Source of the DNA: Methylocystis sp. Sn-Cys
Lineage (GTDB): Bacteria; Pseudomonadota; Alphaproteobacteria; Rhizobiales; Beijerinckiaceae
Assembly (NCBI RefSeq): GCF_016745395.1
Contig: NZ_JAERVJ010000002.1
Location: 186,001-250,000 of the forward strand
Reading direction: 5' to 3'
Length of the DNA stretch: 64,000 nt
Positions 1 through 64,000 of this stretch are shown here, one piece after another. Each line of letters starts with the position of its first letter. Within the stretch, counting starts at the first letter, position 1. Position numbers and translations under genes: made by a program. The notes beneath the pieces are model-generated. The model ran no database searches and was not told where the DNA came from. It worked only from the letters and a program-made list of their open reading frames with translations.

Positions 1-388
1 CGCCGCCGCGCCTGGCGCAGGCGAAATGCACGAGGCCGACCGGCTTTTGGGGCGTGCCGCCGCCGGGCCCTGCGACGCCGGTAATGGCGACGGCGACGTC
101 GGCGAGCGAGTGCTCGAGCGCGCCCCTTGCCATGGCCTGCGCGGTCTCGGCGCTGACGGCGCCATGCGCCGCGAGAATGGCGTCGGAGACGCCGAGCATG
201 TCGATCTTGGCGGCGTTGGAATAAGTGACAAAACCGCGGTCGAAGACGTCTGACGCGCCGGGGACGTCGGTCAGCGCCGCCGAGACCAGCCCGCCCGTGC
301 AGGATTCCGCCGTTGCGACGCGAAATCCGCGCTCTTTAGCTTTTACGATAAGCGTAATAGCTTTTACGTTAGATGTATTTTCTGCCAT
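1..388 (-). CDS. pncC: CinA C-terminal family protein, nicotinamide-nucleotide amidohydrolase PncC (3' end outside window)
   Basis: Reading the minus strand from an ATG at 388 gives 129 codons open to the window edge, so the C-terminus is missing. The product has the PncC/CinA-C signatures TAESCTGG (residues 26-33, containing the catalytic Ser region), VTYSNAAK with the conserved Tyr and Lys, and [13 protein letters not shown] near the end. The family deamidates nicotinamide mononucleotide to nicotinate mononucleotide in the cytoplasmic pyridine-nucleotide salvage cycle. The start lies 3 nt after the arfB stop, so it is probably translated from the arfB mRNA. The first 20 codons use unusually AT-rich codons (GTA, AAA, CTT) compared with the GC-rich remainder. 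It is a stand-alone C-terminal domain, not full-length CinA, as judged from the start. Confidence 0.9.
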
Positions 389-391
389 CGC

Positions 392-814
392 TCAATCCTG
401 CGCTGGTTTCGCCCGCATCGCCTTTACGTCGCCGCGCAGCTTCTTGCCTTCGAGCCGCCGCATCTTCGAGCCGAGCGTCGGCTTGGTCTTGCGCCTTGGC
501 GGCGGAGGCGGCGCGGCGGCCTCGCGAATGAGGTCGATCAGCCGCTCCAGCGCATCGGCGCGGTTGCGCTCCTGCGTGCGATGGCGTTGCGCCTCGATGA
601 TGATTTCGCCCTCTTTGGTGAGCCTGGAGCCGGCGAGCCGCGCCAGCCGCTGTTTTACGCCTTCCGGAAGGTTCGGCGACCGCCAAATGTCGAAGCGAAG
701 CCGCACGGCGCTCTCGACCTTCTGGACATTTTGCCCGCCAGGGCCGGACGCCCGGAGGAACTCCAGCGAAATCTCGGAGTCGTCCAGAAAGATAGAAGGG
801 GTGACGCGGATCAT
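392..814 (-). CDS. arfB: Alternative ribosome-rescue factor / peptidyl-tRNA hydrolase ArfB
   Basis: This 140-residue protein carries the class I release factor GGQ loop in RASGPGGQNVQK (residues 21-32) and a lysine/arginine-rich C-terminal tail from about residue 107, the tail that occupies the empty mRNA channel of stalled ribosomes. It lacks the codon-recognition domains of RF1/RF2, and its length matches ArfB (YaeJ, about 140 aa). The expected role is to hydrolyse peptidyl-tRNA on non-stop ribosomes in the cytoplasm. It is first in a two-gene minus-strand unit with pncC 3 nt downstream. No promoter could be assigned confidently. Confidence 0.93.
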   Translation of the reverse strand: MIRVTPSIFLDDSEISLEFLRASGPGGQNVQKVESAVRLRFDIWRSPNLPEGVKQRLARLAGSRLTKEGEIIIEAQRHRTQERNRADALERLIDLIREAAAPPPPPRRKTKPTLGSKMRRLEGKKLRGDVKAMRAKPAQD

Positions 815-908
815 CGGGGCCGTCTCGACACGCCGGGCTTGTTCCGGCCTCTCTTAACGCGACCGCGTTCGGCGATTGTCAAGGCGCGTGGCGACGGAGG
901 GCAGCCGC

Positions 909-945
909 GTCATGCCCGCGCTTGTCGCGGGCATCCACGCCGAGA
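909..945. repeat. Palindromic repeat family C, copy 1
   Basis: The core GCCCGCG-CTTGT-CGCGGGC is followed by ATCCACGCCG. The same layout (GTCATGGCCGGG CTTGT CCCGGCCATCCACGCCG) recurs at 36556-36590 and, inverted, at 36705-36740, so this is a dispersed REP-like element. Confidence 0.7.
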
Positions 946-1011
946 CATTGCGACGTGCGGGGAGAAGAAGCGGCGTTATTCCGGCTCATGCTCTCAGCTT
1001 CCCGCGTTGGC

Positions 1012-1050
1012 GCGGCGTCATGGCCGCGACAAGCGCGGCCATGACGCCGC
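1012..1050. repeat. Palindromic repeat family C, copy 2, perfect 17-bp inverted repeat
   Basis: Two perfect 17-bp arms (1012-1028 and 1034-1050) flank a 5-nt loop ACAAG. The arms include GTCATGGCCGCG, relating it to the other family C copies. It lies near the 3' end of the minus-strand arfB transcript's upstream side and downstream of the acyltransferase gene, so it could stop or protect that transcript, but no T-tract follows. Confidence 0.65.
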
Positions 1051-1136
1051 AACACGTCTGCTCGTTAACCCGAATTCGGAGCCCTGGCGACAGAGGGACG
1101 CACGCATGCGGCTCACAAGCATGCGGGTGAACGCAC

Positions 1137-2165
1137 CTACTGCCGACGCGCCGCCGACAAGGCTTGCTGGCCGGTGTGAGCCGGCAGGCGTGCGGCGGCC
1201 GTTCTGAAAAAAGTGGGACATTCGAACAGAAATTCGAACGGAGTGGCCAGGGTTGCTGTTCTAACAAATATGGAAACATGTACTGCGATGGCTGTGACAA
1301 TCAGCGCGATCACGCCCCCATCCACAATGAGGCCCGTCTTTAAAAGCGCGATGCGCGTCGCCGCCATCGGCAGGAAGAAGGCGAGATAGACGACCATCGA
1401 GCGCGCGCCCAGCCAAGCCAATGAGTGCAGCACATGGGCCTCCGCCAGCAACGCGGAGAAGGCGACGACCGCCGCCGCGCCGGCGAAGCCGAGAAGAAGC
1501 GAGACTGCGGGGAGGCCCGAATAGCCGCACCGCACGGCAAGTTCGTTTGTCACGCCCCAAAGGATGAGGGCTGGAATTGTCCGTCGCAGATTCGCGCGCG
1601 CAGCTTCGGCGAAAGCGAAAATTCGCGGCGCAAAATGATAGCCTGCATAAAAGTAGACGTAGCGTGCCGCGAATTCGTCAATCACGGTCGAATTCGTGGC
1701 GACATTCGCCATCTGAAGCGCGCTGGCGGCGGTCAGCACAGCGCAGGGCGGGGCGGGGCGCAGGAGCTTGGTGGTCACGAAGAAGACCATTGCGAAAGCA
1801 AGATCGCCCAAGATCGACAAGGGATCGCCGCCCGCGAGCAGCAGCTTTGGCGCGCCCTGGATCAGCGTCCACAGGACGAAGAAATAGGCGAAGTGCAGCA
1901 CCTTGCGATCGAGAAAGTCGGGCCAGGGCTTCTCGATCGTGCGCGCGAGAAAGAGGCCCGCGACCAGAAAGAAATCCGGTATGCGGAAGGGCCGCGCCCA
2001 GTCGATAAAGCCATGAAGCCAGCTCTGCTGGCCGAGCGCCTCCTCGACGCCCAGTGTCGAATGCATCATCACGACGAGAATGATGCACCAGCCCCTGGCG
2101 TAATCGACCCAATCGACGCGCATGGCGGGCAAGGCGGAGTGAGCAACTTTGGCGCTTGCGCGCAT
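1137..2165 (-). CDS. Acyltransferase family 3 (YcfT-like) integral membrane protein
   Basis: The 342-residue product has about ten hydrophobic segments. Its N-terminus reads RVDWVDYARGWCIILVV, and it then has a conserved MMHSTLGV and PFRIPDFFLVAGLFLA, the hallmark of YcfT-type acyltransferase-3 proteins in the inner membrane. The family transfers acyl groups to cell-surface or exported carbohydrates; the substrate cannot be read from sequence. I chose the ATG at 2165 because a GGGGGG purine run lies about 9 nt upstream; the frame stays open to 2222, and a start at residue 15 (MRVDW) is also possible. The gene stands alone between repeat-rich intergenic regions. Confidence 0.8.
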   Translation of the reverse strand: MRASAKVAHSALPAMRVDWVDYARGWCIILVVMMHSTLGVEEALGQQSWLHGFIDWARPFRIPDFFLVAGLFLARTIEKPWPDFLDRKVLHFAYFFVLWTLIQGAPKLLLAGGDPLSILGDLAFAMVFFVTTKLLRPAPPCAVLTAASALQMANVATNSTVIDEFAARYVYFYAGYHFAPRIFAFAEAARANLRRTIPALILWGVTNELAVRCGYSGLPAVSLLLGFAGAAAVVAFSALLAEAHVLHSLAWLGARSMVVYLAFFLPMAATRIALLKTGLIVDGGVIALIVTAIAVHVSIFVRTATLATPFEFLFECPTFFRTAAARLPAHTGQQALSAARRQ

Positions 2166-2657
2166 GAAAAAATGCCCCCCATCAAAAGATGCGCGGTTTT
2201 TCTTCAAAGTGGCCCGAAACATTCATGCGCGCGCCGCGCTGAAATGTCCGCATTTTCTCGAAAAGATGGTGAATATCACCCGGACGCCGGCGCGTTGAGA
2301 TGGCCGGGCAAGCGTCCGTCACTCTGATACGAGGTGCATTTGATTGGTTCGCTATCGTTCCCAATGCTCGCAAAATGAGCGATCGGAATTACCGCCGTCA
2401 TTGCGAGGAGGCGGAGCCGACGAAGCAATCCAGCGCCGCATCGCTGCCCTGGATTGCTTCGCTTCGCTCGCAATGACGGGCTCTGGGCGCAAAACAAGCG
2501 CTCTTGTGGCTTTGGATTCCCGGTCGGGCTTTCAGCCCGCCGGGAATGACACGCCCCCGTGCGCGCTATTCAAACGGAAACGGTATGACTGGTTTCGTCG
2601 GCCGGAGAATTACGACAGTTGCGCCGGGCAGCGCGAAGGCGCCGACGCAATGTCCCG
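2166..2657. other. Repeat-bearing intergenic region
   Basis: About 490 bases separate the acyltransferase gene from the 3' end of ispDF. They contain a left half of repeat B (about 2358-2385), a full family A copy (2396-2478), and a right half of repeat B (about 2513-2552), followed by the family B flank ending in AAACGGAAACGG. No gene is supported. Confidence 0.6.
2396..2478. repeat. Palindromic repeat family A, copy 1
   Basis: This 83-bp element starts CGTCATTGCGAGGAGGCGG and ends TTCGCTCGCAATGACG, with internal arms GCAATCCAG and CTGGATTGC. The same sequence recurs at six other places in the window. It is enclosed by separated halves of a family B repeat. Confidence 0.9.
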
Positions 2658-3902
2658 TCACTCCGGCAGCCGCACCGTCGCGATCGCCAGCGCCGCGATC
2701 CCCTCGCGGCGTCCGGTAAAGCCGAGTTTTTCGCTCGTCGTTGCTTTGATCGCCACCCGGCCGATGTCGAGGCCCATGATCTCGGCAAGACTCGCTCGGA
2801 TGGCGTCGCGATGCGGTCCGACCTTGGGCGCCTCGCAGACCACCGTCGCGTCGATATGGGCGATCATGCCGCCGCGCGCGCGGACGAGCTTGCAGGCATG
2901 TTCGAGGAAGATTGTCGAGGCCGCGCCTTTCCACTGGGGATCGGAGGGCGGAAAATGTGCGCCGATGTCCCCCTCGGCGATGGCGCCCAGAACCGCGTCG
3001 GTAATCGCGTGCATCAGCACGTCGGCGTCGGAATGGCCGGCGAGGGAATGGCTGTGGGGGATCGACACGCCGCCGAGCCAAACCTGGTCGCCCTTGGCGA
3101 AGGCATGGACGTCATAGCCCTGTCCTGTTCTAACGTCCGTTAAAACGCTAGCCGTTCTAACGTCTGTTAAATTATCTGACCCGGAAGCGGCGGACAGAGC
3201 TTTGATCTGATCCATGGCGCGTGCAAAATCCTCTGGCGTCGTGAGCTTGAAATTGGCGAGATCGCCCGGAAAGACGTGCACGGCGTGGCCGGCGGCTTCC
3301 GCGATCATCGCGTCGTCCGTGTAGTCGCGCTCGGCCGCCGCCGCCGCGCGATGCGCCGCGAGAATAAGCGGGAAGCGAAAAGACTGCGGCGTCTGCACGG
3401 CGCGCAGTCTCGCCCGGTCGGGCGTGGCGACGACGAAGCCCGCCGCGTCGATCTCCTTCACCGTGTCGTTGAGCGGCACGCCCGGGACGGCGGCGCCATG
3501 GGCCCGCGCCGCCGCGATGGCGCGGGCGATGAGCGCCGGATCGGCGAAGGGCCGGGCGGCGTCGTGGATCAGCACAATCTGCGGCGCGCTTTCTCTGGCG
3601 ACGGCTTCGAGCCCGTTGCGCACGCTCTCCTGCCGTGTGGCGCCGCCAAGCGCAGGCTCCGAGACGGCGGCGCGCGCCGCGTCGCTCAATTCGGCGACGC
3701 TTTGCGCATAAAGCGCGCGGTCGTCCGGGTGGATGACAACCTTCAGGCGCGCGCCCGGCGCGTTGGCGCCCATCGCCTCCAGCGTGCGCGCGAGCACGGT
3801 CTTGCCAGCGAGCCGGCGATACTGCTTGGGCAAGCCTTCGCCGGCGCGCGAACCGCGTCCCCCGGCGACGACGAGGATAGAGATTTCCGTTCCATCAACC
3901 AT
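2658..3902 (-). CDS. ispDF: Bifunctional IspD/IspF enzyme of the MEP isoprenoid pathway
   Basis: The N-terminal part (about residues 1-225) is IspD, 4-diphosphocytidyl-2-C-methylerythritol synthase, with the CTP-binding [18 protein letters not shown] and [10 protein letters not shown]. The C-terminal part (about 255-414) is IspF, the cyclodiphosphate synthase, with GYDVHAF, the metal-binding [19 protein letters not shown] and [12 protein letters not shown]. The fusion is typical of alphaproteobacteria. I chose ATG 3902 ([15 protein letters not shown]); the frame stays open to 3971, but that would overlap the divergent dusB promoter. The linker holds an odd in-frame micro-duplication encoding LTDVRT twice (DNA 3127-3145 and 3154-3172) in AT-rich codons. 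The gene diverges from dusB. Confidence 0.96.
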
Positions 3903-3964
3903 GCCGCTCCTGTGTCGCTTTTCATGCATCGCGTCAAATGTGCGAGAATGCGGCGAAATGCTAT

Positions 3965-3994
3965 GTTGCAACTGCGAAGCTAGCTGCTTATGGT
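3965..3994 (+). promoter_or_regulatory. Candidate sigma-70 promoter for dusB-ntrB-ntrC
   Basis: TTGCAA at 3965-3970 and TATGGT at 3989-3994 are separated by 18 nt, and the -10 ends 9 nt before the dusB ATG. The element lies in the short divergent gap between ispDF and dusB. The assignment rests on match to consensus and position only. Confidence 0.35.
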
Positions 3995-4003
3995 ATAGGC
4001 AAG

Positions 4004-5047
4004 ATGACTGCTGCTGAAAAATCGGGCTTTGAACCCGAGCGCGAGGCGCTGCGAATCGGCCCCGTCCGCCTTTCCGGGCGCGCTTTTCTAGCGCCCATGG
4101 CAGGCGTCACCGATCCGGCCATGCGCCGCATTGCCGAACGCTATGGCGCCAGCGCGACCGTGAGCGAGATGATCACGGCGGCGGGCGTCGCCCGGGGCGA
4201 CCGCGAGACCGCGCTGCGGCTCGCGTCTTCCAGCAATACAAATATGGCGCCGCGCGTGATCCAGATCGCGGCGCGCGACTCGCAGGAAATCGCCGTCGCC
4301 GCGCGCCATGCTGAAGAAGCGGGCGCCGATTGGGTCGACGTCAATATGGGCTGCCCCTGCAAACGGGTGACCGGCGGTCTCGCCGGCGCGGCGCTTATGC
4401 GCGACCTCGACCAGGCCTCGGCCCTCATTGCGGCTGCGCGCGCGGCCATAAGCGTTCCGCTGAGCGTGAAGATGCGGCTCGGCTGGGACGACGCTTCGCG
4501 CAATGCGCCCGAGCTCGCGCGCCGCGCCGAGCAGGAAGGCGCCGCGCTGATCACCGTCCATGGACGCACGCGCCAGCAATTCTACAAAGGCCGCGCGGAT
4601 TGGGCGGCAATCGCCCCGGTCAAGCAAACCGTTTCGATCCCGGTTATCGCCAATGGCGATTGCGGCTCGGTCGACGACGCCGCGGAAATGCTGAGATTGT
4701 CTGGCGCCGATGCGGTGATGGTCGGCCGCGCCGCGCAGGGGCGACCCTGGCTCGTTGGCGATATTGCGCATTATCTTGGCGCCGGGCGGCGTCGCGCCGA
4801 GCCGTCGCTTGCCGAGCGCAGCGCGCTCGCGCGCGAGCATCTCGATGGGCTTCTCACGCAAATGGGCGCGGAGGCGGGCCTGCGCCACGCGCGCAAACAT
4901 CTCGCCGCTTATGTAGACGAGGCTTTCGGCGCCGCTTGCGTCGAGGTCGCGGCGCTGCGCCACGCGCTCGTCACCACCGCTTGCGCGTCGGAGGCCTTCA
5001 GGCTGATCGACGCCATTTTTACAGAGGGACAAGAGGTCGCCGCATGA
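4004..5047 (+). CDS. dusB: tRNA-dihydrouridine synthase (NifR3/DusB family)
   Basis: The 347-residue product is an FMN-dependent TIM-barrel enzyme that reduces uridines in the tRNA D-loop. It shows [13 protein letters not shown] (FMN region), [11 protein letters not shown] with the catalytic Cys, [11 protein letters not shown] and NGDCGS. The start at 4004 (MTAAEKSG) fits the promoter spacing; the frame extends to 3938 but into promoter sequence. It is the first gene of the classical nifR3-ntrB-ntrC operon. Its stop overlaps the ntrB start as ATGA (5044-5047), implying translational coupling. Confidence 0.96.
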
Positions 5048-6216
5048 GCCTTTCGGATCGCCCCAGACGCGACGACCCCCGGCGCGGCGAGTTTACCCCG
5101 CTCAAGATCATCGACGAGCGCGGCCGTAGCTGCGTGCTCGAGGCGCTGCCGAGCGTCATTCTCACCGTCTCGCGCGAGGGGGTGATCGAGGACGCCAACG
5201 CCGCGGCCGAAAGCTTCTTCGAGCTGGGCAAGCCTTTGCTCATCGGCCAGAAACTCGAGCGGCTGCTGCCCTTCGGCTCGCCGCTCATCACCCTCGTCCA
5301 GCATGTTCAGGACCGCGGCGCGGCGATCAACGAATATAAGGTCGATCTGGGCCGGCCAGGGCAGGAGGGCGACCGCCGCGTGGATGTCCATTGCGCGCCG
5401 CTTCCGGAGCAGGACGGGCTGGTTCTGGTTGTGCTGCAAGAACGAACAATTGCCGATAAAATAGACAGGCAGCTCAGCCATCGCGGCGCCGTGCGCTCAG
5501 TTTCCGGGCTCGCGTCGATGCTGGCCCATGAAATCAAAAATCCTTTGTCCGGAATTCGCGGCGCCGCACAATTGCTGGAGAGCGGCCTCTCGGACCAGGA
5601 TCGGGCGCTGACTCGGCTGATCTGCGAGGAGACCGACCGCATTGTGCGGCTGGTCGATCGCATGGAGGTTTTCTCCGACGCGCGGCCATTGAAGCGCGAG
5701 CGCGTCAATATTCACTCGGTGCTCGATCACGTGAAGCAGGTGGCGCAAAGCGGCTTCGCCCGGCGCATCAGATTTGTCGAGAATTACGATCCATCGCTGC
5801 CGCCGGTTTACGCCAATCGCGACCAGCTCGTGCAGGCCTTTCTCAATCTGGTGAAGAACGCCGCCGAGGCGATCGGGCTCGACGCCGTCGATGGCGAAAT
5901 CGAGCTTTCCACGGCGTTTCGGCCGGGGGTCAGCCTGCGCGCCATGGGCGCCCGCAGCCCCGTCGGCCTGCCGCTCGAATTCTGTGTGCGCGACAATGGT
6001 CCCGGCGTGCCCGACGACATCGCCGCGCATCTCTTCGACCCCTTTGTCACCACGAAGTCTTCCGGGACTGGCCTGGGTCTTGCTTTGGTGGCCAAAATCG
6101 TCAACGACCACGGCGGCGTTATTGAATGCGAATCCCTTCCCCGACGTACGACCTTCCGAATTCTGATGCCCATGTATCGCGCCAAAACGGAGAAGAGAGA
6201 GGCGGCCCGTTCATGA
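5044..6216 (+). CDS. ntrB: Nitrogen regulation sensor histidine kinase NtrB
   Basis: The 390-residue cytosolic kinase has an N-terminal PAS domain (about 30-130), a dimerisation/phosphoacceptor helix with His in [13 protein letters not shown], and a C-terminal ATPase domain with [11 protein letters not shown] (N box), [18 protein letters not shown] (G1/F) and [10 protein letters not shown] (G2). NtrB phosphorylates or dephosphorylates NtrC according to PII state, hence cellular nitrogen. There are no membrane segments, as expected. The ATG at 5044 overlaps the dusB stop by 4 nt; ntrC follows after 28 nt. Confidence 0.96.
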
Positions 6217-6244
6217 CGCTTCGCCAGCGGGGGAGACTGGTCTG

Positions 6245-7717
6245 ATGACGAGAGGCGAAATTCTTGTCGCCGACGACGACGCCGCGATCCGCACTGTCGT
6301 CGCCCAGGCGCTCTCGCGCGCCGGTTACGAGGTGCGCACCACCGGCACGGCGGCGACCTTATGGCGTTGGGTGCAATCGGGCGAGGGCGATCTCGTTGTC
6401 ACCGACGTGGTGATGCCGGACGAAAATGCTTTCGAGCTTCTGCCGCGCATCAAGAAGCTGCGGCCGGAATTGCCCATCATCGTGATGAGCGCCCAAAACA
6501 CTTTCATGACGGCGATCCGCGCGTCTGAGCGGGGCGCCTATGATTATCTGCCGAAGCCCTTCGATCTGAAGGAGCTTGTCGGCATCGTCGGCCGCGCCAT
6601 GGCCGAGCCGCGCAAGGGCGGCGAGGAGGCCGCGCCGGAAGAAATGGAGGGCATGCCGCTCGTCGGGCGCTCTCCGGCGATGCAGGAGATCTATCGCTCG
6701 CTCGCGCGGCTGATGCAGACCGATCTGACGGTCATGATCAACGGCGAGTCCGGCACGGGCAAGGAGCTGGTCGCGCGCGCGCTGCATGATTACGGCAAGC
6801 GCAAGAAGGGCCCCTTCGTCGCGGTGAATATGGCGGCGATTCCGCGCGACTTGATCGAGAGCGAGCTGTTCGGCCATGAGAAGGGCGCCTTCACTGGCGC
6901 GAACCAGCGCTCGGCCGGCCGTTTCGAGCAGGCCGAGGGCGGCACGCTCTTCCTCGATGAAATCGGCGACATGCCGATGGAGGCGCAGACGCGTCTGCTG
7001 CGCGTGCTGCAGCAGGGCGAATATACGACAGTCGGCGGCCGCACGCCGATCAAGACGAATGTCCGCATCATCGCCGCGACCAACAAGGATTTGCGCGGTC
7101 TGATCCAGCAGGGTCTCTTCCGCGAGGACCTATATTTCCGTCTCAACGTCGTGCCGCTGCGCCTGCCGCCGCTGCGCGAGCGCACCGAGGATATTCCTGA
7201 TCTCGTCCACCACTTCTTCAAAGTGGCGGCGAGCGAAGGTCTGCCGCAGAAATATATCGAGCAGGCGGCGCTCGACCGGATGAAGAGATACCGCTGGCCG
7301 GGCAATATTCGCGAGCTGGAAAATCTCATCCGCCGCCTCGCCGCGCTGCATCCGCAGGAAGTGATCTCCGACCCGCTCGTCGAAGCGGAGTTGGACCACG
7401 AGTTGCGGCAGGCGACAGTGGATAAGCAGTCGTCGCCCGGCGCCGCGCCGACGAAGGAGCTGGAGAACGGCCAGACGCTCTCGACCTCCGTCGAGCAGCA
7501 CCTTGCCAAGCTCTTCCGCGATTATGGCGACGGCCTGCCGCCGCCCGGGCTTTATCACCGCGTCATCCGCGAGATCGAAATCCCGCTGATCTCCGCGGCG
7601 CTGGCGGCGACGCGCGGCAATCAGATCAAGGCGGCGGAGCTTCTGGGGTTGAACCGGAATACGCTGCGGAAGAAGGTCAATGATCTCGACATTCGGCTGA
7701 TGCGGTCGCCGAGGTGA
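6245..7717 (+). CDS. ntrC: Nitrogen regulation response regulator NtrC (sigma-54 activator)
   Basis: The 490-residue product has a receiver domain (DDD at residues 10-12, phosphoacceptor Asp54 in VVTDVVMP, conserved Lys in LPKPFD), and a central AAA+ domain with Walker A GESGTGKE, the sigma-54 contact loop GAFTGA, and Walker [13 protein letters not shown]-terminal Fis-type helix-turn-helix reads [19 protein letters not shown]. It should activate sigma-54 promoters of nitrogen-assimilation genes when phosphorylated by NtrB. In most relatives ntrY follows directly; here a 5.3-kb block intervenes. A family B repeat lies just downstream. Confidence 0.97.
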
Positions 7718-7762
7718 AGAAATTTTCCAAGGACGATACGAAATCCGCTTGATTGGGGAGCT

Positions 7763-7866
7763 GTCATTCCCGACGCTCGCGCAGCGAGCGATCGGGAATC
7801 CAGAGCCGGACCAGCGCTCTTGCGGCTCTGGATTCCCGGTCGGGCTTTCAGCCCGCCGGGAATGAC
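7763..7866. repeat. Palindromic repeat family B, copy 1 (core)
   Basis: The core begins GTCATTCCCGACGCTCGCG and ends GCCCGCCGGGAATGAC. Arms GGGAATCCAGAGC and CTCTGGATTCCC lie inside. Conserved flanks extend the unit: CCGCTTGATTGG at 7746-7757 on the left and CCAAACGGAAA near 7886-7896 on the right, giving about 150 bp in total. Confidence 0.9.
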
Positions 7867-7984
7867 AAGGCCCCACGCGAGCTGTCCAAACGGAAAGAGC
7901 GAGCCTGCTTTCGGAGAAGACGCGCTTCTACCCACAGGGCGCGATGAGTCGCTTAGTTTTAAGTTTCACCTTGTTTGCCTGCCT

Positions 7985-9001
7985 TTATCCGCCAGATTTC
8001 GCCAATTTCCGCCATCGGCCGGGCGCTACGCCGCTCCAACTTTCGAAGGCGCGACTGAAATGCGCGGGGTCACGATAGCCGAGCATCATCGCAATCTCGG
8101 TGATTGACAGGTCTGGTTGGCAAAGAAAGCTTATCGCCCGTCGCTGCCGTGTGTTTTTCAGAAGATCGGAGAAACTCAGCCCCAGTTCCGCGAGCCGACG
8201 CTGCAGCGTTCGTTTCGATAGGCCCATCCGACGAACAATGCGCGAAAGGTCAGGACGACCGTCGAGAAGCTCCAGATCGATCAGGGCGCCGATATTGCCT
8301 GGCAAGTCGTCCGGAGCCGGTATGTCGAAAATGCGCGCGAGTTCGTCGGCGTCGAGGCCTCGATCCGCGCTGAGATGCGGGTTGACCGCCATGAGCAGCC
8401 GTTGATCGAAGACGATCGTGCCGGGCAGGTCACGGATCAGTGTATCGACGCCCATCTGCGCATCAATGGAAGGTCGCGCGGTGACGGGCAGGCCGCCGAC
8501 CATGATGCGGCTTGGTAACCAATCCGCGCCGGCGAAATGGCGGATCATGACAATCATGTACCAGAGCGCGAGCATCTCGTTCTGAGGCCTCCCATCCGTG
8601 GCGGGGTCGGCCAACTCATAGGACCAGTGGACCTCGTCGCCATATCGTCGGACGGCTAGGCGCGTCGCACTCTGCATCATGTGCGGCAGACTTGTTCCCG
8701 AGCGGTGGATCGCTTCGAATAAGGTGGGCGCCTGTGTGACCCATTTGCCGTAGACCCCAAGGCCCGCGATCGAGGTTTGGCGACCAAGGCGCGCCGCGAA
8801 AGCCTCGTCGCGCAGCTCGCGCGACGCGGTCGCAAGCAGCCGAAAATGGTCGCGCAGCGGCAGAAGGGTGTCGGGCGACTCCAACAAACGGATGGGAAGC
8901 TCCGCGCGCTGAAAGACGCGCTCGATCGAGCCGCCGTTCTCCATGACGACGCCCGCGATCGGCCCGAGCGTGCTCGCGCGCGTATATCCGGTCCGTCGCA
9001 T
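7985..9001 (-). CDS. AraC-family transcriptional regulator
   Basis: The 338-residue product has an AraC-type ligand-sensing N-terminal domain of the arabinose-binding/OruR-like kind (about residues 10-210) and a C-terminal double helix-turn-helix (about 235-335) with MGLSKRTLQRRLAELGLSF and the signature ITEIAMMLGYRDPAHFSRAF. It is a DNA-binding activator or repressor; the ligand is unknown. I took ATG 9001 (MRRTGY); the frame extends to 9046. It diverges from the DUF3047 gene with 138 bp between starts, so that gene is its most likely target (inference). It lies in the block separating ntrC from ntrY. Confidence 0.88.
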   Translation of the reverse strand: MRRTGYTRASTLGPIAGVVMENGGSIERVFQRAELPIRLLESPDTLLPLRDHFRLLATASRELRDEAFAARLGRQTSIAGLGVYGKWVTQAPTLFEAIHRSGTSLPHMMQSATRLAVRRYGDEVHWSYELADPATDGRPQNEMLALWYMIVMIRHFAGADWLPSRIMVGGLPVTARPSIDAQMGVDTLIRDLPGTIVFDQRLLMAVNPHLSADRGLDADELARIFDIPAPDDLPGNIGALIDLELLDGRPDLSRIVRRMGLSKRTLQRRLAELGLSFSDLLKNTRQRRAISFLCQPDLSITEIAMMLGYRDPAHFSRAFESWSGVAPGRWRKLAKSGG

Positions 9002-9139
9002 CGATTGCCCTCTCGCGCCGTAAAAAGCTCGATTTCGGCACGCCAAGGCATGCAGATTTCCGGCGCGAGCATAACATCCCGCTTCCCGATCACGAACGCC
9101 TGACCACAGAGCGCTTGCGCGTGATCAAGGAGGAAGCGT

Positions 9140-10360
9140 ATGTGCCTTTATTGTCTCAATCTTTCCTATGCCGCGAATGCGACCGGCGCTTTTTCGCGAC
9201 GCGATATTTTGCGGCGCGCCGCGGCGCTCGGCGTGGCCTTGCCCTTCACGGCCGCCTCGAACGCAATCTGCGCCGCTGAGCAGAGCGGCCTGGCGCCAGC
9301 GGATTTCAAAAAGGGTGTCGAAGACCTTATCGCCCGGGCGCAGTCGCCCGAGCTTGCGGGCTATCGGCTCTTCCAAATCAATGGCCCCGATCTGCCTTGG
9401 ATCGATCTTGGTCTCGAGGCTGTCAAAGGCCAGCAGATCACCTTTCTTATCACCGGTCGTTGGTGGCTGTCTCGACAACACGACCTCTGGTTTCGTCCCG
9501 GTCTCGGGTTCCACGCTCGCACGCGCGGCAAACGGCCGATCTACAGCCCCGGCGCCGACACGGGCGCCATGACGGTATTGCACGACGGTCCCATCGAGGT
9601 GGCCCGCCTGGCTTCGCTGGCCGCCGACGAGGACGGCCGCCTGACCATTCCCGAAGACGTCTACGCCAAGGACGACGTGACAATCACCGGCGTCGCGCTG
9701 CTGTGGCGCGGAGAGGCCGCCGCGGGTCTTGCGAGCCTTGCGGCCCATGGCGACGTCGGCGGCCTCTTGGCGGCGGAGCTGGCGCGCCTGCGGCGTAACC
9801 GCAGGCTGCCGGACGGCTGGTCCAACCTCTTCTTGCTCGGCGGCGGTGAGGAGAGCTTCTTTCGGGACGCGAACGGCGAGATCGTCTGTGAGAGCGCGGG
9901 AGGCGCGTCGATTATCGAGCGGCCGCTGTCGCTTCCTCTCGCATCGCGTCCAAAGCTCGGCTGGCGCTGGAAGATCGACCAACTGCCGTCCGCCGTCCCG
10001 GAGGATCAGGCTCCCGTTCACGACTATCTCTCCATTGGCGTGAAATTCGAGGATGGGCAGGACCTCACCTATATCTGGAGCGCCGCGCTGCCGACCGGCA
10101 AGGTCTTCCGCTGCCCGCTTCCTGGCTGGAATGCGGTCGAGACGCACATGATCGTCGACTCCGGCGAGAATGGCCTCGGATCGTGGCGCGAAAGGGAGCG
10201 GGACGTCGCTTCCGACTACGCCGCCCATATCGGCGGGTCGGCGAAGGCGATCAGCCATATCTGGCTGTTGGCGATCACGCCTTTCCAGCGCCGCCGGGGC
10301 GCGTGCCGCTACGCCGACATCAGGGTCGAGACGGCCGACGGCGTGGCGCACAAACTTTAG
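9140..10360 (+). CDS. DUF3047 protein with Tat-like signal
   Basis: The 406-residue protein has SRRDILRRAAALGVALPF near residue 19, a twin-arginine signal, so the product is probably exported folded to the periplasm. Residues about 245-405 match the DUF3047 pattern: GWRWKIDQLP, HDYLSIGVKF, LTYIWSAALP, SWRERERDVASDYAAHIGG. The middle part (about 70-200) is not recognised. An unusual N-terminus MCLYCLNLSYAAN precedes the Tat motif. An AGGAGG at 9128-9133 supports ATG 9140. No catalytic function is known for DUF3047. A degraded copy of its 3' end lies at 11154-11262. Confidence 0.75.
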   Translation: MCLYCLNLSYAANATGAFSRRDILRRAAALGVALPFTAASNAICAAEQSGLAPADFKKGVEDLIARAQSPELAGYRLFQINGPDLPWIDLGLEAVKGQQITFLITGRWWLSRQHDLWFRPGLGFHARTRGKRPIYSPGADTGAMTVLHDGPIEVARLASLAADEDGRLTIPEDVYAKDDVTITGVALLWRGEAAAGLASLAAHGDVGGLLAAELARLRRNRRLPDGWSNLFLLGGGEESFFRDANGEIVCESAGGASIIERPLSLPLASRPKLGWRWKIDQLPSAVPEDQAPVHDYLSIGVKFEDGQDLTYIWSAALPTGKVFRCPLPGWNAVETHMIVDSGENGLGSWRERERDVASDYAAHIGGSAKAISHIWLLAITPFQRRRGACRYADIRVETADGVAHKL

Positions 10361-10402
10361 AAACGGGGGCTCGGTTGCTTTGCGCCACAAACAGAAATTT
10401 GT

Positions 10403-10888
10403 TTAACCAAGCGCCGCAAAGGCTGGTGCGTAATCGATTATCCCAGTCGCAACGGGCAAAGTCCCATTGAACGACAGAGCCATGAGGTGCGGCCCCGCAT
10501 AGGGAGATGTGAAGCCACTTGCGAGGGCTGGGTCAAAGCCAAATTTTTGATACAGGTCTGGATCGCCAAGCACGAAAACACCCAGCCATCCTTCCTTTTC
10601 AGCCTCCTTCAAGGCTGAACGGACTAACGAACCGCCAATCCCTTTACGCTGTCGATCAGGGGCAACGGCAACTGGCCCGAGACCTAGCGCAGGGAACGGA
10701 GCGCCCATTTTCGATAACATGACGTGTCCCACCACGAACCCGGATTCGACAGCGATCATTGAGATAACGGCGTCGCCATCCGACCGGAGCTGCTCGACCA
10801 ACCGCGCTTCGGCGAGTGTGGGAAAAACAGCTTCGACAATCTTTCGAATTTCAGGAACGTCAGCAGGCTCTTCGCAACGAATTATCAT
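10403..10888 (-). CDS. GNAT family N-acetyltransferase
   Basis: The 161-residue product has the GNAT acetyl-CoA binding motif A, LGPVAVAPDRQRKGIGGSLV (V-x-P-x-x-Q-x-x-G-I-G). It continues with FVLGDPDLYQKFGFDPA, typical of the YhbS-like subgroup. It should transfer acetyl from acetyl-CoA to a small molecule or protein; the substrate is unknown. I chose ATG 10888 (MIIRCEEPADV), which starts the domain; the frame extends to 10939. It is convergent with the DUF3047 gene and is the cargo of duplication unit 1. Confidence 0.88.
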   Translation of the reverse strand: MIIRCEEPADVPEIRKIVEAVFPTLAEARLVEQLRSDGDAVISMIAVESGFVVGHVMLSKMGAPFPALGLGPVAVAPDRQRKGIGGSLVRSALKEAEKEGWLGVFVLGDPDLYQKFGFDPALASGFTSPYAGPHLMALSFNGTLPVATGIIDYAPAFAALG

Positions 10889-11022
10889 CTTATCATCTCT
10901 GTTTTCGAGCCGCTGCCTTGCAGCGATTACTAAGTGCAAAAGATAGGCTTGAAATTCCGGTATCGTCTCGGCCCGTTTGGCGGCCTCAGCGAATGGCCGC
11001 TTTGGGCCAAGCGCTGTCGCCG

Positions 11023-11153
11023 CCGATCGGAGAGCGGCGCTGGTTTGTCAGAAGACGCAGAGCAACCTGTGACGGCCGTCCCCAGGGCACCCGCACCCAG
11101 AGCGTTACGCATCTGCGACAGTCTCGCCTGCGGCCTATAACGGCCCAATGATC
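11023..11153 (+). repeat. Duplicate copy of the ntrY 5' flank
   Basis: These 131 bp match 12920-13050 without gaps (116 of 131 identical) and stop at ATGATC, exactly the ntrY start codon plus one codon. Nothing after that point is related to ntrY. It is therefore an orphan ntrY upstream segment, now joined to a DUF3047 gene remnant. Confidence 0.85.
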
Positions 11154-11262
11154 TATATCGGCGGGCCGGCGAAAGCGATCAGCCATATCTGGCTGTTGGC
11201 GATCAAGCCCTTCCTGCGCCGCCGGGGCGCGTGGCGCTAAGCCGACGGCTGACGGCGTGGCG
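11154..11262 (+). pseudogene. 3' remnant of the DUF3047 gene
   Basis: The segment repeats bases 10226-10318 of the intact gene at about 92% identity, then has a deletion of about 14 nt before a last matching stretch (11244-11262 against 10330-10348). The codon corresponding to Tyr in CGCTAC is TAA here, so it cannot encode the original C-terminus. It overlaps the last codons of the ApeA-like gene on the opposite strand. Confidence 0.8.
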
Positions 11263-12661
11263 TATCCGGGATAAACGTCCCATAGCGATGCGCTTGCGAC
11301 AAGAAGGCGGCTCTGATCTGATCCCCGGTGAAGCCGAGCACCTTCAGAACATGGTAGCGACCCAACGCCGCGAGGTAGTGAAGATGGATAACCATTTCCT
11401 GTAAAACGTCGCTGGACACTTCCAGTCCCCGTCCGTGGGGAAGGAGATTCCGTAACTCTCGGATACGCTTAAGGTCTGGATTTCCCCTGAACCCATCTTC
11501 GTTCCAAATCTTATGCAAGCGTTCGAGACGTTTAAGAAGAGAATATCCATTGGATGCTGTCCCGCTTATTCGTCTGAATAAGGTAATGTCCGCTCTTGAG
11601 CCGTGTTTTTCGATCAGCGCATTCAGACGCTTCATATCCTGCTCAAAATTTTCATCCGCTCCCGATCCGAATGTGCGACGGTCAAAGTCTTCTAGGCAGC
11701 CAAGAATCTCACCGTATCCTTGAGTAATCGAGAGATCGTAATCTTCAGCGCTCTGAATTTGGTCGGCGAGGAAGATGAGTTCGTCACTGCTTCCCGAGAC
11801 GTGGTTTAGCAGCGCCTCCAACGGAACAGGGGACCGTTTCTCGAACGTCAAGCGACGGAATACTTCTGGTGGAGCGTCTCGGCGCTTCTTTCTGGGGATA
11901 GGTTGATACCAGTACTCGGCGACGACCTCGTGTTCCTCGCCATTCCACAGTCGCTTATGCGTTGTAGGGAGATAATAGATAGGCGCCTGCACCCGTGCGC
12001 CGATCAGAAATTCGAACAGAGCGGAAACCCGCCCCGCTACACGAGTAACCGCGTCGAAATTGACCGGCTTGGGAAATTGCAGCTCCAGCAGGGTGTATTC
12101 CTCCAGCGTCGTGGCCTCGCCGCTGGGAACGCGGGTCGCGCTGGTAACCTTCGCCTGCGTTCCATCTGCCAAGGTGAAAGTGCGCTGCTGCGGCGGCTGA
12201 ACATCGACAGAAAGGGAGGGGAGACCAGCGTCCTCGGGCCGCGACCAGTCTGGGTTGACAAGGCAAGGATTTACCCAAGCATGAAATGCCGGGTTTTCGA
12301 CCGCGAGCCCCGTGAAGATGGGGGCGCTGATGTCCTCTAAGAAGACATTCCGTAGGAGGGCGTTAGCGACGAACCGTCGGGACTCCCGCATTACTGGGGT
12401 ATCCATGCCGATGCTTAATCGACGGGTTCTCTGAACCCACGGCTGGATGAGTGTCGCCGGCCGCTGATAGTCCAGCCATCCTGTCAAGGTCTGGCCGCTG
12501 ACGCGAAAGCCATCCTGGTTCTCGCGGCTCCCCGAAAACCGAATCGTATCGAGATATATTCCCTCATCCAAATCGAAGGTCAGGCGTGCGGGCAGGTGAT
12601 CGGCTTCGTCGCTATGGTTCGGACGAACGGCGAACCATTCCTCGAAACTCTCAAGCCTCAT
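11237..12661 (-). CDS. ApeA-like HEPN-domain anti-phage protein
   Basis: The 474-residue product is a single-gene system candidate. Residues about 1-290 resemble the ApeA N-terminal domain (LPARLTFDLDEGIYLDTI, LTGWLDY, FHAWVNPCL). The C-terminal helical part contains RNLLPHG at 404-410, matching the HEPN nuclease motif R-x4-H, followed by a long helix. ApeA proteins are known as abortive-infection HEPN ribonucleases. The assignment is from motif and layout, not a database match, so a related HEPN family is possible. The last codons are encoded by DNA derived from the DUF3047 remnant. The gene is alone on its strand and lies in duplication unit 2. Confidence 0.68.
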   Translation of the reverse strand: MRLESFEEWFAVRPNHSDEADHLPARLTFDLDEGIYLDTIRFSGSRENQDGFRVSGQTLTGWLDYQRPATLIQPWVQRTRRLSIGMDTPVMRESRRFVANALLRNVFLEDISAPIFTGLAVENPAFHAWVNPCLVNPDWSRPEDAGLPSLSVDVQPPQQRTFTLADGTQAKVTSATRVPSGEATTLEEYTLLELQFPKPVNFDAVTRVAGRVSALFEFLIGARVQAPIYYLPTTHKRLWNGEEHEVVAEYWYQPIPRKKRRDAPPEVFRRLTFEKRSPVPLEALLNHVSGSSDELIFLADQIQSAEDYDLSITQGYGEILGCLEDFDRRTFGSGADENFEQDMKRLNALIEKHGSRADITLFRRISGTASNGYSLLKRLERLHKIWNEDGFRGNPDLKRIRELRNLLPHGRGLEVSSDVLQEMVIHLHYLAALGRYHVLKVLGFTGDQIRAAFLSQAHRYGTFIPDTPRRQPSA

Positions 12662-12919
12662 CGAAATCTCTCATTACCGGTTCGAGGGTAAGGGTTTAAG
12701 AGCGCATCGCTCATGCGGTCGGTTTCGGCGCAGATCGTGGATGGCGCGTATTTGTCATGCCAGCCTTGATGTCCTGGCCGACGTTGAGCCGACCGCCTCG
12801 ATTAACACCAAGCATGCGGCGGCTTTCCTAAACATCGCTACTCCGGAGCCAACCGACCGCTTCCGGCTGCATCCTCAACGTACCAACTACCCTAAGCCAG
12901 TAGTCAAGCACGGCCGACA

Positions 12920-13050
12920 CCGATCGGAGAGCGGCGCTGGTTTGTGAGAACTCGCAGACCAACCCGTGACGGACGTCCCCGGCGCATCCCCACCCAAAGC
13001 CTTACGCATTTGCGACAGTCTCGCCCGCGGCCTATAACCGCCCAATGATC
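12920..13050 (+). promoter_or_regulatory. ntrY 5' flank, functional copy of the duplicated segment
   Basis: This is the copy still attached to ntrY. The proposed ATG is at 13045, inside the last bases of the repeat. Conservation of 131 bp up to the start codon suggests it held the ntrY promoter or leader. No clear -35/-10 pair was identified. Bases 12662-12919, just upstream, show no gene. Confidence 0.45.
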
Positions 13051-15303
13051 CAAACAGGCGAGCAAGCACTTTCCGACAGCGGCAAAAGCGCGGGCGGCCG
13101 CGCCTGGTTCGGGCCGGCGGTCGTCGTCGGCGCCGTCAGTTGTGCGCTCGCCACCTTCCTCGTCACGGCTGAGTTCGGCGTTATCTCGCCGACGGACAAT
13201 CGACTCATCCCGCTTTTCATCGCCAATGTGTTCTTCGTCGGCGTCCTTCTGGCCATGGTGGTCGCCAAGGCGATGCGGCTGTATCGCGTCTGGCGGCGCG
13301 GCGAGGCGGCGGCGCGGCTGCATGTCCGCATCGTTGGCTTCTTCTCGGTCATCGCGCTCATTCCGGCGGTGCTCCTCGCCGTCGCGGGGTCGCTGACGCT
13401 GGAGCGGGCGCTGAACCCCGCCTTCATGAATGGCGTGAAGGTCTTTGTGCACAACACCGCCCAGGCGGCCGAAGCCTTTCAATCGAGCCAGTGCCAGGCG
13501 CTGCTTCAGGAGGCGCAGCTGACCGCCTCCGACCTCGACCGGGCGCGCGTGCTCTTCATCACCGACCGCAATTATTTCCACCAGATTTTCGACTCGCGCG
13601 CCAAATTTCTCGGCTTCTCCGTTGCGGCCCTGGTGTCCTCCAACGGTCAGGTCATCGACCGGGTGGATGTGAGCCAGAACGCCTCGGCGATCGTCATCGC
13701 GCCTCCGCAGTCGGAATTCGACAATGCGCGCAAGGGCGAGCCGCTCTGTCTGATGATCGACGACGGCAAGAGCTTCGTCGCGCTCAGGGCGCTGCACGCC
13801 TTCGAGAACACCTTTCTTTACGTCACCCGCCCGATCGACCCCTTTGCCGTCGACTTCCCCAAGCAGGCCGAAAAGCTGATCAGCAATTACGACGCTTTCG
13901 ACGCCTATCGCGTGGCCGTGCAGCGCGCCTTCGTGCTCATGTACGCCCTGTTGACGATGATCATGCTGCTGTCCTCGGTCTGGTTCGGCCTCGATTTCGC
14001 CGACCGGCTGGTGAGCCCGATCCGCACGCTTATCGCCGCGACCGACCAGGTTTCGGGCGGCAATCTCCAGGTGCAGGTGCGGGTCGATCGCGCCCATGGC
14101 GAGCTGGCGCGCCTCGGCGACGTCTTCAACAATATGACGACCGAGCTGAACCTTCAGCAGAGCCGGCTGCTCGAGGCGAACCGGATCAACGACGAGCGGC
14201 GCGAATTCACCGAGGCCGTGCTGGCTGGCGTGCCGGCGGCGGTCATGGGCGTCGATGCGGACGGGATCGTGACCGTCCTCAACCGGTCGGCCGAGGAATT
14301 GTCGCTCAACGACGCCAAGGGGCAGGCGACGGTCGGCGCCAATATCGCGGACGTCATGCCCGAGATCGCGCCGCTTCTCACCGACGCGCTCGAACTGTTC
14401 CCGCGCGCGGTGCAGAGCCAGGTCACAATGAAGCGCGGGACGGCCGAGCGGACCCTCAACATTCGCGTGACCTCGGCGCGCCGCGCCGAGGAAGGCGCGC
14501 CGAGCTTCGTCGTCACGCTCGATGACATCACCGACCTCGTCTCTGCCCAGCGCACCTCCGCCTGGGCCGATGTGGCGCGCCGCATCGCCCATGAGATCAA
14601 AAATCCGCTGACGCCGATCCAGCTCTCCGCCGAGCGCCTCAAGCGCAAATATGGCAAGCTGATTCAGGTGGACCGCGACGTGTTCGACCAATGTATCGAC
14701 ACGATTGTGCGGCAGGTAGACGACATCAAGCGCATGGTGGACGAGTTCTCCTCCTTCGCCCGCATGCCCAAGGCGCGGCCGGCGCGCGACGACATCAGCG
14801 AATGCGCCCGGCAGGTCGCCTTCCTGATGCGGGTCGGAAACTCTGACGTCGACATCGTCGAAACCCAGCTAGGGGGGCCTGTCTATGCGCAATTCGACCG
14901 GCGGCTCCTCTCGCAGGCGCTGACGAATATCGTGAAGAACGCCATAGAGGGGATCGCCGCCCGCGCGCCGCAGGACGCGGCCGAGAAGGGCAGGGTCGAA
15001 ATCCGCCTGTCTGTGCGCGAGCGCATGGCGGAAATCGACGTCATCGACAATGGAAAAGGCTTCCCGGCGATCAACCGGCAACGGCTGCTCGAGCCTTACA
15101 TGACCACGCGGTCGGACGGCACGGGCCTCGGTCTGCCCATTGTCGCCAAAATCATAGAAGATCACGGCGGCCGACTGGAGCTTCTCGACGCTCCCGTTGG
15201 GCGCGGGGCCTGCGTGCGGCTCGTCCTGCCGCTGGCGGACGCCGACAAGGACAACACAAACCAGCCGGAAACGGCAAATTCCTCTGAAACGAGCGGGGCC
15301 TAA
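13045..15303 (+). CDS. ntrY: Membrane sensor histidine kinase NtrY
   Basis: The 752-residue kinase has N-terminal membrane segments (about residues 20-115), a periplasmic part (about 120-290), a further membrane segment near 295-315, a HAMP region with DRLVSPIRTLIAATDQV, a PAS domain (about 390-500) and a kinase core with His in [15 protein letters not shown]. Its ATPase boxes are NIVKNAIEGIA, DNGKGFPAINRQRLLEPYMTT and DGTGLGLPIVAK. NtrY with NtrX forms a second nitrogen/redox two-component pair in alphaproteobacteria. Its stop TAA shares one base with the ntrX ATG (TAATG). Confidence 0.95.
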   Translation: MIQTGEQALSDSGKSAGGRAWFGPAVVVGAVSCALATFLVTAEFGVISPTDNRLIPLFIANVFFVGVLLAMVVAKAMRLYRVWRRGEAAARLHVRIVGFFSVIALIPAVLLAVAGSLTLERALNPAFMNGVKVFVHNTAQAAEAFQSSQCQALLQEAQLTASDLDRARVLFITDRNYFHQIFDSRAKFLGFSVAALVSSNGQVIDRVDVSQNASAIVIAPPQSEFDNARKGEPLCLMIDDGKSFVALRALHAFENTFLYVTRPIDPFAVDFPKQAEKLISNYDAFDAYRVAVQRAFVLMYALLTMIMLLSSVWFGLDFADRLVSPIRTLIAATDQVSGGNLQVQVRVDRAHGELARLGDVFNNMTTELNLQQSRLLEANRINDERREFTEAVLAGVPAAVMGVDADGIVTVLNRSAEELSLNDAKGQATVGANIADVMPEIAPLLTDALELFPRAVQSQVTMKRGTAERTLNIRVTSARRAEEGAPSFVVTLDDITDLVSAQRTSAWADVARRIAHEIKNPLTPIQLSAERLKRKYGKLIQVDRDVFDQCIDTIVRQVDDIKRMVDEFSSFARMPKARPARDDISECARQVAFLMRVGNSDVDIVETQLGGPVYAQFDRRLLSQALTNIVKNAIEGIAARAPQDAAEKGRVEIRLSVRERMAEIDVIDNGKGFPAINRQRLLEPYMTTRSDGTGLGLPIVAKIIEDHGGRLELLDAPVGRGACVRLVLPLADADKDNTNQPETANSSETSGA

Positions 15304-16667
15304 TGGCAAGCGACATTCTGATTGTCGATGATGAGGAAGACATCCGCGAGCTCGTCGCTGGCATTCTGAGCGACGAGGGCCATGGAACGCGCACGGCCAA
15401 GGACGCCGACGAGGCGCTGGCGGCGATCGCCGCGCGCCGGCCGCATCTCGTCTTCCTGGATATTTGGCTGCAGGGCTCGCGGCTCGACGGGCTGCAGGTG
15501 CTGGAGCAGATCCAGAAGCAGCACAAGGGCCTGCCGGTGGTCATGATTTCCGGCCACGGCAATATCGAGACGGCCGTCAGCGCCATCAAAATCGGCGCCT
15601 ATGACTTTATCGAGAAGCCCTTCAAGGCCGATCGTCTGGTTCTGGTCGCCGAGCGCGCGCTGGAGGCCTACCAGCTCAGGCGCGAGATCTCGGCGCTCCG
15701 CCAGAGGGCAGGGGCCTTCGACCGGATCGTCGGCTCGTCGCCGCCGGCGCATCAGCTTCAGCAGCTCATCGCGCGGGTCGCGCCTGTGAATTCTCGCGTG
15801 CTGATCATGGGCGCGCCGGGCGCCGGCAAGGAACTCGCCGCCCGTTGCATCCATGAGGCGTCCCAGCGCGCGGATGGGCCTTTCGTGGTCATCAGCTCGG
15901 CGACCATCACGCCGGAGAACATGGAGATCGAGCTTTTCGGCCGCGAAGGGCCGGACGGCGAGCGCAAGATCGGCGCGCTGGAGGAGGCCCATGGCGGCAC
16001 GCTCTTCCTCGACGAGATCGCCGACATGCCCAAGGACACGCAGGCCAAGATCCTGCGGGTGCTCGTCGACCAGACCTTCCAGCGCGTCGGCGGGTCGACC
16101 AAGGTCCAGGTGGACGTTCGCGTGATCTCGTCTTCGGCCCGCGATCTCGCCTCAGCGATCGAGGAAGGGACGCTGCGCGAGGATCTCTTCCATCGACTTG
16201 CGGTTGTGCCGGTCCGCGTGCCGTCGCTGGCCGAGCGCCGGGAGGATATTCCCGCCCTCATCGAATATTTCATGGAGAGCCTGTCGCTCGCAGCGGGCTT
16301 GCCGCGGCGCAAAATCGCCGAGGACGCCCTTGCCGTTCTCCAACTGCACGACTGGCCGGGGAACATCCGGCAACTCAAGAATAACGTCGAGCGGCTGATG
16401 ATCCTGACCGCCGGCGAGCCCGGCGCGGTGATCACCGCGGACATGCTGCCGGCCGATGTCGGGGAGCTGGTGCCCGCCACCCCCGCCGGCGTGAGGGGCG
16501 AAAAGTTGATGAGCCTCCCGCTGCGAGAGGCGCGCGAAGTCTTCGAACGGGAATATCTGGTGGCGCAGTTGAACCGCTTCTCCGGCAATATTTCGCGCAC
16601 CGCGGAGTTCATCGGAATGGAGAGGTCGGCTCTCCACAGGAAGTTGAAGTCGCTCTCAATTGAGTAG
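15303..16667 (+). CDS. ntrX: Response regulator NtrX
   Basis: The 454-residue product has a receiver domain (DDEED at residues 8-12, phosphoacceptor Asp in LVFLDIWL, Lys in IEKPFKAD), an AAA+ domain and a Fis-like C-terminal helix-turn-helix ending ERSALHRKLKSLSIE. Walker A is altered to GAPGAGKELAAR. The sigma-54 contact loop GAFTGA is absent: ELFGREGPDGERKIGALEEA stands in its place. So it is probably not a sigma-54 activator, as reported for other alphaproteobacterial NtrX. It overlaps ntrY by one base. Family A repeat copy 2 follows 104 bp downstream. Confidence 0.95.
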   Translation: MASDILIVDDEEDIRELVAGILSDEGHGTRTAKDADEALAAIAARRPHLVFLDIWLQGSRLDGLQVLEQIQKQHKGLPVVMISGHGNIETAVSAIKIGAYDFIEKPFKADRLVLVAERALEAYQLRREISALRQRAGAFDRIVGSSPPAHQLQQLIARVAPVNSRVLIMGAPGAGKELAARCIHEASQRADGPFVVISSATITPENMEIELFGREGPDGERKIGALEEAHGGTLFLDEIADMPKDTQAKILRVLVDQTFQRVGGSTKVQVDVRVISSSARDLASAIEEGTLREDLFHRLAVVPVRVPSLAERREDIPALIEYFMESLSLAAGLPRRKIAEDALAVLQLHDWPGNIRQLKNNVERLMILTAGEPGAVITADMLPADVGELVPATPAGVRGEKLMSLPLREAREVFEREYLVAQLNRFSGNISRTAEFIGMERSALHRKLKSLSIE

Positions 16668-16770
16668 TTATTTCAGATAATTATGACTTAATGTTCATGC
16701 TTTACTTTAGGGTTATCTGCGGCTTCCGAAGCGGGCTGGCCGACGGCCCGCATTCGCAGGGACTCACCGC

Positions 16771-16853
16771 CGTCATTGCGAGGAGGCGGAGCCGACGAAG
16801 CAATCCAGGGCCGCATCGCCGCCCTGGATTGCTTCGCTTCGCTCGCAATGACG
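16771..16853. repeat. Palindromic repeat family A, copy 2
   Basis: The 83-bp element is nearly identical to the copy at 59271-59353. It lies between ntrX and hfq. Confidence 0.9.
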
Positions 16854-17249
16854 GGCTCTGAGTAAAGCCAGCGCTCCTGTGGGCGGTTGCGCTGCACAAT
16901 TGCGACTCCCTTAATTGCCCCGGCGCGGCCCGAGCGCCCCTCTCGTCATTCGGGCCCTCGGTAACGCGGTCGGGTGGCGGACAAGGGGAGCGCTGCTTCG
17001 AGTTCTTCCAGATCAAGCGAATGCTACACGCCTTGGTTGTGCAAACGCATCGAAAGCCTTTACTGAAGCAGTCGCCCAAGCGCCAGCGTGGCCGATAGCG
17101 GTGGCTAACTTCGGCTCCATTCGACTTCCGCCTTGCGCGAAAACTTTCGAGGGGTTCTAATGGCGGCGCGGCGACCGAACTAAAAATCATAAACCGCGGG
17201 GGGCGGCGTCATACCGCTCGGCTCAACAAGATAAAGAACAGGACAGCCG
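16854..17249. other. Intergenic region upstream of hfq
   Basis: No gene is supported. In related genomes a D-amino-acid aminotransferase gene or trkA often sits between ntrX and hfq (established for rhizobia); neither is seen. Short frames here have no recognisable domain. The hfq promoter should lie in the last 90 bases, but I could not assign it. Confidence 0.5.
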
Positions 17250-17510
17250 ATGTCGTCGGAGCGTTCGCAAAATCTACAGGATACATTTCTGAATTTCGTC
17301 CGAAAAAACAAGGTTCCGCTCACTATCTACCTCGTCAACGGCGTCAAGCTTCAGGGCATTGTCACCTGGTTCGACAATTTCTGCCTGCTGCTGCGTCGTG
17401 ATGGCCACTCGCAACTAGTCTACAAGCACGCCATATCGACGATTATGCCCGGGCATCCGATCCAGATGTTCGAACCGGCGGAAGACGAGGGCGTGGAGAA
17501 GCAAAGATAA
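17250..17510 (+). CDS. hfq: RNA chaperone Hfq
   Basis: The 86-residue product contains the Sm fold: [20 protein letters not shown] (Sm1) and HAISTIMPG with preceding YK (Sm2, the YKH uridine-binding motif). It forms a hexameric ring that pairs small RNAs with mRNAs. Length and sequence are typical of alphaproteobacteria. The stop is 5 nt before the hflX start, so the pair is probably one operon. Confidence 0.97.
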
Positions 17511-17515
17511 GCGGA

Positions 17516-18856
17516 TTGATCGGCGAAGTATCAGTTGAAGAACGCGCGCTCGGCGAGGACCGTACGCGCGCGGTCGTCGTCGGGCCCTATCTCTCGCGCG
17601 GTCCGGCGGCGCTTTCTCGTGATCCCCAGGCCCGGCTCGCTGAGGCGGTCGGTCTAGCGCAGGCGATCGACCTCGATATTGTTGGCGAGCTTCCTGTGGC
17701 TTTGAACGAAGTTCGGCCGGCGACCTATCTCGGGAAGGGCAAGGTCGAGGAAATTGCCGAGACAGTGAAGGCGCAAGAGGCGGGCCTCGTGAGCATGGAT
17801 TGCCAGCTCTCGCCCGTGCAGCAGCGCAACCTTGAAAAGGCCTGGGGCGCGAAAGTCATCGATCGCACCGGTCTCATTCTGGAAATCTTCGGCCAGCGCG
17901 CCCGCACCAAGGAGGGCGCGCTGCAGGTCGAGCTCGCGCATCTCGCTTACCAGAAGTCCCGCCTGGTGCGGTCGTGGACCCACCTTGAACGTCAGCGCGG
18001 CGGCTTCGGCTTCCTTGGCGGTCCCGGCGAGACACAGATCGAAACCGACCGCCGACTCATCGAAGAGCGTATGCGCCGCATCGAGCAGGACCTCGATAAG
18101 GTAAAGCGCACCCGCGGCCTGCACCGCAAGACACGGCGGGAGGTGCCTTACCCCGTCGTCGCGCTCGTCGGCTACACCAACGCTGGAAAGTCCACATTAT
18201 TTAATCGGCTGACCAAGGCCGAGGTGCTCGCCCAGGACATGCTCTTTGCGACCCTCGATCCCACGCTGCGGCAAATTCGTTTGCCGCATGGCGCGCGCGT
18301 GCTGCTCTCCGACACGGTCGGCTTTATCTCGGACCTGCCGACCATGCTGGTCTCCGCCTTTCGCGCCACGCTGGAGGAAGTGACCCTTGCAGACGTGATC
18401 CTGCATGTGCGCGATGTCTCCCATGAGGACTCGGAAGCTCAGGCGCGCGATGTCGAGACGATCCTGGAGGAGCTGGGCCTCAAGGGCGAAGCCGAGGGGC
18501 GGATCGTCGAGGTCTGGAACAAGATCGATGGGCTTGAGCCCGAGCGGCTCGAAGCCATGCGCCTCGCCGCGCGCGGTTTCGACCCGCGCCGCCGCCCGGC
18601 GCTGGTCTCGGCGCTGACAGGCGAGGGACTCGACGATCTGCTGGCGCGCATCGAGACCTTGCTCGCCGAGAGCCGCGTGACGCTCGCACTGGAGATTTCT
18701 CCGGAAGACGGGCAGGGGCTCGCCTGGCTCCATGCCCATGTCGAGGTCCTCTCCCGCGAGACGAAGGAGGACGGCGGCTCCCGCCTCACAGTGCGCGTTG
18801 CGCCGGAGCGCCTGGACGAGGTAAGACGGCGCTATTCATCGGCCTTGCGAACATAA
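17516..18856 (+). CDS. hflX: GTPase HflX
   Basis: The 446-residue product has the HflX N-terminal domain (GNPDRAE-like region: YLGKGKVEEIAE), a glycine-rich linker GGFGFLGGPGETQIETDRR, and a GTPase domain with G1 GYTNAGKSTLFN, G3 DTVGFISDLP and G4 NKID. HflX splits stalled or heat-damaged 70S ribosomes. The start is a TTG at 17516, 5 nt after hfq; no ATG lies near the conserved N-terminus RTRAVVVGPYL, so TTG or a nearby alternative codon must be used. It is coupled to hfq. Confidence 0.95.
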   Translation: MIGEVSVEERALGEDRTRAVVVGPYLSRGPAALSRDPQARLAEAVGLAQAIDLDIVGELPVALNEVRPATYLGKGKVEEIAETVKAQEAGLVSMDCQLSPVQQRNLEKAWGAKVIDRTGLILEIFGQRARTKEGALQVELAHLAYQKSRLVRSWTHLERQRGGFGFLGGPGETQIETDRRLIEERMRRIEQDLDKVKRTRGLHRKTRREVPYPVVALVGYTNAGKSTLFNRLTKAEVLAQDMLFATLDPTLRQIRLPHGARVLLSDTVGFISDLPTMLVSAFRATLEEVTLADVILHVRDVSHEDSEAQARDVETILEELGLKGEAEGRIVEVWNKIDGLEPERLEAMRLAARGFDPRRRPALVSALTGEGLDDLLARIETLLAESRVTLALEISPEDGQGLAWLHAHVEVLSRETKEDGGSRLTVRVAPERLDEVRRRYSSALRT

Positions 18857-18868
18857 GATCTTAGCGCC

Positions 18869-19189
18869 ATGCACTGGTTTTACCTTGCGATTGCGATCCT
18901 CTCCGAGGTCGCGGCCTCCACGGCGTTGCCGGCGGCCCAAGGCTTCCGTAATCCGCTGCCGTCGCTTGCCGTCGTCGCCGGCTATGCGACGGCCTTCTAT
19001 TTCCTGTCGTTGACGCTGGAAGACATCCCGCTTGGCGTGGCCTATGCGGTTTGGTCGGGCGTCGGCCTCGCGCTGGTTTCCGTGGCCGGCTGGGTCATTT
19101 ATCGCCAGAGCCTGGGTTCGGTGGAGATCGCGGGCATCGTGTTGATAGGATTAGGAATTATCGTTTTGAAATTTGGCGGCGGCCATTGA
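18869..19189 (+). CDS. Small multidrug resistance (SMR) family transporter
   Basis: The 106-residue protein has four predicted membrane helices and the SMR pattern: Glu in ILSEVAASTALPAAQG (proton/drug coupling Glu at residue 12) and GVAYAVWSGVGLALV. SMR proteins are proton-driven exporters of cationic drugs or guanidinium in the inner membrane, usually as dimers. It starts 12 nt after hflX on the same strand, so it may be co-transcribed. Only one SMR gene is present, which suggests a homodimeric EmrE-like rather than paired system. Confidence 0.88.
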   Translation: MHWFYLAIAILSEVAASTALPAAQGFRNPLPSLAVVAGYATAFYFLSLTLEDIPLGVAYAVWSGVGLALVSVAGWVIYRQSLGSVEIAGIVLIGLGIIVLKFGGGH

Positions 19190-19216
19190 AGTCATAATCT
19201 GCTTCATTGGTTTAGT

Positions 19217-19318
19217 GTCATTCCCGACGCTCGCGAAGCGAGCGATCGGGAATCCAGAGCAAAAGCCGCAACGCTTTTTGTGGCTCTGGATTCCCGCTCG
19301 GGCTTGCCCGCCGGTGAC
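19217..19318. repeat. Palindromic repeat family B, copy 2 (degenerate right end)
   Basis: The left half is intact (GTCATTCCCGACGCTCGCG). The right half reads GGGCTTGCCCGCCGGTGAC in place of the usual GCCGGGAATGAC. Flanks CTTCATTGG and TTCAACCGGAAA match the family B flanks. Confidence 0.8.
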
Positions 19319-19354
19319 GATCCCCGATGCGCGCTGTTCAACCGGAAATGGGCG

Positions 19355-19909
19355 TCATTCGAAAACCGCCGGCAACATGCGCTTCAATGTCCGGTCTTTC
19401 AGCACATGGTGATGCGCGATGGCCGCTGCGGCGTGAAGCGCCGCCACTATCATCAGCGTATGCGCCAGGAACTCGTGGATTTCCTTGTAATAGTGCTTCA
19501 GCTCGCGGTTTTTGATCCAGGGAGAGGGAATTTCCGAGAGTCCGAGGAGCGGCAGCGCGTCGCCGCTATGGAAGAGCGTCACCACGCCGACGACGGGAAC
19601 GGCGAGCAGCAACCCATAGATGGCGAGATGGCCGAGCTTCGTCGCCAGTTCACCGGCGGCTCCGAAGCGCGTGGGCTCGAGGGGCGGCGCAGGGGCGATG
19701 AAGCGCCAGACGATCCTCAGGACGAGCAGCAGCACGACCAGTTCGCCCAGGATCACATGAACGAACTCGCCCATATGGCGGATCGAGCCCTTTGGCAGAT
19801 CGTCGCCGACAACGCCGAGAATCCAGGCGCCTGCGACGCATAAAACGGTGAGCCAATGAAAGAGCTGCGACGGCGGGCTGTAACGTGATGGGTTCGAGGC
19901 AATGGACAT
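19355..19909 (-). CDS. Cytochrome b561 family protein
   Basis: The 184-residue membrane protein has four hydrophobic segments with paired histidines: SQLFHWLTVL, HMGEFVHVILG, a YKEIHEFLAHTLMI segment and AALHAAAAIAHHHVLKDRTLKRML, the usual di-heme arrangement of bacterial cytochrome b561 (superoxide:quinone oxidoreductase CybB type). It should shuttle electrons between quinone and periplasmic partners. I took ATG 19909 (MSIASNPSRYSP); an ATG at 19927 is in frame. It stands alone. Confidence 0.9.
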   Translation of the reverse strand: MSIASNPSRYSPPSQLFHWLTVLCVAGAWILGVVGDDLPKGSIRHMGEFVHVILGELVVLLLVLRIVWRFIAPAPPLEPTRFGAAGELATKLGHLAIYGLLLAVPVVGVVTLFHSGDALPLLGLSEIPSPWIKNRELKHYYKEIHEFLAHTLMIVAALHAAAAIAHHHVLKDRTLKRMLPAVFE

Positions 19910-19966
19910 GGTACAGATGGCCTCCATGGTAGTCAGCGTGACCTTAGCGCCGTTGAAGGCTCCAAA

Positions 19967-20806
19967 TTAAGGCACATCCGCCGCCTTTGGCGCGGCGCCG
20001 GCCTTTGCCCCTTTTTCCAGTTGCTTCGCCTCGCTCCAGAGCGCCTCCATTTCATCCAGAGACGCCGCCTCCGCGGACGAGCCCATCTCCGACAGGCGCC
20101 TTTCGATATGGTGGAATCGACGTTCGAATTTGGCGTTGGCGCCCCGTAGCGCCTGTTCTGGATCGACCTTGGCGTGACGCGCGAGATTGGTGACGACGAA
20201 AAGAAGATCGCCGATCTCCTCTTCCAGAGATTTGGGGTCGAGGTCCGGCCGGCGCAATACCTCGGCGACTTCCTCGGTCTCTTCGCGGATCTTCCCCATG
20301 ACATGCGCGGCGTCGTTCCAATCGAAACCGACTTTCGACGCCTTCTGCTGCAGCTTCACCGCCCGCGTGAGCGCAGGCAGGGCGAGGGGGACGCCATCGA
20401 GCAGGCTCGCGGGAGCAGGGGCGCCTTTCGCCGCCTTCTCCGCCGCCTTGATGTCGTTCCATTGCGCCGTCACGCCCTCGGGCGTCAGCGATTCGCCCGC
20501 TTCGAAGACATGCGGATGGCGGCGGATAAGCTTGTCGCAAATGGCGCCGACGACGTCGGGGAAGGCGAAAGCGTCCTGCTCTTGGGCGATGCGGGAATGA
20601 AAGACCACCTGGAGCAGCAGGTCTCCTAATTCATCTTTCAAATCGCCAAGGTCGCCCGATTCGATGGCGTCGACGACCTCATAGGCCTCCTCGATCGTAT
20701 AGGGAGCGATGGAGCGGAAATCCTGCTCGAGGTCCCAGGGGCAACCGGTCCCGGGGGTGCGGAGCGCCGCCATGATCTCGATAAGACGCGCAATGTCGCC
20801 GGACAT
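19967..20806 (-). CDS. mazG: Nucleoside triphosphate pyrophosphohydrolase MazG
   Basis: The 279-residue product has two MazG repeats: LRTPGTGCPWDLEQDFRSIA then EEAYEVVDAI and DELGDLLLQVVFH in the first, and REETEEVAEVL with EEEIGDLLFVVTNLARH in the second. The paired E-x-x-E / E-x-x-D motifs bind magnesium. MazG hydrolyses (d)NTPs to monophosphates, cleaning the nucleotide pool. Genes of this type lie downstream of hflX in many Rhizobiales; here SMR and cytochrome b561 genes intervene. A frame-conserved start at 20806 (MSGDIARLIEIM) is convincing. Confidence 0.95.
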   Translation of the reverse strand: MSGDIARLIEIMAALRTPGTGCPWDLEQDFRSIAPYTIEEAYEVVDAIESGDLGDLKDELGDLLLQVVFHSRIAQEQDAFAFPDVVGAICDKLIRRHPHVFEAGESLTPEGVTAQWNDIKAAEKAAKGAPAPASLLDGVPLALPALTRAVKLQQKASKVGFDWNDAAHVMGKIREETEEVAEVLRRPDLDPKSLEEEIGDLLFVVTNLARHAKVDPEQALRGANAKFERRFHHIERRLSEMGSSAEAASLDEMEALWSEAKQLEKGAKAGAAPKAADVP

Positions 20807-20829
20807 CAGGGGGAGATCCTCTGGAGCAA

Positions 20830-20867
20830 AAGAAAACGCCGCGCGCCCGGAGGGGCGACGCGGCGTC
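20830..20867 (-). terminator. Rho-independent terminator after the cold-shock gene
   Basis: On the minus strand the stem ACGCCGCG..CGCCC pairs with GGGCG.GCGGCGT around a CTCC loop and runs into TTTTCTTTT. It begins 20 nt after the stop of the cold-shock protein gene. Confidence 0.75.
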
Positions 20868-20886
20868 TGATCAGATTGCCGGGACG

Positions 20887-21558
20887 TTAGTCCAGAGCAA
20901 TGGAGAGGGCTTCACGACCCTTCGCGGTGTCGACGACCTGCATGGTCACCGGCTGGCCTTCGAGCAGGCGGTTCACGCCCGAGGGACCGAGGATCGAGAT
21001 ATGGACGAAGACGTCCTTGCCGCCGTCGTTCGACTGGACGAAGCCGAAACCCTTGGTCTCGTCGAACCACTTGACCTTGCCGGAGACCGGCACGGCGCTC
21101 GACGGATCAGGCGCCTGGCGACGGGGAGGACGGGGGCTGTCGAAGCCGCCGCCGCCGCTGCGCGGGGGCGGAGGAGCGCGCTCGGCGGCGCCGGCGAGGT
21201 CGACGTCGAGAATGCGGGAGACCTGCTGGCCCTTGACCGAGCTGGTCACCACGACCTGCAGCTTCGCGCCGGGCGGAAGCGTCTCATAGCCAGCCGCCTG
21301 GACCGCGCCGATGTGGAGGAACGCGTCGCCCGTGCCATTGGCCAGCTCGACAAAGCCGAAGCCCTTGTCCGACTTGAACCATTTCACGACGGCGTCGACG
21401 GACGGCTCGTTCATCATCGGGGGCGCCGCATCCGGGAATCCGCCGCCGCCGAAGGGCGACCTCGGAGCGCGACTGGGCCGCGGCGCGTCATAGCCAAACG
21501 GACCATCGTCGTCGAACCCACGCTTACGGGGTCCCCGGAAATCTCTACCTTTGCTCAT
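20887..21558 (-). CDS. Double cold-shock-domain protein
   Basis: The 223-residue protein has two cold-shock domains, each with the RNA-binding motifs. In the first (about 60-130) they are DKGFGFVE and DAFLHI; in the second (about 160-223) they are TKGFGFVQ and DVFVHI. The N-terminus and linker are rich in Gly, Pro and Arg. Such tandem CSD proteins are common in Rhizobiales and act as RNA chaperones. I chose ATG 21558 (MSKGRDF); the frame extends to 21618 without domain support. The start is preceded by a leader of unknown length, and a terminator follows the gene. Confidence 0.92.
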   Translation of the reverse strand: MSKGRDFRGPRKRGFDDDGPFGYDAPRPSRAPRSPFGGGGFPDAAPPMMNEPSVDAVVKWFKSDKGFGFVELANGTGDAFLHIGAVQAAGYETLPPGAKLQVVVTSSVKGQQVSRILDVDLAGAAERAPPPPRSGGGGFDSPRPPRRQAPDPSSAVPVSGKVKWFDETKGFGFVQSNDGGKDVFVHISILGPSGVNRLLEGQPVTMQVVDTAKGREALSIALD

Positions 21559-22153
21559 GTCTACCTGCTCGTCTCCGCCAAAAAAGGCAAGACTCTTATG
21601 CCAAACGCGTGCGCCCAAGCAGAACCGTTCGGACGCGCAAAATGCGTCCGCTCGGAAAGGATGGGATGTTGCCAGTTGAATGCCATATAGTCCCGCGCAA
21701 CAGGGCTTTTAGCAGATTTCAGGCCGTTCTGGCCAGAGATTTTCGTGGCCCCATCGAAAAAACCAAAGAACTGCCGCGCTCGGGCTGGGGCAATAGGCCG
21801 TTTTTTCAGAGGTTTCATTCGCGCGCGCCATGGCCGCGGAAGCCGCCACGTTTCTGAACCTTCGCCGCTACGGACGCGGAGCAGCGCTCGGCGGTTCGCG
21901 GGCAAGCAGCAAATTGCCCGAAAATCGAACCGGCTGATTCTTCGAGGGCGAGTCGGACTGGAAGGGCGTGGCGTTCAGGACTGACCGCAGCATCGATTCG
22001 CATAATCGATATTATGGAACCAAAACCGACGATCGGGCGGGCCCAGTCTTGGAACGACAAAGCCGACAAGAACGCGTCTCGAAAGTAACATGCCGCCGCG
22101 CCATGGGCGCCGATTTCTGGAAACATGGCAAATTCGCCCCAAATTCAGAGCTG
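21559..22153. other. Intergenic region between the cold-shock gene and the hydrolase gene
   Basis: About 595 bases with no supported gene. It holds a short hairpin (GGACGC..GCGTCC near 21634-21651) in what would be the 5' leader of the cold-shock transcript. Frames of up to about 100 codons exist on both strands but show no domain and mutually overlap. Confidence 0.5.
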
Positions 22154-23107
22154 TCACGCCGCTAGAAATCGCTCTAGCTGCGCGCGGAAAAACTCCGGCG
22201 CCTCTTCGGCGACAAAGTGCCCGCTATCTTCGGCGATCACGGCCGTCAATTGAGCCGCGTGCGGACGCAGCGCATCCGCGAGCTTTTCGCCGACGCCATA
22301 GCGGCCGGTGATCGCAAGGACCGGCGCCTCCAGCTTCCGATTTTCAAAAGATGCGACCAGCGCTGCATCGTCACGAAGAGCGCGATAATAGGAAAACCCG
22401 GCCGTCATGCCGCCCGCGGACGCGTAATGGCGCGCGAACTCGGAAATTGCGGCTTCCGAGACGGCATCCTTCTTGTGCGACCAGGCGCGAATTTGGGCGG
22501 CGATATACTCTCGCTCCCGCCCGTGCGTCAGCATCTCTGGAATCTCGGGAGCCATATGGAAGCCATAGTGCCAGGCTCCGCCCCGCCTAGCGTCCATGTT
22601 TTCCGTCCCCGGAACCAGGCAATCGACAAGGACGAGCTTTTCGACCTTTCCGGGGTGCAGATGGGCAAGCACGAAGGCTGCTTTGCCGCCCATATCATGC
22701 CCAACCACATGCGCGCGGCCGCCGGCGACATGGTCGATCAACGCGGCGACGTCGGCGGCGATTGTCTGCTTGTCGTAGCCGGCCGGCGTTTTCTCCGACA
22801 GCCCGAGACCTCTGAGGTCGAGCGCGACGCAATTGAACCGGGCGGAAAGCCGCTCCATGGTTCCGCGCCAGGCGAACCACGTCTGCGGCCAGCCATGGAG
22901 CAGGATCACGGTAGGACCCGAACCGACGCTCACATAATGCAGCTTGACGCCGTTGAGCTGCGCGAAGTGGCTTGTCCCGCCGCGCGGCAGCATCGTCGCC
23001 GTCGGATCGTCTGTGGCGCCGGTCTGGGCGGCGGCGGCGGCGAGCGCTGATCCGAACAAAATGGCGTGGGAGCTTCCGACGAGGAATGCGCGGCGTTCGG
23101 CTTTCAT
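22154..23107 (-). CDS. Alpha/beta hydrolase (epoxide hydrolase/haloacetate dehalogenase-like), exported
   Basis: The 317-residue protein begins MKAERRAFLVGSSHAILFG, a likely twin-arginine-type signal. Residues about 50-317 are an alpha/beta hydrolase fold: oxyanion motif LLHGWPQTWFAWR, nucleophile Asp in VVGHDMGGKAAF, and catalytic His in EDSGHFVAEEAPE. An Asp nucleophile with HGWP points to the epoxide hydrolase/fluoroacetate dehalogenase group; the substrate is unknown. It ends 50 nt upstream of nothing coding on its strand and starts 50 nt after the MBL gene's stop. Confidence 0.88.
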   Translation of the reverse strand: MKAERRAFLVGSSHAILFGSALAAAAAQTGATDDPTATMLPRGGTSHFAQLNGVKLHYVSVGSGPTVILLHGWPQTWFAWRGTMERLSARFNCVALDLRGLGLSEKTPAGYDKQTIAADVAALIDHVAGGRAHVVGHDMGGKAAFVLAHLHPGKVEKLVLVDCLVPGTENMDARRGGAWHYGFHMAPEIPEMLTHGREREYIAAQIRAWSHKKDAVSEAAISEFARHYASAGGMTAGFSYYRALRDDAALVASFENRKLEAPVLAITGRYGVGEKLADALRPHAAQLTAVIAEDSGHFVAEEAPEFFRAQLERFLAA

Positions 23108-23157
23108 GGCTAAATCCTTCTTTGAAAATTAGACGAATAAGCTTGAAAAATAACGAG

Positions 23158-23952
23158 CTATACCTCGATCTGCAGCCCGTCATAGGCCGCCTCGACATTC
23201 GCCGGCAGCACGGCCGTCAGCGCATCATAATCGAGATCGACATGGAGGTCGGTCAGCACGGCGCGCTTCGGGCGAAAACGATCGATATAGGCCAGCGCCT
23301 GTTCGACTGAGAGATGGGTGCCATGACGCTGCCAGCGCAGCGCGTCGATGATCCAAAGATCGAGGCCTTCGAGGAAGCGCGCGCTCTCCGGCGGGATGGC
23401 GTTCAGGTCGGGCGTGTAGGCAAGATTGCCGAAGCGGAAGCCCAGCGCGTCCATGTCGCCGTGATCGAGCCGGAATGGCGTCGCTTCGATCGGCCCGCCG
23501 GGCCCCTCGATTGTCACGGACCGGCCCGGATGCAGCCGATGCTCCGTCATCAGCGGCGGATACAGGCTTCCGGGCGGCGTGGTGAAGATATAGCCGAACT
23601 TCTCGCTGACATCGCGGGACGTGCGCTCGTCCATATAGGCCGGAATGCGCCTGCCGTTCAGAATGACGAGGCCGCGCACGTCGTCGATCCCGTGTGTGTG
23701 GTCGGCGTGCGGATGCGTATAGAGCACCGCGTCGAGCCGCCTGACCTCCGCGTCGATGAGCTGCTCGCGCAAATCGGGGCCCGTATCGACGAGGAGCTGG
23801 GTTTTCGCCGCATCGTCGCCGCGGGCGACCAGGATCGAGCAGCGGCGGCGCCGGTTCTTGGGATTGTCCGGGTTGCATTTGCCCCAGCCCTGCCCGACGC
23901 GTGGCACGCCGCCCGATGAGGAGCAGCCCAGGATCGTGACCGTGAGCGTCAA
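23158..23952 (-). CDS. MBL-fold metallohydrolase (PhnP/cyclic phosphodiesterase-like)
   Basis: The 264-residue cytoplasmic protein has the metallo-beta-lactamase motif THPHADHTHG (H-x-H-x-D-H), GCSSSGGVPRVGQGWGKC at the N-terminus, and later DHGDMDALGFRFG and DLHVDLDYD metal ligands. It resembles the phosphoribosyl 1,2-cyclic phosphodiesterase-type hydrolases found next to tatD in many alphaproteobacteria. Its start overlaps the tatD stop by 4 nt (ATGA), so the two are translationally coupled. The exact substrate is not deducible. Confidence 0.88.
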   Translation of the reverse strand: MTLTVTILGCSSSGGVPRVGQGWGKCNPDNPKNRRRRCSILVARGDDAAKTQLLVDTGPDLREQLIDAEVRRLDAVLYTHPHADHTHGIDDVRGLVILNGRRIPAYMDERTSRDVSEKFGYIFTTPPGSLYPPLMTEHRLHPGRSVTIEGPGGPIEATPFRLDHGDMDALGFRFGNLAYTPDLNAIPPESARFLEGLDLWIIDALRWQRHGTHLSVEQALAYIDRFRPKRAVLTDLHVDLDYDALTAVLPANVEAAYDGLQIEV

Positions 23953-24740
23953 GCGGCGGCCTCGAGCGGCGGCATTTTGGAAAAAAGCCGAAGCGCATTT
24001 TCCGTCGTCACGCGGGCAAGCTCTTCTTCCGAAACGCCCTTGATTTCCGCGAGCAGCCGCGCCGTGTCGACGACAAAGGCCGGCTCGTTGCGCTTGCCCC
24101 GATGCGGCACGGGCGCAAGGAAGGGCGCATCGGTCTCGACCAGCATCCGCTCCAGCGGCACGACCTTCACCGTCTCGCGCAGCTCCGCCGAATTCTTGAA
24201 GGTCACGACGCCGGAAAATGAGATGTAAAGGCCGAGATCAACCGCCGTTTCCGCCAGCGCGCGGCTCGAGGTGAAGCAATGGAGGAGGGCGGTGAAAGCC
24301 CCCTTCCCCATTTCCTCTCGCAGAATTGCGGCGCAGTCGGCGTCGGCGTCGCGCGTATGGATGACGAGCGGCAGGCCGGTCTCGCGCGCGGCGGCAACAT
24401 GGGTGCGAAAGACCCGTTGCGAGAGCTCGCGCGGCGCTTGATCATGGAAATAGTCGAGCCCCGCCTCGCCGAGCCCGACGCATTTTGGATGCTGTGCGAG
24501 CGCCACAATCTCTTCGACCGTCGGCTCGGCTTCTTCGTGGGCGTGAAGCGGATGGGTGCCGACCGTGCAGAAGACTTCCGGATAGGCCTCGGCGATCGCT
24601 TTCACGCGGTCGAAGCGCGACAGATGCGTGGAAATAGTGATCATCCGGCCGACGCCCCGCGCCTTGGCGCGCGCGACGACCTCCGCCTGCTCCGGCGCGA
24701 AATCTGGAAAATCGAGATGGCAATGGGTGTCGATGAGCAT
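23949..24740 (-). CDS. tatD: TatD family metal-dependent hydrolase/DNase
   Basis: The 263-residue TIM-barrel protein has IDTHCHLDFPDF (H-x-H metal ligands), GLDYFHDQAP, VIHTRDAD and ETDAPFLAPVPHRGKRNEP. TatD proteins are magnesium-dependent 3'-5' exonucleases linked to DNA repair and quality control. I chose ATG 24740 (MLIDTHCH); 24761 is in frame but would overlap the upstream pseudogene. It forms a two-gene unit with the MBL gene and in related genomes usually follows metG directly. Confidence 0.94.
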   Translation of the reverse strand: MLIDTHCHLDFPDFAPEQAEVVARAKARGVGRMITISTHLSRFDRVKAIAEAYPEVFCTVGTHPLHAHEEAEPTVEEIVALAQHPKCVGLGEAGLDYFHDQAPRELSQRVFRTHVAAARETGLPLVIHTRDADADCAAILREEMGKGAFTALLHCFTSSRALAETAVDLGLYISFSGVVTFKNSAELRETVKVVPLERMLVETDAPFLAPVPHRGKRNEPAFVVDTARLLAEIKGVSEEELARVTTENALRLFSKMPPLEAAA

Positions 24741-24747
24741 GTGACGT

Positions 24748-25084
24748 TCAGTTTCCTGCATAGGCGGCGCGCCAGGCGCCCCGCGCGCATAGCATATTAT
24801 TGGCCGACCAGTCGCCTGCTACCGACTGGCCGCTCATCGTGCCGCGAATGACGGCGATGACGCTGAAAACCTTTAGGTCGGCGCGACACGCTCGCCATGC
24901 ACAATCGCGACCAATTGCTTCCGCTCGACGGGGCAAACGAAGCTCGATGTCGTCGCGTCGATGATCCACCGGCCGTCGAAAGGCGTCGACGGCGGCGTGG
25001 CGGCGTGGCGGCGAGAGCGGATCCGGCCAGCCTCCGGGCCAATGAGGACGAGGGAGCCCCAGAGGCGCTTAGGAACATAATCAT
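24748..25084 (-). pseudogene. Frameshifted gene for a small exported protein
   Basis: Three consecutive minus-strand pieces in different frames look like one small secreted protein. First comes an N-terminus from ATG 25084 with signal-like ARRLAGSALAATPP. Then, in another frame, PPSTPFDGRWIIDATTSS and CPVERKQLVAIVHGERV. A third frame gives VFSVIAVIRGTMSGQSVAG and DWSANNMLCARGAW up to a stop at 24748. The FDGRW...GTWSA-type pattern resembles short exported proteins common in Rhizobiales. The shift near 24873 truncates the reading. A sequencing error could also explain it. It ends 7 nt before the tatD start. Confidence 0.4.
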
Positions 25085-25170
25085 ACCGCTTTGTTTCGCG
25101 CCGCTGTGGTGCGGCTCTTCCCCAAGAGATAGGACGAGTTTTCGACAAACCCGCATCGGCGCGGAGGCCT

Positions 25171-25455
25171 TCACGAGGCCGGCCACGGCGCACGTGCGGA
25201 ATGGCGGATATGCACGACCTCAATAGCGTCCGTCCGAAACCGATAGAAAATTTTGTAGGGGCAGTCGGGCAGTATCTTTACGTAAAGCTCTGGGTGATCC
25301 GTGCGCAGCCCGCCCCTGGGATTTTCCGACAGGAACGACAAGCCAGCTTCGATTGCGGCAGCGACACGCGCCGCTCCCTGCGGGGACTTTTCCGCCACAA
25401 AGGACAGAATTTCGAGCATGTCGGTTCTAGCACGCCGCGTAACGCGGATTTTCAT
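25171..25455 (-). CDS. ParE/RelE-family toxin
   Basis: The 94-residue product fits the RelE/ParE superfamily: KIRVTRRARTDMLEILSFVAE, then ENPRGGLRTDHPELYVKIL, and the C-terminal YKIFYRFRTDAIEVVHIRHSAR. ParE toxins poison gyrase while RelE members cleave mRNA; the sequence fits ParE better, but this is not certain. It overlaps the antitoxin gene by 4 nt. It lies in the accessory interval between metG and tatD. Confidence 0.86.
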   Translation of the reverse strand: MKIRVTRRARTDMLEILSFVAEKSPQGAARVAAAIEAGLSFLSENPRGGLRTDHPELYVKILPDCPYKIFYRFRTDAIEVVHIRHSARAPWPAS

Positions 25456-25679
25456 CGCTTGAACCGTCGCCAGAGTGCGGCCATCTCCTCTTCGGTCGCG
25501 AAGTCCCCGCGATCGGCTTGCGCCAATCCTTCCGCAACGGCGCGCTCCTCATCCGGAGTCAGGGCGTAGAAGCCCGCCCGCGCCGCCGCAATTTCGCGCG
25601 CCGCGTCGGCGAGCGCTTGCTGATCTTCCTCCGGCCAGCTCTCGATCGCGGGGAGCATTTTTTTCAGGGTCGAAATCAT
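25452..25679 (-). CDS. Antitoxin of the ParDE-like module
   Basis: The 75-residue acidic protein (ESWPEEDQQALADAAREIAA, then TPDEERAVAEGLAQADRG, FATEEEMAALWRRFKR) has the layout of addiction-module antitoxins paired with ParE: N-terminal helices and a C-terminal toxin-binding segment with E-x-x-x-x-W/F. It precedes the toxin with a 4-nt overlap. Such antitoxins usually repress their own promoter. Confidence 0.82.
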   Translation of the reverse strand: MISTLKKMLPAIESWPEEDQQALADAAREIAAARAGFYALTPDEERAVAEGLAQADRGDFATEEEMAALWRRFKR

Positions 25680-25735
25680 CCCTCAAGAATATCACAAAGA
25701 GCTGCCGCCGCGAGCGCCGACTCTGCCGGGCCCAT

Positions 25736-26224
25736 TCAGCGGCAGTTGCCCGTTCCATAGCCCTTCCCGCCACGCAGCGAGCCTGCGACATGCGCGACGA
25801 TTGGATCGAAAGCAGCCTTCTCGGCGGCCGGATAGTCGAGATAGACGCTGTTCCATACCGTCCCGCCGCAGGAGAGCAGCGACTTTCGGTAAAAAATCCG
25901 ATCGCCCTTGCGGCCAGAAGCGACGATCCAGTCCCTGCCCTGGCGCTTGTAGTCGACGGTTTCCCCTGCGCCTGGCTTGGTCATGATCTCGACCTCCTGA
26001 AAGCGCGGCAGGACTGCATAGCTGCCAGACACCGTGACGCTGGCGCGTCCGTCGGGAGAGGTGAATACACGCCCGTCGTCATTCTCCGGCGCCTCACCCA
26101 TGCGCCAACCGACCGGAATGTCGGCGGCCGCGCCAAAACGGTCGTTGCGATATGTCCGCCAATCGCCAGCTTGGGCGGCCGTAAACGTGAAGATCAAAAA
26201 AGCGAGCGCCCCTAGGAATCTCAT
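25736..26224 (-). CDS. Exported hypothetical protein
   Basis: The 162-residue protein has a clear signal peptide (MRFLGALAFLIFTFTAAQAG, cleavage after AQA). The mature part starts DWRTYRNDRFGAAADIPVGW, a pattern seen in small periplasmic proteins of Rhizobiales whose function is unknown. Two Cys (SLLSCGG and GTGNCR) could form a disulfide. Its start overlaps the upstream methyltransferase stop by 4 nt, so the two are coupled. I do not recognise a specific family. Confidence 0.75.
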   Translation of the reverse strand: MRFLGALAFLIFTFTAAQAGDWRTYRNDRFGAAADIPVGWRMGEAPENDDGRVFTSPDGRASVTVSGSYAVLPRFQEVEIMTKPGAGETVDYKRQGRDWIVASGRKGDRIFYRKSLLSCGGTVWNSVYLDYPAAEKAAFDPIVAHVAGSLRGGKGYGTGNCR

Positions 26225-27027
26225 AAGCGCGACGCCTCGAATAGAATGGCTTGCATGGGCATTCTCGCCGGCGCGCCGAATTCCTGCCCGAGCCTCTCCG
26301 CCAAGGCCGCGGCGATCGCCTCGGGCGCGACCTCGCCCCGCGCGCGGATCTGGTTGAGGAGCGGGTGGCCGAATACCAGGCCCGTGGCGAAAGCCTCGAC
26401 ATCCGCGATCTCATGCACGCGCGGCAGGACGGAGATGACGATATTGGTGAAGCCCGCCGCGATGAGCGCCTCCTTGGTCGGATCGATCTCCGGGCACGAG
26501 AAAGGCGACACGAATTTGGGAGGATCGCCGGGAAAGAAGCGCTCGACCATTTCCTGGCCGAGGCGCGAGAACGGGTTGTAGCGCGGCGCGTCCCAGACGC
26601 TTGTCAGATAGCGGCCATGGGGCCTCAGCACGCGCGCCGCTTCACGATGGGCGGCGTCCTTGTCGGGGAAGAACATCAGGCCGAACTGGCAGATGACGGC
26701 GTCGAAGGCTCCGTCCGCGAAGGGCAGGACGAGCGCGTCCGCCACGTCGAGACTTACTTGTTCGTCGGGCCTAAACTTCTCCCGCGCGATCTCGAGCATG
26801 GGCGCGTTGAGGTCGGTCGCGGTGAGCCGGGCGTCCGCTGGCAACGCGTCGCGCAGCTTGCGGGTGACGATGCCCGTGCCGGCGGCGATCTCCAGCGCGT
26901 TTCGCGGTCCCCAAATCGCCGCCCGCCGCGCGGTCTCCTCGGCATAGGCCTCGAAGATCACGGGGCCCAGGCCGCGGTCGTAATGGCGGGGAATGTCGCC
27001 GATGAAGCGGGCGGGGTCGGAGGACAA
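26221..27027 (-). CDS. Class I SAM-dependent methyltransferase
   Basis: The 268-residue product has the SAM-binding motif ALEIAAGTGIVTRKL, an acidic loop TDLNAPMLEIA and the post-motif region DAVICQFGLMFFPDK, typical of Methyltransf_11/UbiE-like enzymes. The substrate cannot be inferred. It sits between the vapBC module (36 nt upstream) and an exported protein with which it overlaps by 4 nt. All genes from metG to the MBL gene share the minus strand. Confidence 0.88.
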   Translation of the reverse strand: MSSDPARFIGDIPRHYDRGLGPVIFEAYAEETARRAAIWGPRNALEIAAGTGIVTRKLRDALPADARLTATDLNAPMLEIAREKFRPDEQVSLDVADALVLPFADGAFDAVICQFGLMFFPDKDAAHREAARVLRPHGRYLTSVWDAPRYNPFSRLGQEMVERFFPGDPPKFVSPFSCPEIDPTKEALIAAGFTNIVISVLPRVHEIADVEAFATGLVFGHPLLNQIRARGEVAPEAIAAALAERLGQEFGAPARMPMQAILFEASRL

Positions 27028-27063
27028 GATCGCTGTTCCTTCGGCGTTTTGAGTGCAGATCGA

Positions 27064-27501
27064 TCAGCCGCCCAAATCGGTCTTGGTGAAGTCGTCCCCT
27101 TTGTACAAGAGGGTCGCCCCCAGCGCCTTAGCACAAGAATACGCGAAACAATCGCCGAAATTGAGGTCCGCAGGATGGCCGACGGCCTTTCCATATGTCG
27201 CGGCTGCGAGGATCGCGCCCTGGCCGATTTCTGGAGATATGGATATCTCTCTGATGTCGTTCGCCCTGATGAACTCTCGCACCGAGGCGGTCGCTAGTCT
27301 GAGATCCTCTGCAGCCGAGCGGCGTGCGGGTGCTCCGATCCGAGCCCGGGCCAAGCCGAGAACTGACTCGAACGTCGAAATCGGCGAAATATTAAGCTGG
27401 CCACGAGCCTCTTCGATCGCCGTGATCAGGCGCTCTGAATCCGGCTCGCGGTTCAAAATCGCGATGACAGCCGAGGCGTCGAGGAAAATCACTCGCCCCA
27501 C
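27064..27501 (-). CDS. vapC: VapC-type PIN-domain toxin
   Basis: The 145-residue PIN protein has the acidic active-site residues in IFLDASAVIAIL (first Asp), EE in AIEEARGQL, FEFG-like LNFGDCFAYSCA (Asp) and YKGDDFTKTDL (final Asp). VapC toxins cut initiator tRNA or rRNA. It overlaps the antitoxin gene by 13 nt. The ending GDDFTKTDL is typical of VapC. Confidence 0.93.
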   Translation of the reverse strand: MGRVIFLDASAVIAILNREPDSERLITAIEEARGQLNISPISTFESVLGLARARIGAPARRSAAEDLRLATASVREFIRANDIREISISPEIGQGAILAAATYGKAVGHPADLNFGDCFAYSCAKALGATLLYKGDDFTKTDLGG

Positions 27502-27731
27502 ATCCGGTCCATAAACGCCTTGGCGTCGAAGTCCGGGTTGGGTGCGCCGATCTTATCCGCGAGAGCAAAAGCCTCGGCGTTTCGTTCTGCAAAGGACTGA
27601 CGTGCGTTCACGCGCTCGAGTTCATGCAAAAGTGCGGCCCGCACGGCTTCCGCTTTCGTGCTTGCTCCAACAGCCGCCTGTAGCTTCTCCGCGAGCGCAT
27701 CGACGTCTTTATCTTTGATGTAAAGCGCCAT
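27489..27731 (-). CDS. vapB: VapB-type antitoxin (PSK/Rv0623-like)
   Basis: The 80-residue product starts MALYIKDKDVDALAEKLQA and then has TKAEAVRAALLHELERV, a ribbon-helix-helix-like DNA-binding region. The C-terminus (FDAKAFMDRMWGE) would bind the toxin. I chose ATG 27731; the frame starts at 27740. It lies 41 nt after metG on the same strand and overlaps vapC by 13 nt. Confidence 0.9.
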   Translation of the reverse strand: MALYIKDKDVDALAEKLQAAVGASTKAEAVRAALLHELERVNARQSFAERNAEAFALADKIGAPNPDFDAKAFMDRMWGE

Positions 27732-27772
27732 GAACGTCATCCTCTCAGATCAATATAGCAAAAACGGGATAT

Positions 27773-29329
27773 TCAGGACAGTTCCTCCTCCACAAACCTC
27801 GGAAACACCGGCGCCGGCGGCGGCAACGAGGCGCCTTCCTGCAGGGCGTTCCCCTCCCCGGCATGCGCGAAATCGCGCTCGTCCGGGCCAACGCCCAAGG
27901 AATCGAGGAACTTCCCCGCCGCCTCGGGAATAAAGGCCTGCAGCGGGATCACCAGCCGGCGCAACGTCTCCGCCGTCACATAGAGGATCGTCTCCATGCG
28001 CGCCGGGTCGGTCTTCTTCTTGGCCCAGGGCTCCTCGCCGGCAAAATAGCGATTGGCCTCCGCCACCACGCGGAAAATCTCGGCGAGCGCATGATGCGGC
28101 TGATAGGCGTCCATCGCCGCCCGCGCCTTCTCCAGAGCGCCCGCGGCCTGGGCGAGAATGTCCCTGTCCGCGTCGGTGAAGGCGCCCTTCTTCGGCACGG
28201 CGCCATCGCAGTTCTTGGCGATCATGGAGAGCGAGCGCTGCGCCAGATTGCCGAGATCATTGGCGAGATCGGCGTTGATGCGGATGACGATCGCTTCATG
28301 CGAATAATTGCCGTCATTGCCGAAGGGCACTTCGCGCAGGAAGAAATAACGTAGCTGGTCGACGCCATAGCGATCGATCAGCTCCTGCGGGCCGACGACA
28401 TTGCCGAGCGATTTCGACATCTTCTCGCCGCGCGAGAACAGAAAGCCGTGCACCACGATCTGCTTGGGCAGCGGCGCCTCGGCCGACATCAGAAAGGCCG
28501 GCCAATAGATGGCGTGGAAGCGCGTGATGTCCTTGCCGATGACATGGGCGTCGGCGGGCCAGTAACGCGCCTTCTCGCCGCCGGTCAGCCAGCCGGTCGC
28601 CGTGATGTAATTGGTCAGCGCGTCGACCCACACATACATCACATGGTTCGCCGTCGTCTGCGGGCGCGGCGGAATCTTGATGCCCCAGTCGAAGGTCGTG
28701 CGCGAGACGGAGAGGTCCGAGAGCCCCCGCTTCACGAAGGCGACGATCTCGTTCTTGTAATGCTCGGGCGTGATGAACTCGGGGTGGGCCTCATAGTAAG
28801 CCAGCAGCTTCTCGGCATAGGCCGAGAGCTTGAAGAACCAACTTTCCTCTTCCACCCATTCGACCGGCGTGCCGGTCGGCGCGTATTTCTTGCCTTCGCG
28901 CTCGGTGAGCTCGCTCTCGTCGTAATAGGCTTCGTCGCGGACGGAATACCAGCCGGAATATTTCGAGAGATAAATATCCCCCCTGGCCTCCATGCGCCGC
29001 CAGATGTCGAGCACCGCCTCCTTGTGGCGCTCCTGCGTCGTCCGCACGATGTCGTCGGCGCGGGCGTTCAGCGCTTCTCCCATGCGGGCGAATTGCGCGG
29101 CAATGCCGTCCACGAACTGCTGGGGCGTCACCCCCTCCTTCTCGGCGGTGCGCTGCACCTTCTGGCCGTGCTCGTCCATGCCCGTGACGAAGAGCACGTC
29201 ATAGCCGTCGAGCCGCTTGAAACGCGCAAAGGCGTCCGTGGCGATGCGCTCATAGGCGTGGCCGATGTGGGGCGCACCATTCGCATAGGGAATGGCGGTG
29301 GAGATCATATAGGTGGGGCGCTCAGACAT
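27773..29329 (-). CDS. metG: Methionyl-tRNA synthetase
   Basis: The 518-residue class I synthetase has the HIGH motif in [15 protein letters not shown] and the KMSKS loop in [14 protein letters not shown]. It charges tRNA-Met with methionine in the cytoplasm. At 518 residues it is the short alphaproteobacterial form, with no C-terminal EMAP-like tRNA-binding domain and no four-Cys zinc knuckle visible. In many Rhizobiales metG is directly followed by tatD and the MBL gene; here 3.0 kb with two toxin-antitoxin modules is inserted. Confidence 0.97.
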
Positions 29330-29380
29330 GGCGCCCGAGATAGCGCGCTTTTGAGACGCGGGGAAGTCGGAGCCTGCGCG

Positions 29381-29833
29381 TCAGCCAAGCGAGCATGAGG
29401 CCCTGCCCCGGACAGTGACCGTCTTGCTCTCGGCGCCCTTACCCGGCAGGAAGCTGACCTTCAGCGCGTAGGCGCCCCGATATTGATTGGGATCGCTCGT
29501 CATTTTCGTCTCGACGATAAGCTCGAAACTGGCGAAGCGCTCGCCGTCGCGTTCCTTATAGGCATGGAGCTTCAGCTCTTTGCCGTGAACCCAGCTATGC
29601 GGCAGGTTGTCGCCAACAAGGCTGATTTTGCGGAAGTCGTCGGGAACGCCGTCAAGGAGAACGTCGAATTCGCCGTGAATCTGCAGGAGGCCCGGAAGCG
29701 AGCCCATCAGGGCGCCGATCGCGCCTTTGAGCCGCTTGTCCTCGATCGCGCAGTCGAGATTGGCCGTGGCGCGGGCGGGCGCGGCGGCAAGGATGGCGAA
29801 CAAAATCGCGAGAGGCAAAATACGCATGTTCAT
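29381..29833 (-). CDS. Exported hypothetical protein
   Basis: The 150-residue protein has a signal peptide (RILPLAILFAILAAAPARATA). The mature region contains two Cys (NLDCAIEDKRLKG and RASCSLG) and no catalytic motif I recognise. LVGDNLPHSWVHGKELKL suggests a beta-rich soluble fold. It ends 51 nt upstream of the metG start on the same strand and could be the first gene of that transcript. Function unknown. Confidence 0.72.
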   Translation of the reverse strand: MNMRILPLAILFAILAAAPARATANLDCAIEDKRLKGAIGALMGSLPGLLQIHGEFDVLLDGVPDDFRKISLVGDNLPHSWVHGKELKLHAYKERDGERFASFELIVETKMTSDPNQYRGAYALKVSFLPGKGAESKTVTVRGRASCSLG

Positions 29834-29950
29834 CTCCCGGAAATAAAGCCGCGATTAAAGCCTGACCGACGCGGGCGGGAGGGCGAATCGCAGACTCCCA
29901 TTTCTGCCCCTGAAGCGCTATGTTTTAGCGCACTGTGCGGGAGCATCGGT

Positions 29951-30190
29951 ATGAGCGTAACCAGGGCGCCGAAGGATATTGCGCGCAGGCTCAGCGAGAA
30001 GGGCCGCGCCAGGAGCGACGGCTGGCGGCGCGAGACCTTCACCTTGCCGCGCCTCGACGCCCGCGCCAAGGCGCGTGAGTGGTTCGACCGCTACCCCAAA
30101 GCCGCCTATATGACCGAGATCGAGTTCTGGCGCGAGCTCGAGGATGGCCGCATCGAATTCGTCATGCGGCGTCTGCCGAGCGCGGACTGA
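29951..30190 (+). CDS. Conserved small hypothetical protein
   Basis: The 79-residue product (MSVTRAPKDIARRLSEKGRA, then WFDRYPKAAYMTEIEFWREL) is basic and soluble, without signal or membrane segment. I chose ATG 29951; the open frame extends further upstream but runs antisense to the neighbouring exported protein gene. Codon use is typical of real genes here. Function unknown; it is divergent from the 29381-29833 gene. Confidence 0.6.
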   Translation: MSVTRAPKDIARRLSEKGRARSDGWRRETFTLPRLDARAKAREWFDRYPKAAYMTEIEFWRELEDGRIEFVMRRLPSAD

Positions 30191-30213
30191 ACTATTTGCT
30201 AGCTTGGTTGCGC

Positions 30214-31416
30214 CTATAAACCTTCCTTTCGCCAGCTTCCCCACAGCGCCAGCGCCAACGCTGCGATCAAGGCGCTCCACCCCCAGGCATAAGTTCCGGA
30301 CGCATCGCGCAAGGCGCCGAAGGCCGGCGGCGCGAGCACGACGCAGATCTGGTTGATGGCCATGGCGAGGCCGATCATGAAGCCGATCGCGCCCTTGGGC
30401 GCGGCTTCGCTGACCAGCGCGATCCAGGGCCCGTACCAGCCAAAGCCGAAGAAGCCCAGCCAGATCGCAAGCAAGGCGACCGCCCATAGAGGCGCGCCGG
30501 GGGCAAACAAATAGGCGGCAAGGCCCAGCATGATCGCGCCCATGCTGACGGCGAGCGGGAAGAAACGGCCGCGCGCGCTTCTGTCGCTCCAGAGGGCGAG
30601 AATGATGCGCGCAAACGCCCCGGCGAACTGCGCGGCGAACAACAGTTTCACGCCCGTTTCGACGGGAATGTCGAAGCGGTCGCGAAGATCGAGCGGCAAA
30701 TAGACGGTCACGCAGAATTGCACGCAGACGAGCGCCGCTCCGGGCAGAGCGATGCGCGGCAGGCGTGGCGCGATCTCGTCGATGCGCTCTCGCCAAAGGT
30801 TCTCGCCCCGCTTGCGCGCCGGCAAAGGGTCCGGCGGCGGGCGGTACAGAAAGGCGAAAAGCAGCCCGCTCGTCAGCGCGGCGCCGGCGCCGAGTTCAAA
30901 AGCGGCGCGCCACCCCTGCTGCGCGGCAACGACCGGCAGGATCAGGGCCGCGAGCGCCGCGCCCAGCGGCAGGCCCGCCTGACGAATCCCCATCGCGAGG
31001 CCGCGCGTATCGGACGCAAACCACGCCGCCACCACCTTGCCGCCGCCCGGTTGCACGGTGCAATAGCCGATGCTCGCAACGACGAGCCAGGAGAGGATGT
31101 CGAGATAGCTCTCGGCTTGCGCGGCTGCGAAGAGCGCCGCCGCGACCATCGCCGCGCCGAGCCCGACGATCAGCCTTTCGCTGAAGCGATCCAGCAGCAG
31201 GCCGGCGACCGGGAGCCCCACGATGGGCGTCGTCTGCGCGGCCGACATGGTGAGCCCGACCTGCGCCGCATCGAGGCCGAACGCCGCCTGCAGCGCCGGC
31301 CCCAGAGCGCCGAGCCCCTGCACCAAAAAGCAGCCGCCGGTCTGGGCGAGGGTCGCCAGCGCCAGCACGAACCAGCGATAGGAAGACGGGCGTTTCGGGA
31401 TCGCGGCTGTTGGCAA
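30214..31416 (-). CDS. Major facilitator superfamily transporter
   Basis: The 400-residue protein has about twelve membrane segments. It has an MFS loop 2-3 region VAGLLLDRFSERLIVGLG and the tell-tale GMGIRQAG-like stretch RGLAMGIRQAGLPLGAAL, similar to cyanate/nitrate-type and other small-molecule MFS carriers. The substrate is unknown. It is convergent with the small gene at 29951 and divergent from the Ntn hydrolase gene. Confidence 0.9.
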   Translation of the reverse strand: MPTAAIPKRPSSYRWFVLALATLAQTGGCFLVQGLGALGPALQAAFGLDAAQVGLTMSAAQTTPIVGLPVAGLLLDRFSERLIVGLGAAMVAAALFAAAQAESYLDILSWLVVASIGYCTVQPGGGKVVAAWFASDTRGLAMGIRQAGLPLGAALAALILPVVAAQQGWRAAFELGAGAALTSGLLFAFLYRPPPDPLPARKRGENLWRERIDEIAPRLPRIALPGAALVCVQFCVTVYLPLDLRDRFDIPVETGVKLLFAAQFAGAFARIILALWSDRSARGRFFPLAVSMGAIMLGLAAYLFAPGAPLWAVALLAIWLGFFGFGWYGPWIALVSEAAPKGAIGFMIGLAMAINQICVVLAPPAFGALRDASGTYAWGWSALIAALALALWGSWRKEGL

Positions 31417-31617
31417 AGCTGTCTCTTGGTCGACGTCGAGGCGCTAGCTTTATCGCACCGCCGAAGCCTGGGGATAGAAAATCCGCGGCAAGGCGTCGCG
31501 CTCGAAACGGCGGCATTTGCGGGCCCTGCGCAACGGCTTGTTCATTCGACGCGCCCAAAGTGCGACGTGAGCCATTTTCCGGACTGCCATTTTCGCCGAC
31601 GAAAGAGCAGGCAAGCC

Positions 31618-32706
31618 ATGCAAAGACGCGCATTTCTGACCGGGCTCCTTTCCCTGCCTTTTGCGCTGACAACGGAGGAATTGCGGGCCTGCTCGCTGGC
31701 CTTCGTCAATGACCGTAAGCTGGCGAAGATTGTCGTTCGCTCGATGGATCTTCCGGTCGCCCTGCCGGAGCGGCCAAAATTCGTCGTCTTCCCACGCGGT
31801 CAGGCCCGCACGTCGCAGGCGAGCGTGCTTCCCGGCGTGAAGGGTAAGATCGAAGGCGTCGGGCCGGACACGACGCGCTGGACGTCCAAATATGGCTGCG
31901 CCGCAATCGTCTCCTTCGAAGGCGCCGCCTCGGACGGCCTCAATGAAATGGGCCTTGCGGCCCATATGCTGGTGCTGGACGAAAGCCGTCTCGAAGCCCC
32001 GGACAAGCGCCCGGTTCTGCCCGATACGCATTGGGCGCAATATGTTCTCGACAATTTCGCGACGGTGAACGAGGTCGTCGACGCGCATAAGGAAGGCAAG
32101 TTCCGCGTCGCCGCCGCATGGGCGAGCGACCTCGGCCTGACGCAGCACCTGCCCACGCATCTTGCCGTGCAAGACCCCTCGGGCGACTCGGCGATCATCG
32201 AATATATCGACGGAAAGCTCGTCGTTCATCACGGCCCCGAATATCGCGTGATGACCAATGATCCGCCCTATGACCAGATGATCGAGCGCGTGAAGCAATA
32301 TGCGCCTTTTGGGGGAGCCAAGCCGCTGCCGGGCGACGAGACGCCGGAGGATCGTTTCGTCCGGCTCGCCGCTTATTCGAAATATCTGCCCGATCCGAAG
32401 ACCTACCGGGAGGCGGTCGCCGGCGCGCTGTCGCTGCTGCGCATCGCGCAAGTTCCTTTCCGCGATCCCGCCCGCGCGCCGGACAAGAGCTTCTGGGGCG
32501 CCTGTCAAACAAATTGGGTCACGGCCGCCGACGTCACCAACAAGGTTTATTTCGTCAGCAGCGCAACGGCGCCGAGCCTGTTTTGGCTGGATTTCAAGAG
32601 CGCCAATTTCAAGCCGGGCGCGCCGGTGCTTTCTCTCGATTTGCACGATCCGGCGATCGGCGGCGACGCACGGCGCTTCCTGCGGCGGTGGAAAGCGGCT
32701 GCGTGA
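31618..32706 (+). CDS. Linear amide C-N hydrolase, choloylglycine hydrolase-like (Ntn family), exported
   Basis: The 362-residue protein starts MQRRAFLTGLLSLPFAL (signal, twin-arginine-like) and has Cys25 in ELRACSLAFVNDRK, the expected N-terminal nucleophile after cleavage. Further family features are RSMDLPVALPERPKFVVFPRG, TSKYGCAAIVSFEG, DGLNEMGLAAHMLVLDES and MTNDPPYDQMI. The family hydrolyses linear amides such as conjugated bile acids, penicillin V or N-acyl homoserine lactones; the natural substrate here is unknown. An AGGCAAGCC run precedes ATG 31618. Confidence 0.88.
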   Translation: MQRRAFLTGLLSLPFALTTEELRACSLAFVNDRKLAKIVVRSMDLPVALPERPKFVVFPRGQARTSQASVLPGVKGKIEGVGPDTTRWTSKYGCAAIVSFEGAASDGLNEMGLAAHMLVLDESRLEAPDKRPVLPDTHWAQYVLDNFATVNEVVDAHKEGKFRVAAAWASDLGLTQHLPTHLAVQDPSGDSAIIEYIDGKLVVHHGPEYRVMTNDPPYDQMIERVKQYAPFGGAKPLPGDETPEDRFVRLAAYSKYLPDPKTYREAVAGALSLLRIAQVPFRDPARAPDKSFWGACQTNWVTAADVTNKVYFVSSATAPSLFWLDFKSANFKPGAPVLSLDLHDPAIGGDARRFLRRWKAAA

Positions 32707-32768
32707 AGGGCTTTTGGCGCCGCTCGGCTAAGGATGTGTAATTGGGCGATATTCTCATCACTGAAACG

Positions 32769-32911
32769 ACCCCCACCCTTGATCCCTCCCCGCAAGGGGG
32801 AGGGAGGCGGCTCGCGCCCGAATTTGTCAGCGTTGCTTGCTGGTGATCCCTAGCGGCGCCGCTTCTCTCCCTCCCCCCACGGAGTGGCGGGGAGGGATCA
32901 AGGGTGGGGGG
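32769..32911. repeat. MITE-like inverted repeat
   Basis: The arms CCCCACCCTTGATCCCTCCCC (32770-32791 region) and its reverse complement (32889-32911) enclose about 97 bp. Inside each arm lie smaller complementary runs (GGGGGAGGGAGG and CTCCCTCCCCCC). The layout is that of a small non-autonomous element. No coding capacity. Confidence 0.7.
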
Positions 32912-33508
32912 CGATTCAGCTTCCCAGACGCCTCCGCAGAACTGCCCAGCGCCAAATTCCCCGCCGCCGTTTCCGACGCGAGCGATACAGGAAGCCGGGA
33001 CGCCCCGGCCCCGTTCGGCCGGTAGCGTGAAAGAATAAGCGCATCGGAACCAGAGCGTCCCGGCTGCGGTCTTTATTCGCGCGCACCTTTCCGGGCCGAA
33101 GTAGCGCCATCTCGTGGCGGTTCCTCCGTCCGGCGCAGCCGCCAGACGGCGCCTGCTTCTTTCCCGGGAGGTTTGAACCTCCCGAGCGCGTCGCAAGGGC
33201 CTCGACATGCGCCGCCTCCGGCCCGCCGGCGCTTTCCCTTTCGGTACTCGGGCCGCGTGTCGCGGGCGCGAAAACTATGCCCAGCCTTTGCGTGGATTTC
33301 TCCACGCAATCTCCCCACGAAGGAGAGACCCGGCGGGCGGCGCCGGAGTCCCGCACGGAACGAGGGTCGCGTCCCGCGCTTAACCGACCCCGCCGACGCC
33401 GCCGACCCTGACGACGCCCCTGCAAGTTGGCGAGGCGGTGGAAGGATAAGGGAGGTTTGGAGGGTGGGGATAAATTAGGGGGCGAATTTCTCGATGAAGG
33501 CCGCGCTC

Positions 33509-33540
33509 TGCTCCTCTCCCCGCAAGCGGGGAGAGGAGCA
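33509..33540. repeat. Perfect hairpin, 15-bp arms
   Basis: The arms 33509-33523 and 33526-33540 are perfect complements around an AA loop (TGCTCCTCTCCCCGC). No T-tract follows on either strand, so it is not an obvious terminator. Confidence 0.65.
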
Positions 33541-33723
33541 GGCGGGCGGTCCAGCCCTGATAGAACGGTGACAGAGCGGCCCGGAAAGAAGGGTGACAGT
33601 TTGAAGGCGGGGACAACTAAAGAATGACGCGATAGGGGGGACCGCAGAAGCCCAGAGGCGCCGCGGCTTGCCCTTCCCTCCCCGGCCCTTATAGTCCGCG
33701 CAACTCTCACGCTGGGAAACCTC

Positions 33724-34650
33724 ATGACGATCAAGAGCCTTCGCATCGGCACGCGCGGCAGCCCGCTGGCGCTCGCGCAGACCCATATGGTTCGCGCCCT
33801 CCTCGCCGAGGCGCATGGCGTGAGCGAGGCGCATTTCCCCGTTGAGATCATCAAGACGACCGGCGACCAGATTCAGGACCGGTCTCTCGCCGATTCCGGC
33901 GGCAAGGGGCTCTTCACCAAGGAGCTCGATCTCGCGCTGATCGGCGGCGCCATCGACCTCGCCGTCCACAGCTCGAAGGACCTCCCCACGCATCTGCCGG
34001 CGGAGATCGTCATCGCCGGCTATCTGCCGCGCGAGGATGTGAGGGACGCCTGGATCGGCCGCGACGGCATGACGATCGACGCCCTGCCCCCGGGCGCTGT
34101 TGTCGGCACCGCCTCGCTGCGCCGCGCCGCGCAGGTGAAGCGCCGCCGTCCCGATCTGCAGACCACATTGTTGCGCGGCAATGTCCATACGCGGCTCGGC
34201 AAGGTGGAGAGCGGCGAAATCGACGCCACGCTTCTGGCGCTCGCCGGGTTGAAGCGGCTCGGCCTCGCCGATCGCGCGACGGCGCTGTTGCCGCTCGCGG
34301 ATTTTCCGCCCGCCGTCGGACAAGGCGCGATCGGCCTGACGGCGCGCGCCGGCGACGCCGAGACGCGCGCGGCGCTCGCCCCGCTGCTCGACGCGGCGAC
34401 GGCCCTCGCGCTCGCCGCCGAGCGCGCCTTCCTTTCCGCGCTCGACGGCTCCTGCCGCACCCCGATCGCCGGCCATGCGACGGTCTCGGGGGACGAGCTC
34501 TCCTTCTATGGCGAGGTGTTGAAAGCGGATGGCAGCCAAGTGTGGATCACGCGCCGCAAGGGCCGCGCGATCGACGCGGCGATGATCGGCGCCGACGCGG
34601 GCAATGAGATCGTGCTGAAGCTGCCGCATGGCGTCGCGGGGCTGATGTGA
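33724..34650 (+). CDS. hemC: Hydroxymethylbilane synthase (porphobilinogen deaminase)
   Basis: The 308-residue product shows IGTRGSPLALAQTHMV, DRSLADSGGKGLFTKEL, AVHSSKDLPTHLP, GTASLRRAAQVKRRRPD and the dipyrromethane-cofactor Cys in ALDGSCRTPIAGHA. It joins four porphobilinogens into hydroxymethylbilane in the cytoplasm. Its stop overlaps the hemD start (GTGA at 34647-34650), so the two consecutive enzymes of tetrapyrrole synthesis are coupled. Confidence 0.97.
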   Translation: MTIKSLRIGTRGSPLALAQTHMVRALLAEAHGVSEAHFPVEIIKTTGDQIQDRSLADSGGKGLFTKELDLALIGGAIDLAVHSSKDLPTHLPAEIVIAGYLPREDVRDAWIGRDGMTIDALPPGAVVGTASLRRAAQVKRRRPDLQTTLLRGNVHTRLGKVESGEIDATLLALAGLKRLGLADRATALLPLADFPPAVGQGAIGLTARAGDAETRAALAPLLDAATALALAAERAFLSALDGSCRTPIAGHATVSGDELSFYGEVLKADGSQVWITRRKGRAIDAAMIGADAGNEIVLKLPHGVAGLM

Positions 34651-35351
34651 GGCGCGCCCTTGTTTTACGTGCAACGGAAGACGCTTTACGTACCGCGGAA
34701 AAACTAAATTCATTAGGGTTTACGTCAGTCGTATCACCCGTGCTGGAGGTCGGCGCGACCGGGGCGCGCGTTCCGCCGGGCGCTTACGACGCCGTGCTGG
34801 CGTCGAGCGCCAAGGGGATCGACTGCGCTGGAACGGATGCGGAACCTTATAAGGCCCTGCCTCTGCACGCCGTCGGCGCCAAGACCGCTAAGACCGCATT
34901 AGAGCGCGGCTGGCGCCCGGACATCGTTGCCGGAAAGGCCGAGGCCATCCTGCCGCTGTTGCTTGCCCGCTACCCTGCCCCGGCCCATTTCCTATACCTC
35001 GCCGGGCGGGATCGGCAGCCGGCGCTGGAGGCCGGCCTGCGCTGCGCCGGCCATGCCGTCACAGCCGTCGACGTCTATGAGGCGCGGGCGGCCGAGGCCC
35101 TCTCCGACGAAGCGCGCGCGGCGCTGGCGGCCGGGGAGATCGACATCATCCTCCACTACTCTCGACGCAGCGCGGAGATATTTTTGCGGCTCGCCTCGGC
35201 TGCAGGGTTGGCGGCTCAGCTCCGGCGGATGGCTCATGTCGCGCTGTCGCAGGACGTCGCTGCGCCGCTCGAAGCGGCCGGGCTCTCGGTCTCCTGCGCG
35301 GAAGCGCCTGACGAAGCGCATTTGCTGAAGGCTGCGGCCGCGATTTCGTGA
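34647..35351 (+). CDS. hemD: Uroporphyrinogen-III synthase
   Basis: The 234-residue product follows hemC with a 4-nt overlap and starts with GTG at 34647. It fits the low-conservation HemD family: RALVLRATEDALRTAEKLNS at the N-terminus, PYKALPLHAVGAKTAKTALE, a linker FLYLAGRDRQPALEAG, and ALAAGEIDIILHYSRRSAEIF near the end. It cyclises hydroxymethylbilane with inversion of ring D. The first 33 codons are much richer in TTA, AAA, GTA and TTT than the rest. Location adds most of the confidence. Confidence 0.9.
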   Translation: MRRALVLRATEDALRTAEKLNSLGFTSVVSPVLEVGATGARVPPGAYDAVLASSAKGIDCAGTDAEPYKALPLHAVGAKTAKTALERGWRPDIVAGKAEAILPLLLARYPAPAHFLYLAGRDRQPALEAGLRCAGHAVTAVDVYEARAAEALSDEARAALAAGEIDIILHYSRRSAEIFLRLASAAGLAAQLRRMAHVALSQDVAAPLEAAGLSVSCAEAPDEAHLLKAAAAIS

Positions 35352-35469
35352 CGGCTCGGGGCTGGAGCGTTCCGGCCGGGCAATGCTCGCCTTTCGCGTC
35401 CGCCTGTGCTAACCCCTGCGTCTCCCCTTCGGGGACAAGAAAAATCGGAAACGCAAGGGTCGCGCGAGC

Positions 35470-36252
35470 ATGTCGGATATTTTCCACGAGGTCGACGAAG
35501 ACGTCCGCCGGGACAAAGCCGCCGAATTTTGGCGCCGCTATCAGACGCCGATTTTCGTCGGAGCTTTTCTGATCGTCGCCGCGACCGGCGCCTGGAGCTA
35601 TTATCAGGATAAGCGCCTCAAGGCCGCCGAGGAGGCCAACGCCCGCTATGTCGCCGCCGTGGCGCTGGCCGACGAGGGCAAGAACGCCGAGGCCGCCGCC
35701 GCTTTCGACGCCATCGCCAAGGACGGTCCCAAGGGCTACGCCGCCCTCGCCCGCATCCGCGCCGCTGAAGCGCGTCCCGACAAGGCTCAGGCGCTCAGCG
35801 AGTTGAGCGCGATCGGCGAAGACCCCAACGTCGACAAGCTGACGCAGGAAATCGCCATGTTGCGCGCGGCGCTGATCGTGCTCGAAGGCGACGACCGCGA
35901 GAAGCTCGAGCGCACGCTCGGCCCGCTGATGCTCTCGACCGGCGCCTTCCGCTTCTCCGCTCAGGAATGGAACGGCCTCGACGCGCTGTTCAATGACGAC
36001 TACGACGAGGCCGAGCGCGTCTTCGAGCAGGTGCTCAACGACCGCGACGCCCCGCAATCCATGCGCCAGCGCGCCTCCGCCTATAAGGGCCTGCTGCACG
36101 CCAAGCGCGGCCCCAAGCCCGCGCCTGCGGCGGCGACCTCCGGCGGCGCGACGAGCGGCGGCAAGATCGACGTCGTTCCGGTGATCGAGCCGGAGTCCGG
36201 CGGCGCCATGCCGGCGGGAAGCGCTCCGATCGAGACGGCGCCGGGGAAGTAA
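35470..36252 (+). CDS. TPR-repeat inner-membrane protein (YfgM/TPR_21-like)
   Basis: The 260-residue protein has a short cytoplasmic N-terminus (MSDIFHEVDEDVRRDKAAEF), one membrane segment (PIFVGAFLIVAATGAWSYY), and a periplasmic helical TPR-like part (about 50-220). A Pro/Ala/Gly-rich tail ends the protein. DE-FHEVDEDVRR-type starts are typical of alphaproteobacterial YfgM-like proteins, which assist envelope protein folding. It follows hemCD on the same strand, 118 nt downstream, and may share transcription. Confidence 0.82.
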   Translation: MSDIFHEVDEDVRRDKAAEFWRRYQTPIFVGAFLIVAATGAWSYYQDKRLKAAEEANARYVAAVALADEGKNAEAAAAFDAIAKDGPKGYAALARIRAAEARPDKAQALSELSAIGEDPNVDKLTQEIAMLRAALIVLEGDDREKLERTLGPLMLSTGAFRFSAQEWNGLDALFNDDYDEAERVFEQVLNDRDAPQSMRQRASAYKGLLHAKRGPKPAPAAATSGGATSGGKIDVVPVIEPESGGAMPAGSAPIETAPGK

Positions 36253-36325
36253 AGGCGGCGCGGCTTCTTGAGGAAGCCGCGTGATAGCGCCCCCGAGTTG
36301 TTGAACACCCCCCGCATTGAGGATT

Positions 36326-36428
36326 GTCATTCCCGGCGGGCTGAAGCCCGACCGGGAATCCAGAGCCGCAAATACGCTGGTTTTGCTCTGGATTCCCGAT
36401 CGCTCGCTGTGAGAGCGTCGGGAATGAC
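36326..36428. repeat. Palindromic repeat family B, copy 3 (inverted)
   Basis: The element reads GTCATTCCCGGCGGGCTGAAG on the left and GAGAGCGTCGGGAATGAC on the right, so it is family B in reverse orientation. The flank after it, ACCGCTCAAGCGGATCC, matches the left flank of forward copies. Confidence 0.88.
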
Positions 36429-36555
36429 ATCGAACCGCTCAAGCGGATCCTCTTACTACCCCGCCCGCTGCTTCTGACAGACGGGCGTCTTAAAAGACGC
36501 CCGATGGCTGGGCCACCCTTCTCCACCTGCACACACTTTTGGTCACCGGCCTTGT

Positions 36556-36590
36556 CGTCATGGCCGGGCTTGTCCCGGCCATCCACGCCG
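36556..36590. repeat. Palindromic repeat family C, copy 3
   Basis: GTCATGGCCGGG, CTTGT and CCCGGCCATCCACGCCG run together as a near-palindrome. An inverted copy lies 115 bp to the right. Confidence 0.75.
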
Positions 36591-36704
36591 GGCCAATGAC
36601 AGCTTAAGCAGGGCATGATCGACATGTTTGCGGAACGCGGAACATCGCAAGCCCTGTGCGACCTTCGTCCATGGCAATTACGCGTCCAGGCAGGCTGTGC
36701 CCCT

Positions 36705-36740
36705 CGGCGTGGATAGCCGGGACAAGCCCGGCCATGACGG
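36705..36740. repeat. Palindromic repeat family C, copy 4 (inverted)
   Basis: CGGCGTGGATAGCCGGG, ACAAG and CCCGGCCATGACGG are the reverse complement of copy 3 with one insertion. Together copies 3 and 4 could fold into a long stem at the end of two convergent genes. Confidence 0.75.
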
Positions 36741-36748
36741 GCTGCGGG

Positions 36749-36786
36749 TGTTCGAACATATGTTCTATTTTACAAATGTTCGAACA
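36749..36786. promoter_or_regulatory. Paired TGTTCGAACA palindromes
   Basis: Two perfect 10-bp palindromes are separated by 18 bp of AT-rich DNA. The first also forms part of GAACATATGTTC (36754-36765). This could be an operator or a protein-binding site, but it lies downstream of cysG, and no promoter reads from it that I can see. Confidence 0.3.
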
Positions 36787-36800
36787 TTCCCTCGCCCGCC

Positions 36801-38210
36801 TTACTTCTCCACCAGCGCCCAGCCGATCAGAACCATCACCGGGCCGACGATCGCTTCACGCGCAACCTTCTCGGGAAGATCGCTGATTGTCCCTTTGATG
36901 ATGCGCTCGTCAGGGGTCGAGGCGCGTTCGATGAGGAAGGCGGGGGTGTCATGCGCCATGCCCTCCTCCAGCAACCGGCGCGACAGTTCGGGCAAAGTGC
37001 GGTTGCCCATATAGACGGCCGTCGTCGCGCGGCGATCGGCGAGCGCGCCCCAGTCGAAGTCCTCGGGGAATTCGCCGTCCTTCGTATGGGCGGTGATGAA
37101 TTGCACGCGCCGCACGGTCTCGCGGCTTGTCAGCGACGCGCCGAGCGCGGCGGCTCCGGCAAAGGCGGCCGTCACGCCGGGCACGATTTCGATCTCGAAG
37201 CCAGCCGCGCGCAGCGCCGCGATCTCCTCATTGGCGCGGCCGAAGATCAGCGGATCGCCGCCCTTGAGGCGCACGACATTCTTGCCGGCGCGCGCAAGTT
37301 CGACGAGGAGCGCGGTGATCTCCTCTTGTCGCACGGAAGGCTTGTAGCCGCGCTTTCCGACATTGATGCGCGTCGCCTCGCGGCGGGCAAAATCGAGAAT
37401 GCCGGCGGGCACGAGATCGTCGAAGAGGACGACATCGGCGCCGGCCAGCGCACGCATGCCCTTGAGGGTGATGAGCTCCGGATCGCCCGGCCCCGCGCCG
37501 ACGAGCGTCACGCGCCCATGCGCCGCCGCGTCGCCGGCTTCCCGCGCCTGCGTCAGTAGCGCGTCGCAATCCTGCGTTGTTGGCTGGCGCTCGACGTCGC
37601 GGAAGGCCAGCCGCGTGAAACGACGCCAGAAATCGCGTCGCGCCAGAAAGTCGAGGCCGGAGGAAAGGATTTGAGGCCGCCATTCCTGCGCGGCCTGGGC
37701 CCAGGCGGAAAAGCTCGACGGCACGAGGGCCTCGATGCGGCCGCGCATGGCTTGGGCGAAAACCGGCGAAGCGCCGCCGGTCGAGACGCCGATAACGAGC
37801 GGCGAGCGATTGACGATGGCGCCCATGATGAAGTCGCTCATCGCTGGCCGGTCCGCCAGATTGAGCGGCACATGGGCGGCGTCTGCGGCCTTGCGGGCGG
37901 CGTCGGCCTCCGCATCGTCGAAGGTTGACCCCAGCGCGAGCGCCGCGCCCTCGAAATCCCCCGGCCCGGCCGCGCGCTCGTGAAGCGTGACGTTTTCCCG
38001 GCCGGCGACAATCTCCCGCAGCTTATCGGAGGGGTCGGCGGCGTAGACATCGACCCGCGCGCCGGATGCGGCGGCGAGATCGACCTTCCAGGCCGCGCCC
38101 TCCCCGCCCCCGATGACGACGACGCGCTTGCCGGCGAGCGGATAAAACACGGGCAGAGCTTCGAGAGGCTGCATGAGGTCGGAGGAGATTTCGTCGGGTT
38201 TGCGCGTCAC
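36801..38210 (-). CDS. cysG: Siroheme synthase CysG (dehydrogenase/ferrochelatase + uroporphyrinogen-III methyltransferase)
   Basis: The 469-residue fusion has an N-terminal precorrin-2 dehydrogenase/sirohydrochlorin ferrochelatase domain (VVVIGGGEGAAWKVDLAAAS, then NLADRPAMSDFIMGA) and a C-terminal SUMT methyltransferase domain (about 215-460) with VGAGPGDPELITLKGMRAL, RLKGGDPLIFGR and TAHTKDGEFP. It makes siroheme for sulfite and nitrite reductases. The start is taken at 38210; a start at 38174 (MQPLEALP) is possible. It lies close to hemCD, which make its substrate, but on the opposite strand. Confidence 0.95.
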   Translation of the reverse strand: MTRKPDEISSDLMQPLEALPVFYPLAGKRVVVIGGGEGAAWKVDLAAASGARVDVYAADPSDKLREIVAGRENVTLHERAAGPGDFEGAALALGSTFDDAEADAARKAADAAHVPLNLADRPAMSDFIMGAIVNRSPLVIGVSTGGASPVFAQAMRGRIEALVPSSFSAWAQAAQEWRPQILSSGLDFLARRDFWRRFTRLAFRDVERQPTTQDCDALLTQAREAGDAAAHGRVTLVGAGPGDPELITLKGMRALAGADVVLFDDLVPAGILDFARREATRINVGKRGYKPSVRQEEITALLVELARAGKNVVRLKGGDPLIFGRANEEIAALRAAGFEIEIVPGVTAAFAGAAALGASLTSRETVRRVQFITAHTKDGEFPEDFDWGALADRRATTAVYMGNRTLPELSRRLLEEGMAHDTPAFLIERASTPDERIIKGTISDLPEKVAREAIVGPVMVLIGWALVEK

Positions 38211-38393
38211 GTCGGGCCTGTTCCGGGCGAGGAGAATCCGGCAGGCGAGCGTCGGTTAGAACGCCGCCTGCTCGGCCCGATGACGCATAGCCGATCCGCC
38301 CGTGCTGAGAAAGCGCTGCCGGGGCGGGCGGCCCGATAGTGGGAAAGCTATGCGCGAAGTCTTTCCTTGCGGGCCAGGGTTATCCCGCCGCGT

Positions 38394-38475
38394 GTCATTC
38401 CCGACGCTCGCGAAGCGAGTGATACCGTTTCCGTTTGAACAGCTCGGATTGCCATTTGAATCCAGAGCCACAAGA
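38394..38475. repeat. Palindromic repeat family B, partial copy 4
   Basis: The left half GTCATTCCCGACGCTCGCG is followed by a scrambled end: ACCGTTTCCGTTTGAACAG is the family B right flank in inverted orientation. It seems to be a rearranged or truncated copy next to family A copy 3. Confidence 0.65.
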
Positions 38476-38496
38476 GCGCTCGTTTTGCCCAGCGCC

Positions 38497-38571
38497 CGTC
38501 ATTGCGAGCGAAGCGAAGCAATCCAGGGCGGCGATGCGGCTCTGGATTGCTTCGCTTCGCTCGCAATGACG
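38497..38571. repeat. Palindromic repeat family A, copy 3
   Basis: In this copy both ends read GCGAGCGAAGCGAAGCAATC-type sequence, so the arms are perfectly complementary, unlike the other copies, where the left end has GAGGAGGCGGAGCCG. It is the most symmetric member. Confidence 0.85.
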
Positions 38572-38693
38572 GCGGTGATTGCCTTGTGTATCCAAACGGC
38601 GAGAGCGTCGGAGACGGGCGCCGGACCGATTGAGCGGATCCCGCATGATCGGGAATCCGGAGCAACCAGCGCCAGCCGCTCAAACGTCGCCGG

Positions 38694-41096
38694 TCAGAAC
38701 TTAGCGTTCACCGTCACGAAGGCCGACCGCGGCGCGCCGGGCATGATGTTGTTGTTGTTATGCGCCGAGGCGTAGTAGTTCGCGCCGAGAATGTTCTCGA
38801 CGTTCACCTGCGCGGAAATCTGCTCGCTGAGCTTCCAATAGACGGCCCCGTCCCAGCGGGCGTAACCGGGGATGACGACCGCATTGTCCAGCGCCGCGTA
38901 GAATTTGGAGTTGTAGATCACGCCCGTGCCGACGCCGAGCACGTCCGGCGCCAGGCCGATGAGCGATGAGACGTCATATTTGTTCCAGAAGGTGAAAGTG
39001 TTCTGCGGCACGGACGGCACGACCTTGCCCTTTTCGGTAAAGAGCGGCCCAGTGCCCGCGAGCGGCACGCGGTCGGAGCTCGTGATATAGGCGTGCTGAT
39101 TGCCGTAGCCGAGCGACACCTGCCATTCCTTGGTCACCTGCCCAACGAGGCCGAGCTCCCCGCCGACCGTGCGGGTATTGGTGAGCACATTATAAAATGC
39201 GTTGATCGCGACGGGCTGGTTGCTGCGATTGAGGTTGTAGATGGCGCCGGTGAAGAGCAAGGTCGGCGCGATTTCAGCCTTGAACCCCGCCTCCACATTC
39301 TCGAATCCCTGCGGCTGCAAATTCTGCTGCGAGATCGACAGCGTGTTGAACTGATCGCCCGCCGCCGGCAGGAATGTGCGCGAATAGGCGCCGTAGAGCG
39401 AGAGCTGCTCGAAGGGCTTGAACACGAGGCCGAAACGCGGCGACCATTTGCCCACGTTGTTGGTGATCGTCTGGCCCCAATAATTGTCGATGGTCGGGGT
39501 CGGAGTCGGAAGCGTGTTGACGAATCTGAGCCTGTAGCTGTCGAAGCGCACGCCCGCGAGGATGTCGACGTATTTCGTGACGCTGATCTGATCCTGCACA
39601 TAGCCCGCAGCAAGATCGAGATCGGTGTGGCGGCGGAAGCTCGGATTATTGAAGACGACCGGCAGGAAGGTCGTGGGAGAGCCGAAGAAAGTGTTGATGT
39701 TCGCCGAGCCGGTGAAGGGGTTCAGCCAGCGGGCGTTGTTACGGTTGGTGTCGGACTTCTGATTGCCGAACTCCATGCCGGCAAGCAGCGTGTGCTTGAT
39801 CTGCGGCGTCATTTGCAGCGTATAGGTCAGGTCCGTCTGGTTGAAGATATTCTGGCGCGGCGTCTCGTTGTTGTAACCGGAGAGCTGCACGCAGGGCGGC
39901 AGCGCGCCCGCGCAGCCGGAGAAGGCGACGGCGTTGTTGGCGAAAGTGTTCTGATAGAACTTGGCGTAATTGGCGAAGACGGTCTGGTTCTTGATGTTGA
40001 CGCCGAAGTCGGTCGTATGATCGATCATCAGAACCGCGCGATCGACGTCGGTCTTGGCGTAGTTGACCGTCGGATTGCCGAAGAATGTCGAGCGGTCGGT
40101 CGGCGACGGATAGCCGGGGTAAAGATCGGCGGCCCCGAGACGCTGCGCCGCCAGGATCGTCGGATTGGCGTTCCAGTTCACCGATGGTATGCCGCGATCC
40201 ATCGTGCGGTAGTCGAAGTAATGCTCATAGCTGAGCGTGACGAAGGTCTTCTCGAAAGGCTTCCAGGTGAAAGTCGGATTGATTCCCCACCGCTTCATAT
40301 TGAAATAGTCGCGGTAGCTGTAAGACTGCTCGAAGAGCCCGTTGACGCGCACGGCGAGCTGATCGTTGATCGCCTGCCCGACATCGAAGGTCACGCGCTT
40401 GCGGCCGAAACTGCCCGTCGAGATCTGCACGGCCCGCAGCGTTTCGCCATCCGCCTTTTTCGTCACGCGATTGACGACGCCGCCGCCGCCGCCGCGGCCG
40501 AAGACGAGCGCGCTCGGGCCTTTCAGCACCTCGACCGCCTGCATGTTGTAGAGATCGCGGTAATATTCCGCGTCGTCGCGCACCCCGTCCGTATAGAAGT
40601 CCGCGGTTGTGGGCTGGCCGCGAATGGTGATCTGATCGCGCTGCCCCTCGCCCTGCGCCACCGTCACGCCCGGCACATAGGCGAGCGCCTGGCCGAGAGT
40701 CAGGCTGTTGCGGTCTTCGAGCTGCTGCTTGGTGAGGATGGTGATCGACTGCGGAATGTCGAGGATCGGCGTGTTGGTCTTGGTGGCGGTCGAGGTGCCG
40801 TGCGCGACATAGCCGACAACGCCGCTCGGGCCGCCGCCGAGCGTTTGGCCTTGCGGAATGAAAGGCGTGGGCGCAGGCGTCGCAGCCGTCACGACCGGGG
40901 AGACATGAACCGGCGCGCGCTGCGCCGGCGTGCGGACGACGGTCTTCTGCGCATGCCCGACATCGATTTTCGGCAGCGCATGCTGTGCAAGAGCGGGAAT
41001 GGGAGCGGCAAGAACGGCGGCGATGGCGCAGAGGCTGACGCGAGGATGAGTGTAGGGTTTTTGAGGCGCAGTGGGCGTCACCAGGAAAGTCTCCAA
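38694..41096 (-). CDS. TonB-dependent siderophore receptor
   Basis: The 800-residue outer-membrane protein has a signal sequence (AIAAVLAAPIPALAQHALPK), a plug domain (about 95-230) with LDIPQSITILTKQQLEDRN and ALAYVPGVTVAQGEGQRDQ, VLKGPSALVFGRGGGGGVVN, and a 22-stranded barrel ending VTVNAKF with the terminal Phe. The plug and VFGRGGxGGxxN pattern match the catecholate/Fiu-like ferric-siderophore receptors. It imports iron-siderophore with TonB-ExbBD. The N-terminal extension after the signal is Pro-rich. An iron-responsive operator may lie upstream (see 41193-41209). Confidence 0.93.
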   Translation of the reverse strand: METFLVTPTAPQKPYTHPRVSLCAIAAVLAAPIPALAQHALPKIDVGHAQKTVVRTPAQRAPVHVSPVVTAATPAPTPFIPQGQTLGGGPSGVVGYVAHGTSTATKTNTPILDIPQSITILTKQQLEDRNSLTLGQALAYVPGVTVAQGEGQRDQITIRGQPTTADFYTDGVRDDAEYYRDLYNMQAVEVLKGPSALVFGRGGGGGVVNRVTKKADGETLRAVQISTGSFGRKRVTFDVGQAINDQLAVRVNGLFEQSYSYRDYFNMKRWGINPTFTWKPFEKTFVTLSYEHYFDYRTMDRGIPSVNWNANPTILAAQRLGAADLYPGYPSPTDRSTFFGNPTVNYAKTDVDRAVLMIDHTTDFGVNIKNQTVFANYAKFYQNTFANNAVAFSGCAGALPPCVQLSGYNNETPRQNIFNQTDLTYTLQMTPQIKHTLLAGMEFGNQKSDTNRNNARWLNPFTGSANINTFFGSPTTFLPVVFNNPSFRRHTDLDLAAGYVQDQISVTKYVDILAGVRFDSYRLRFVNTLPTPTPTIDNYWGQTITNNVGKWSPRFGLVFKPFEQLSLYGAYSRTFLPAAGDQFNTLSISQQNLQPQGFENVEAGFKAEIAPTLLFTGAIYNLNRSNQPVAINAFYNVLTNTRTVGGELGLVGQVTKEWQVSLGYGNQHAYITSSDRVPLAGTGPLFTEKGKVVPSVPQNTFTFWNKYDVSSLIGLAPDVLGVGTGVIYNSKFYAALDNAVVIPGYARWDGAVYWKLSEQISAQVNVENILGANYYASAHNNNNIMPGAPRSAFVTVNAKF

Positions 41097-41192
41097 GCAG
41101 AAGTGGGGGACCGATTGCCGCTAGACTCGATCTCATGTTTCTACTCGAGTATTGCTGCGTTAAGTCTTTGGTTGCAATGGTTTGAGAACAAC

Positions 41193-41209
41193 CTTGGAAA
41201 TCTTTCAAG
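41193..41209. promoter_or_regulatory. Imperfect palindrome upstream of the siderophore receptor gene
   Basis: CTTGGAAATCTTTCAAG is an interrupted palindrome about 97 nt upstream of the receptor start. The position suits an iron-regulator site (Irr, RirA or Fur), but no exact known box is matched. Confidence 0.25.
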
Positions 41210-41305
41210 TTTGTCGCTCTTCTTGGCGGAGTTCCGCCAGAACGCTCGTTGGAAATGCGACATTCTGGACAACTATTAAATTTCTTGACTGTGATAATTT
41301 TGAAA

Positions 41306-41340
41306 CGAAAAAGCGGCCCTGAATGAGGGCCGCTTTGAAC
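41306..41340 (-). terminator. Rho-independent terminator after the cytochrome c gene
   Basis: On the minus strand AAAGCGGCCCT, loop CATTC, AGGGCCGCTTTTTCG forms a strong stem followed by T residues. It starts about 22 nt after the cytochrome c stop. Confidence 0.85.
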
Positions 41341-41360
41341 TTAGGACGTGGGCGCTCGAA

Positions 41361-41756
41361 TTACTTGCTGCCGTCCGCCTTGAACTGGGAGACATAGGCC
41401 CAGACATTGTCCTGATCGCCTTCCGAGGCGAGGCCCTGGAAGATCATCTTGGTGCCGGGCACCTTGGCCTTCGGGTTCTTGATGAACTCCTTGAAGGAGG
41501 CCTCGTCCCAGGTGATGCCCGAGCCCTTCATCGGCTCGGAATAGTTGTAGCCCTCGACCGAGCCGGCCTTGCGGCCGCTGAGGCCATTGAGCTCCGGAGC
41601 CACGGCGTTCTTGGCGCCCGGGCCGACCTGATGGCAGGCCTTGCACTTGGCGAAGACCTTTTCGCCCGCGGCGGCGTCGCCAGCGGCGAAGGCCTGGCCG
41701 GCGGAAGCGGCAAAAGCGACGCTCGCAGCGAACGTCAGCAGGGAAATCGTCTTCAT
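41361..41756 (-). CDS. Class I c-type cytochrome (cytochrome c2/c550-like)
   Basis: The 131-residue protein has a signal peptide (MKTISLLTFAASVAFAASA, cleaved after AFA), the heme-binding CKACH near residue 41, and a Met ligand in PGTKMIF. It is a soluble periplasmic electron carrier. The layout (about 107-residue mature chain, YNYSEPMKGSGITWDE) is that of cytochrome c2-type proteins. I chose ATG 41756; 41774 is in frame. A terminator follows, so it is a single-gene transcript. Confidence 0.93.
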   Translation of the reverse strand: MKTISLLTFAASVAFAASAGQAFAAGDAAAGEKVFAKCKACHQVGPGAKNAVAPELNGLSGRKAGSVEGYNYSEPMKGSGITWDEASFKEFIKNPKAKVPGTKMIFQGLASEGDQDNVWAYVSQFKADGSK

Positions 41757-42001
41757 CCTTGATCCTTTCCTCATCCTCGGCGTTCGCAGTCGCGTTCGCC
41801 AACATTCTTTAAAACGCGCGTGCCAATGGGTTCGGCGCTCGCGGCCGCTCTTTGAGACGCGGCGAAACTACAACGAAGGGGCGCTCTGACACAATACCGC
41901 CACTTGAGCAGTCTCGAGTTCGCACCTTGGCGCAGATGAGGTGAACCGGAGCTGAACCCCGTTTCGATTTCGCAAAAGCCTCAGCTTTTGTGGAATGCGC
42001 G

Positions 42002-42631
42002 CTAAGTCACGCGTCGCAATGTCAGATTGACTCGCGCGCCCTGCCCGGCGAGCGGCGCCGGCAAGGGCGTGAGGATCGACGGCAAGATGCGGTCGACCCC
42101 ATGAAAACATAGCCGCGCGGGCCCGGAGAGAATCAGCGCGTCGCCCGAGGAAAGCGTGAGGGCGGTCGTCTTGTCGGCGCGTTTGCGCCCGCCGAGGCGA
42201 AAGCGGCAATCGGCGCCGAGCGACAGAGAGAGGATCGGCGCCGCGACATCCGCTTCGTCGCGATCCTGATGCAAGCCCATCTTCGCATCCGCGGCGTAGA
42301 CATTGACGAGGCAGGCTTCCGGCGCCTTCGGATAGCCGGTCAGCTCATCCCAAATGTCGAGCAGCATCTGCGGGATGGGCGCCCAAGGCGCGCCGGTTTC
42401 GGGATGGCGCGGCTCATAGCGATAGCCCCTGTCCTTGTCGCTCATCCAGCCGAGCGGCCCGCAATTGGTCATGCGCACCGACATGGGCAAGCCGGATTTC
42501 GGCATGCGCGAAATAAAGAGCGGCGCTGCCGAGATCGCATCGGCGATCTCTTGCGCCAAGCGCTCCTGCGCGGCGGCGTCGAGAAAGGCCGGATAGTGGA
42601 AAGCGCCGGGGGTGATTTGCTGTGCTTGCAT
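42002..42631 (-). CDS. alkB: Alkylated DNA repair dioxygenase AlkB
   Basis: The 209-residue Fe(II)/2-oxoglutarate dioxygenase has the metal ligands in MGLHQDRDEAD (H-x-D) and FHGVDR (distal His), and RVNLTLR for 2-oxoglutarate binding. It reverses 1-methyladenine and 3-methylcytosine damage by oxidative demethylation. SVRMTNCGPLGWMSDKDRGY is the nucleotide-recognition region. Length matches E. coli AlkB. It stands alone. Confidence 0.94.
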   Translation of the reverse strand: MQAQQITPGAFHYPAFLDAAAQERLAQEIADAISAAPLFISRMPKSGLPMSVRMTNCGPLGWMSDKDRGYRYEPRHPETGAPWAPIPQMLLDIWDELTGYPKAPEACLVNVYAADAKMGLHQDRDEADVAAPILSLSLGADCRFRLGGRKRADKTTALTLSSGDALILSGPARLCFHGVDRILPSILTPLPAPLAGQGARVNLTLRRVT

Positions 42632-42714
42632 CTCGCGTTACTCTTCATGGCCGGCTGGCGCTTTTTCTTGTAGACGGCCGCGCTGCGATATGGGTTCCGC
42701 TCGACCGGTCCGTT

Positions 42715-42819
42715 GTCATTCCCGACGCTCGCGAAGCGCGCGATCGGGAATCCAAAGCAGAACCTACGCACTTGTGGCTCTGGATTCCCGGTCGGGCTGT
42801 CGGCCCGCCGGGAATGATA
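42715..42819. repeat. Palindromic repeat family B, copy 5
   Basis: Forward-orientation copy with intact left and right arms; the right end reads GCCCGCCGGGAATGAT, one base off the consensus. Confidence 0.88.
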
Positions 42820-42926
42820 AAATCCGATGCGCCGAACGAAATTGCCATCGCCTCGCGCGGCAGCTAGACTTTATCGACTAAACAAAGCGACCGTTTCAAT
42901 TTTCGATCATTCCCGAGGTCCGCGTT

Positions 42927-43766
42927 ATGATGGCTCGAAAGACTCTCGCCGGGCTTTTTTGTGCGCTCCTGACCGGATGCGGGACTTATGTTCCGGAGCT
43001 AGCGGACCCGCCAAGCAATCAAGCCGATGGCCAACTTCTCGTTCAAGCGATCGTGCGGAGCGTCAACTGCGAGATGCGAAACGCCGTCGCTTTCGTCATC
43101 GATCGAGACAAGGAACTTGCCGCGATAAATGGGCAACGAACCGCCGCCTGGTTCGAAAAATGGGGCGTGCAAGCCGCGCTCACTCTGACCATCGACGAAA
43201 AGACGTCCATAAATCCGACGGCGATCTGGACGCCCCCAAATCCGGCGACCGCCTTGTTTACGCTCGCCGGCGGCGTCTCGGCCTCCGCAGATGCGACGCG
43301 GATCGATACGCTCAATTTCTACCACACGGTCAAGGACCTCTATCGGCTCGGCCCCTGCCCGGCCGGCGACAATGCCGCCGCGCCAATGAAATCGCTGCTG
43401 ATCCAGGGCGATTTGAAGCTGAGGCAGTGGCTGGTCAGTCACGTGCTGGCCGCTGGCACGGGCGAGATAACGGCGCCCACCGGGATCGACACGCCGCTGA
43501 AGCAGGACGCCTTGTCGCATGAGGTGAGGTTCCTTGTGGCGACGAGCGGCAATATCAATCCGGCCTGGACATTCGTTCACGTCAACGTCAACCCAGCCGG
43601 GCCGCTGCTCTCGACGAGCCGGGATCGCACTCACGACCTGCTTTTGACTTTTGGCCCGGTCGATCCGTCGAGCAAGCGATTGGCCAGCGTCGCCGCCGGC
43701 ACGTTCCAGGCGTCGCAAATCGGCGTCTATATGAGGAGCGCGCCCATTACGCGCTTCGGGTTCTAA
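42927..43766 (+). CDS. Putative lipoprotein of unknown function
   Basis: The 279-residue protein starts with ARKTLAGLFCALLTGCGTYV, a lipoprotein signal with lipobox LLTGC. The mature part is soluble, with VNCEMRNAVAFVIDRDK, FTLAGGVSASADATRIDTLNF and LLIQGDLKLRQWLVSHV. The outline (N-terminal region, then 'GGVSASADATRIDT..') resembles outer-membrane assembly or adhesin accessory lipoproteins, but I do not recognise a family. It is followed on the same strand by the lysine-rich small protein at 43815. Two ATGs overlap at the start (42927 and 42930). Confidence 0.72.
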   Translation: MMARKTLAGLFCALLTGCGTYVPELADPPSNQADGQLLVQAIVRSVNCEMRNAVAFVIDRDKELAAINGQRTAAWFEKWGVQAALTLTIDEKTSINPTAIWTPPNPATALFTLAGGVSASADATRIDTLNFYHTVKDLYRLGPCPAGDNAAAPMKSLLIQGDLKLRQWLVSHVLAAGTGEITAPTGIDTPLKQDALSHEVRFLVATSGNINPAWTFVHVNVNPAGPLLSTSRDRTHDLLLTFGPVDPSSKRLASVAAGTFQASQIGVYMRSAPITRFGF

Positions 43767-43814
43767 ATACAATCGACGCTCTCGTTTTGAATATGCATCA
43801 GAAGGAAAGTCGTT

Positions 43815-44144
43815 ATGGCGAGGACCACCAAACCGACGAAAAAAACGGGCGCACTCAAAAAACGGACGCCCGCGAAGAAGACACGAAAAACCGCCACGAA
43901 GAAGAGCGCGACGAAAGCGCGGGCTCTCGCCAACGCCCTCGTGGCGCATGCTTCCAAGCCGCTGACCTCCTTCAAGCGGCCGTCGACATGGTATTTCCCC
44001 TCGCCGAATGCCAACACTGTCATCGCCTGTGATTGGAACGCCGCCGAGAATCGATACAACCTTAACTGCCGTGAAATTCCGATCACCGACGTGCCGCGCC
44101 ATGTGGCCGAGGCCATCGTCATCGAGGGGCATAGCTTCGGATAA
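43815..44144 (+). CDS. Small protein with lysine-rich, histone H1-like N-terminus
   Basis: The 109-residue protein has a very basic N-terminus (residues 1-40: MARTTKPTKKTGALKKRTPA, then KKTRKTATKKSATKARALAN) made of Lys, Thr, Ala and Pro. A compact C-terminal part follows, with TWYFPSPNANTVIACDWNAA and YNLNCREIPITDVPRHVAEA. The first part resembles histone H1-like DNA-binding tails; the second is unfamiliar. AGAAGGAAAG precedes ATG 43815 as ribosome-binding site. Unknown function; DNA or RNA binding is plausible. Confidence 0.68.
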   Translation: MARTTKPTKKTGALKKRTPAKKTRKTATKKSATKARALANALVAHASKPLTSFKRPSTWYFPSPNANTVIACDWNAAENRYNLNCREIPITDVPRHVAEAIVIEGHSFG

Positions 44145-44230
44145 TGCTTGCTCGAGCAAACCGCCGCGACGCGGCGGCGCTCATGCCCCCCGTCATACTA
44201 TTTCCGATTGAACTGCTCGCATGGGGCCTT

Positions 44231-44334
44231 GTCATTCCCGGCGGGCTGAAAGCCCGACCGGGAATCCAGAGCCGCAAAAGCGCTGATGCAGCTCTGGATT
44301 CCCGATCGCTCGCTGCGCGAGCGTCGGGAATGAC
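44231..44334. repeat. Palindromic repeat family B, copy 6 (inverted)
   Basis: The copy reads in reverse: GTCATTCCCGGCGGGCTGAA on the left, GCGAGCGTCGGGAATGAC on the right. Its outer flanks TTTCCGATTGAACTG and GCTTGATTGG match the family B flanks inverted. A second left half-copy follows at about 44361-44384. Confidence 0.88.
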
Positions 44335-44405
44335 ACGAGATTCGCTTGATTGGTTCGGCGCCATTCCCGACGCTCGCGCAGTTTAGACACAGAGGAAATC
44401 ACCGC

Positions 44406-44488
44406 CGTCATTGCGAGGAGGCGGAGCCGACGAAGCAATCCAGGGCCACATCGCAGCCCTGGATTGCTTCGCTTCGCTCGCAATGACG
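44406..44488. repeat. Palindromic repeat family A, copy 4
   Basis: 83-bp element, directly behind a family B left half at about 44361-44384. Confidence 0.9.
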
Positions 44489-44559
44489 GGCGCTGGGCAA
44501 AACCAGCGCTTCAGCGGATCTCGTATCAGCCTGACGTTTTATTGCCGGATTCGCGGCAA

Positions 44560-45189
44560 CTATCGGTGCTCCAGCACCGTCTTCGACGCCACGGTCGAAT
44601 CCGCGTTGAGCTTGTAGACGATCGGCACGCCGGTCGCGAGCTCCAGCGTCGTCACGCTTTCGGGCGTCATCTGCTCCAGCACCATGCAGAGCGCGCGCAG
44701 CGAATTGCCATGCGCCGCGACCAGAACGCGTTCGCCGCGCATCACCGGCGGCAAAATACGCTGGACGTAAAAGGGCACGACGCGCGCGACCGTATCTTTG
44801 AGGCTCTCGCCGCCGGGCGGGGGCACGTCATAGGAACGCCGCCACAGGCGCACCTGCTCCTCGCCCCATTTCTCGCGCGCCTCGTCCTTGTTGAGCCCGG
44901 AGAGATCGCCGTAATGGCGCTCGTTCAGCGCGCGATCTTTGACCGTCGGCACATTGGACTGACCCAGCTCCTCGAAGATGAGCTGCAGCGTATGTTGCGC
45001 GCGCAGCAGCGCCGAGGTGAAGCCGGCGCTGAACAGCAGATCGAGTTTCCTCAATTCACGCCCGGCGCGACGCGCCTCCTCGACGCCGAGCGGCGTGAGG
45101 TCCGGATTTTTCCAGCCGGTGAACAGATTTTTGGCGTTCCATTCGCTCTGACCGTGCCGGACGAGGACAAGCGTGCGGTTCATGCTCAT
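44560..45189 (-). CDS. gpmA: 2,3-bisphosphoglycerate-dependent phosphoglycerate mutase
   Basis: The 209-residue enzyme has the phospho-His motif [11 protein letters not shown], the EWN...[14 protein letters not shown] stretch, [20 protein letters not shown] and [15 protein letters not shown]. It interconverts 3- and 2-phosphoglycerate in glycolysis and gluconeogenesis. I chose ATG 45189 (MSMNRTLV), 16 nt after the dapB stop; 45183 is an alternative. It is the second gene of a dapB-gpmA unit. Confidence 0.95.
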
Positions 45190-45205
45190 GTCGGTCTCGC
45201 AAATC

Positions 45206-46021
45206 TCACGCGCCGGAAAGGCCCAGCACATCAGCCATGGAATAGAGCCCGGGCGCTTTTTCCCGCGTCCAGAGCGCCGCCGCGATGGCGCCGCGCGCGA
45301 AAATGCCGCGATCCTCGGCGCGGTGGGAGAGCTCGATGCGCTCGCCCATGCCCGCGAAGATCACCGTATGCTCGCCGACGACCGAGCCGCCGCGTAGCGC
45401 GGCGAAGCCGATGTCGCCGGCCTTGCGCGGCCCGGTGAGCCCGTCGCGGCCGCGCGCGCTATGCTCGGCGAGATCGATCCCCCTGCCCTTTGCGACGGCC
45501 TCGCCCAGCAGCAGCGCCGTGCCCGAGGGGGCGTCCACCTTCATCTTGTGATGCATCTCGACGATCTCGGCGTCCCAGCCGGGCCCCAGCGCCTTGGCCG
45601 CCTTCTCGACGAGGACCGCCAGCAGATTGACGCCGAGGCTCATATTGCCGGAGCGCACGACAACCGTCTCGCGGGCGGCTTCGGCGATCGTCGCGAGTTC
45701 TTCCGGGGCAAGGCCGGTCGTGCCGATGACATGGGCGACGCGCTTTTTGGCGCAAACCTTGGCGACAGCCACAGTCGCCGCGGGCGCTGAGAAGTCGATG
45801 ACCGCATCGGCCTGCGAAAGCGCCGACTCTATGTCGCTCGTCACCGGCACGCCGTTGGGCGCCTGCCCGAAGGCGGCGCCGCTGTCGGCGCCGATTGCGG
45901 GCGACCCTTCGCGCTCCACAGCCGCGACGAGCCGCACGCCCAGCGTGTCGGGGATGGCCCGCGTCAGCATACAGCCCATACGGCCCGCCGGGCCCACCAC
46001 GACCAGACGCAAATCGCTCAT
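45206..46021 (-). CDS. dapB: 4-Hydroxy-tetrahydrodipicolinate reductase
   Basis: The 271-residue product starts [18 protein letters not shown] with the NAD(P)H-binding G-x-x-G-x-M-G and has [33 protein letters not shown] (the catalytic H-H-x-x-K-x-D-x-P-S-G-T-A region), and [14 protein letters not shown]. It reduces the dihydrodipicolinate precursor of lysine and meso-diaminopimelate. The start at 46021 is fixed by the Rossmann N-terminus; the open frame reaches further but antisense to nothing coding. gpmA follows 16 nt downstream. Confidence 0.96.
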
Positions 46022-46170
46022 CTCTTCAAGCCCTCGCCTGCGGCATGCATCAAGACGCGCGAACCGGCGACTCGGGCCTTCTACGCGTATCTCCCTATAC
46101 AGACCGGAGGGCCTCAAGAGAAGCCTTCCCATTGTCGCGGCGCCAAAGCGCTTACTGCCCGTACGGGTAG

Positions 46171-46713
46171 TTACTTCTTCGGCCGGAAGGCTTTCACCCG
46201 CGCCGGGTCCGTCTCGATATAGGCGGCGCCGATGAGGTCGAGGCAATAGGGCACGGCGGGCATAACCGCGTTCAGGCACAGCTCTATGGCGGCTGGTTTT
46301 CCGGGCAGGTTGATGACCAGGCATTTGCCGCGATGCGCCGCAAGCTGGCGCGAGAGAATGGCGGTCGGCGTCTGCGCGAGCGAGACCTGCCGCATCAGCT
46401 CGCCGAAACCCGGCAGCTCGCGCGGACAGGCGGCGAGCGTCGCCTCCGGCGTCAGATCGCGCGGGCTCGGACCCGTGCCGCCGGTCGTTACCACGAGGTC
46501 GCAGCCGACAGCGTCGGCGAGATCGATCAGCGTATCCCGCACGCTCTCGAACCCATCCGGGATCACCCGGCGCTCGATGCGGAAGGGCGTCGTCAGGACG
46601 GAGGTGAGATAGGCCTCGATCGCCGGCCCGCTCTCGTCCTTGTAGACGCCGGCGCTGGCCCGGTCGGAGGCGGTGACGACGCCGATAACGGCGGGGCGTT
46701 TGTTGTCGGTCAT
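46171..46713 (-). CDS. mog: Molybdopterin adenylyltransferase Mog/MoaB
   Basis: The 180-residue product has [20 protein letters not shown] and [19 protein letters not shown], the molybdopterin-binding signature, followed by [20 protein letters not shown]. It adenylates molybdopterin before molybdenum insertion. I chose ATG 46713 ([13 protein letters not shown]); the frame extends to 46779 without support. It lies 149 nt upstream of dapB on the same strand. Confidence 0.92.
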
Positions 46714-47058
46714 GCGTTGAGTTCTCCCCCGAGCCTTTTGGCGCCTCGCCGCCCATTTGTCAGCCTCTCTCGATGGCAAGACATATGCGAGACGATATGG
46801 CTGGCTGCCGCCGAATACGCCAACATGAGCATCGTTTTATCGATAATCTAAAGACAGGCGTCGCCGCATGTTCTTAAATGAGGCGATTATGCGCCATGAA
46901 TAGGTAGAAGTGTATCAGGACATTTTCGCCACATTCCGCCTCTAGACACCGCATCCTCACTTCCAACCATGCCTGATCGAAATGAGATGGACGCATCTAA
47001 TATGGATGCGCTCAAATCTTTATTTCGTGGAATGGCCTCACAAGGAGCTGAATACGGA
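46714..47058. other. Intergenic region between divergent mog and rlpA
   Basis: 345 bases with no supported gene. It is more AT-rich than the flanks near 46850-46930 and must hold both divergent promoters, but I could not define a clear -35/-10 pair. Confidence 0.45.
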
Positions 47059-47559
47059 ATGAAGCGTGTTTCTGTTGTCGTAGCCGCGTTAGGTCTGATG
47101 AGTGTTCCCGCCGCCGCTCAGGATTTTGTTTCACAACTCTTCGGCGGTTCCGACGCTGCCCCGCAACAACAGCAGTCCATCCCATCGCGTCACCACGGCC
47201 GCCACGCCGCAAGCGACGACAACGTCTTCGGCTACGCCATGCCCGAGAACGCGCGCTCTTTCGTGGCCAACGCCTCCTATTATGGCGGCGGCCCGCGCAA
47301 ATATGAGCCCAACAGCCACACGGCGAACGGCGAGCGCTTCAATCAATGGGGCCTGACCGCCGCCCATCGCACCCTTCCGCTTGGCACGCGGCTGCTCGTT
47401 TCGCATGGCGGCCGCTCGGTCGTCGTGCGGGTCAATGATCGCGGCCCGGCGGCCTGGACCGGCCGCAGCCTCGATCTCTCGCGCGGCGCCGCCTCGCGGA
47501 TCGGCCTCATTTCTGCCGGCACGGGCGCCGTGCATGTGCAGGTGCTCGGCCGCAGCTAA
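47059..47559 (+). CDS. rlpA: RlpA-like septal/rare lipoprotein A family protein
   Basis: The 166-residue protein begins MKRVSVVVAALGLMSVPAAA (signal; no lipobox Cys) and has a double-psi beta-barrel (about 65-166): VANASYYGGG, HTANGERFNQWGLTAAHRTLPLGTRL-type sequence, and VRVNDRGPAAWTGRSLDLSRGAA. RlpA enzymes cleave naked peptidoglycan glycan strands at the septum. It has no C-terminal SPOR domain, so it is a short version. I took ATG 47059; upstream in-frame ATGs at 46969 lack signal character. Confidence 0.88.
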   Translation: MKRVSVVVAALGLMSVPAAAQDFVSQLFGGSDAAPQQQQSIPSRHHGRHAASDDNVFGYAMPENARSFVANASYYGGGPRKYEPNSHTANGERFNQWGLTAAHRTLPLGTRLLVSHGGRSVVVRVNDRGPAAWTGRSLDLSRGAASRIGLISAGTGAVHVQVLGRS

Positions 47560-47633
47560 GACGCATGAGCGGCGCCCGGCCTTGGAGGTCGGGCGCCTCG
47601 ACGAATGCGGGTTCCGCTTGATTGGTTCACCGC

Positions 47634-47716
47634 CGTCATTGCGAGGAGCGTCAGCGACGAAGCAATCCAGGGCAGCTACGGCGGCCCTGGATTGCTTCGC
47701 TTCACTCGCAATGACG
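47634..47716. repeat. Palindromic repeat family A, copy 5
   Basis: 83-bp copy with a variant left end (GAGGAGCGTCAGCGACGAAG) and TTCACTCGCAATGACG on the right. GCTTGATTGGTTC lies just upstream, the family B left flank, without the B core. Confidence 0.85.
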
Positions 47717-47745
47717 GGCGCTGAGCATAAGTCGCCAGCATCCGC

Positions 47746-49797
47746 TCAGGCGGCCGCATCCCCTCTTCGTTCGGTCAGCCAATCTCTGATCTCGTCGATT
47801 GGTTTTGGTTCGCTGTACCGGAACCCTTGCAAGCACTGACAACCGGCCAGCCGCAATAAATCCGCTTGTTCTTCGGTCTCGACCCCCTCGGCCGTTACCG
47901 CCATGTCCAACCCATTCGCGATGTAGATCGCGCCGGCGACGAGCACGCCGGCTTTTTTGTCGGTCGCGACCCGACCGGCGAGGGACTTGTCGATCTTGAT
48001 CCTGTCGAACCCATATCGTTGCAGATAGGCGATGCTCGTATAACCGACGCCGAAGTCGTCCAGAGCGATCGAAACGCCCATGCCTTTGAGCGACGCGATC
48101 ACAGCCATCGCCCGCTCGGGATGATCGATCAGATAGCCCTCGGTCAGTTCGAACTCGAGGCGCTGCGCGGGAAAACTAGTCTCGGCGAGAACGGCGGCGA
48201 TCTTCGCTTCGAAGTCCGCATCGCGGAATTGCGCCGGGGAAACATTGACGCTGAGATTTAGCCCGTCGGCCTCGAGAATATCCTGGCAGGCCCGCCGCAG
48301 AACGAAAAGCCCCAGCGGATTGATCAAGCCGCTCGCCTCGGCGACGCAGATGAATTGGTCGGGACCGATGGCGCCGGCCGGACGGCGCGGCCATCGCAAC
48401 AGCGCCTCCACCGAGACGATGTCTTTCCCCTCGGCGTCGACGATCGGCTGATAGAAGACCTCGAATTGTCCGTCGATCAGTCCTTGCCGGATTTCTCCTT
48501 CGAGTTCCTGCTGTCTGTGACGTGCGGCGTCGAGCGCGGCTGAATAGACTCTTACGCCCGCTTTGCCATTTTCTTTGACGTCGTACATGGCCGCATCGGC
48601 CCGGCGAAATAATTCCCCGGCGTCACATGCGCCTTGCGCGGCGCAGGCGATGCCGACGCTGGCCCCAATTTGGATGGCGCGCTCTCTGATCCGGATCGGC
48701 TCGGTGAGATTCGCCACGACACGCGCTGCGAACATATCGGCCTGCGCCGCCGCGTCGCTCGCCGAAATCAGCGCCGCAAACTCGTCGCCGCCGAGGCGCG
48801 CCAGGACAGCGCCTTCAGGCAGCAAGCGCTGGAGTTCGGCTGCGACGATCTCGATCACCCTGTCGCCCGTTTCGTGGCCGTAGGCGTCGTTGACGTCTTT
48901 GAAGCCGTCCAGATCGACGAATATCACCGCAATCTGCGTATGCGCTTCCCCGCTCGCCCGATGCATCTCATCGAGTTGCGACATGAGCGCTCGGCGGTTC
49001 GGCAGCCCGCTCAACGCATCGAGATTGGCCAGCCGAAGATTCTCTTCGCTGAGACGCTGTGTCTCTTCCTGCTTTTCGAGCAGGGAGCGGCGCGACGAGA
49101 CGAGATTGGCGAAATCGCGATTGTAGATCATCAGGATCACGATCATGCCAAGGGAAACGAGCGCAAGATTGATCGCCGCCGATCTGAAATGCCCTTCTTG
49201 GGCGAAGAAAAAATAGAGGCTGAAGGGAGCGACGCCGAACAATGTGACGCTCAAAGCTGCGGACCGTAGATGCATCAGGCAGAAAGCGCCGCTGATCAGC
49301 GACAGGCCGAGGAAAAACACCAACTGGCCCTGGGCGTAAGCATCGCCATAAGGGAACAGCGCCATTCCCCACGCGATGAAGGCCAGAGCCGATATGAAAG
49401 CGAGCCTGTTCGTGCGTCGCATATAGAGGACGACGACGTCGTCGGAGACGGCGGCGCGGCCGATGCGCCACCAAGCAACGCCGCGTCCGAGACCGGCCAG
49501 ACACAAGGCAAGCGGCAAGTAAACGGAAATCCAGGGATGACCGAATTTCGCGAATGTAAACACGACAGCGGCCGTATTGATCGACAGTATAATATAAAGA
49601 AGGGGGATTTGCTTGGCGAAAGCATGAAACTGCGCCCGCACAAGCTCCATATCATCGGTCGGCGCTTGAAAAAGCCGAACGAATTTGGCGGCAATTTCTC
49701 TTCCCAAGGCCTTCGATCCTTGTATCCAAGCCCGCGGGCCGGAGGCGCGCTGCGGCGCGAAAAGCCGAAGATTACGAAGAGCGCGTGCATAAGTCAT
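47746..49797 (-). CDS. Membrane-bound GGDEF-EAL diguanylate cyclase/phosphodiesterase
   Basis: The 683-residue protein has a membrane N-terminus with about six helices (about 60-230), a GGDEF domain (about 250-415; active ARLGGDEFAAL, no RxxD inhibitory site in the usual position), and an EAL domain (about 430-680; SVEALLRW, SVNVSPAQFRD, EFELTEGYL, LDDFGVGYTS, DKSLAGR) with all main catalytic residues. It can in principle both make and degrade cyclic di-GMP. It is divergent from the chitin-binding protein gene; a 24-bp AT-rich palindrome separates them. Confidence 0.93.
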   Translation of the reverse strand: MTYARALRNLRLFAPQRASGPRAWIQGSKALGREIAAKFVRLFQAPTDDMELVRAQFHAFAKQIPLLYIILSINTAAVVFTFAKFGHPWISVYLPLALCLAGLGRGVAWWRIGRAAVSDDVVVLYMRRTNRLAFISALAFIAWGMALFPYGDAYAQGQLVFFLGLSLISGAFCLMHLRSAALSVTLFGVAPFSLYFFFAQEGHFRSAAINLALVSLGMIVILMIYNRDFANLVSSRRSLLEKQEETQRLSEENLRLANLDALSGLPNRRALMSQLDEMHRASGEAHTQIAVIFVDLDGFKDVNDAYGHETGDRVIEIVAAELQRLLPEGAVLARLGGDEFAALISASDAAAQADMFAARVVANLTEPIRIRERAIQIGASVGIACAAQGACDAGELFRRADAAMYDVKENGKAGVRVYSAALDAARHRQQELEGEIRQGLIDGQFEVFYQPIVDAEGKDIVSVEALLRWPRRPAGAIGPDQFICVAEASGLINPLGLFVLRRACQDILEADGLNLSVNVSPAQFRDADFEAKIAAVLAETSFPAQRLEFELTEGYLIDHPERAMAVIASLKGMGVSIALDDFGVGYTSIAYLQRYGFDRIKIDKSLAGRVATDKKAGVLVAGAIYIANGLDMAVTAEGVETEEQADLLRLAGCQCLQGFRYSEPKPIDEIRDWLTERRGDAAA

Positions 49798-49884
49798 TAA
49801 CTGAAAAGGATTTGGAGCTGCGCCGTTGGGGTCGGCGACGCCGCGGGCCGCCGCTTCGTTTATATTTACGCCGCCGACTATTCC

Positions 49885-49908
49885 ATAAAATTATTCGAAT
49901 AATTTTAT
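49885..49908. promoter_or_regulatory. Perfect 24-bp AT-rich palindrome in divergent gap
   Basis: The sequence ATAAAATTATTC followed by its exact reverse complement makes a perfect palindrome in otherwise GC-rich DNA. It sits 88 bp upstream of the GGDEF-EAL start and about 100-120 bp upstream of the chitin-binding gene. It could be a regulator binding site or a bidirectional terminator. Confidence 0.5.
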
Positions 49909-50007
49909 AGTATTTTTTCAGATATCTGGCGCCAACGGATGTATACAAGCTAGGTCGTGGCGCTCGAAGAGCGTCAGATGTTCCTTCCTATTCCAATTGG
50001 TGCCAGA

Positions 50008-51726
50008 ATGACCAACCAGCGTTTAAAGGCGCAACTGGTTACGACCGTCATCGGATGCTTGATTAGCCCGTCGACCTTCGCCGCCAATTCCTGTCCGGCT
50101 CCCTGGAGCGCGTCGGCCACCTATGCCTCGCCGGGCAATCTCGTCAGCGAAAACGCGCTCGTCTATCGAAACAATTGGTGGACGCAAGGCGACGAGCCCG
50201 CCACCCATAACGGCGTCTATCCTGGCTCTGGCCAGCCGTGGACCAATGTCGGCGCCTGCGGCTCCTGCGTATCCGCGCCGCCGGCCCCCACTGGTCTGGC
50301 GGCCTCCGGAACGACGAGCGCCGCCACGACGCTGAGCTGGAGCGCCGTCACGGTCCCGTCCTGCGTCGTGACCGGCTACAAGGTTTACAAGAACGGCGCC
50401 CTGCTCGGGACCGTCACCGGCGCCAGCGTCGCCGTCTCCAATCTCTCGCCCGCTACGAGTTATAGCTTTGCGGTCGCGGCGGTGGACGCCGCCGGCGACT
50501 CGCCGCAATCGTCGCCGATCACTGTGACGACGCAAAGCGCCAGCGGCGGCGGCGGCGGCGGCAGTACCGGCGGCTCCAGCCAAAGCTCGGGAACGATCAA
50601 CTTCCATCTCTGGCTCGGCGTGAACACGGCGCAGGATTCCCTCACGCTGACGGGCGGCAATTTCGACGATCTGATCGCCTCGAACGTCATCGCCGGCGTG
50701 ATGTATTCTCACCTCGTCAAGGAAGGCTTCCCCGGCGTTCAGTTCAACAACGACTATCTGATCGGCTCGATTTTCGCGCAGCTTTTGCAGGAGAATATCG
50801 AGACACAGCTCTATACGTCGAGCTCGGATCTGATCGATCCGTCGCCGCTGCAACAGGCGGTGATGGGGGTTGGCCAAGGCGGGCCCTATCAGATCAATAA
50901 TTATGCGGCGGATATGGTCTCCGGCAGCTACAATCCGGACGGGCATTCGCTCATCAATTATGTCGCGATCCAGAAAAACATCGGCTTCACCATCGCCAAT
51001 GCCGCGCAGCAACACACGCTGTCGACGCCCGGCTCCTTCAACAACAAATATTACGGGCCGATGTTGCCGGCCTTCTTCCACTACAACGATCTTGTCGCGC
51101 TGAACGTCACTGGAAAGGGCGCGGGCGGCTGGGTCACGCCGTGGGAGCCGGATTTCGACAATGCGCTGATCAGATTCAAGACGCTGCCGAACAGCTTCCT
51201 CGAAGTGATCGCCAATGCGGCCTACAACCAGGGCTTTTACGGACCTTTGGTGTCCCGTTACAGCAAGCTCGGCGCGAGCGCGACGGCGGCCACGGTGGCC
51301 TCGGTCAATTCCTACGCCTCGGTCTGGGGGAGCACGGACACTTATGCGCAGTATCCGTATCAGGTGCACTATTACCTGGATCAGCTCTACGGAAACCCGA
51401 TCCCCACGACGAGCCCTACCGCCGTCGTCACGCCGCAGAACCACGTCGTCATCAGCATGAGCGCGCTGGCGAATGTGTTTTCCAAGGTCGTCCAGACGCT
51501 CGACTATTCGAACGGAACGGCGCCCGCGCAAATGTTCACCGCCAATCAGGCCGCGGCGGCGTTCACGTCGAGCCTGACGAAGAACGCCGTATCGACGACA
51601 GCCTCGCTCGATTTGAGCAACGCCTCGTCGCGCGCGGTGATGTTCGCGGTGATCGACAATGCATTGTCGAATCTGGAGACGGCGGTCGGCATGAAGTTCA
51701 ACGCCACGACCTTGTCGCAGCTTTGA
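50008..51726 (+). CDS. Secreted protein with chitin-binding module, FnIII domain and unrecognised C-terminal domain
   Basis: The 572-residue protein has a signal (MTNQRLKAQLVTTVIGCLIS.. PSTFAAN), a carbohydrate-binding module of CBM5/12 type (about 30-85: PAPWSASATYASPGNLVSEN and NNWWTQGDEPATH), and a fibronectin type III domain (about 95-175: PTGLAASGT, LSWSAVTVPSC, ATSYSFAVAAVDAAGDSP). A Gly/Ser linker (SGGGGGGSTGGSS) leads to a 370-residue domain with HLWLGVNTAQDSL, VGQGGPYQINNYAADMV and ENIETQLY. This resembles a glycoside hydrolase or lysozyme-like module but I do not recognise it. The start is ATG 50008 or an in-frame ATG at 49957/49978. Confidence 0.75.
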   Translation: MTNQRLKAQLVTTVIGCLISPSTFAANSCPAPWSASATYASPGNLVSENALVYRNNWWTQGDEPATHNGVYPGSGQPWTNVGACGSCVSAPPAPTGLAASGTTSAATTLSWSAVTVPSCVVTGYKVYKNGALLGTVTGASVAVSNLSPATSYSFAVAAVDAAGDSPQSSPITVTTQSASGGGGGGSTGGSSQSSGTINFHLWLGVNTAQDSLTLTGGNFDDLIASNVIAGVMYSHLVKEGFPGVQFNNDYLIGSIFAQLLQENIETQLYTSSSDLIDPSPLQQAVMGVGQGGPYQINNYAADMVSGSYNPDGHSLINYVAIQKNIGFTIANAAQQHTLSTPGSFNNKYYGPMLPAFFHYNDLVALNVTGKGAGGWVTPWEPDFDNALIRFKTLPNSFLEVIANAAYNQGFYGPLVSRYSKLGASATAATVASVNSYASVWGSTDTYAQYPYQVHYYLDQLYGNPIPTTSPTAVVTPQNHVVISMSALANVFSKVVQTLDYSNGTAPAQMFTANQAAAAFTSSLTKNAVSTTASLDLSNASSRAVMFAVIDNALSNLETAVGMKFNATTLSQL

Positions 51727-51760
51727 GGCGGTTCCGCTTGAACCGCTCACGTGGGGTTCT

Positions 51761-51860
51761 GTCATTCCCGGCGGGCGCAGCCCGACCGGGAATCCAGAGC
51801 CAAAATTGCAATGGTTGCTCTGGATTCCCGATCGCTCGCTTTGCGAGCGTCGGGAATGAC
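51761..51860. repeat. Palindromic repeat family B, copy 7 (inverted)
   Basis: Reverse-orientation copy with GTCATTCCCGGCGGGCGCAG on the left and GCGAGCGTCGGGAATGAC on the right; upstream flank CCGCTTGAACCGCTC. Confidence 0.88.
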
Positions 51861-51937
51861 AGTGTGGATCACGGCGGAGGCGAAAGGCGCAGGCGCACGC
51901 GTTTTGACCGTGCGCCTGAAATAAGATCAGCGGTTTC

Positions 51938-52972
51938 CTATGTCGCGACGAAGGCGATCGCAATCTGTCCGCCGAGATAATCCGCAACTTGTCTCAGACG
52001 CTCGATTTCTTCTTTGGCGATTTGCCCGTCCGCTCGAATACACCGCTCGATAGCGTCGCTTAGTCGCTGCCTCTTCGGTAGATCGGAGCGGATCGCGTCC
52101 AAAGCATTCCGGACGTCTCGCCATTCGCAGCCAAGGCGGGCAACGTCGAGGATCGCGATTTCAGGGAACTCGTCGATGACTTGGGCAGTATGGGCCGCCG
52201 ACTCGGTTTCCATGAACGCGCGAGCCACCGACGCGATTTTCGCGTCCTCCAGGAAAGCGCTTCCGGCAATCCAGCGAAGCGCCAAAAGGCCCGGGTATAC
52301 TTCCCGCCTCTGCAATGCCAGCAACTCAGCGAGCTTCTCGATCCGCGCGCGTTCAACATCTGGCGCGCGATCAGTTATCCCGTCCTTTGGTTTTCGAGGA
52401 ACCTTTTTGAGATTGGAGGGCTTCTTGGTTGGAGACGCCAAGCCGTTCACGGACACGCCGTGTTGATGCAGAAAGACCTGCATGGCCCTGAATGCGTCGT
52501 CGAAAGCGGAGTGGCGGCGTCCCCTGCTCGGGACGCCGATCCGACCGCACACCGCATCGAGGCCCGCCGGACGCCCCCTGCGACGCTCAGCCTGCATCGT
52601 GCAATAGGTCTTTGCATCCGGCCACGTTTCTCTGGCGCTGGCCAGCTCCCGCGACAAGAATTTCAGGTCGAAGTCCGCGTTATGCGCGACCAACAGGTCG
52701 CAGCGAGAGATCATGGATTTGATGAAATGGGCATAAAGAGGAAACGGAGGCTGATGCCTCAAAGTCCAATCGTCATATCCGTGAACCTTGAGCGCCATCG
52801 GATGGCTTGGCACGCCAGGATCGAAAATCAGATGGGTCTCTTCGATTTTCCAAGCTCCGCTCCCGAGGGTCGACGCATCGAGTGCGACTGCGCCGAAGGA
52901 AACGACCCTGTCATCATTGGAAAGACCTGTGGTTTCCACATCGACAAAAAGGATGTTCTTTGGAAGAGACAA
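51938..52972 (-). CDS. DnaQ-like 3'-5' exonuclease with C-terminal TerB-like domain
   Basis: The 344-residue protein begins with a DEDD exonuclease fold: Exo I FVDVETTGLSN, Exo II LVAHNADFDLKFL and Exo III HSAFDDAFRAM (about residues 1-180). The C-terminal part (about 235-340) ends RLSDAIERCIRADGQIAKEE, the pattern of TerB/tellurite-resistance-like helical domains. The two parts are joined by a basic Pro/Lys linker (KKPSNLKKVPRKPKDG). A stand-alone exonuclease of this type may act in repair, RNA turnover or defence; no specific substrate can be given. It stands alone. Confidence 0.82.
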   Translation of the reverse strand: MSLPKNILFVDVETTGLSNDDRVVSFGAVALDASTLGSGAWKIEETHLIFDPGVPSHPMALKVHGYDDWTLRHQPPFPLYAHFIKSMISRCDLLVAHNADFDLKFLSRELASARETWPDAKTYCTMQAERRRGRPAGLDAVCGRIGVPSRGRRHSAFDDAFRAMQVFLHQHGVSVNGLASPTKKPSNLKKVPRKPKDGITDRAPDVERARIEKLAELLALQRREVYPGLLALRWIAGSAFLEDAKIASVARAFMETESAAHTAQVIDEFPEIAILDVARLGCEWRDVRNALDAIRSDLPKRQRLSDAIERCIRADGQIAKEEIERLRQVADYLGGQIAIAFVAT

Positions 52973-53281
52973 AGGCGCCCCTCTGCAAAATTCAAAATAA
53001 GACGCATCCGTGGAAGTCGGACGCGGCCAAGGGCGAAATTATATCAAGTGAGCTGATGCGCCAACGCTATAGGCAAAGCGTCACGATCACAACAGGAACG
53101 CTTAGGAAATCTGCTTGATATGGTCCTTGTCATTCCCGACGCTCGCGAAGCGAGCGATCGGGAATCCAGAGCCGAAACAGTGCTCTTGCGGCTCTGGATT
53201 CCCGGTCGGGCCTTTGGCCCGCCGGGAATGACAAGTCCCGACGCGCGCGGCTCGAGCGGAAATGACAGACCCCTGAGAAAC
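52973..53281. other. Intergenic region upstream of the exonuclease gene, downstream of thiC
   Basis: It holds the exonuclease promoter region and family B copy 8 (53129-53232). I see no other feature. Confidence 0.5.
53129..53232. repeat. Palindromic repeat family B, copy 8
   Basis: Forward copy with intact arms; right end GCCCGCCGGGAATGAC. The left flank CTGCTTGATATGGTCC matches the family flank. Confidence 0.9.
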
Positions 53282-55135
<1,854 letters not shown>

Positions 55136-55202
55136 TCAAAGGGAGCGGATGAGAGCCAGGCGGACGAAGAACGGAATCCGGATGAGGGGCGCGACGCGCC
55201 CT

Positions 55203-55285
55203 GCCCTGGCATTCCCTCCGCCGGCATGACCCGGATCAGGTTCGACGGGTGCTTCTCAGCCGCGCAAGCGGCGCCCCTCGCCATC
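55203..55285 (-). promoter_or_regulatory. TPP (THI-element) riboswitch upstream of thiC
   Basis: On the minus strand the conserved blocks appear in order: GGGGCGCCGC, GGCTGAGAAG, CACCCGTCGAACCTGATCC, GGGTCATGCCGGCG and GAGGGAATGCCAGGGC. They fold into the thiamine pyrophosphate aptamer. It lies 95 nt upstream of thiC, so thiC is expected to be repressed when TPP is plentiful. Confidence 0.94.
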
Positions 55286-55496
55286 GGCGGAAAGCTAGCG
55301 CGTTGGAGTTTCGGGAGCAAGGCCGTCCGGCGCGTCGGCGCTTTCTCCATGCGTGGAACCGGCGTCCAAAACGCCATTTCTCGGGGCGTGCGCCGGGCTC
55401 ATATCTCGCCGCTGTCATAATTCCTTTTTCGAACTGTGCTTTGGACGGCCGAGCGACAAGCTCTAGAGTCCCACGCAAGAATGTCGAGCGCCCCCC
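55286..55496. other. Intergenic region between thiC leader and the 55497 gene
   Basis: 211 bases with the likely divergent promoters of thiC and the small exported protein gene. No gene is supported. Confidence 0.45.
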
Positions 55497-55832
55497 ATGA
55501 AAAAGCTACAGCTACTGCTTCTCTTCGCTCTTTTTCCCGCCGTCGCCTACGCCGCGGACGACGCCGTCGAATGCTCCAAAAAGCACGATGGCTCCGTGAA
55601 ATGTGACGTCAAGAAGGACAAAGTGATCGTCGACGAGATCGTCGTGAACGGCGGCGGATGCACTATCCCGAATAACGATAAGGTCCTGCACCACCCCTAT
55701 AAGGTTGGCGACAAGTTCACCGTGCCCGCGAAGAGCGACTCCCCCCTGCCCGGCTTCGACGATTGCAGCTACGTCCGCATTGTCACCATCAAGACTCACG
55801 ACGGCAAGAAAAAGACCTTCGACGCGCTCTAA
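55497..55832 (+). CDS. Small exported protein of unknown function
   Basis: The 111-residue protein has a signal peptide (KKLQLLLLFALFPAVAYA, cleavage after AYA). The mature part has three Cys (ECSKKHDGSVKCDVKKDK and GGGCTIPNND; also DDCSYV) and is basic, with VIVDEIVVNGGG and KTHDGKKKTFDAL. I recognise no family. It sits downstream of a repeat-free promoter region and is followed by a hairpin-rich intergenic stretch. Confidence 0.75.
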   Translation: MKKLQLLLLFALFPAVAYAADDAVECSKKHDGSVKCDVKKDKVIVDEIVVNGGGCTIPNNDKVLHHPYKVGDKFTVPAKSDSPLPGFDDCSYVRIVTIKTHDGKKKTFDAL

Positions 55833-55892
55833 GCGCATTCCGCAAAAGCTCACAGACTTTTGCGAAAAGAATGCGCTCCGGCTTTTGAATTT

Positions 55893-55940
55893 GCGCGCTT
55901 TCTCTGCGCTCGCACGATTCCGTGCGAGCGGAAAGCGCGC
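55893..55940. repeat. Palindromic repeat family E
   Basis: GCGCGCTTTC ... CTCGCAC GATTCC GTGCGAG CGGAAAGCGCGC forms a strong near-perfect stem. A related copy (GCGATTCTATGCGAGCGGAAAGCGCGCT) occurs near 56600-56629. Confidence 0.7.
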
Positions 55941-56009
55941 TAAGCGGCTTGCGAGGTCGTTTTCCCACGGCGCTTGAAGACAAGCGCCGTGAGATGTGGC
56001 GGTAACGCC

Positions 56010-56128
56010 CCTCGTGCTTCGAGACGCCTGCTGCGCAGGCTCCTCAGCATGAGTGGCTTCTGCTTCTGCGCCAAATACTTAGGCATCATCCTGAGGAGCG
56101 AGCGACGCTCGCGTCTCGAAGGACGAGG
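56010..56128. repeat. Inverted repeat D
   Basis: The ends CCTCGTGCTTCGAGACGC and GCGTCTCGAAGGACGAGG are nearly exact complements about 83 bp apart; inside lie CTCCTCAGCATGAG and ATCATCCTGAGGAG. This layout is that of a known alphaproteobacterial palindromic element type. Confidence 0.75.
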
Positions 56129-56155
56129 CCGCCTCGGAAATTTGTCGACATACTG

Positions 56156-56186
56156 AGGGCGCTTGAAGACAAGCGCCCTTTTTCTT
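56156..56186 (+). terminator. Rho-independent terminator
   Basis: AGGGCGCTTG, loop AAGA, CAAGCGCCCT followed by TTTTTC on the plus strand is a classic intrinsic terminator. It would end plus-strand transcripts coming from the 55497 gene. Confidence 0.75.
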
Positions 56187-56227
56187 TGTTTGGAGGCCGA
56201 CCGTCAGCCGCTTTTGCGGAACGCGCC

Positions 56228-56464
56228 TTAGTCGCCCTCCGGCGCCCCTGCTGTCGCGGCGCCTTCGAGGACTATGTTTCCGCTCGGATCATGCGGTTCA
56301 GCGTAAGGCAGCGCCGATCCCCATCTCGGCGCGATGACGACGTTAGGCGGAAACGGCGCCCAAAATCTGCTCACATATTGGCGATCACACCGGAAATGCG
56401 CGAAAGCTGAACCCGGGCTCCACAACGCGACAAGCAGAAACAAGGAAAGGATCGTCTTTAACAT
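56228..56464 (-). CDS. Small exported hypothetical protein
   Basis: The 78-residue product starts MLKTILSLFLLVALWSPGSA, a signal peptide with AFA cleavage site. The mature part is short and Pro-rich (FWAPFPPNVVIAPRWGSALP). GGGAGG lies 6 nt before ATG 56464 and decides this start over ATG 56470 and upstream ATGs. Function unknown. Confidence 0.6.
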   Translation of the reverse strand: MLKTILSLFLLVALWSPGSAFAHFRCDRQYVSRFWAPFPPNVVIAPRWGSALPYAEPHDPSGNIVLEGAATAGAPEGD

Positions 56465-56717
56465 TTCCATCCTCCCAAAGGCGTCGCCCGCCTGACGAGC
56501 AGGCGCAGACATCATCGTTATAGTACTGTCATGAAAGGCTGGTAGGGGCAGATGGCGCTTTATCCATGAGGCCACCGCGGCGGCCGTTCGCGCGGCTTCG
56601 CGATTCTATGCGAGCGGAAAGCGCGCTAGGGCCTGGCCATCTTTTTCGGCCGGATGCTCTTCAATGGTAGCGCGATCCGGACTAGGTTGAGCCGGACCAT
56701 CCTGCCCAGCCAGCGAA

Positions 56718-59195
56718 ATGAAAACCCCTCTTTGTGGGCTCTCCTCACAGGACGCCGCGCAGCTCCTCGCCGAATACGGCCCCAATGCGCCGCCCGAGGC
56801 GCCGCCGGTCGGCATTCTGCAAATAGCGCTACGCACGCTGAAAGAGCCGATGTTCTTTCTGCTCGCGGCGGCGGCGACGCTTTATCTTTTCGTGGGCGAT
56901 CTCGGCGAAGGGCTCTTTATGGTCGCGGGGGCGGGCGCGTCGATCATGCTCGTCGTTCTCCAGGAGCTGCGTAGCGAGCGCGCCCTTCAGGCCCTGCAGC
57001 GGCTCGCAGAACCCACGGCGCATGTCATTCGCGACGGCGCGGAACGGCGAATCCCCGCGCGCGATCTCGTTCCCGGAGACATAATCCTCGTCGGCGAGGG
57101 ACAGCGCGCGCCCGCCGACGCCATTGTCCTTGCCGGCGACGCGCTTGTCATCGACGAGTCGATCCTCACCGGCGAATCCGCGCCGGTCACGAAGACGCTT
57201 GCCGGCGATGGCGCGGCGCTCGCCTTCCCGGACCCCGGCGGCGATTACACGCCCTTCCTCTACGCCGGCTCGATGATCGTGCGCGGCTCCGGCGTCGCGC
57301 GGGTCGCGCGCACCGGCGCGCGCACGGCGGTCGGCGGCCTCGGGGCCTCGCTTGCGGCGATCAAAGGCGAGCCGAGCCCGTTGCAGAAACGCACCGGCGC
57401 GCTGGTGGCGCGGCTCGGCGCCTTCGCTTTGCTCTTCTGCGCGCTGGTGATCGTCGCTTACGGCCTCGTGCATGGGGATTGGTTCGAAGGGGCGATCGCC
57501 GGCATCACCCTCGCCATCGGCCTGCTGCCGGAAGAATTCCCCATGGTTCTGGCGATTTTTCTCGCTATCGGCGCCTTTCGGCTCGCCGGCCGCAATGTGC
57601 TCGTGCGCCGCTCATCCGTCACCGAAACCTTGGGCTCGACCTCCCTCCTTTGCGTCGACAAGACGGGCACCCTGACTGAAAACCGTATGGCTGTGGCGCG
57701 GCTCTATACCGGCGATGGCGTCGAGCCCGTTCCCGACGCGCCCGACGCCGAGCAGCACAGGCTGATCCAGGCGGCGCGGCGCGCGTCGAGCGTCAACCCG
57801 GTCGATCCGATGGATCGCGCCGTGCTCGCGATGGCCGACAGGCTGGAAATCCCCGCGGGCGGGACGGCGATCGAAAGCTTTCCGATTAAGCCGGAGCTGC
57901 TTGCTTTCATTCAATCCTGGCGAGTGGACGGCGGCGCTCTGAAAGCCGTCAAGGGCGCGCCCGAGGCGATCTTCCGGCTGGCCCGAACGAGCGAAGCGGA
58001 GCACGCGCGCTATGCGAGCGTCATCGAGGAGATGGCGCGGGAGGGATTGCGCGTGCTGGCGGTCGCCGAGACGCCGACCGTCGTCGACCGGCTCGAAGAA
58101 GCGCCTTACGCCGTTATCGGCCTCGTCGCCTTCGAAGACCCGATCCGCGACGACGTTCCCGAGGCGGTCGCCGCCGCGCGGCGCGCCGGCGTCTCGGTCG
58201 CGATGATCACCGGCGATTATCCGGCGACGGCGCTCGCCATCGCCAAAGCGGCGGGCATCGACATCAGCGGCGGCGTTCTCACCGGCGCGGAAATCGCGCA
58301 GATTCCGCCCGGTGACGTCGCTCAAAAAATCCGCGACGTGCGCGTCTTCGCCCGCGTGATGCCGGCCAACAAATTGGCGCTCGTCGAGGCGTTCAAGGCG
58401 GATGGCCATATTGTCGCGATGACCGGCGACGGCGTGAACGACGGGCCGGCGCTCGCGGCCGCGCATATCGGCATCGCCATGGGCCAACGCGGCTCGGACG
58501 TTGCGCGCGAAGCCGCCCATATCGTGCTGCTCGACGACCGCTTCGCCTCCATCGTCGCAGGCGTGGCGCTGGGGCGGCGCATTTCCGCGAATCTGCGCAA
58601 GGCGCTGACGTACGTCACCGCGATTCACATTCCGATCGCCGGCCTCGCGCTCGCGCCCATTTTGATGGGCCTGCCGCCCATGCTGCTTCCGGCGCATGTG
58701 GTGCTGATGGAATTGATCATCGATCCCACCTGCTCTCTGGCCTTCGAGGCCGAGCCCGCCGAGAGGGACGCCATGCTGAAGCCGCCGCGCCCGCAAAGCG
58801 AGCCGCTCTTCGGGACGCGCGATCTGCTGCTCGGCGTTGCTCAGGGCCTGTCGGTGTTCCTCGCCGTGTTGAGCGTCTATGTTTTCGCCAATGGGTTCGG
58901 GGTCGCCGAGCCCGAAGGGCGCGGGCTCGCCTTCGCGACGCTGATCATCGGCAATCTGACGCTGGCGCTGTCCGACGCTTTGCCCAAAGGCGTTTCCCCC
59001 TTTGCGCGCGAGAACCTGTCTTTCTGGGCGATCGCCGCAGCGGCCCTCTCGGTCGTCTCCGCCGGGCTCTACTTCCCGCCGCTCGCCGGGCTGTTGCGCT
59101 TCGACCCGCCCGACATGACGGCGCTCGGGCTCGCGGCGCTGCTCGCGATCAGCGCCGGCGGATGGTACGGCATGTGGCGGCGGCTGATTGGTTGA
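56718..59195 (+). CDS. P-type cation-transporting ATPase (P2-type, Ca2+/Mg2+-like)
   Basis: The 825-residue pump has an N-terminal cation-ATPase domain (LSSQDAAQLLAEYGPNAPPE), actuator TGES in ESILTGESAPVTK, the ion-site motif PEEFP in LLPEEFPMVLAIF, phosphorylation Asp in CVDKTGTLTEN, KGAPEAIF (nucleotide binding), MITGDYPATA and hinge GDGVNDGPAL. Ten membrane helices are expected. The PEEFP and absence of CPx or metal-binding Cys motifs place it in the P2-like group (calcium or other divalent or monovalent cation), not heavy metals. The ion is not certain. Confidence 0.93.
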   Translation: MKTPLCGLSSQDAAQLLAEYGPNAPPEAPPVGILQIALRTLKEPMFFLLAAAATLYLFVGDLGEGLFMVAGAGASIMLVVLQELRSERALQALQRLAEPTAHVIRDGAERRIPARDLVPGDIILVGEGQRAPADAIVLAGDALVIDESILTGESAPVTKTLAGDGAALAFPDPGGDYTPFLYAGSMIVRGSGVARVARTGARTAVGGLGASLAAIKGEPSPLQKRTGALVARLGAFALLFCALVIVAYGLVHGDWFEGAIAGITLAIGLLPEEFPMVLAIFLAIGAFRLAGRNVLVRRSSVTETLGSTSLLCVDKTGTLTENRMAVARLYTGDGVEPVPDAPDAEQHRLIQAARRASSVNPVDPMDRAVLAMADRLEIPAGGTAIESFPIKPELLAFIQSWRVDGGALKAVKGAPEAIFRLARTSEAEHARYASVIEEMAREGLRVLAVAETPTVVDRLEEAPYAVIGLVAFEDPIRDDVPEAVAAARRAGVSVAMITGDYPATALAIAKAAGIDISGGVLTGAEIAQIPPGDVAQKIRDVRVFARVMPANKLALVEAFKADGHIVAMTGDGVNDGPALAAAHIGIAMGQRGSDVAREAAHIVLLDDRFASIVAGVALGRRISANLRKALTYVTAIHIPIAGLALAPILMGLPPMLLPAHVVLMELIIDPTCSLAFEAEPAERDAMLKPPRPQSEPLFGTRDLLLGVAQGLSVFLAVLSVYVFANGFGVAEPEGRGLAFATLIIGNLTLALSDALPKGVSPFARENLSFWAIAAAALSVVSAGLYFPPLAGLLRFDPPDMTALGLAALLAISAGGWYGMWRRLIG

Positions 59196-59219
59196 TGCGA
59201 GATTCACTCGATTGGTTCG

Positions 59220-59404
59220 GCGCCATTCCCGACGCTCGCGCCGTTTGGGGGGACACACAGGACTCACCGCCGTCATTGCGAGGAGGCGGAGCCGACGAAG
59301 CAATCCAGGGCCGCATCGCCGCCCTGGATTGCTTCGCTTCGCTCGCAATGACGGGCTCTGAGCAAAACCAGCGCTCTTGTGGCTTTCAGCCCGCCGGGAA
59401 TGAC
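59220..59404. repeat. Family B repeat split by a family A repeat
   Basis: A family B left half (CCATTCCCGACGCTCGCG, about 59222-59241) and right half (CTTTCAGCCCGCCGGGAATGAC, about 59384-59404) flank family A copy 6. The same order occurs at about 2358-2552. Confidence 0.7.
59271..59353. repeat. Palindromic repeat family A, copy 6
   Basis: 83-bp copy, nearly identical to copies 2 and 7. Confidence 0.9.
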
Positions 59405-59504
59405 GGGCGCCCGATACGCGCTGTTCGCGGGTGGTTTGCCTTTTTGTCCCGTCGGCTGGTATGGGCTTTGCCTCGCAGGCCGGGGGCCAAGGAACGGACG
59501 CATC

Positions 59505-60005
59505 GTGACACAAGAGACGGCCCAGAGCCGCAAATCGCTCACCATCATCGTCTCGAAAGGCACGCTGGACTGGGCCTATCCGCCCTTCATTCTCGCGACG
59601 ACCGCGGCGGCGATGGACATGGACGTCACGCTCTTCTTCACCTTCTACGGCCTCGGCCTCCTCAAGAAGGAGCTCGATCTCGAAGTTTCGCCGCTCGGCA
59701 ATCCGGCGATGAAAATGCCGATCGCCGGCGCGCATCTCGGCATGCCAAATCTTCTTGCCGCGCTGCCGGGCGTCACCGCCGGCGCGACGGCGATGATGAA
59801 AAACATGATCGAGAAGAAGGGCGTCGCGACAATCGACGAGCTGCGCGACATTGCGCTGGAGAGCGGCGTGAAGCTCGTGGCCTGCCAGATGACCATGGAC
59901 CTCTTCGAGTTCAAGAAAGAGGACATGATCGAGGGCGTCTCTTTCGGCGGCGCAGCAACCTATCTCGAAGAGGCCGCCAAGGCCGACATCAACCTCTTTA
60001 TCTGA
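59505..60005 (+). CDS. DsrE/DsrF-like sulfur-relay protein
   Basis: The 166-residue protein (RKSLTIIVSKGTLDWAYPPF, ILATTAAAMDMDVTLFFTFY, GLGLLKKELDL, IAGAHLGMPNLLAALPG, KLVACQMTMDLFEFKKEDM) belongs to the DsrE/F-like peroxiredoxin-like family that handles sulfur transfer, often next to TusA. A Cys is present in VACQMTMD. The GTG at 59505 is the start, with GGAACGG just upstream; the frame extends to 59379 through the repeat. tusA follows after 3 nt. Confidence 0.85.
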   Translation: MTQETAQSRKSLTIIVSKGTLDWAYPPFILATTAAAMDMDVTLFFTFYGLGLLKKELDLEVSPLGNPAMKMPIAGAHLGMPNLLAALPGVTAGATAMMKNMIEKKGVATIDELRDIALESGVKLVACQMTMDLFEFKKEDMIEGVSFGGAATYLEEAAKADINLFI

Positions 60006-60008
60006 CGA

Positions 60009-60242
60009 ATGACCATGACCGAGAAAACCGTAGACGCGCGTGGCCTGAACTGCCCCATGCCGATCCTGAAAACCAAGAAAGCCTTGACTGAAATCCCGGT
60101 CGGTGGGCTTTTGGAGGTGCTGGCCACCGACTCCGGCTCGATGGCCGATTTCGAAGCCTTTGCGCGCCAGACGGGGGACGAACTGGTGAGCGCGGAAAAG
60201 ACCGCCGAGCATTATCGCTATGTCATCCGGCGGCGGCGCTGA
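60009..60242 (+). CDS. tusA: Sulfur-carrier protein TusA
   Basis: The 77-residue product has the catalytic Cys in DARGLNCPMPILKTKKAL (C-P-x-P motif) and an RNA/thiol-binding tail ending YRYVIRRRR. TusA relays persulfide sulfur to tRNA thiolation and other pathways. It begins 3 nt after the DsrE-like gene, forming a two-gene sulfur-relay unit. Confidence 0.95.
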   Translation: MTMTEKTVDARGLNCPMPILKTKKALTEIPVGGLLEVLATDSGSMADFEAFARQTGDELVSAEKTAEHYRYVIRRRR

Positions 60243-60394
60243 TCGCTATCTTGTTGCGCCTGCAAATTAATTCTGTGGCAAATACGTAACATTACCTAGT
60301 AATTTCGTAACTGGAGCTCGAGCTGCCTGCCAGTAAATCGGCGACTCTGTTAGCTTGTTGCTGGATTGTTTCCGCCTAAGCTGGGCTCGCTCGC

Positions 60395-61729
60395 ATGCAC
60401 AAGACCGTCTCCCGCCTCGCCTTCGCCTTTTCCGCGCTTCTCATCGCGGAGCCCGCCGCCTTCGCCGCCGACGGCTATTTCATGATCGGCTACGGCCCGC
60501 GCCAAAAGGCGCTCGCCGGCGCCGGAACCGCCGACCAGCGCGACGCCATGGCGATTTCCGCCAACCCTGCGGGAATCGTGGGTCTCGAGCGGCAGTTCCA
60601 GCTCGGCATGACGGTCATCAACGCCGAGCGCGGCTACTATACCGAAGGGGCGCCGCGCATTGTCGCTCCCGGCCGCGTCGAAAGCGGTCGTCCCTGGTTC
60701 CCTGTGCCCAACGGCGGTTATGTGCAGCCGATCGACGCGGATTCGTCGTGGAGCATCGCGAGCTACGCGAACGGCGGTATTAACACGGCGTATAGCTCGG
60801 CCTATCGGCGCGCCCCGAACGGCGGCGTGTTCGGCGGCGGATTCGCCGGCGTCGATCTGGAGCAGGCTTTCATGAGCGTCTCCTATGCGCGGCGCTTCCA
60901 TACGCCCATCGGTCCGATCGCCATCGGCGTCGCGCCCACCGTGGCCGTGCAGATGCTCAATATTCAGGGCGCCAAGGTCTTTGCGCCCTATTCGTCGAAC
61001 CCCTGGGAACTGTCGGACATGTCCTATGACTGGTCCTGGGGCGGGGGCCTTCGCGCAGGCCTGACCTGGGGGATCACCGACAGGCTGCGTTTCGGCTTTG
61101 CGGCGTCGACGCCGATGTGGATGTCGCGCCTCGACAAATACTCCGGGCTGATCGGCGATCACGGACGTTTCGACGTTCCCGCCAGCATGCAGGCGGGCCT
61201 CGCCTATGATCTCTTGCCGAATTTGACGGTCATGGCGGACTGGCGCCACATCTTCTATTCGGCTGTCTCTTCGCTGGGGAATCCATCATTCCCGATCACA
61301 TTCCGGTCGATGGGCGATTCGAATGGGCCGGGCTTCTCCTGGAAGGATACCGACTCCGCGGCGGTCGGCGTGGAGTGGCGCTATTCGCCGACGCTCACAT
61401 TGCGGACGGGCTATCACTATAGCACGGGCGCCGTGCGCCCCCTCGCCGTGACGCTGAATGTGCTGGCGCCGATCCTCAACCGGCATCATGCCGCAGCGGG
61501 CGCCAATTACGCCCTCACCAAAAATTCGTCCATCGATCTGGGCTTCGTCTACGCCTTCAAGAACTCGATCAGCGGGCCGGAGACGATCCCGCAGCTTCCG
61601 GGCATGCCTTTCGGCGCCGTCAATGCGGCGGCGAAGATCACGCCCTGGGTGCAGGCGTGGGAGTTGACGCTGGGCTACAACTATAAATGGGACGCGGGCG
61701 ACAACTCGATTATCCCGACCCATTTCTGA
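60395..61729 (+). CDS. OmpP1/FadL-family outer-membrane porin
   Basis: The 444-residue protein has a signal (FAFSALLIAEPAAFA) and the FadL N-terminal hatch ADGYFMIGYGPRQKALAGAG, NPAGIVGLERQFQLGMTV. The barrel ends GDNSIIPTHF. FadL/TodX channels move hydrophobic molecules such as fatty acids or aromatics across the outer membrane; the exact substrate is not given by sequence. It lies after tusA with a 152-nt gap that contains the promoter. Confidence 0.9.
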   Translation: MHKTVSRLAFAFSALLIAEPAAFAADGYFMIGYGPRQKALAGAGTADQRDAMAISANPAGIVGLERQFQLGMTVINAERGYYTEGAPRIVAPGRVESGRPWFPVPNGGYVQPIDADSSWSIASYANGGINTAYSSAYRRAPNGGVFGGGFAGVDLEQAFMSVSYARRFHTPIGPIAIGVAPTVAVQMLNIQGAKVFAPYSSNPWELSDMSYDWSWGGGLRAGLTWGITDRLRFGFAASTPMWMSRLDKYSGLIGDHGRFDVPASMQAGLAYDLLPNLTVMADWRHIFYSAVSSLGNPSFPITFRSMGDSNGPGFSWKDTDSAAVGVEWRYSPTLTLRTGYHYSTGAVRPLAVTLNVLAPILNRHHAAAGANYALTKNSSIDLGFVYAFKNSISGPETIPQLPGMPFGAVNAAAKITPWVQAWELTLGYNYKWDAGDNSIIPTHF

Positions 61730-61767
61730 AAAAGCCCGCAATACGAAAGTCTGCATGATCTAACCGC

Positions 61768-61850
61768 CGTCATTGCGAGGAGGCGGAGCCGACGAAGCAA
61801 TCCAGGGCCGCATCGCCGCCCTGGATTGCTTCGCTTCGCTCGCAATGACG
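61768..61850. repeat. Palindromic repeat family A, copy 7
   Basis: 83-bp copy between the convergent FadL and mrp genes; its right end reads TTCGCTCGCAATGACG. Confidence 0.9.
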
Positions 61851-61856
61851 GTGTGG

Positions 61857-62975
61857 TCAGCCCACGACGATATTGGGCGCGGCGCGCTGCTTGGTGGTTT
61901 CGAGCAGCGTCTTCACCTTTGCGGCGAGGTTGAGATAGACGGCGGCCTGCGGGCTGTCAGGCTCGGCGCCGACCACCGGACGGCCGGCGTCCGACGTCTC
62001 GCGGATTTTCATGTCGAGCGGCGCCTCGCCCAGGAACGGCACGCCCATCTGCTCGGCGTCGTGGCGCGCGCCGCCATGCGAGAAGATTTCCGAGCGGCCG
62101 CCGCAATGCGGGCAAAGGAAATAGCTCATATTCTCGATGATCCCGAGGATCGGCGCCTCGACCTTCTGGAACATGGCGACGGCGCGGCGCGCGTCGATCA
62201 GCGCGAGATCCTGCGGCGTCGAGACGATCACCGCGCCGGCGATCGGCGTCTGCTGCGCCATGGTGAGCTGAACGTCGCCTGTGCCGGGCGGCATGTCGAC
62301 GACGAGCGCGTCGAGGTCGCCCCAGGCCACCTCCCCCAGCAATTGCGACAGCGCCTGCGCCACCATCGGCCCGCGCCAGACCATGGGCGTATTCTCCTCG
62401 ACGAGGAAGCCCATGGACATGATCTTCACGCCATAGGCTTCGAGCGGCACCAGCTTGCCGTTCTCGACCTTGGGCTTGTCATGCAGGCCGAAAAGGCGCG
62501 GCGCCGAGGGGCCGTAAATGTCGGCGTCGAGGAGCCCGACGCGCCAGCCCTGCGCCGCGAGACCGAGCGCGAGATTGGCGGAGGTCGTGGATTTGCCGAC
62601 GCCGCCCTTGCCGGAGGCCACCACGACGACATAGCGGATTTTCTCCAAAGCCGGCGCGAGGCCCTTGCGCGCCTGCGGGGGCGGCGGCGCGGCGTGGGAA
62701 TGGCCGTGATGGTGGTCATGAGCTTTCGCGGCGCCGGGGGCGCGCTCGGCGGTGAGCGTCACGACGGCGGCCTCGATGCCCGGCACCGCCTTGATCGCCT
62801 TCTCAGCGTTGGTGCGCGCGATCTCCCAGCCCTCCGGCTTCGCGGGATCGCCGGCGAGCGAGACGAAGGCTTTCGCGCCGGAGAGATTAATGCCGCTCAC
62901 CGCCCGCGCCAGCGATATGCCGCCAGGCGCATAGAGGTTTTCCAGCGCTTCGAGAATATCTGCTTCCGTCGCCAC
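61857..62975 (-). CDS. apbC: Mrp/ApbC-type iron-sulfur cluster carrier ATPase
   Basis: The 372-residue protein has an N-terminal MIP18-like domain (EADILEALENLYAPGGIS), Walker A VVASGKGGVGKSTTSANLAL, the deviant A' motif DADIYGPSAPRLFG, LVVDMPPGTGDVQLT, and the cluster-binding C-x-x-C in SYFLCPHCGGRSE. It assembles and delivers Fe-S clusters. A His-rich insert (HDHHHGHSHAAPPPP, about residue 90-104) lies between the two domains and may bind metal; it is not a usual part of the family. Confidence 0.94.
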   Translation of the reverse strand: MATEADILEALENLYAPGGISLARAVSGINLSGAKAFVSLAGDPAKPEGWEIARTNAEKAIKAVPGIEAAVVTLTAERAPGAAKAHDHHHGHSHAAPPPPQARKGLAPALEKIRYVVVVASGKGGVGKSTTSANLALGLAAQGWRVGLLDADIYGPSAPRLFGLHDKPKVENGKLVPLEAYGVKIMSMGFLVEENTPMVWRGPMVAQALSQLLGEVAWGDLDALVVDMPPGTGDVQLTMAQQTPIAGAVIVSTPQDLALIDARRAVAMFQKVEAPILGIIENMSYFLCPHCGGRSEIFSHGGARHDAEQMGVPFLGEAPLDMKIRETSDAGRPVVGAEPDSPQAAVYLNLAAKVKTLLETTKQRAAPNIVVG

Positions 62976-63051
62976 GGGCCGCTCCTTGAGTGTTTAGAGA
63001 AAGTCTAAACAAGGATATGCCGATAAATGGCGCGCACGTCCACGGCGATAT

Positions 63052-63264
63052 TTAGCGCGGGCTGGAGCAGCAATGCTGTTCCGCCTGGATTGGCGGGCAA
63101 GGAACGTCGCCATAGGAGCAAAAGACGCAGCAGTCGCCCTCTTTCGGCGTAAGCCGGGCGCCGCAGGCGGGACAATTATAGACGACGACACAGGCGTTTT
63201 CGGCCATAGTGAGCGTCTCAGCGTGTCCGCAGCGGGGACATGTGAGTTTGGAGGCAAGCCTCAC
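63052..63264 (-). CDS. GDCCVxC domain protein (selenoprotein-family homologue with Cys)
   Basis: The 70-residue protein has LTCPRCGHAETLTM (C-x2-C), YNCPACGARLTPK (C-x2-C), and KEGDCCVFCSYGDVPCPPIQ, the GDCCVxC core that names this family. At the position sometimes occupied by selenocysteine it has Cys (GDCC). It starts with GTG at 63264, overlapping the pdhC stop by 4 nt (GTGA), so it is probably translationally coupled to the E2 gene. The zinc-ribbon-like Cys pattern suggests metal binding. Its function is not established. Confidence 0.85.
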   Translation of the reverse strand: MRLASKLTCPRCGHAETLTMAENACVVVYNCPACGARLTPKEGDCCVFCSYGDVPCPPIQAEQHCCSSPR

Positions 63265-64000
63265 GCGAACAACCCCATCGGCTGCTCGATCAGCGTTTTG
63301 AAAGCCGCCAGCAGCTCCGCGCCCAATGCCCCGTCGACCGCGCGATGGTCGCAGGACAGCGTCACGCTCATAATGGTGGCGACCGTGGGTGCGCCATTCT
63401 TCACGACCATCCGCTGCTCGCCCTTGCCGACGGCGAGGATCGTCGATTGCGGCGGGTTGATCACCGCCGAGAAATTCTTGATCCCATACATGCCGAGGTT
63501 GGAGACGGCGGAGACCCCGCCCTCATATTCCTGCGGCTTCAATTTCCGCTCGCGGGCGCGGCCGGCGAGCTCGCGGACCTCGTCCGAAATCTCACGAACG
63601 GTTTTGGCTTGCGCGTTTCGGATGATCGGCGTGATGAGCCCGCCGGGGATGGCCACTGCAACGCCAATGTCGGAAGCCTTGTGCTTCAACATCGCCTCGG
63701 GCGTGAAGGTGACATTGGCCTCCGGCACGCGCTGCAAAGCGAGCGCCAACGTCTTCACGATATAATCGTTGACCGAGGTCTTCCATTCCGGCGAACCATC
63801 CGCGCGCTTGGGCGCCGCCGCGTTGAACTCCTCGCGCAGACGCAGGAGCGCGTCGATCTCGCAATCGACGTCGAGGTAGAAATGCGGGACGGTCTGGATC
63901 GACTCCGTGAGACGGCGGGCGATCGCCTTGCGCATGGAATCGTGTGGGACTTCCTCATAGGAGTCGGCTGCATAATACTTGCGGGTCGTCTCGAGCGAGG
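63261..64000 (-). CDS. pdhC: Dihydrolipoamide acetyltransferase E2, pyruvate dehydrogenase complex (N-terminus outside window)
   Basis: Only the catalytic part is present; the frame is open to the right edge. It has HDSMRKAIARRLTESIQTVP, DYIVKTLALALQRVPEANVT, GGVSAVSNLGMYGIKNFSAV and the catalytic SCDHRAVDGALGAEL (H-x-x-x-D-G). It transfers acetyl from lipoyl domains to CoA. The E2 identity (rather than another 2-oxo acid E2) is supported by MYGIKNFSAVINPPQ. The stop overlaps the GDCCVxC gene start. Confidence 0.93.
   Translation of the reverse strand, partial: SLETTRKYYAADSYEEVPHDSMRKAIARRLTESIQTVPHFYLDVDCEIDALLRLREEFNAAAPKRADGSPEWKTSVNDYIVKTLALALQRVPEANVTFTPEAMLKHKASDIGVAVAIPGGLITPIIRNAQAKTVREISDEVRELAGRARERKLKPQEYEGGVSAVSNLGMYGIKNFSAVINPPQSTILAVGKGEQRMVVKNGAPTVATIMSVTLSCDHRAVDGALGAELLAAFKTLIEQPMGLFA

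Follow-up and report, generated by a model that had tools for sequence, protein, structure and literature searches.

A probable tandem duplication of a small gene slot between ntrC and ntrY in Methylocystis sp. Sn-Cys, with an ApeA-like gene in the second copy

The interval between the nitrogen-regulation genes ntrC and ntrY of Methylocystis sp. Sn-Cys is best explained by a tandem duplication of a gene slot, after which an ApeA-like gene replaced the middle of the second copy, and we consider this history probable. It is supported by relatives that carry the slot in single copy, by the positions of the breakpoints, by a close homologue of the ApeA-like gene in Afipia, by purifying selection on that gene and by decay of the upstream copy of the ntrY promoter. 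The strain (G000 in the genome set) also possesses a gene for methane/ammonia monooxygenase subunit A (PF02461), and the order of genes at the locus is ntrBC-ntrYX-hfq-hflX, a combination that points to an alphaproteobacterial methanotroph. Coordinates are positions within the 64,000-nucleotide stretch that was analyzed, referred to here as the window. The two copies of the left end are termed A1 and A2, and those of the right end B1 and B2.

Features of the ntrC-ntrY interval (coordinates, strand, description):
6245..7717, +, ntrC, left core boundary of the slot (ORF; 81-91% nucleotide match in relatives)
7735..7900, no strand, interspersed palindromic (REP-like) repeat between ntrC and the AraC gene (self-complementary, with copies in the genome)
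7985..9046, -, AraC-family regulator, cargo common to G218 and G002 (PF12625/PF12833)
9140..10360, +, DUF3047 gene, intact, also in G218 and G002; its 3' end is repeat A1 (PF11249)
10227..10318, +, repeat A1, the DUF3047 3' end, in frame (sequence comparison)
10403..10939, -, GNAT acetyltransferase, cargo of unit 1, also in G218 and G002 (PF13527/PF00583)
10985..11153, +, repeat B1, duplicate of the promoter region and first two codons of ntrY; upstream part common to G218
11148..11160, no strand, duplication junction between B1 and A2, ATGATC followed by TATATCGG (sequence comparison)
11155..11262, +, repeat A2, DUF3047 3'-end remnant with stop and a 14-nt deletion
11237..12661, -, ApeA-like HEPN gene, 474 aa, motif RNLLPH, cargo of unit 2 (PF18862)
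12759..12903, no strand, segment between the ApeA upstream region and B2 (no Afipia match)
12904..13050, +, repeat B2, ntrY promoter, TTGCGA-17-TATAAC with ATG 6 nt later (sequence comparison)
13045..15303, +, ntrY, right core boundary, intact (NtrY_N, HisKA, HATPase_c; 96% nucleotide identity to G218)

The REP-like repeat, of which about 40 scored copies occur in the genome, mostly 84-93% identical, marks the left edge of the slot.

Duplicated ends, junction and promoter copies

The initial annotation had reported that the two units share both of their ends, and re-measurement returned exactly the same values: the left ends (10227-10318 and 11155-11246) are identical at 85 of 92 positions and the right ends (11023-11153 and 12920-13050) at 116 of 131, without gaps. 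Its gene calls for DUF3047, GNAT, ApeA-like and ntrY were likewise upheld by matches to Pfam domains, with PF11249 matched at E 3e-25 for DUF3047 and PF13527/PF00583 at about 1e-9 for GNAT, the start of which is probably near 10888. A search of the whole 4.02-Mb genome found the right-end copy at E = 2.7e-44 and no third copy of either end; each end thus occurs at only two places genome-wide, ruling out a dispersed element as the nature of the repeats. Divergence of 8-12% between the copies, both of which lie within one 502-kb contig, makes an assembly artefact unlikely.

The limits of the repeats point to which unit is the older. Past 11246, A2 resumes on the far side of a 14-nt deletion and can be followed to about 11262. 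B1 reaches leftward to about 10985 in sequence common to G218, a genome of the same species (about 96% nucleotide identity), and B2 begins only at about 12904, where the match to G218 ends. Since B1 retains the native upstream sequence and B2 does not, the original layout is preserved in unit 1, and unit 2 is the copy that changed. At the junction, ATGATC is joined to TATATCGG. B runs on as CCAAAC, and GCC precedes A, ahead of CATATCGG. This would fit a 3-bp CCA overlap with one later C-to-T change, although three bases are weak evidence and the fit is suggestive only. The junction also puts the ntrY start codon of B1 in one reading frame with the remnant of DUF3047 (11148-11240), and the resulting 30-residue chimeric ORF, MIYIGGPAKAISHIWLLAIKPFLRRRGAWR, is probably a product of chance.

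In relatives whose sequence could be parsed, ntrY is immediately preceded by TTGCxA (or TTACAA), a 17-bp spacer, TATAxx and 5-7 nt to the ATG. This layout, seen in the window at 13010-13047 and in the relatives, suggests that a leaderless ntrY mRNA is conserved in the genus. A second genome, G011, likewise carries a duplicate of its ntrY promoter in the slot, and the ntrY-proximal copy is intact in both genomes. The -35 box of the upstream copy in G000, B1, has been altered to CTGCGA, and the upstream copy in G011 has lost its -10 box through a 3-nt deletion. These promoter sequences fit a predicted division into a dead upstream spare and a working ntrY-proximal copy. In several relatives (G009, G011, G021 and G023) the ntrY -35 box is overlapped by a dyad, GTTGCACATTTGCAAC (window 13001-13016), a possible operator that takes a degenerate form in G000, G218 and the sister species G002.

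The interval in relatives

The ntrC and ntrY flanks were followed in 34 genomes of the genus with usable ntrY, and in G218, with ntrC mostly inferred from the spacing between ntrB and ntrY. Comparison across relatives had been proposed as the check on the slot, and it bore the proposal out: neither of the outcomes that would have spoken against it, the same cargo in all relatives or related ends at many loci, occurred. A gap of about 1.6-1.9 kb, leaving room for ntrC alone, separates ntrB from ntrY in 29 of the 34 readable genomes; it is longer in the other five (G000, G002, G009, G010, and G011), and G218 is also occupied. In G218 and G002 each end is present once, in the order AraC, DUF3047, GNAT, a decayed P-loop ORF and ntrY, and the ApeA-like gene is absent. 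The P-loop ORF, situated between GNAT and ntrY, reads as out of frame at its start in these two genomes and has been lost from the window. The cargo of G009 comprises two DUF488 genes, an IS4/5-type transposase and a short dual-OB-like ORF; that of G010 is a glycosyltransferase 61 gene; and that of G011 includes a 538-aa gene without assignment, DUF1217, ApbE and a small gene that is EF-hand-like by eye. There are therefore four mutually unrelated cargo sets alongside 29 empty intervals. Because empty genomes fall between the occupied ones when ordered by ntrY identity, the four sets look like separate arrivals.

With the same core flanks in relatives, unrelated cargo and empty sites, the interval has the properties of a variable hotspot, and its status as a small variable gene slot is supported. 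The proposal of the initial annotation that a slot was duplicated and that its copies differ in cargo is supported with one amendment, namely that GNAT is older cargo common to G218 and G002 (dN/dS 0.24-0.27 against these genomes) and only the ApeA-like block is new to this strain. Its placement of a slot boundary at the 3' end of DUF3047 does not hold: the left end of the duplicated unit lies inside cargo, and DUF3047 is itself a slot insert rather than a core boundary. Nor was its likeness to a defence-type hotspot sustained, as one defence-family gene was found in one genome and the rest of the cargo is metabolic, regulatory or without an assigned function, plus one transposase. Defence genes do not recur at the site, the other cargo being AraC, DUF3047, GNAT, DUF488, GT61, ApbE, and DUF1217.

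The ApeA-like gene

The cargo of unit 2 is ApeA-like by its domains. The N-terminal domain ApeA_NTD1 (PF18862) scores 47.2 bits (E 2.7e-12) against a cut-off of 25.5 and is matched by all six homologues, and HEPN_Apea (PF18739) falls under its cut-off of 24.4 with 19.1 bits (E 0.0018). The motif R404-x4-H409 is invariant across the six homologues. The PADLOC Cas13-ApeA model gave only E 0.046, and the predicted structure, made from a two-sequence alignment, has a mean pLDDT of 32. In the literature, ApeA HEPN proteins are placed among nuclease-type or antiphage defence proteins (PMC3710099, which names the family; PMC7699616; PMC10952713), and the latter two cite the antiphage ApeA of Gao et al. 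(2020). The product is probably of the HEPN RNase type and is predicted to be antiphage. The gene resembles known ApeA in its above-cut-off N-terminal domain, the R-x4-H motif of its putative HEPN region and its patchy distribution; it differs in the sub-cut-off HEPN_Apea match and in a C-terminal tail captured from the remnant of a neighboring gene.

Over 11265-12758 the gene is 82% identical at the nucleotide level to one of Afipia sp. 64-13. The match begins 97 nt upstream of the ApeA-like start codon and ends at 11265, near the end of A2 at about 11262, and the last eight or so residues and the stop codon are encoded by the antisense strand of A2. The Afipia protein extends 30 residues further. 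As the homologue of G333 ends at the same place as the window protein, the lost tail lies outside the conserved core. A dN/dS of 0.27 between the window and Afipia genes demonstrates purifying selection on the protein over their joint history. The gene was found in one of 199 genomes of the family (G000 only) and in five of 397 genomes of the order, including G000, a rare and scattered occurrence that is the pattern of horizontal transfer. The phage records searched contained no match and the plasmid records one distant match with 23% identity, none being close; an origin from a phage or plasmid was accordingly rejected.

Upstream of the gene, the segment of about 145 bp at 12759-12903 matched neither Afipia nor anything else searched. 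An ORF at 12741-12947 is faintly helix-turn-helix-like by eye; the idea that it is an excisionase remnant was dropped, as it has neither a Pfam nor a plasmid match. The Afipia homologue has a divergent 817-aa gene upstream of it (L051, 1307-3760) with a SEC-C-like motif, DUF4238-like by eye and possibly another defence or mobile gene.

Routes to the present arrangement

Under the favored history, the ancestral slot in the lineage of G000, G218, and G002 would have held AraC, DUF3047, GNAT, and the P-loop ORF. Illegitimate joining of B (the ntrY promoter and first codons) to A (the 3' end of DUF3047) would have duplicated the stretch from A through B in tandem. Copy 1 would then have retained GNAT but not the P-loop ORF, which was broken by that time, while in copy 2 a horizontally acquired ApeA-like gene, with its own upstream region, would have replaced everything between A2 and B2. 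The insertion would have been tolerated because ntrY was left with an intact promoter in B2. No intermediate, whether two GNAT units or A-ApeA-B alone, was found among the genomes examined, and we therefore infer the order of events, as well as entry by ordinary recombination. Tandem duplication, ordinary recombination and decay suffice as a mechanism and are the most likely one, no recombinase having been found among the slot ORFs examined.

Distances among the three related genomes bear on how the arrangement reached G000. For ntrY, dS from G000 is 0.14 to G218 and 0.29 to G002, and for ntrX 0.11 (part of the gene only) and 0.21, whereas DUF3047 and GNAT stand at about 0.2 from both. Counts of lineage-specific differences vary between slot and flanks (chi-square p about 3e-6, with sites taken as independent), making exchange between lineages at the locus likely. 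Since ntrC is near-equal in distance too (0.14 and 0.15 to G218 and G002, respectively), any tract that was exchanged extends beyond the slot. Because the slot genes, unlike ntrY, are equally distant from G218 and G002, the arrangement may have been introduced as a whole, already formed.

Such exchange would agree with a Campbell-type insertion, in which a circle bearing A-ApeA-B from a related strain, closed at the joint of B to A, recombined with the resident B. A single crossover would then suffice and would yield exactly the observed order, B1, A2-ApeA-B2, with GNAT first and ApeA second; the duplicated ntrY end around the cargo of G011 would be accounted for as well. However, a strain with a single A-ApeA-B slot was not found among the 199 family and 397 order genomes, and no plasmid or phage record holds a close copy of the ApeA-like gene, and we regard this route as rather unlikely.

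In G011 the duplicated stretch covers the promoter and roughly the first 39 codons of that genome's ntrY; its two copies agree at 125 of 137 positions and are separated by about 2.4 kb of cargo. They resemble each other more than any other sequence compared, and the breakpoint, at about codon 39 of ntrY, differs from that of G000, which follows ATGATC; the G011 duplication is for these reasons independent, and shared ancestry with that of G000 was rejected. That two of the four cargo sets are accompanied by a duplication could mean that they share a route, or simply that insertions survive at this site when ntrY keeps a promoter. That duplication and replacement recur at the ntrY promoter end, with G000 and G011 as products of that route rather than of coincidence, is a doubtful proposition. 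If it were true, the duplicated ntrY end would provide a spare promoter and a non-essential landing pad on which foreign genes could settle without silencing the regulator.

The two independent duplications around different cargo could also be read as the work of a dedicated mobile element or integrase that targets the 5' end of ntrY, restores it on insertion and leaves duplicated ends. No integrase or recombinase was recognized among the slot ORFs of G000, G002, G218, G010, and G011, the sole transposase is IS4/5-like and lies in G009, which has no duplicated end, and the differing breakpoints of G000 and G011 leave no fixed attachment site, so that the interval lacks the marks of an integrase-driven island and such an element is very improbable. 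Reciprocal loss, in which an ancestral slot holding both cargo genes was duplicated whole and each copy lost the other gene, requires only duplication and deletion, but is scarcely credible given that ApeA is missing from G218 and G002 and that its left breakpoint falls within the A2 remnant, at a place that the GNAT side would occupy in an ancestral slot.

The closest known kind of locus is the hotspot of horizontal transfer without mobile elements (Oliveira et al., 2017; PMC5635113), which the ntrC-ntrY slot resembles in its fixed core neighbors, unrelated cargo, lack of an integrase and signs of homologous exchange; it differs in being much smaller (0-5 kb), seen across species and itself tandem-duplicated. 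The core defence hotspots of Pseudomonas aeruginosa (Johnson et al., 2023; PMC10250203) are similarly core-bounded, and the slot has a defence-family gene in one strain, but its cargo is mostly non-defence and the site is empty in most genomes. A literature search for duplicated slots returned no match. The duplication is ordinary in kind and unusually legible, and the general view of such hotspots is unchanged by it. What it shows, through its readable breakpoints, is how a recombinase-free slot can gain a second place for cargo, by a route in which the slot end and the downstream promoter are duplicated, with old cargo in one copy and new in the other; the case also marks a diverged ApeA-like gene as a candidate for testing.
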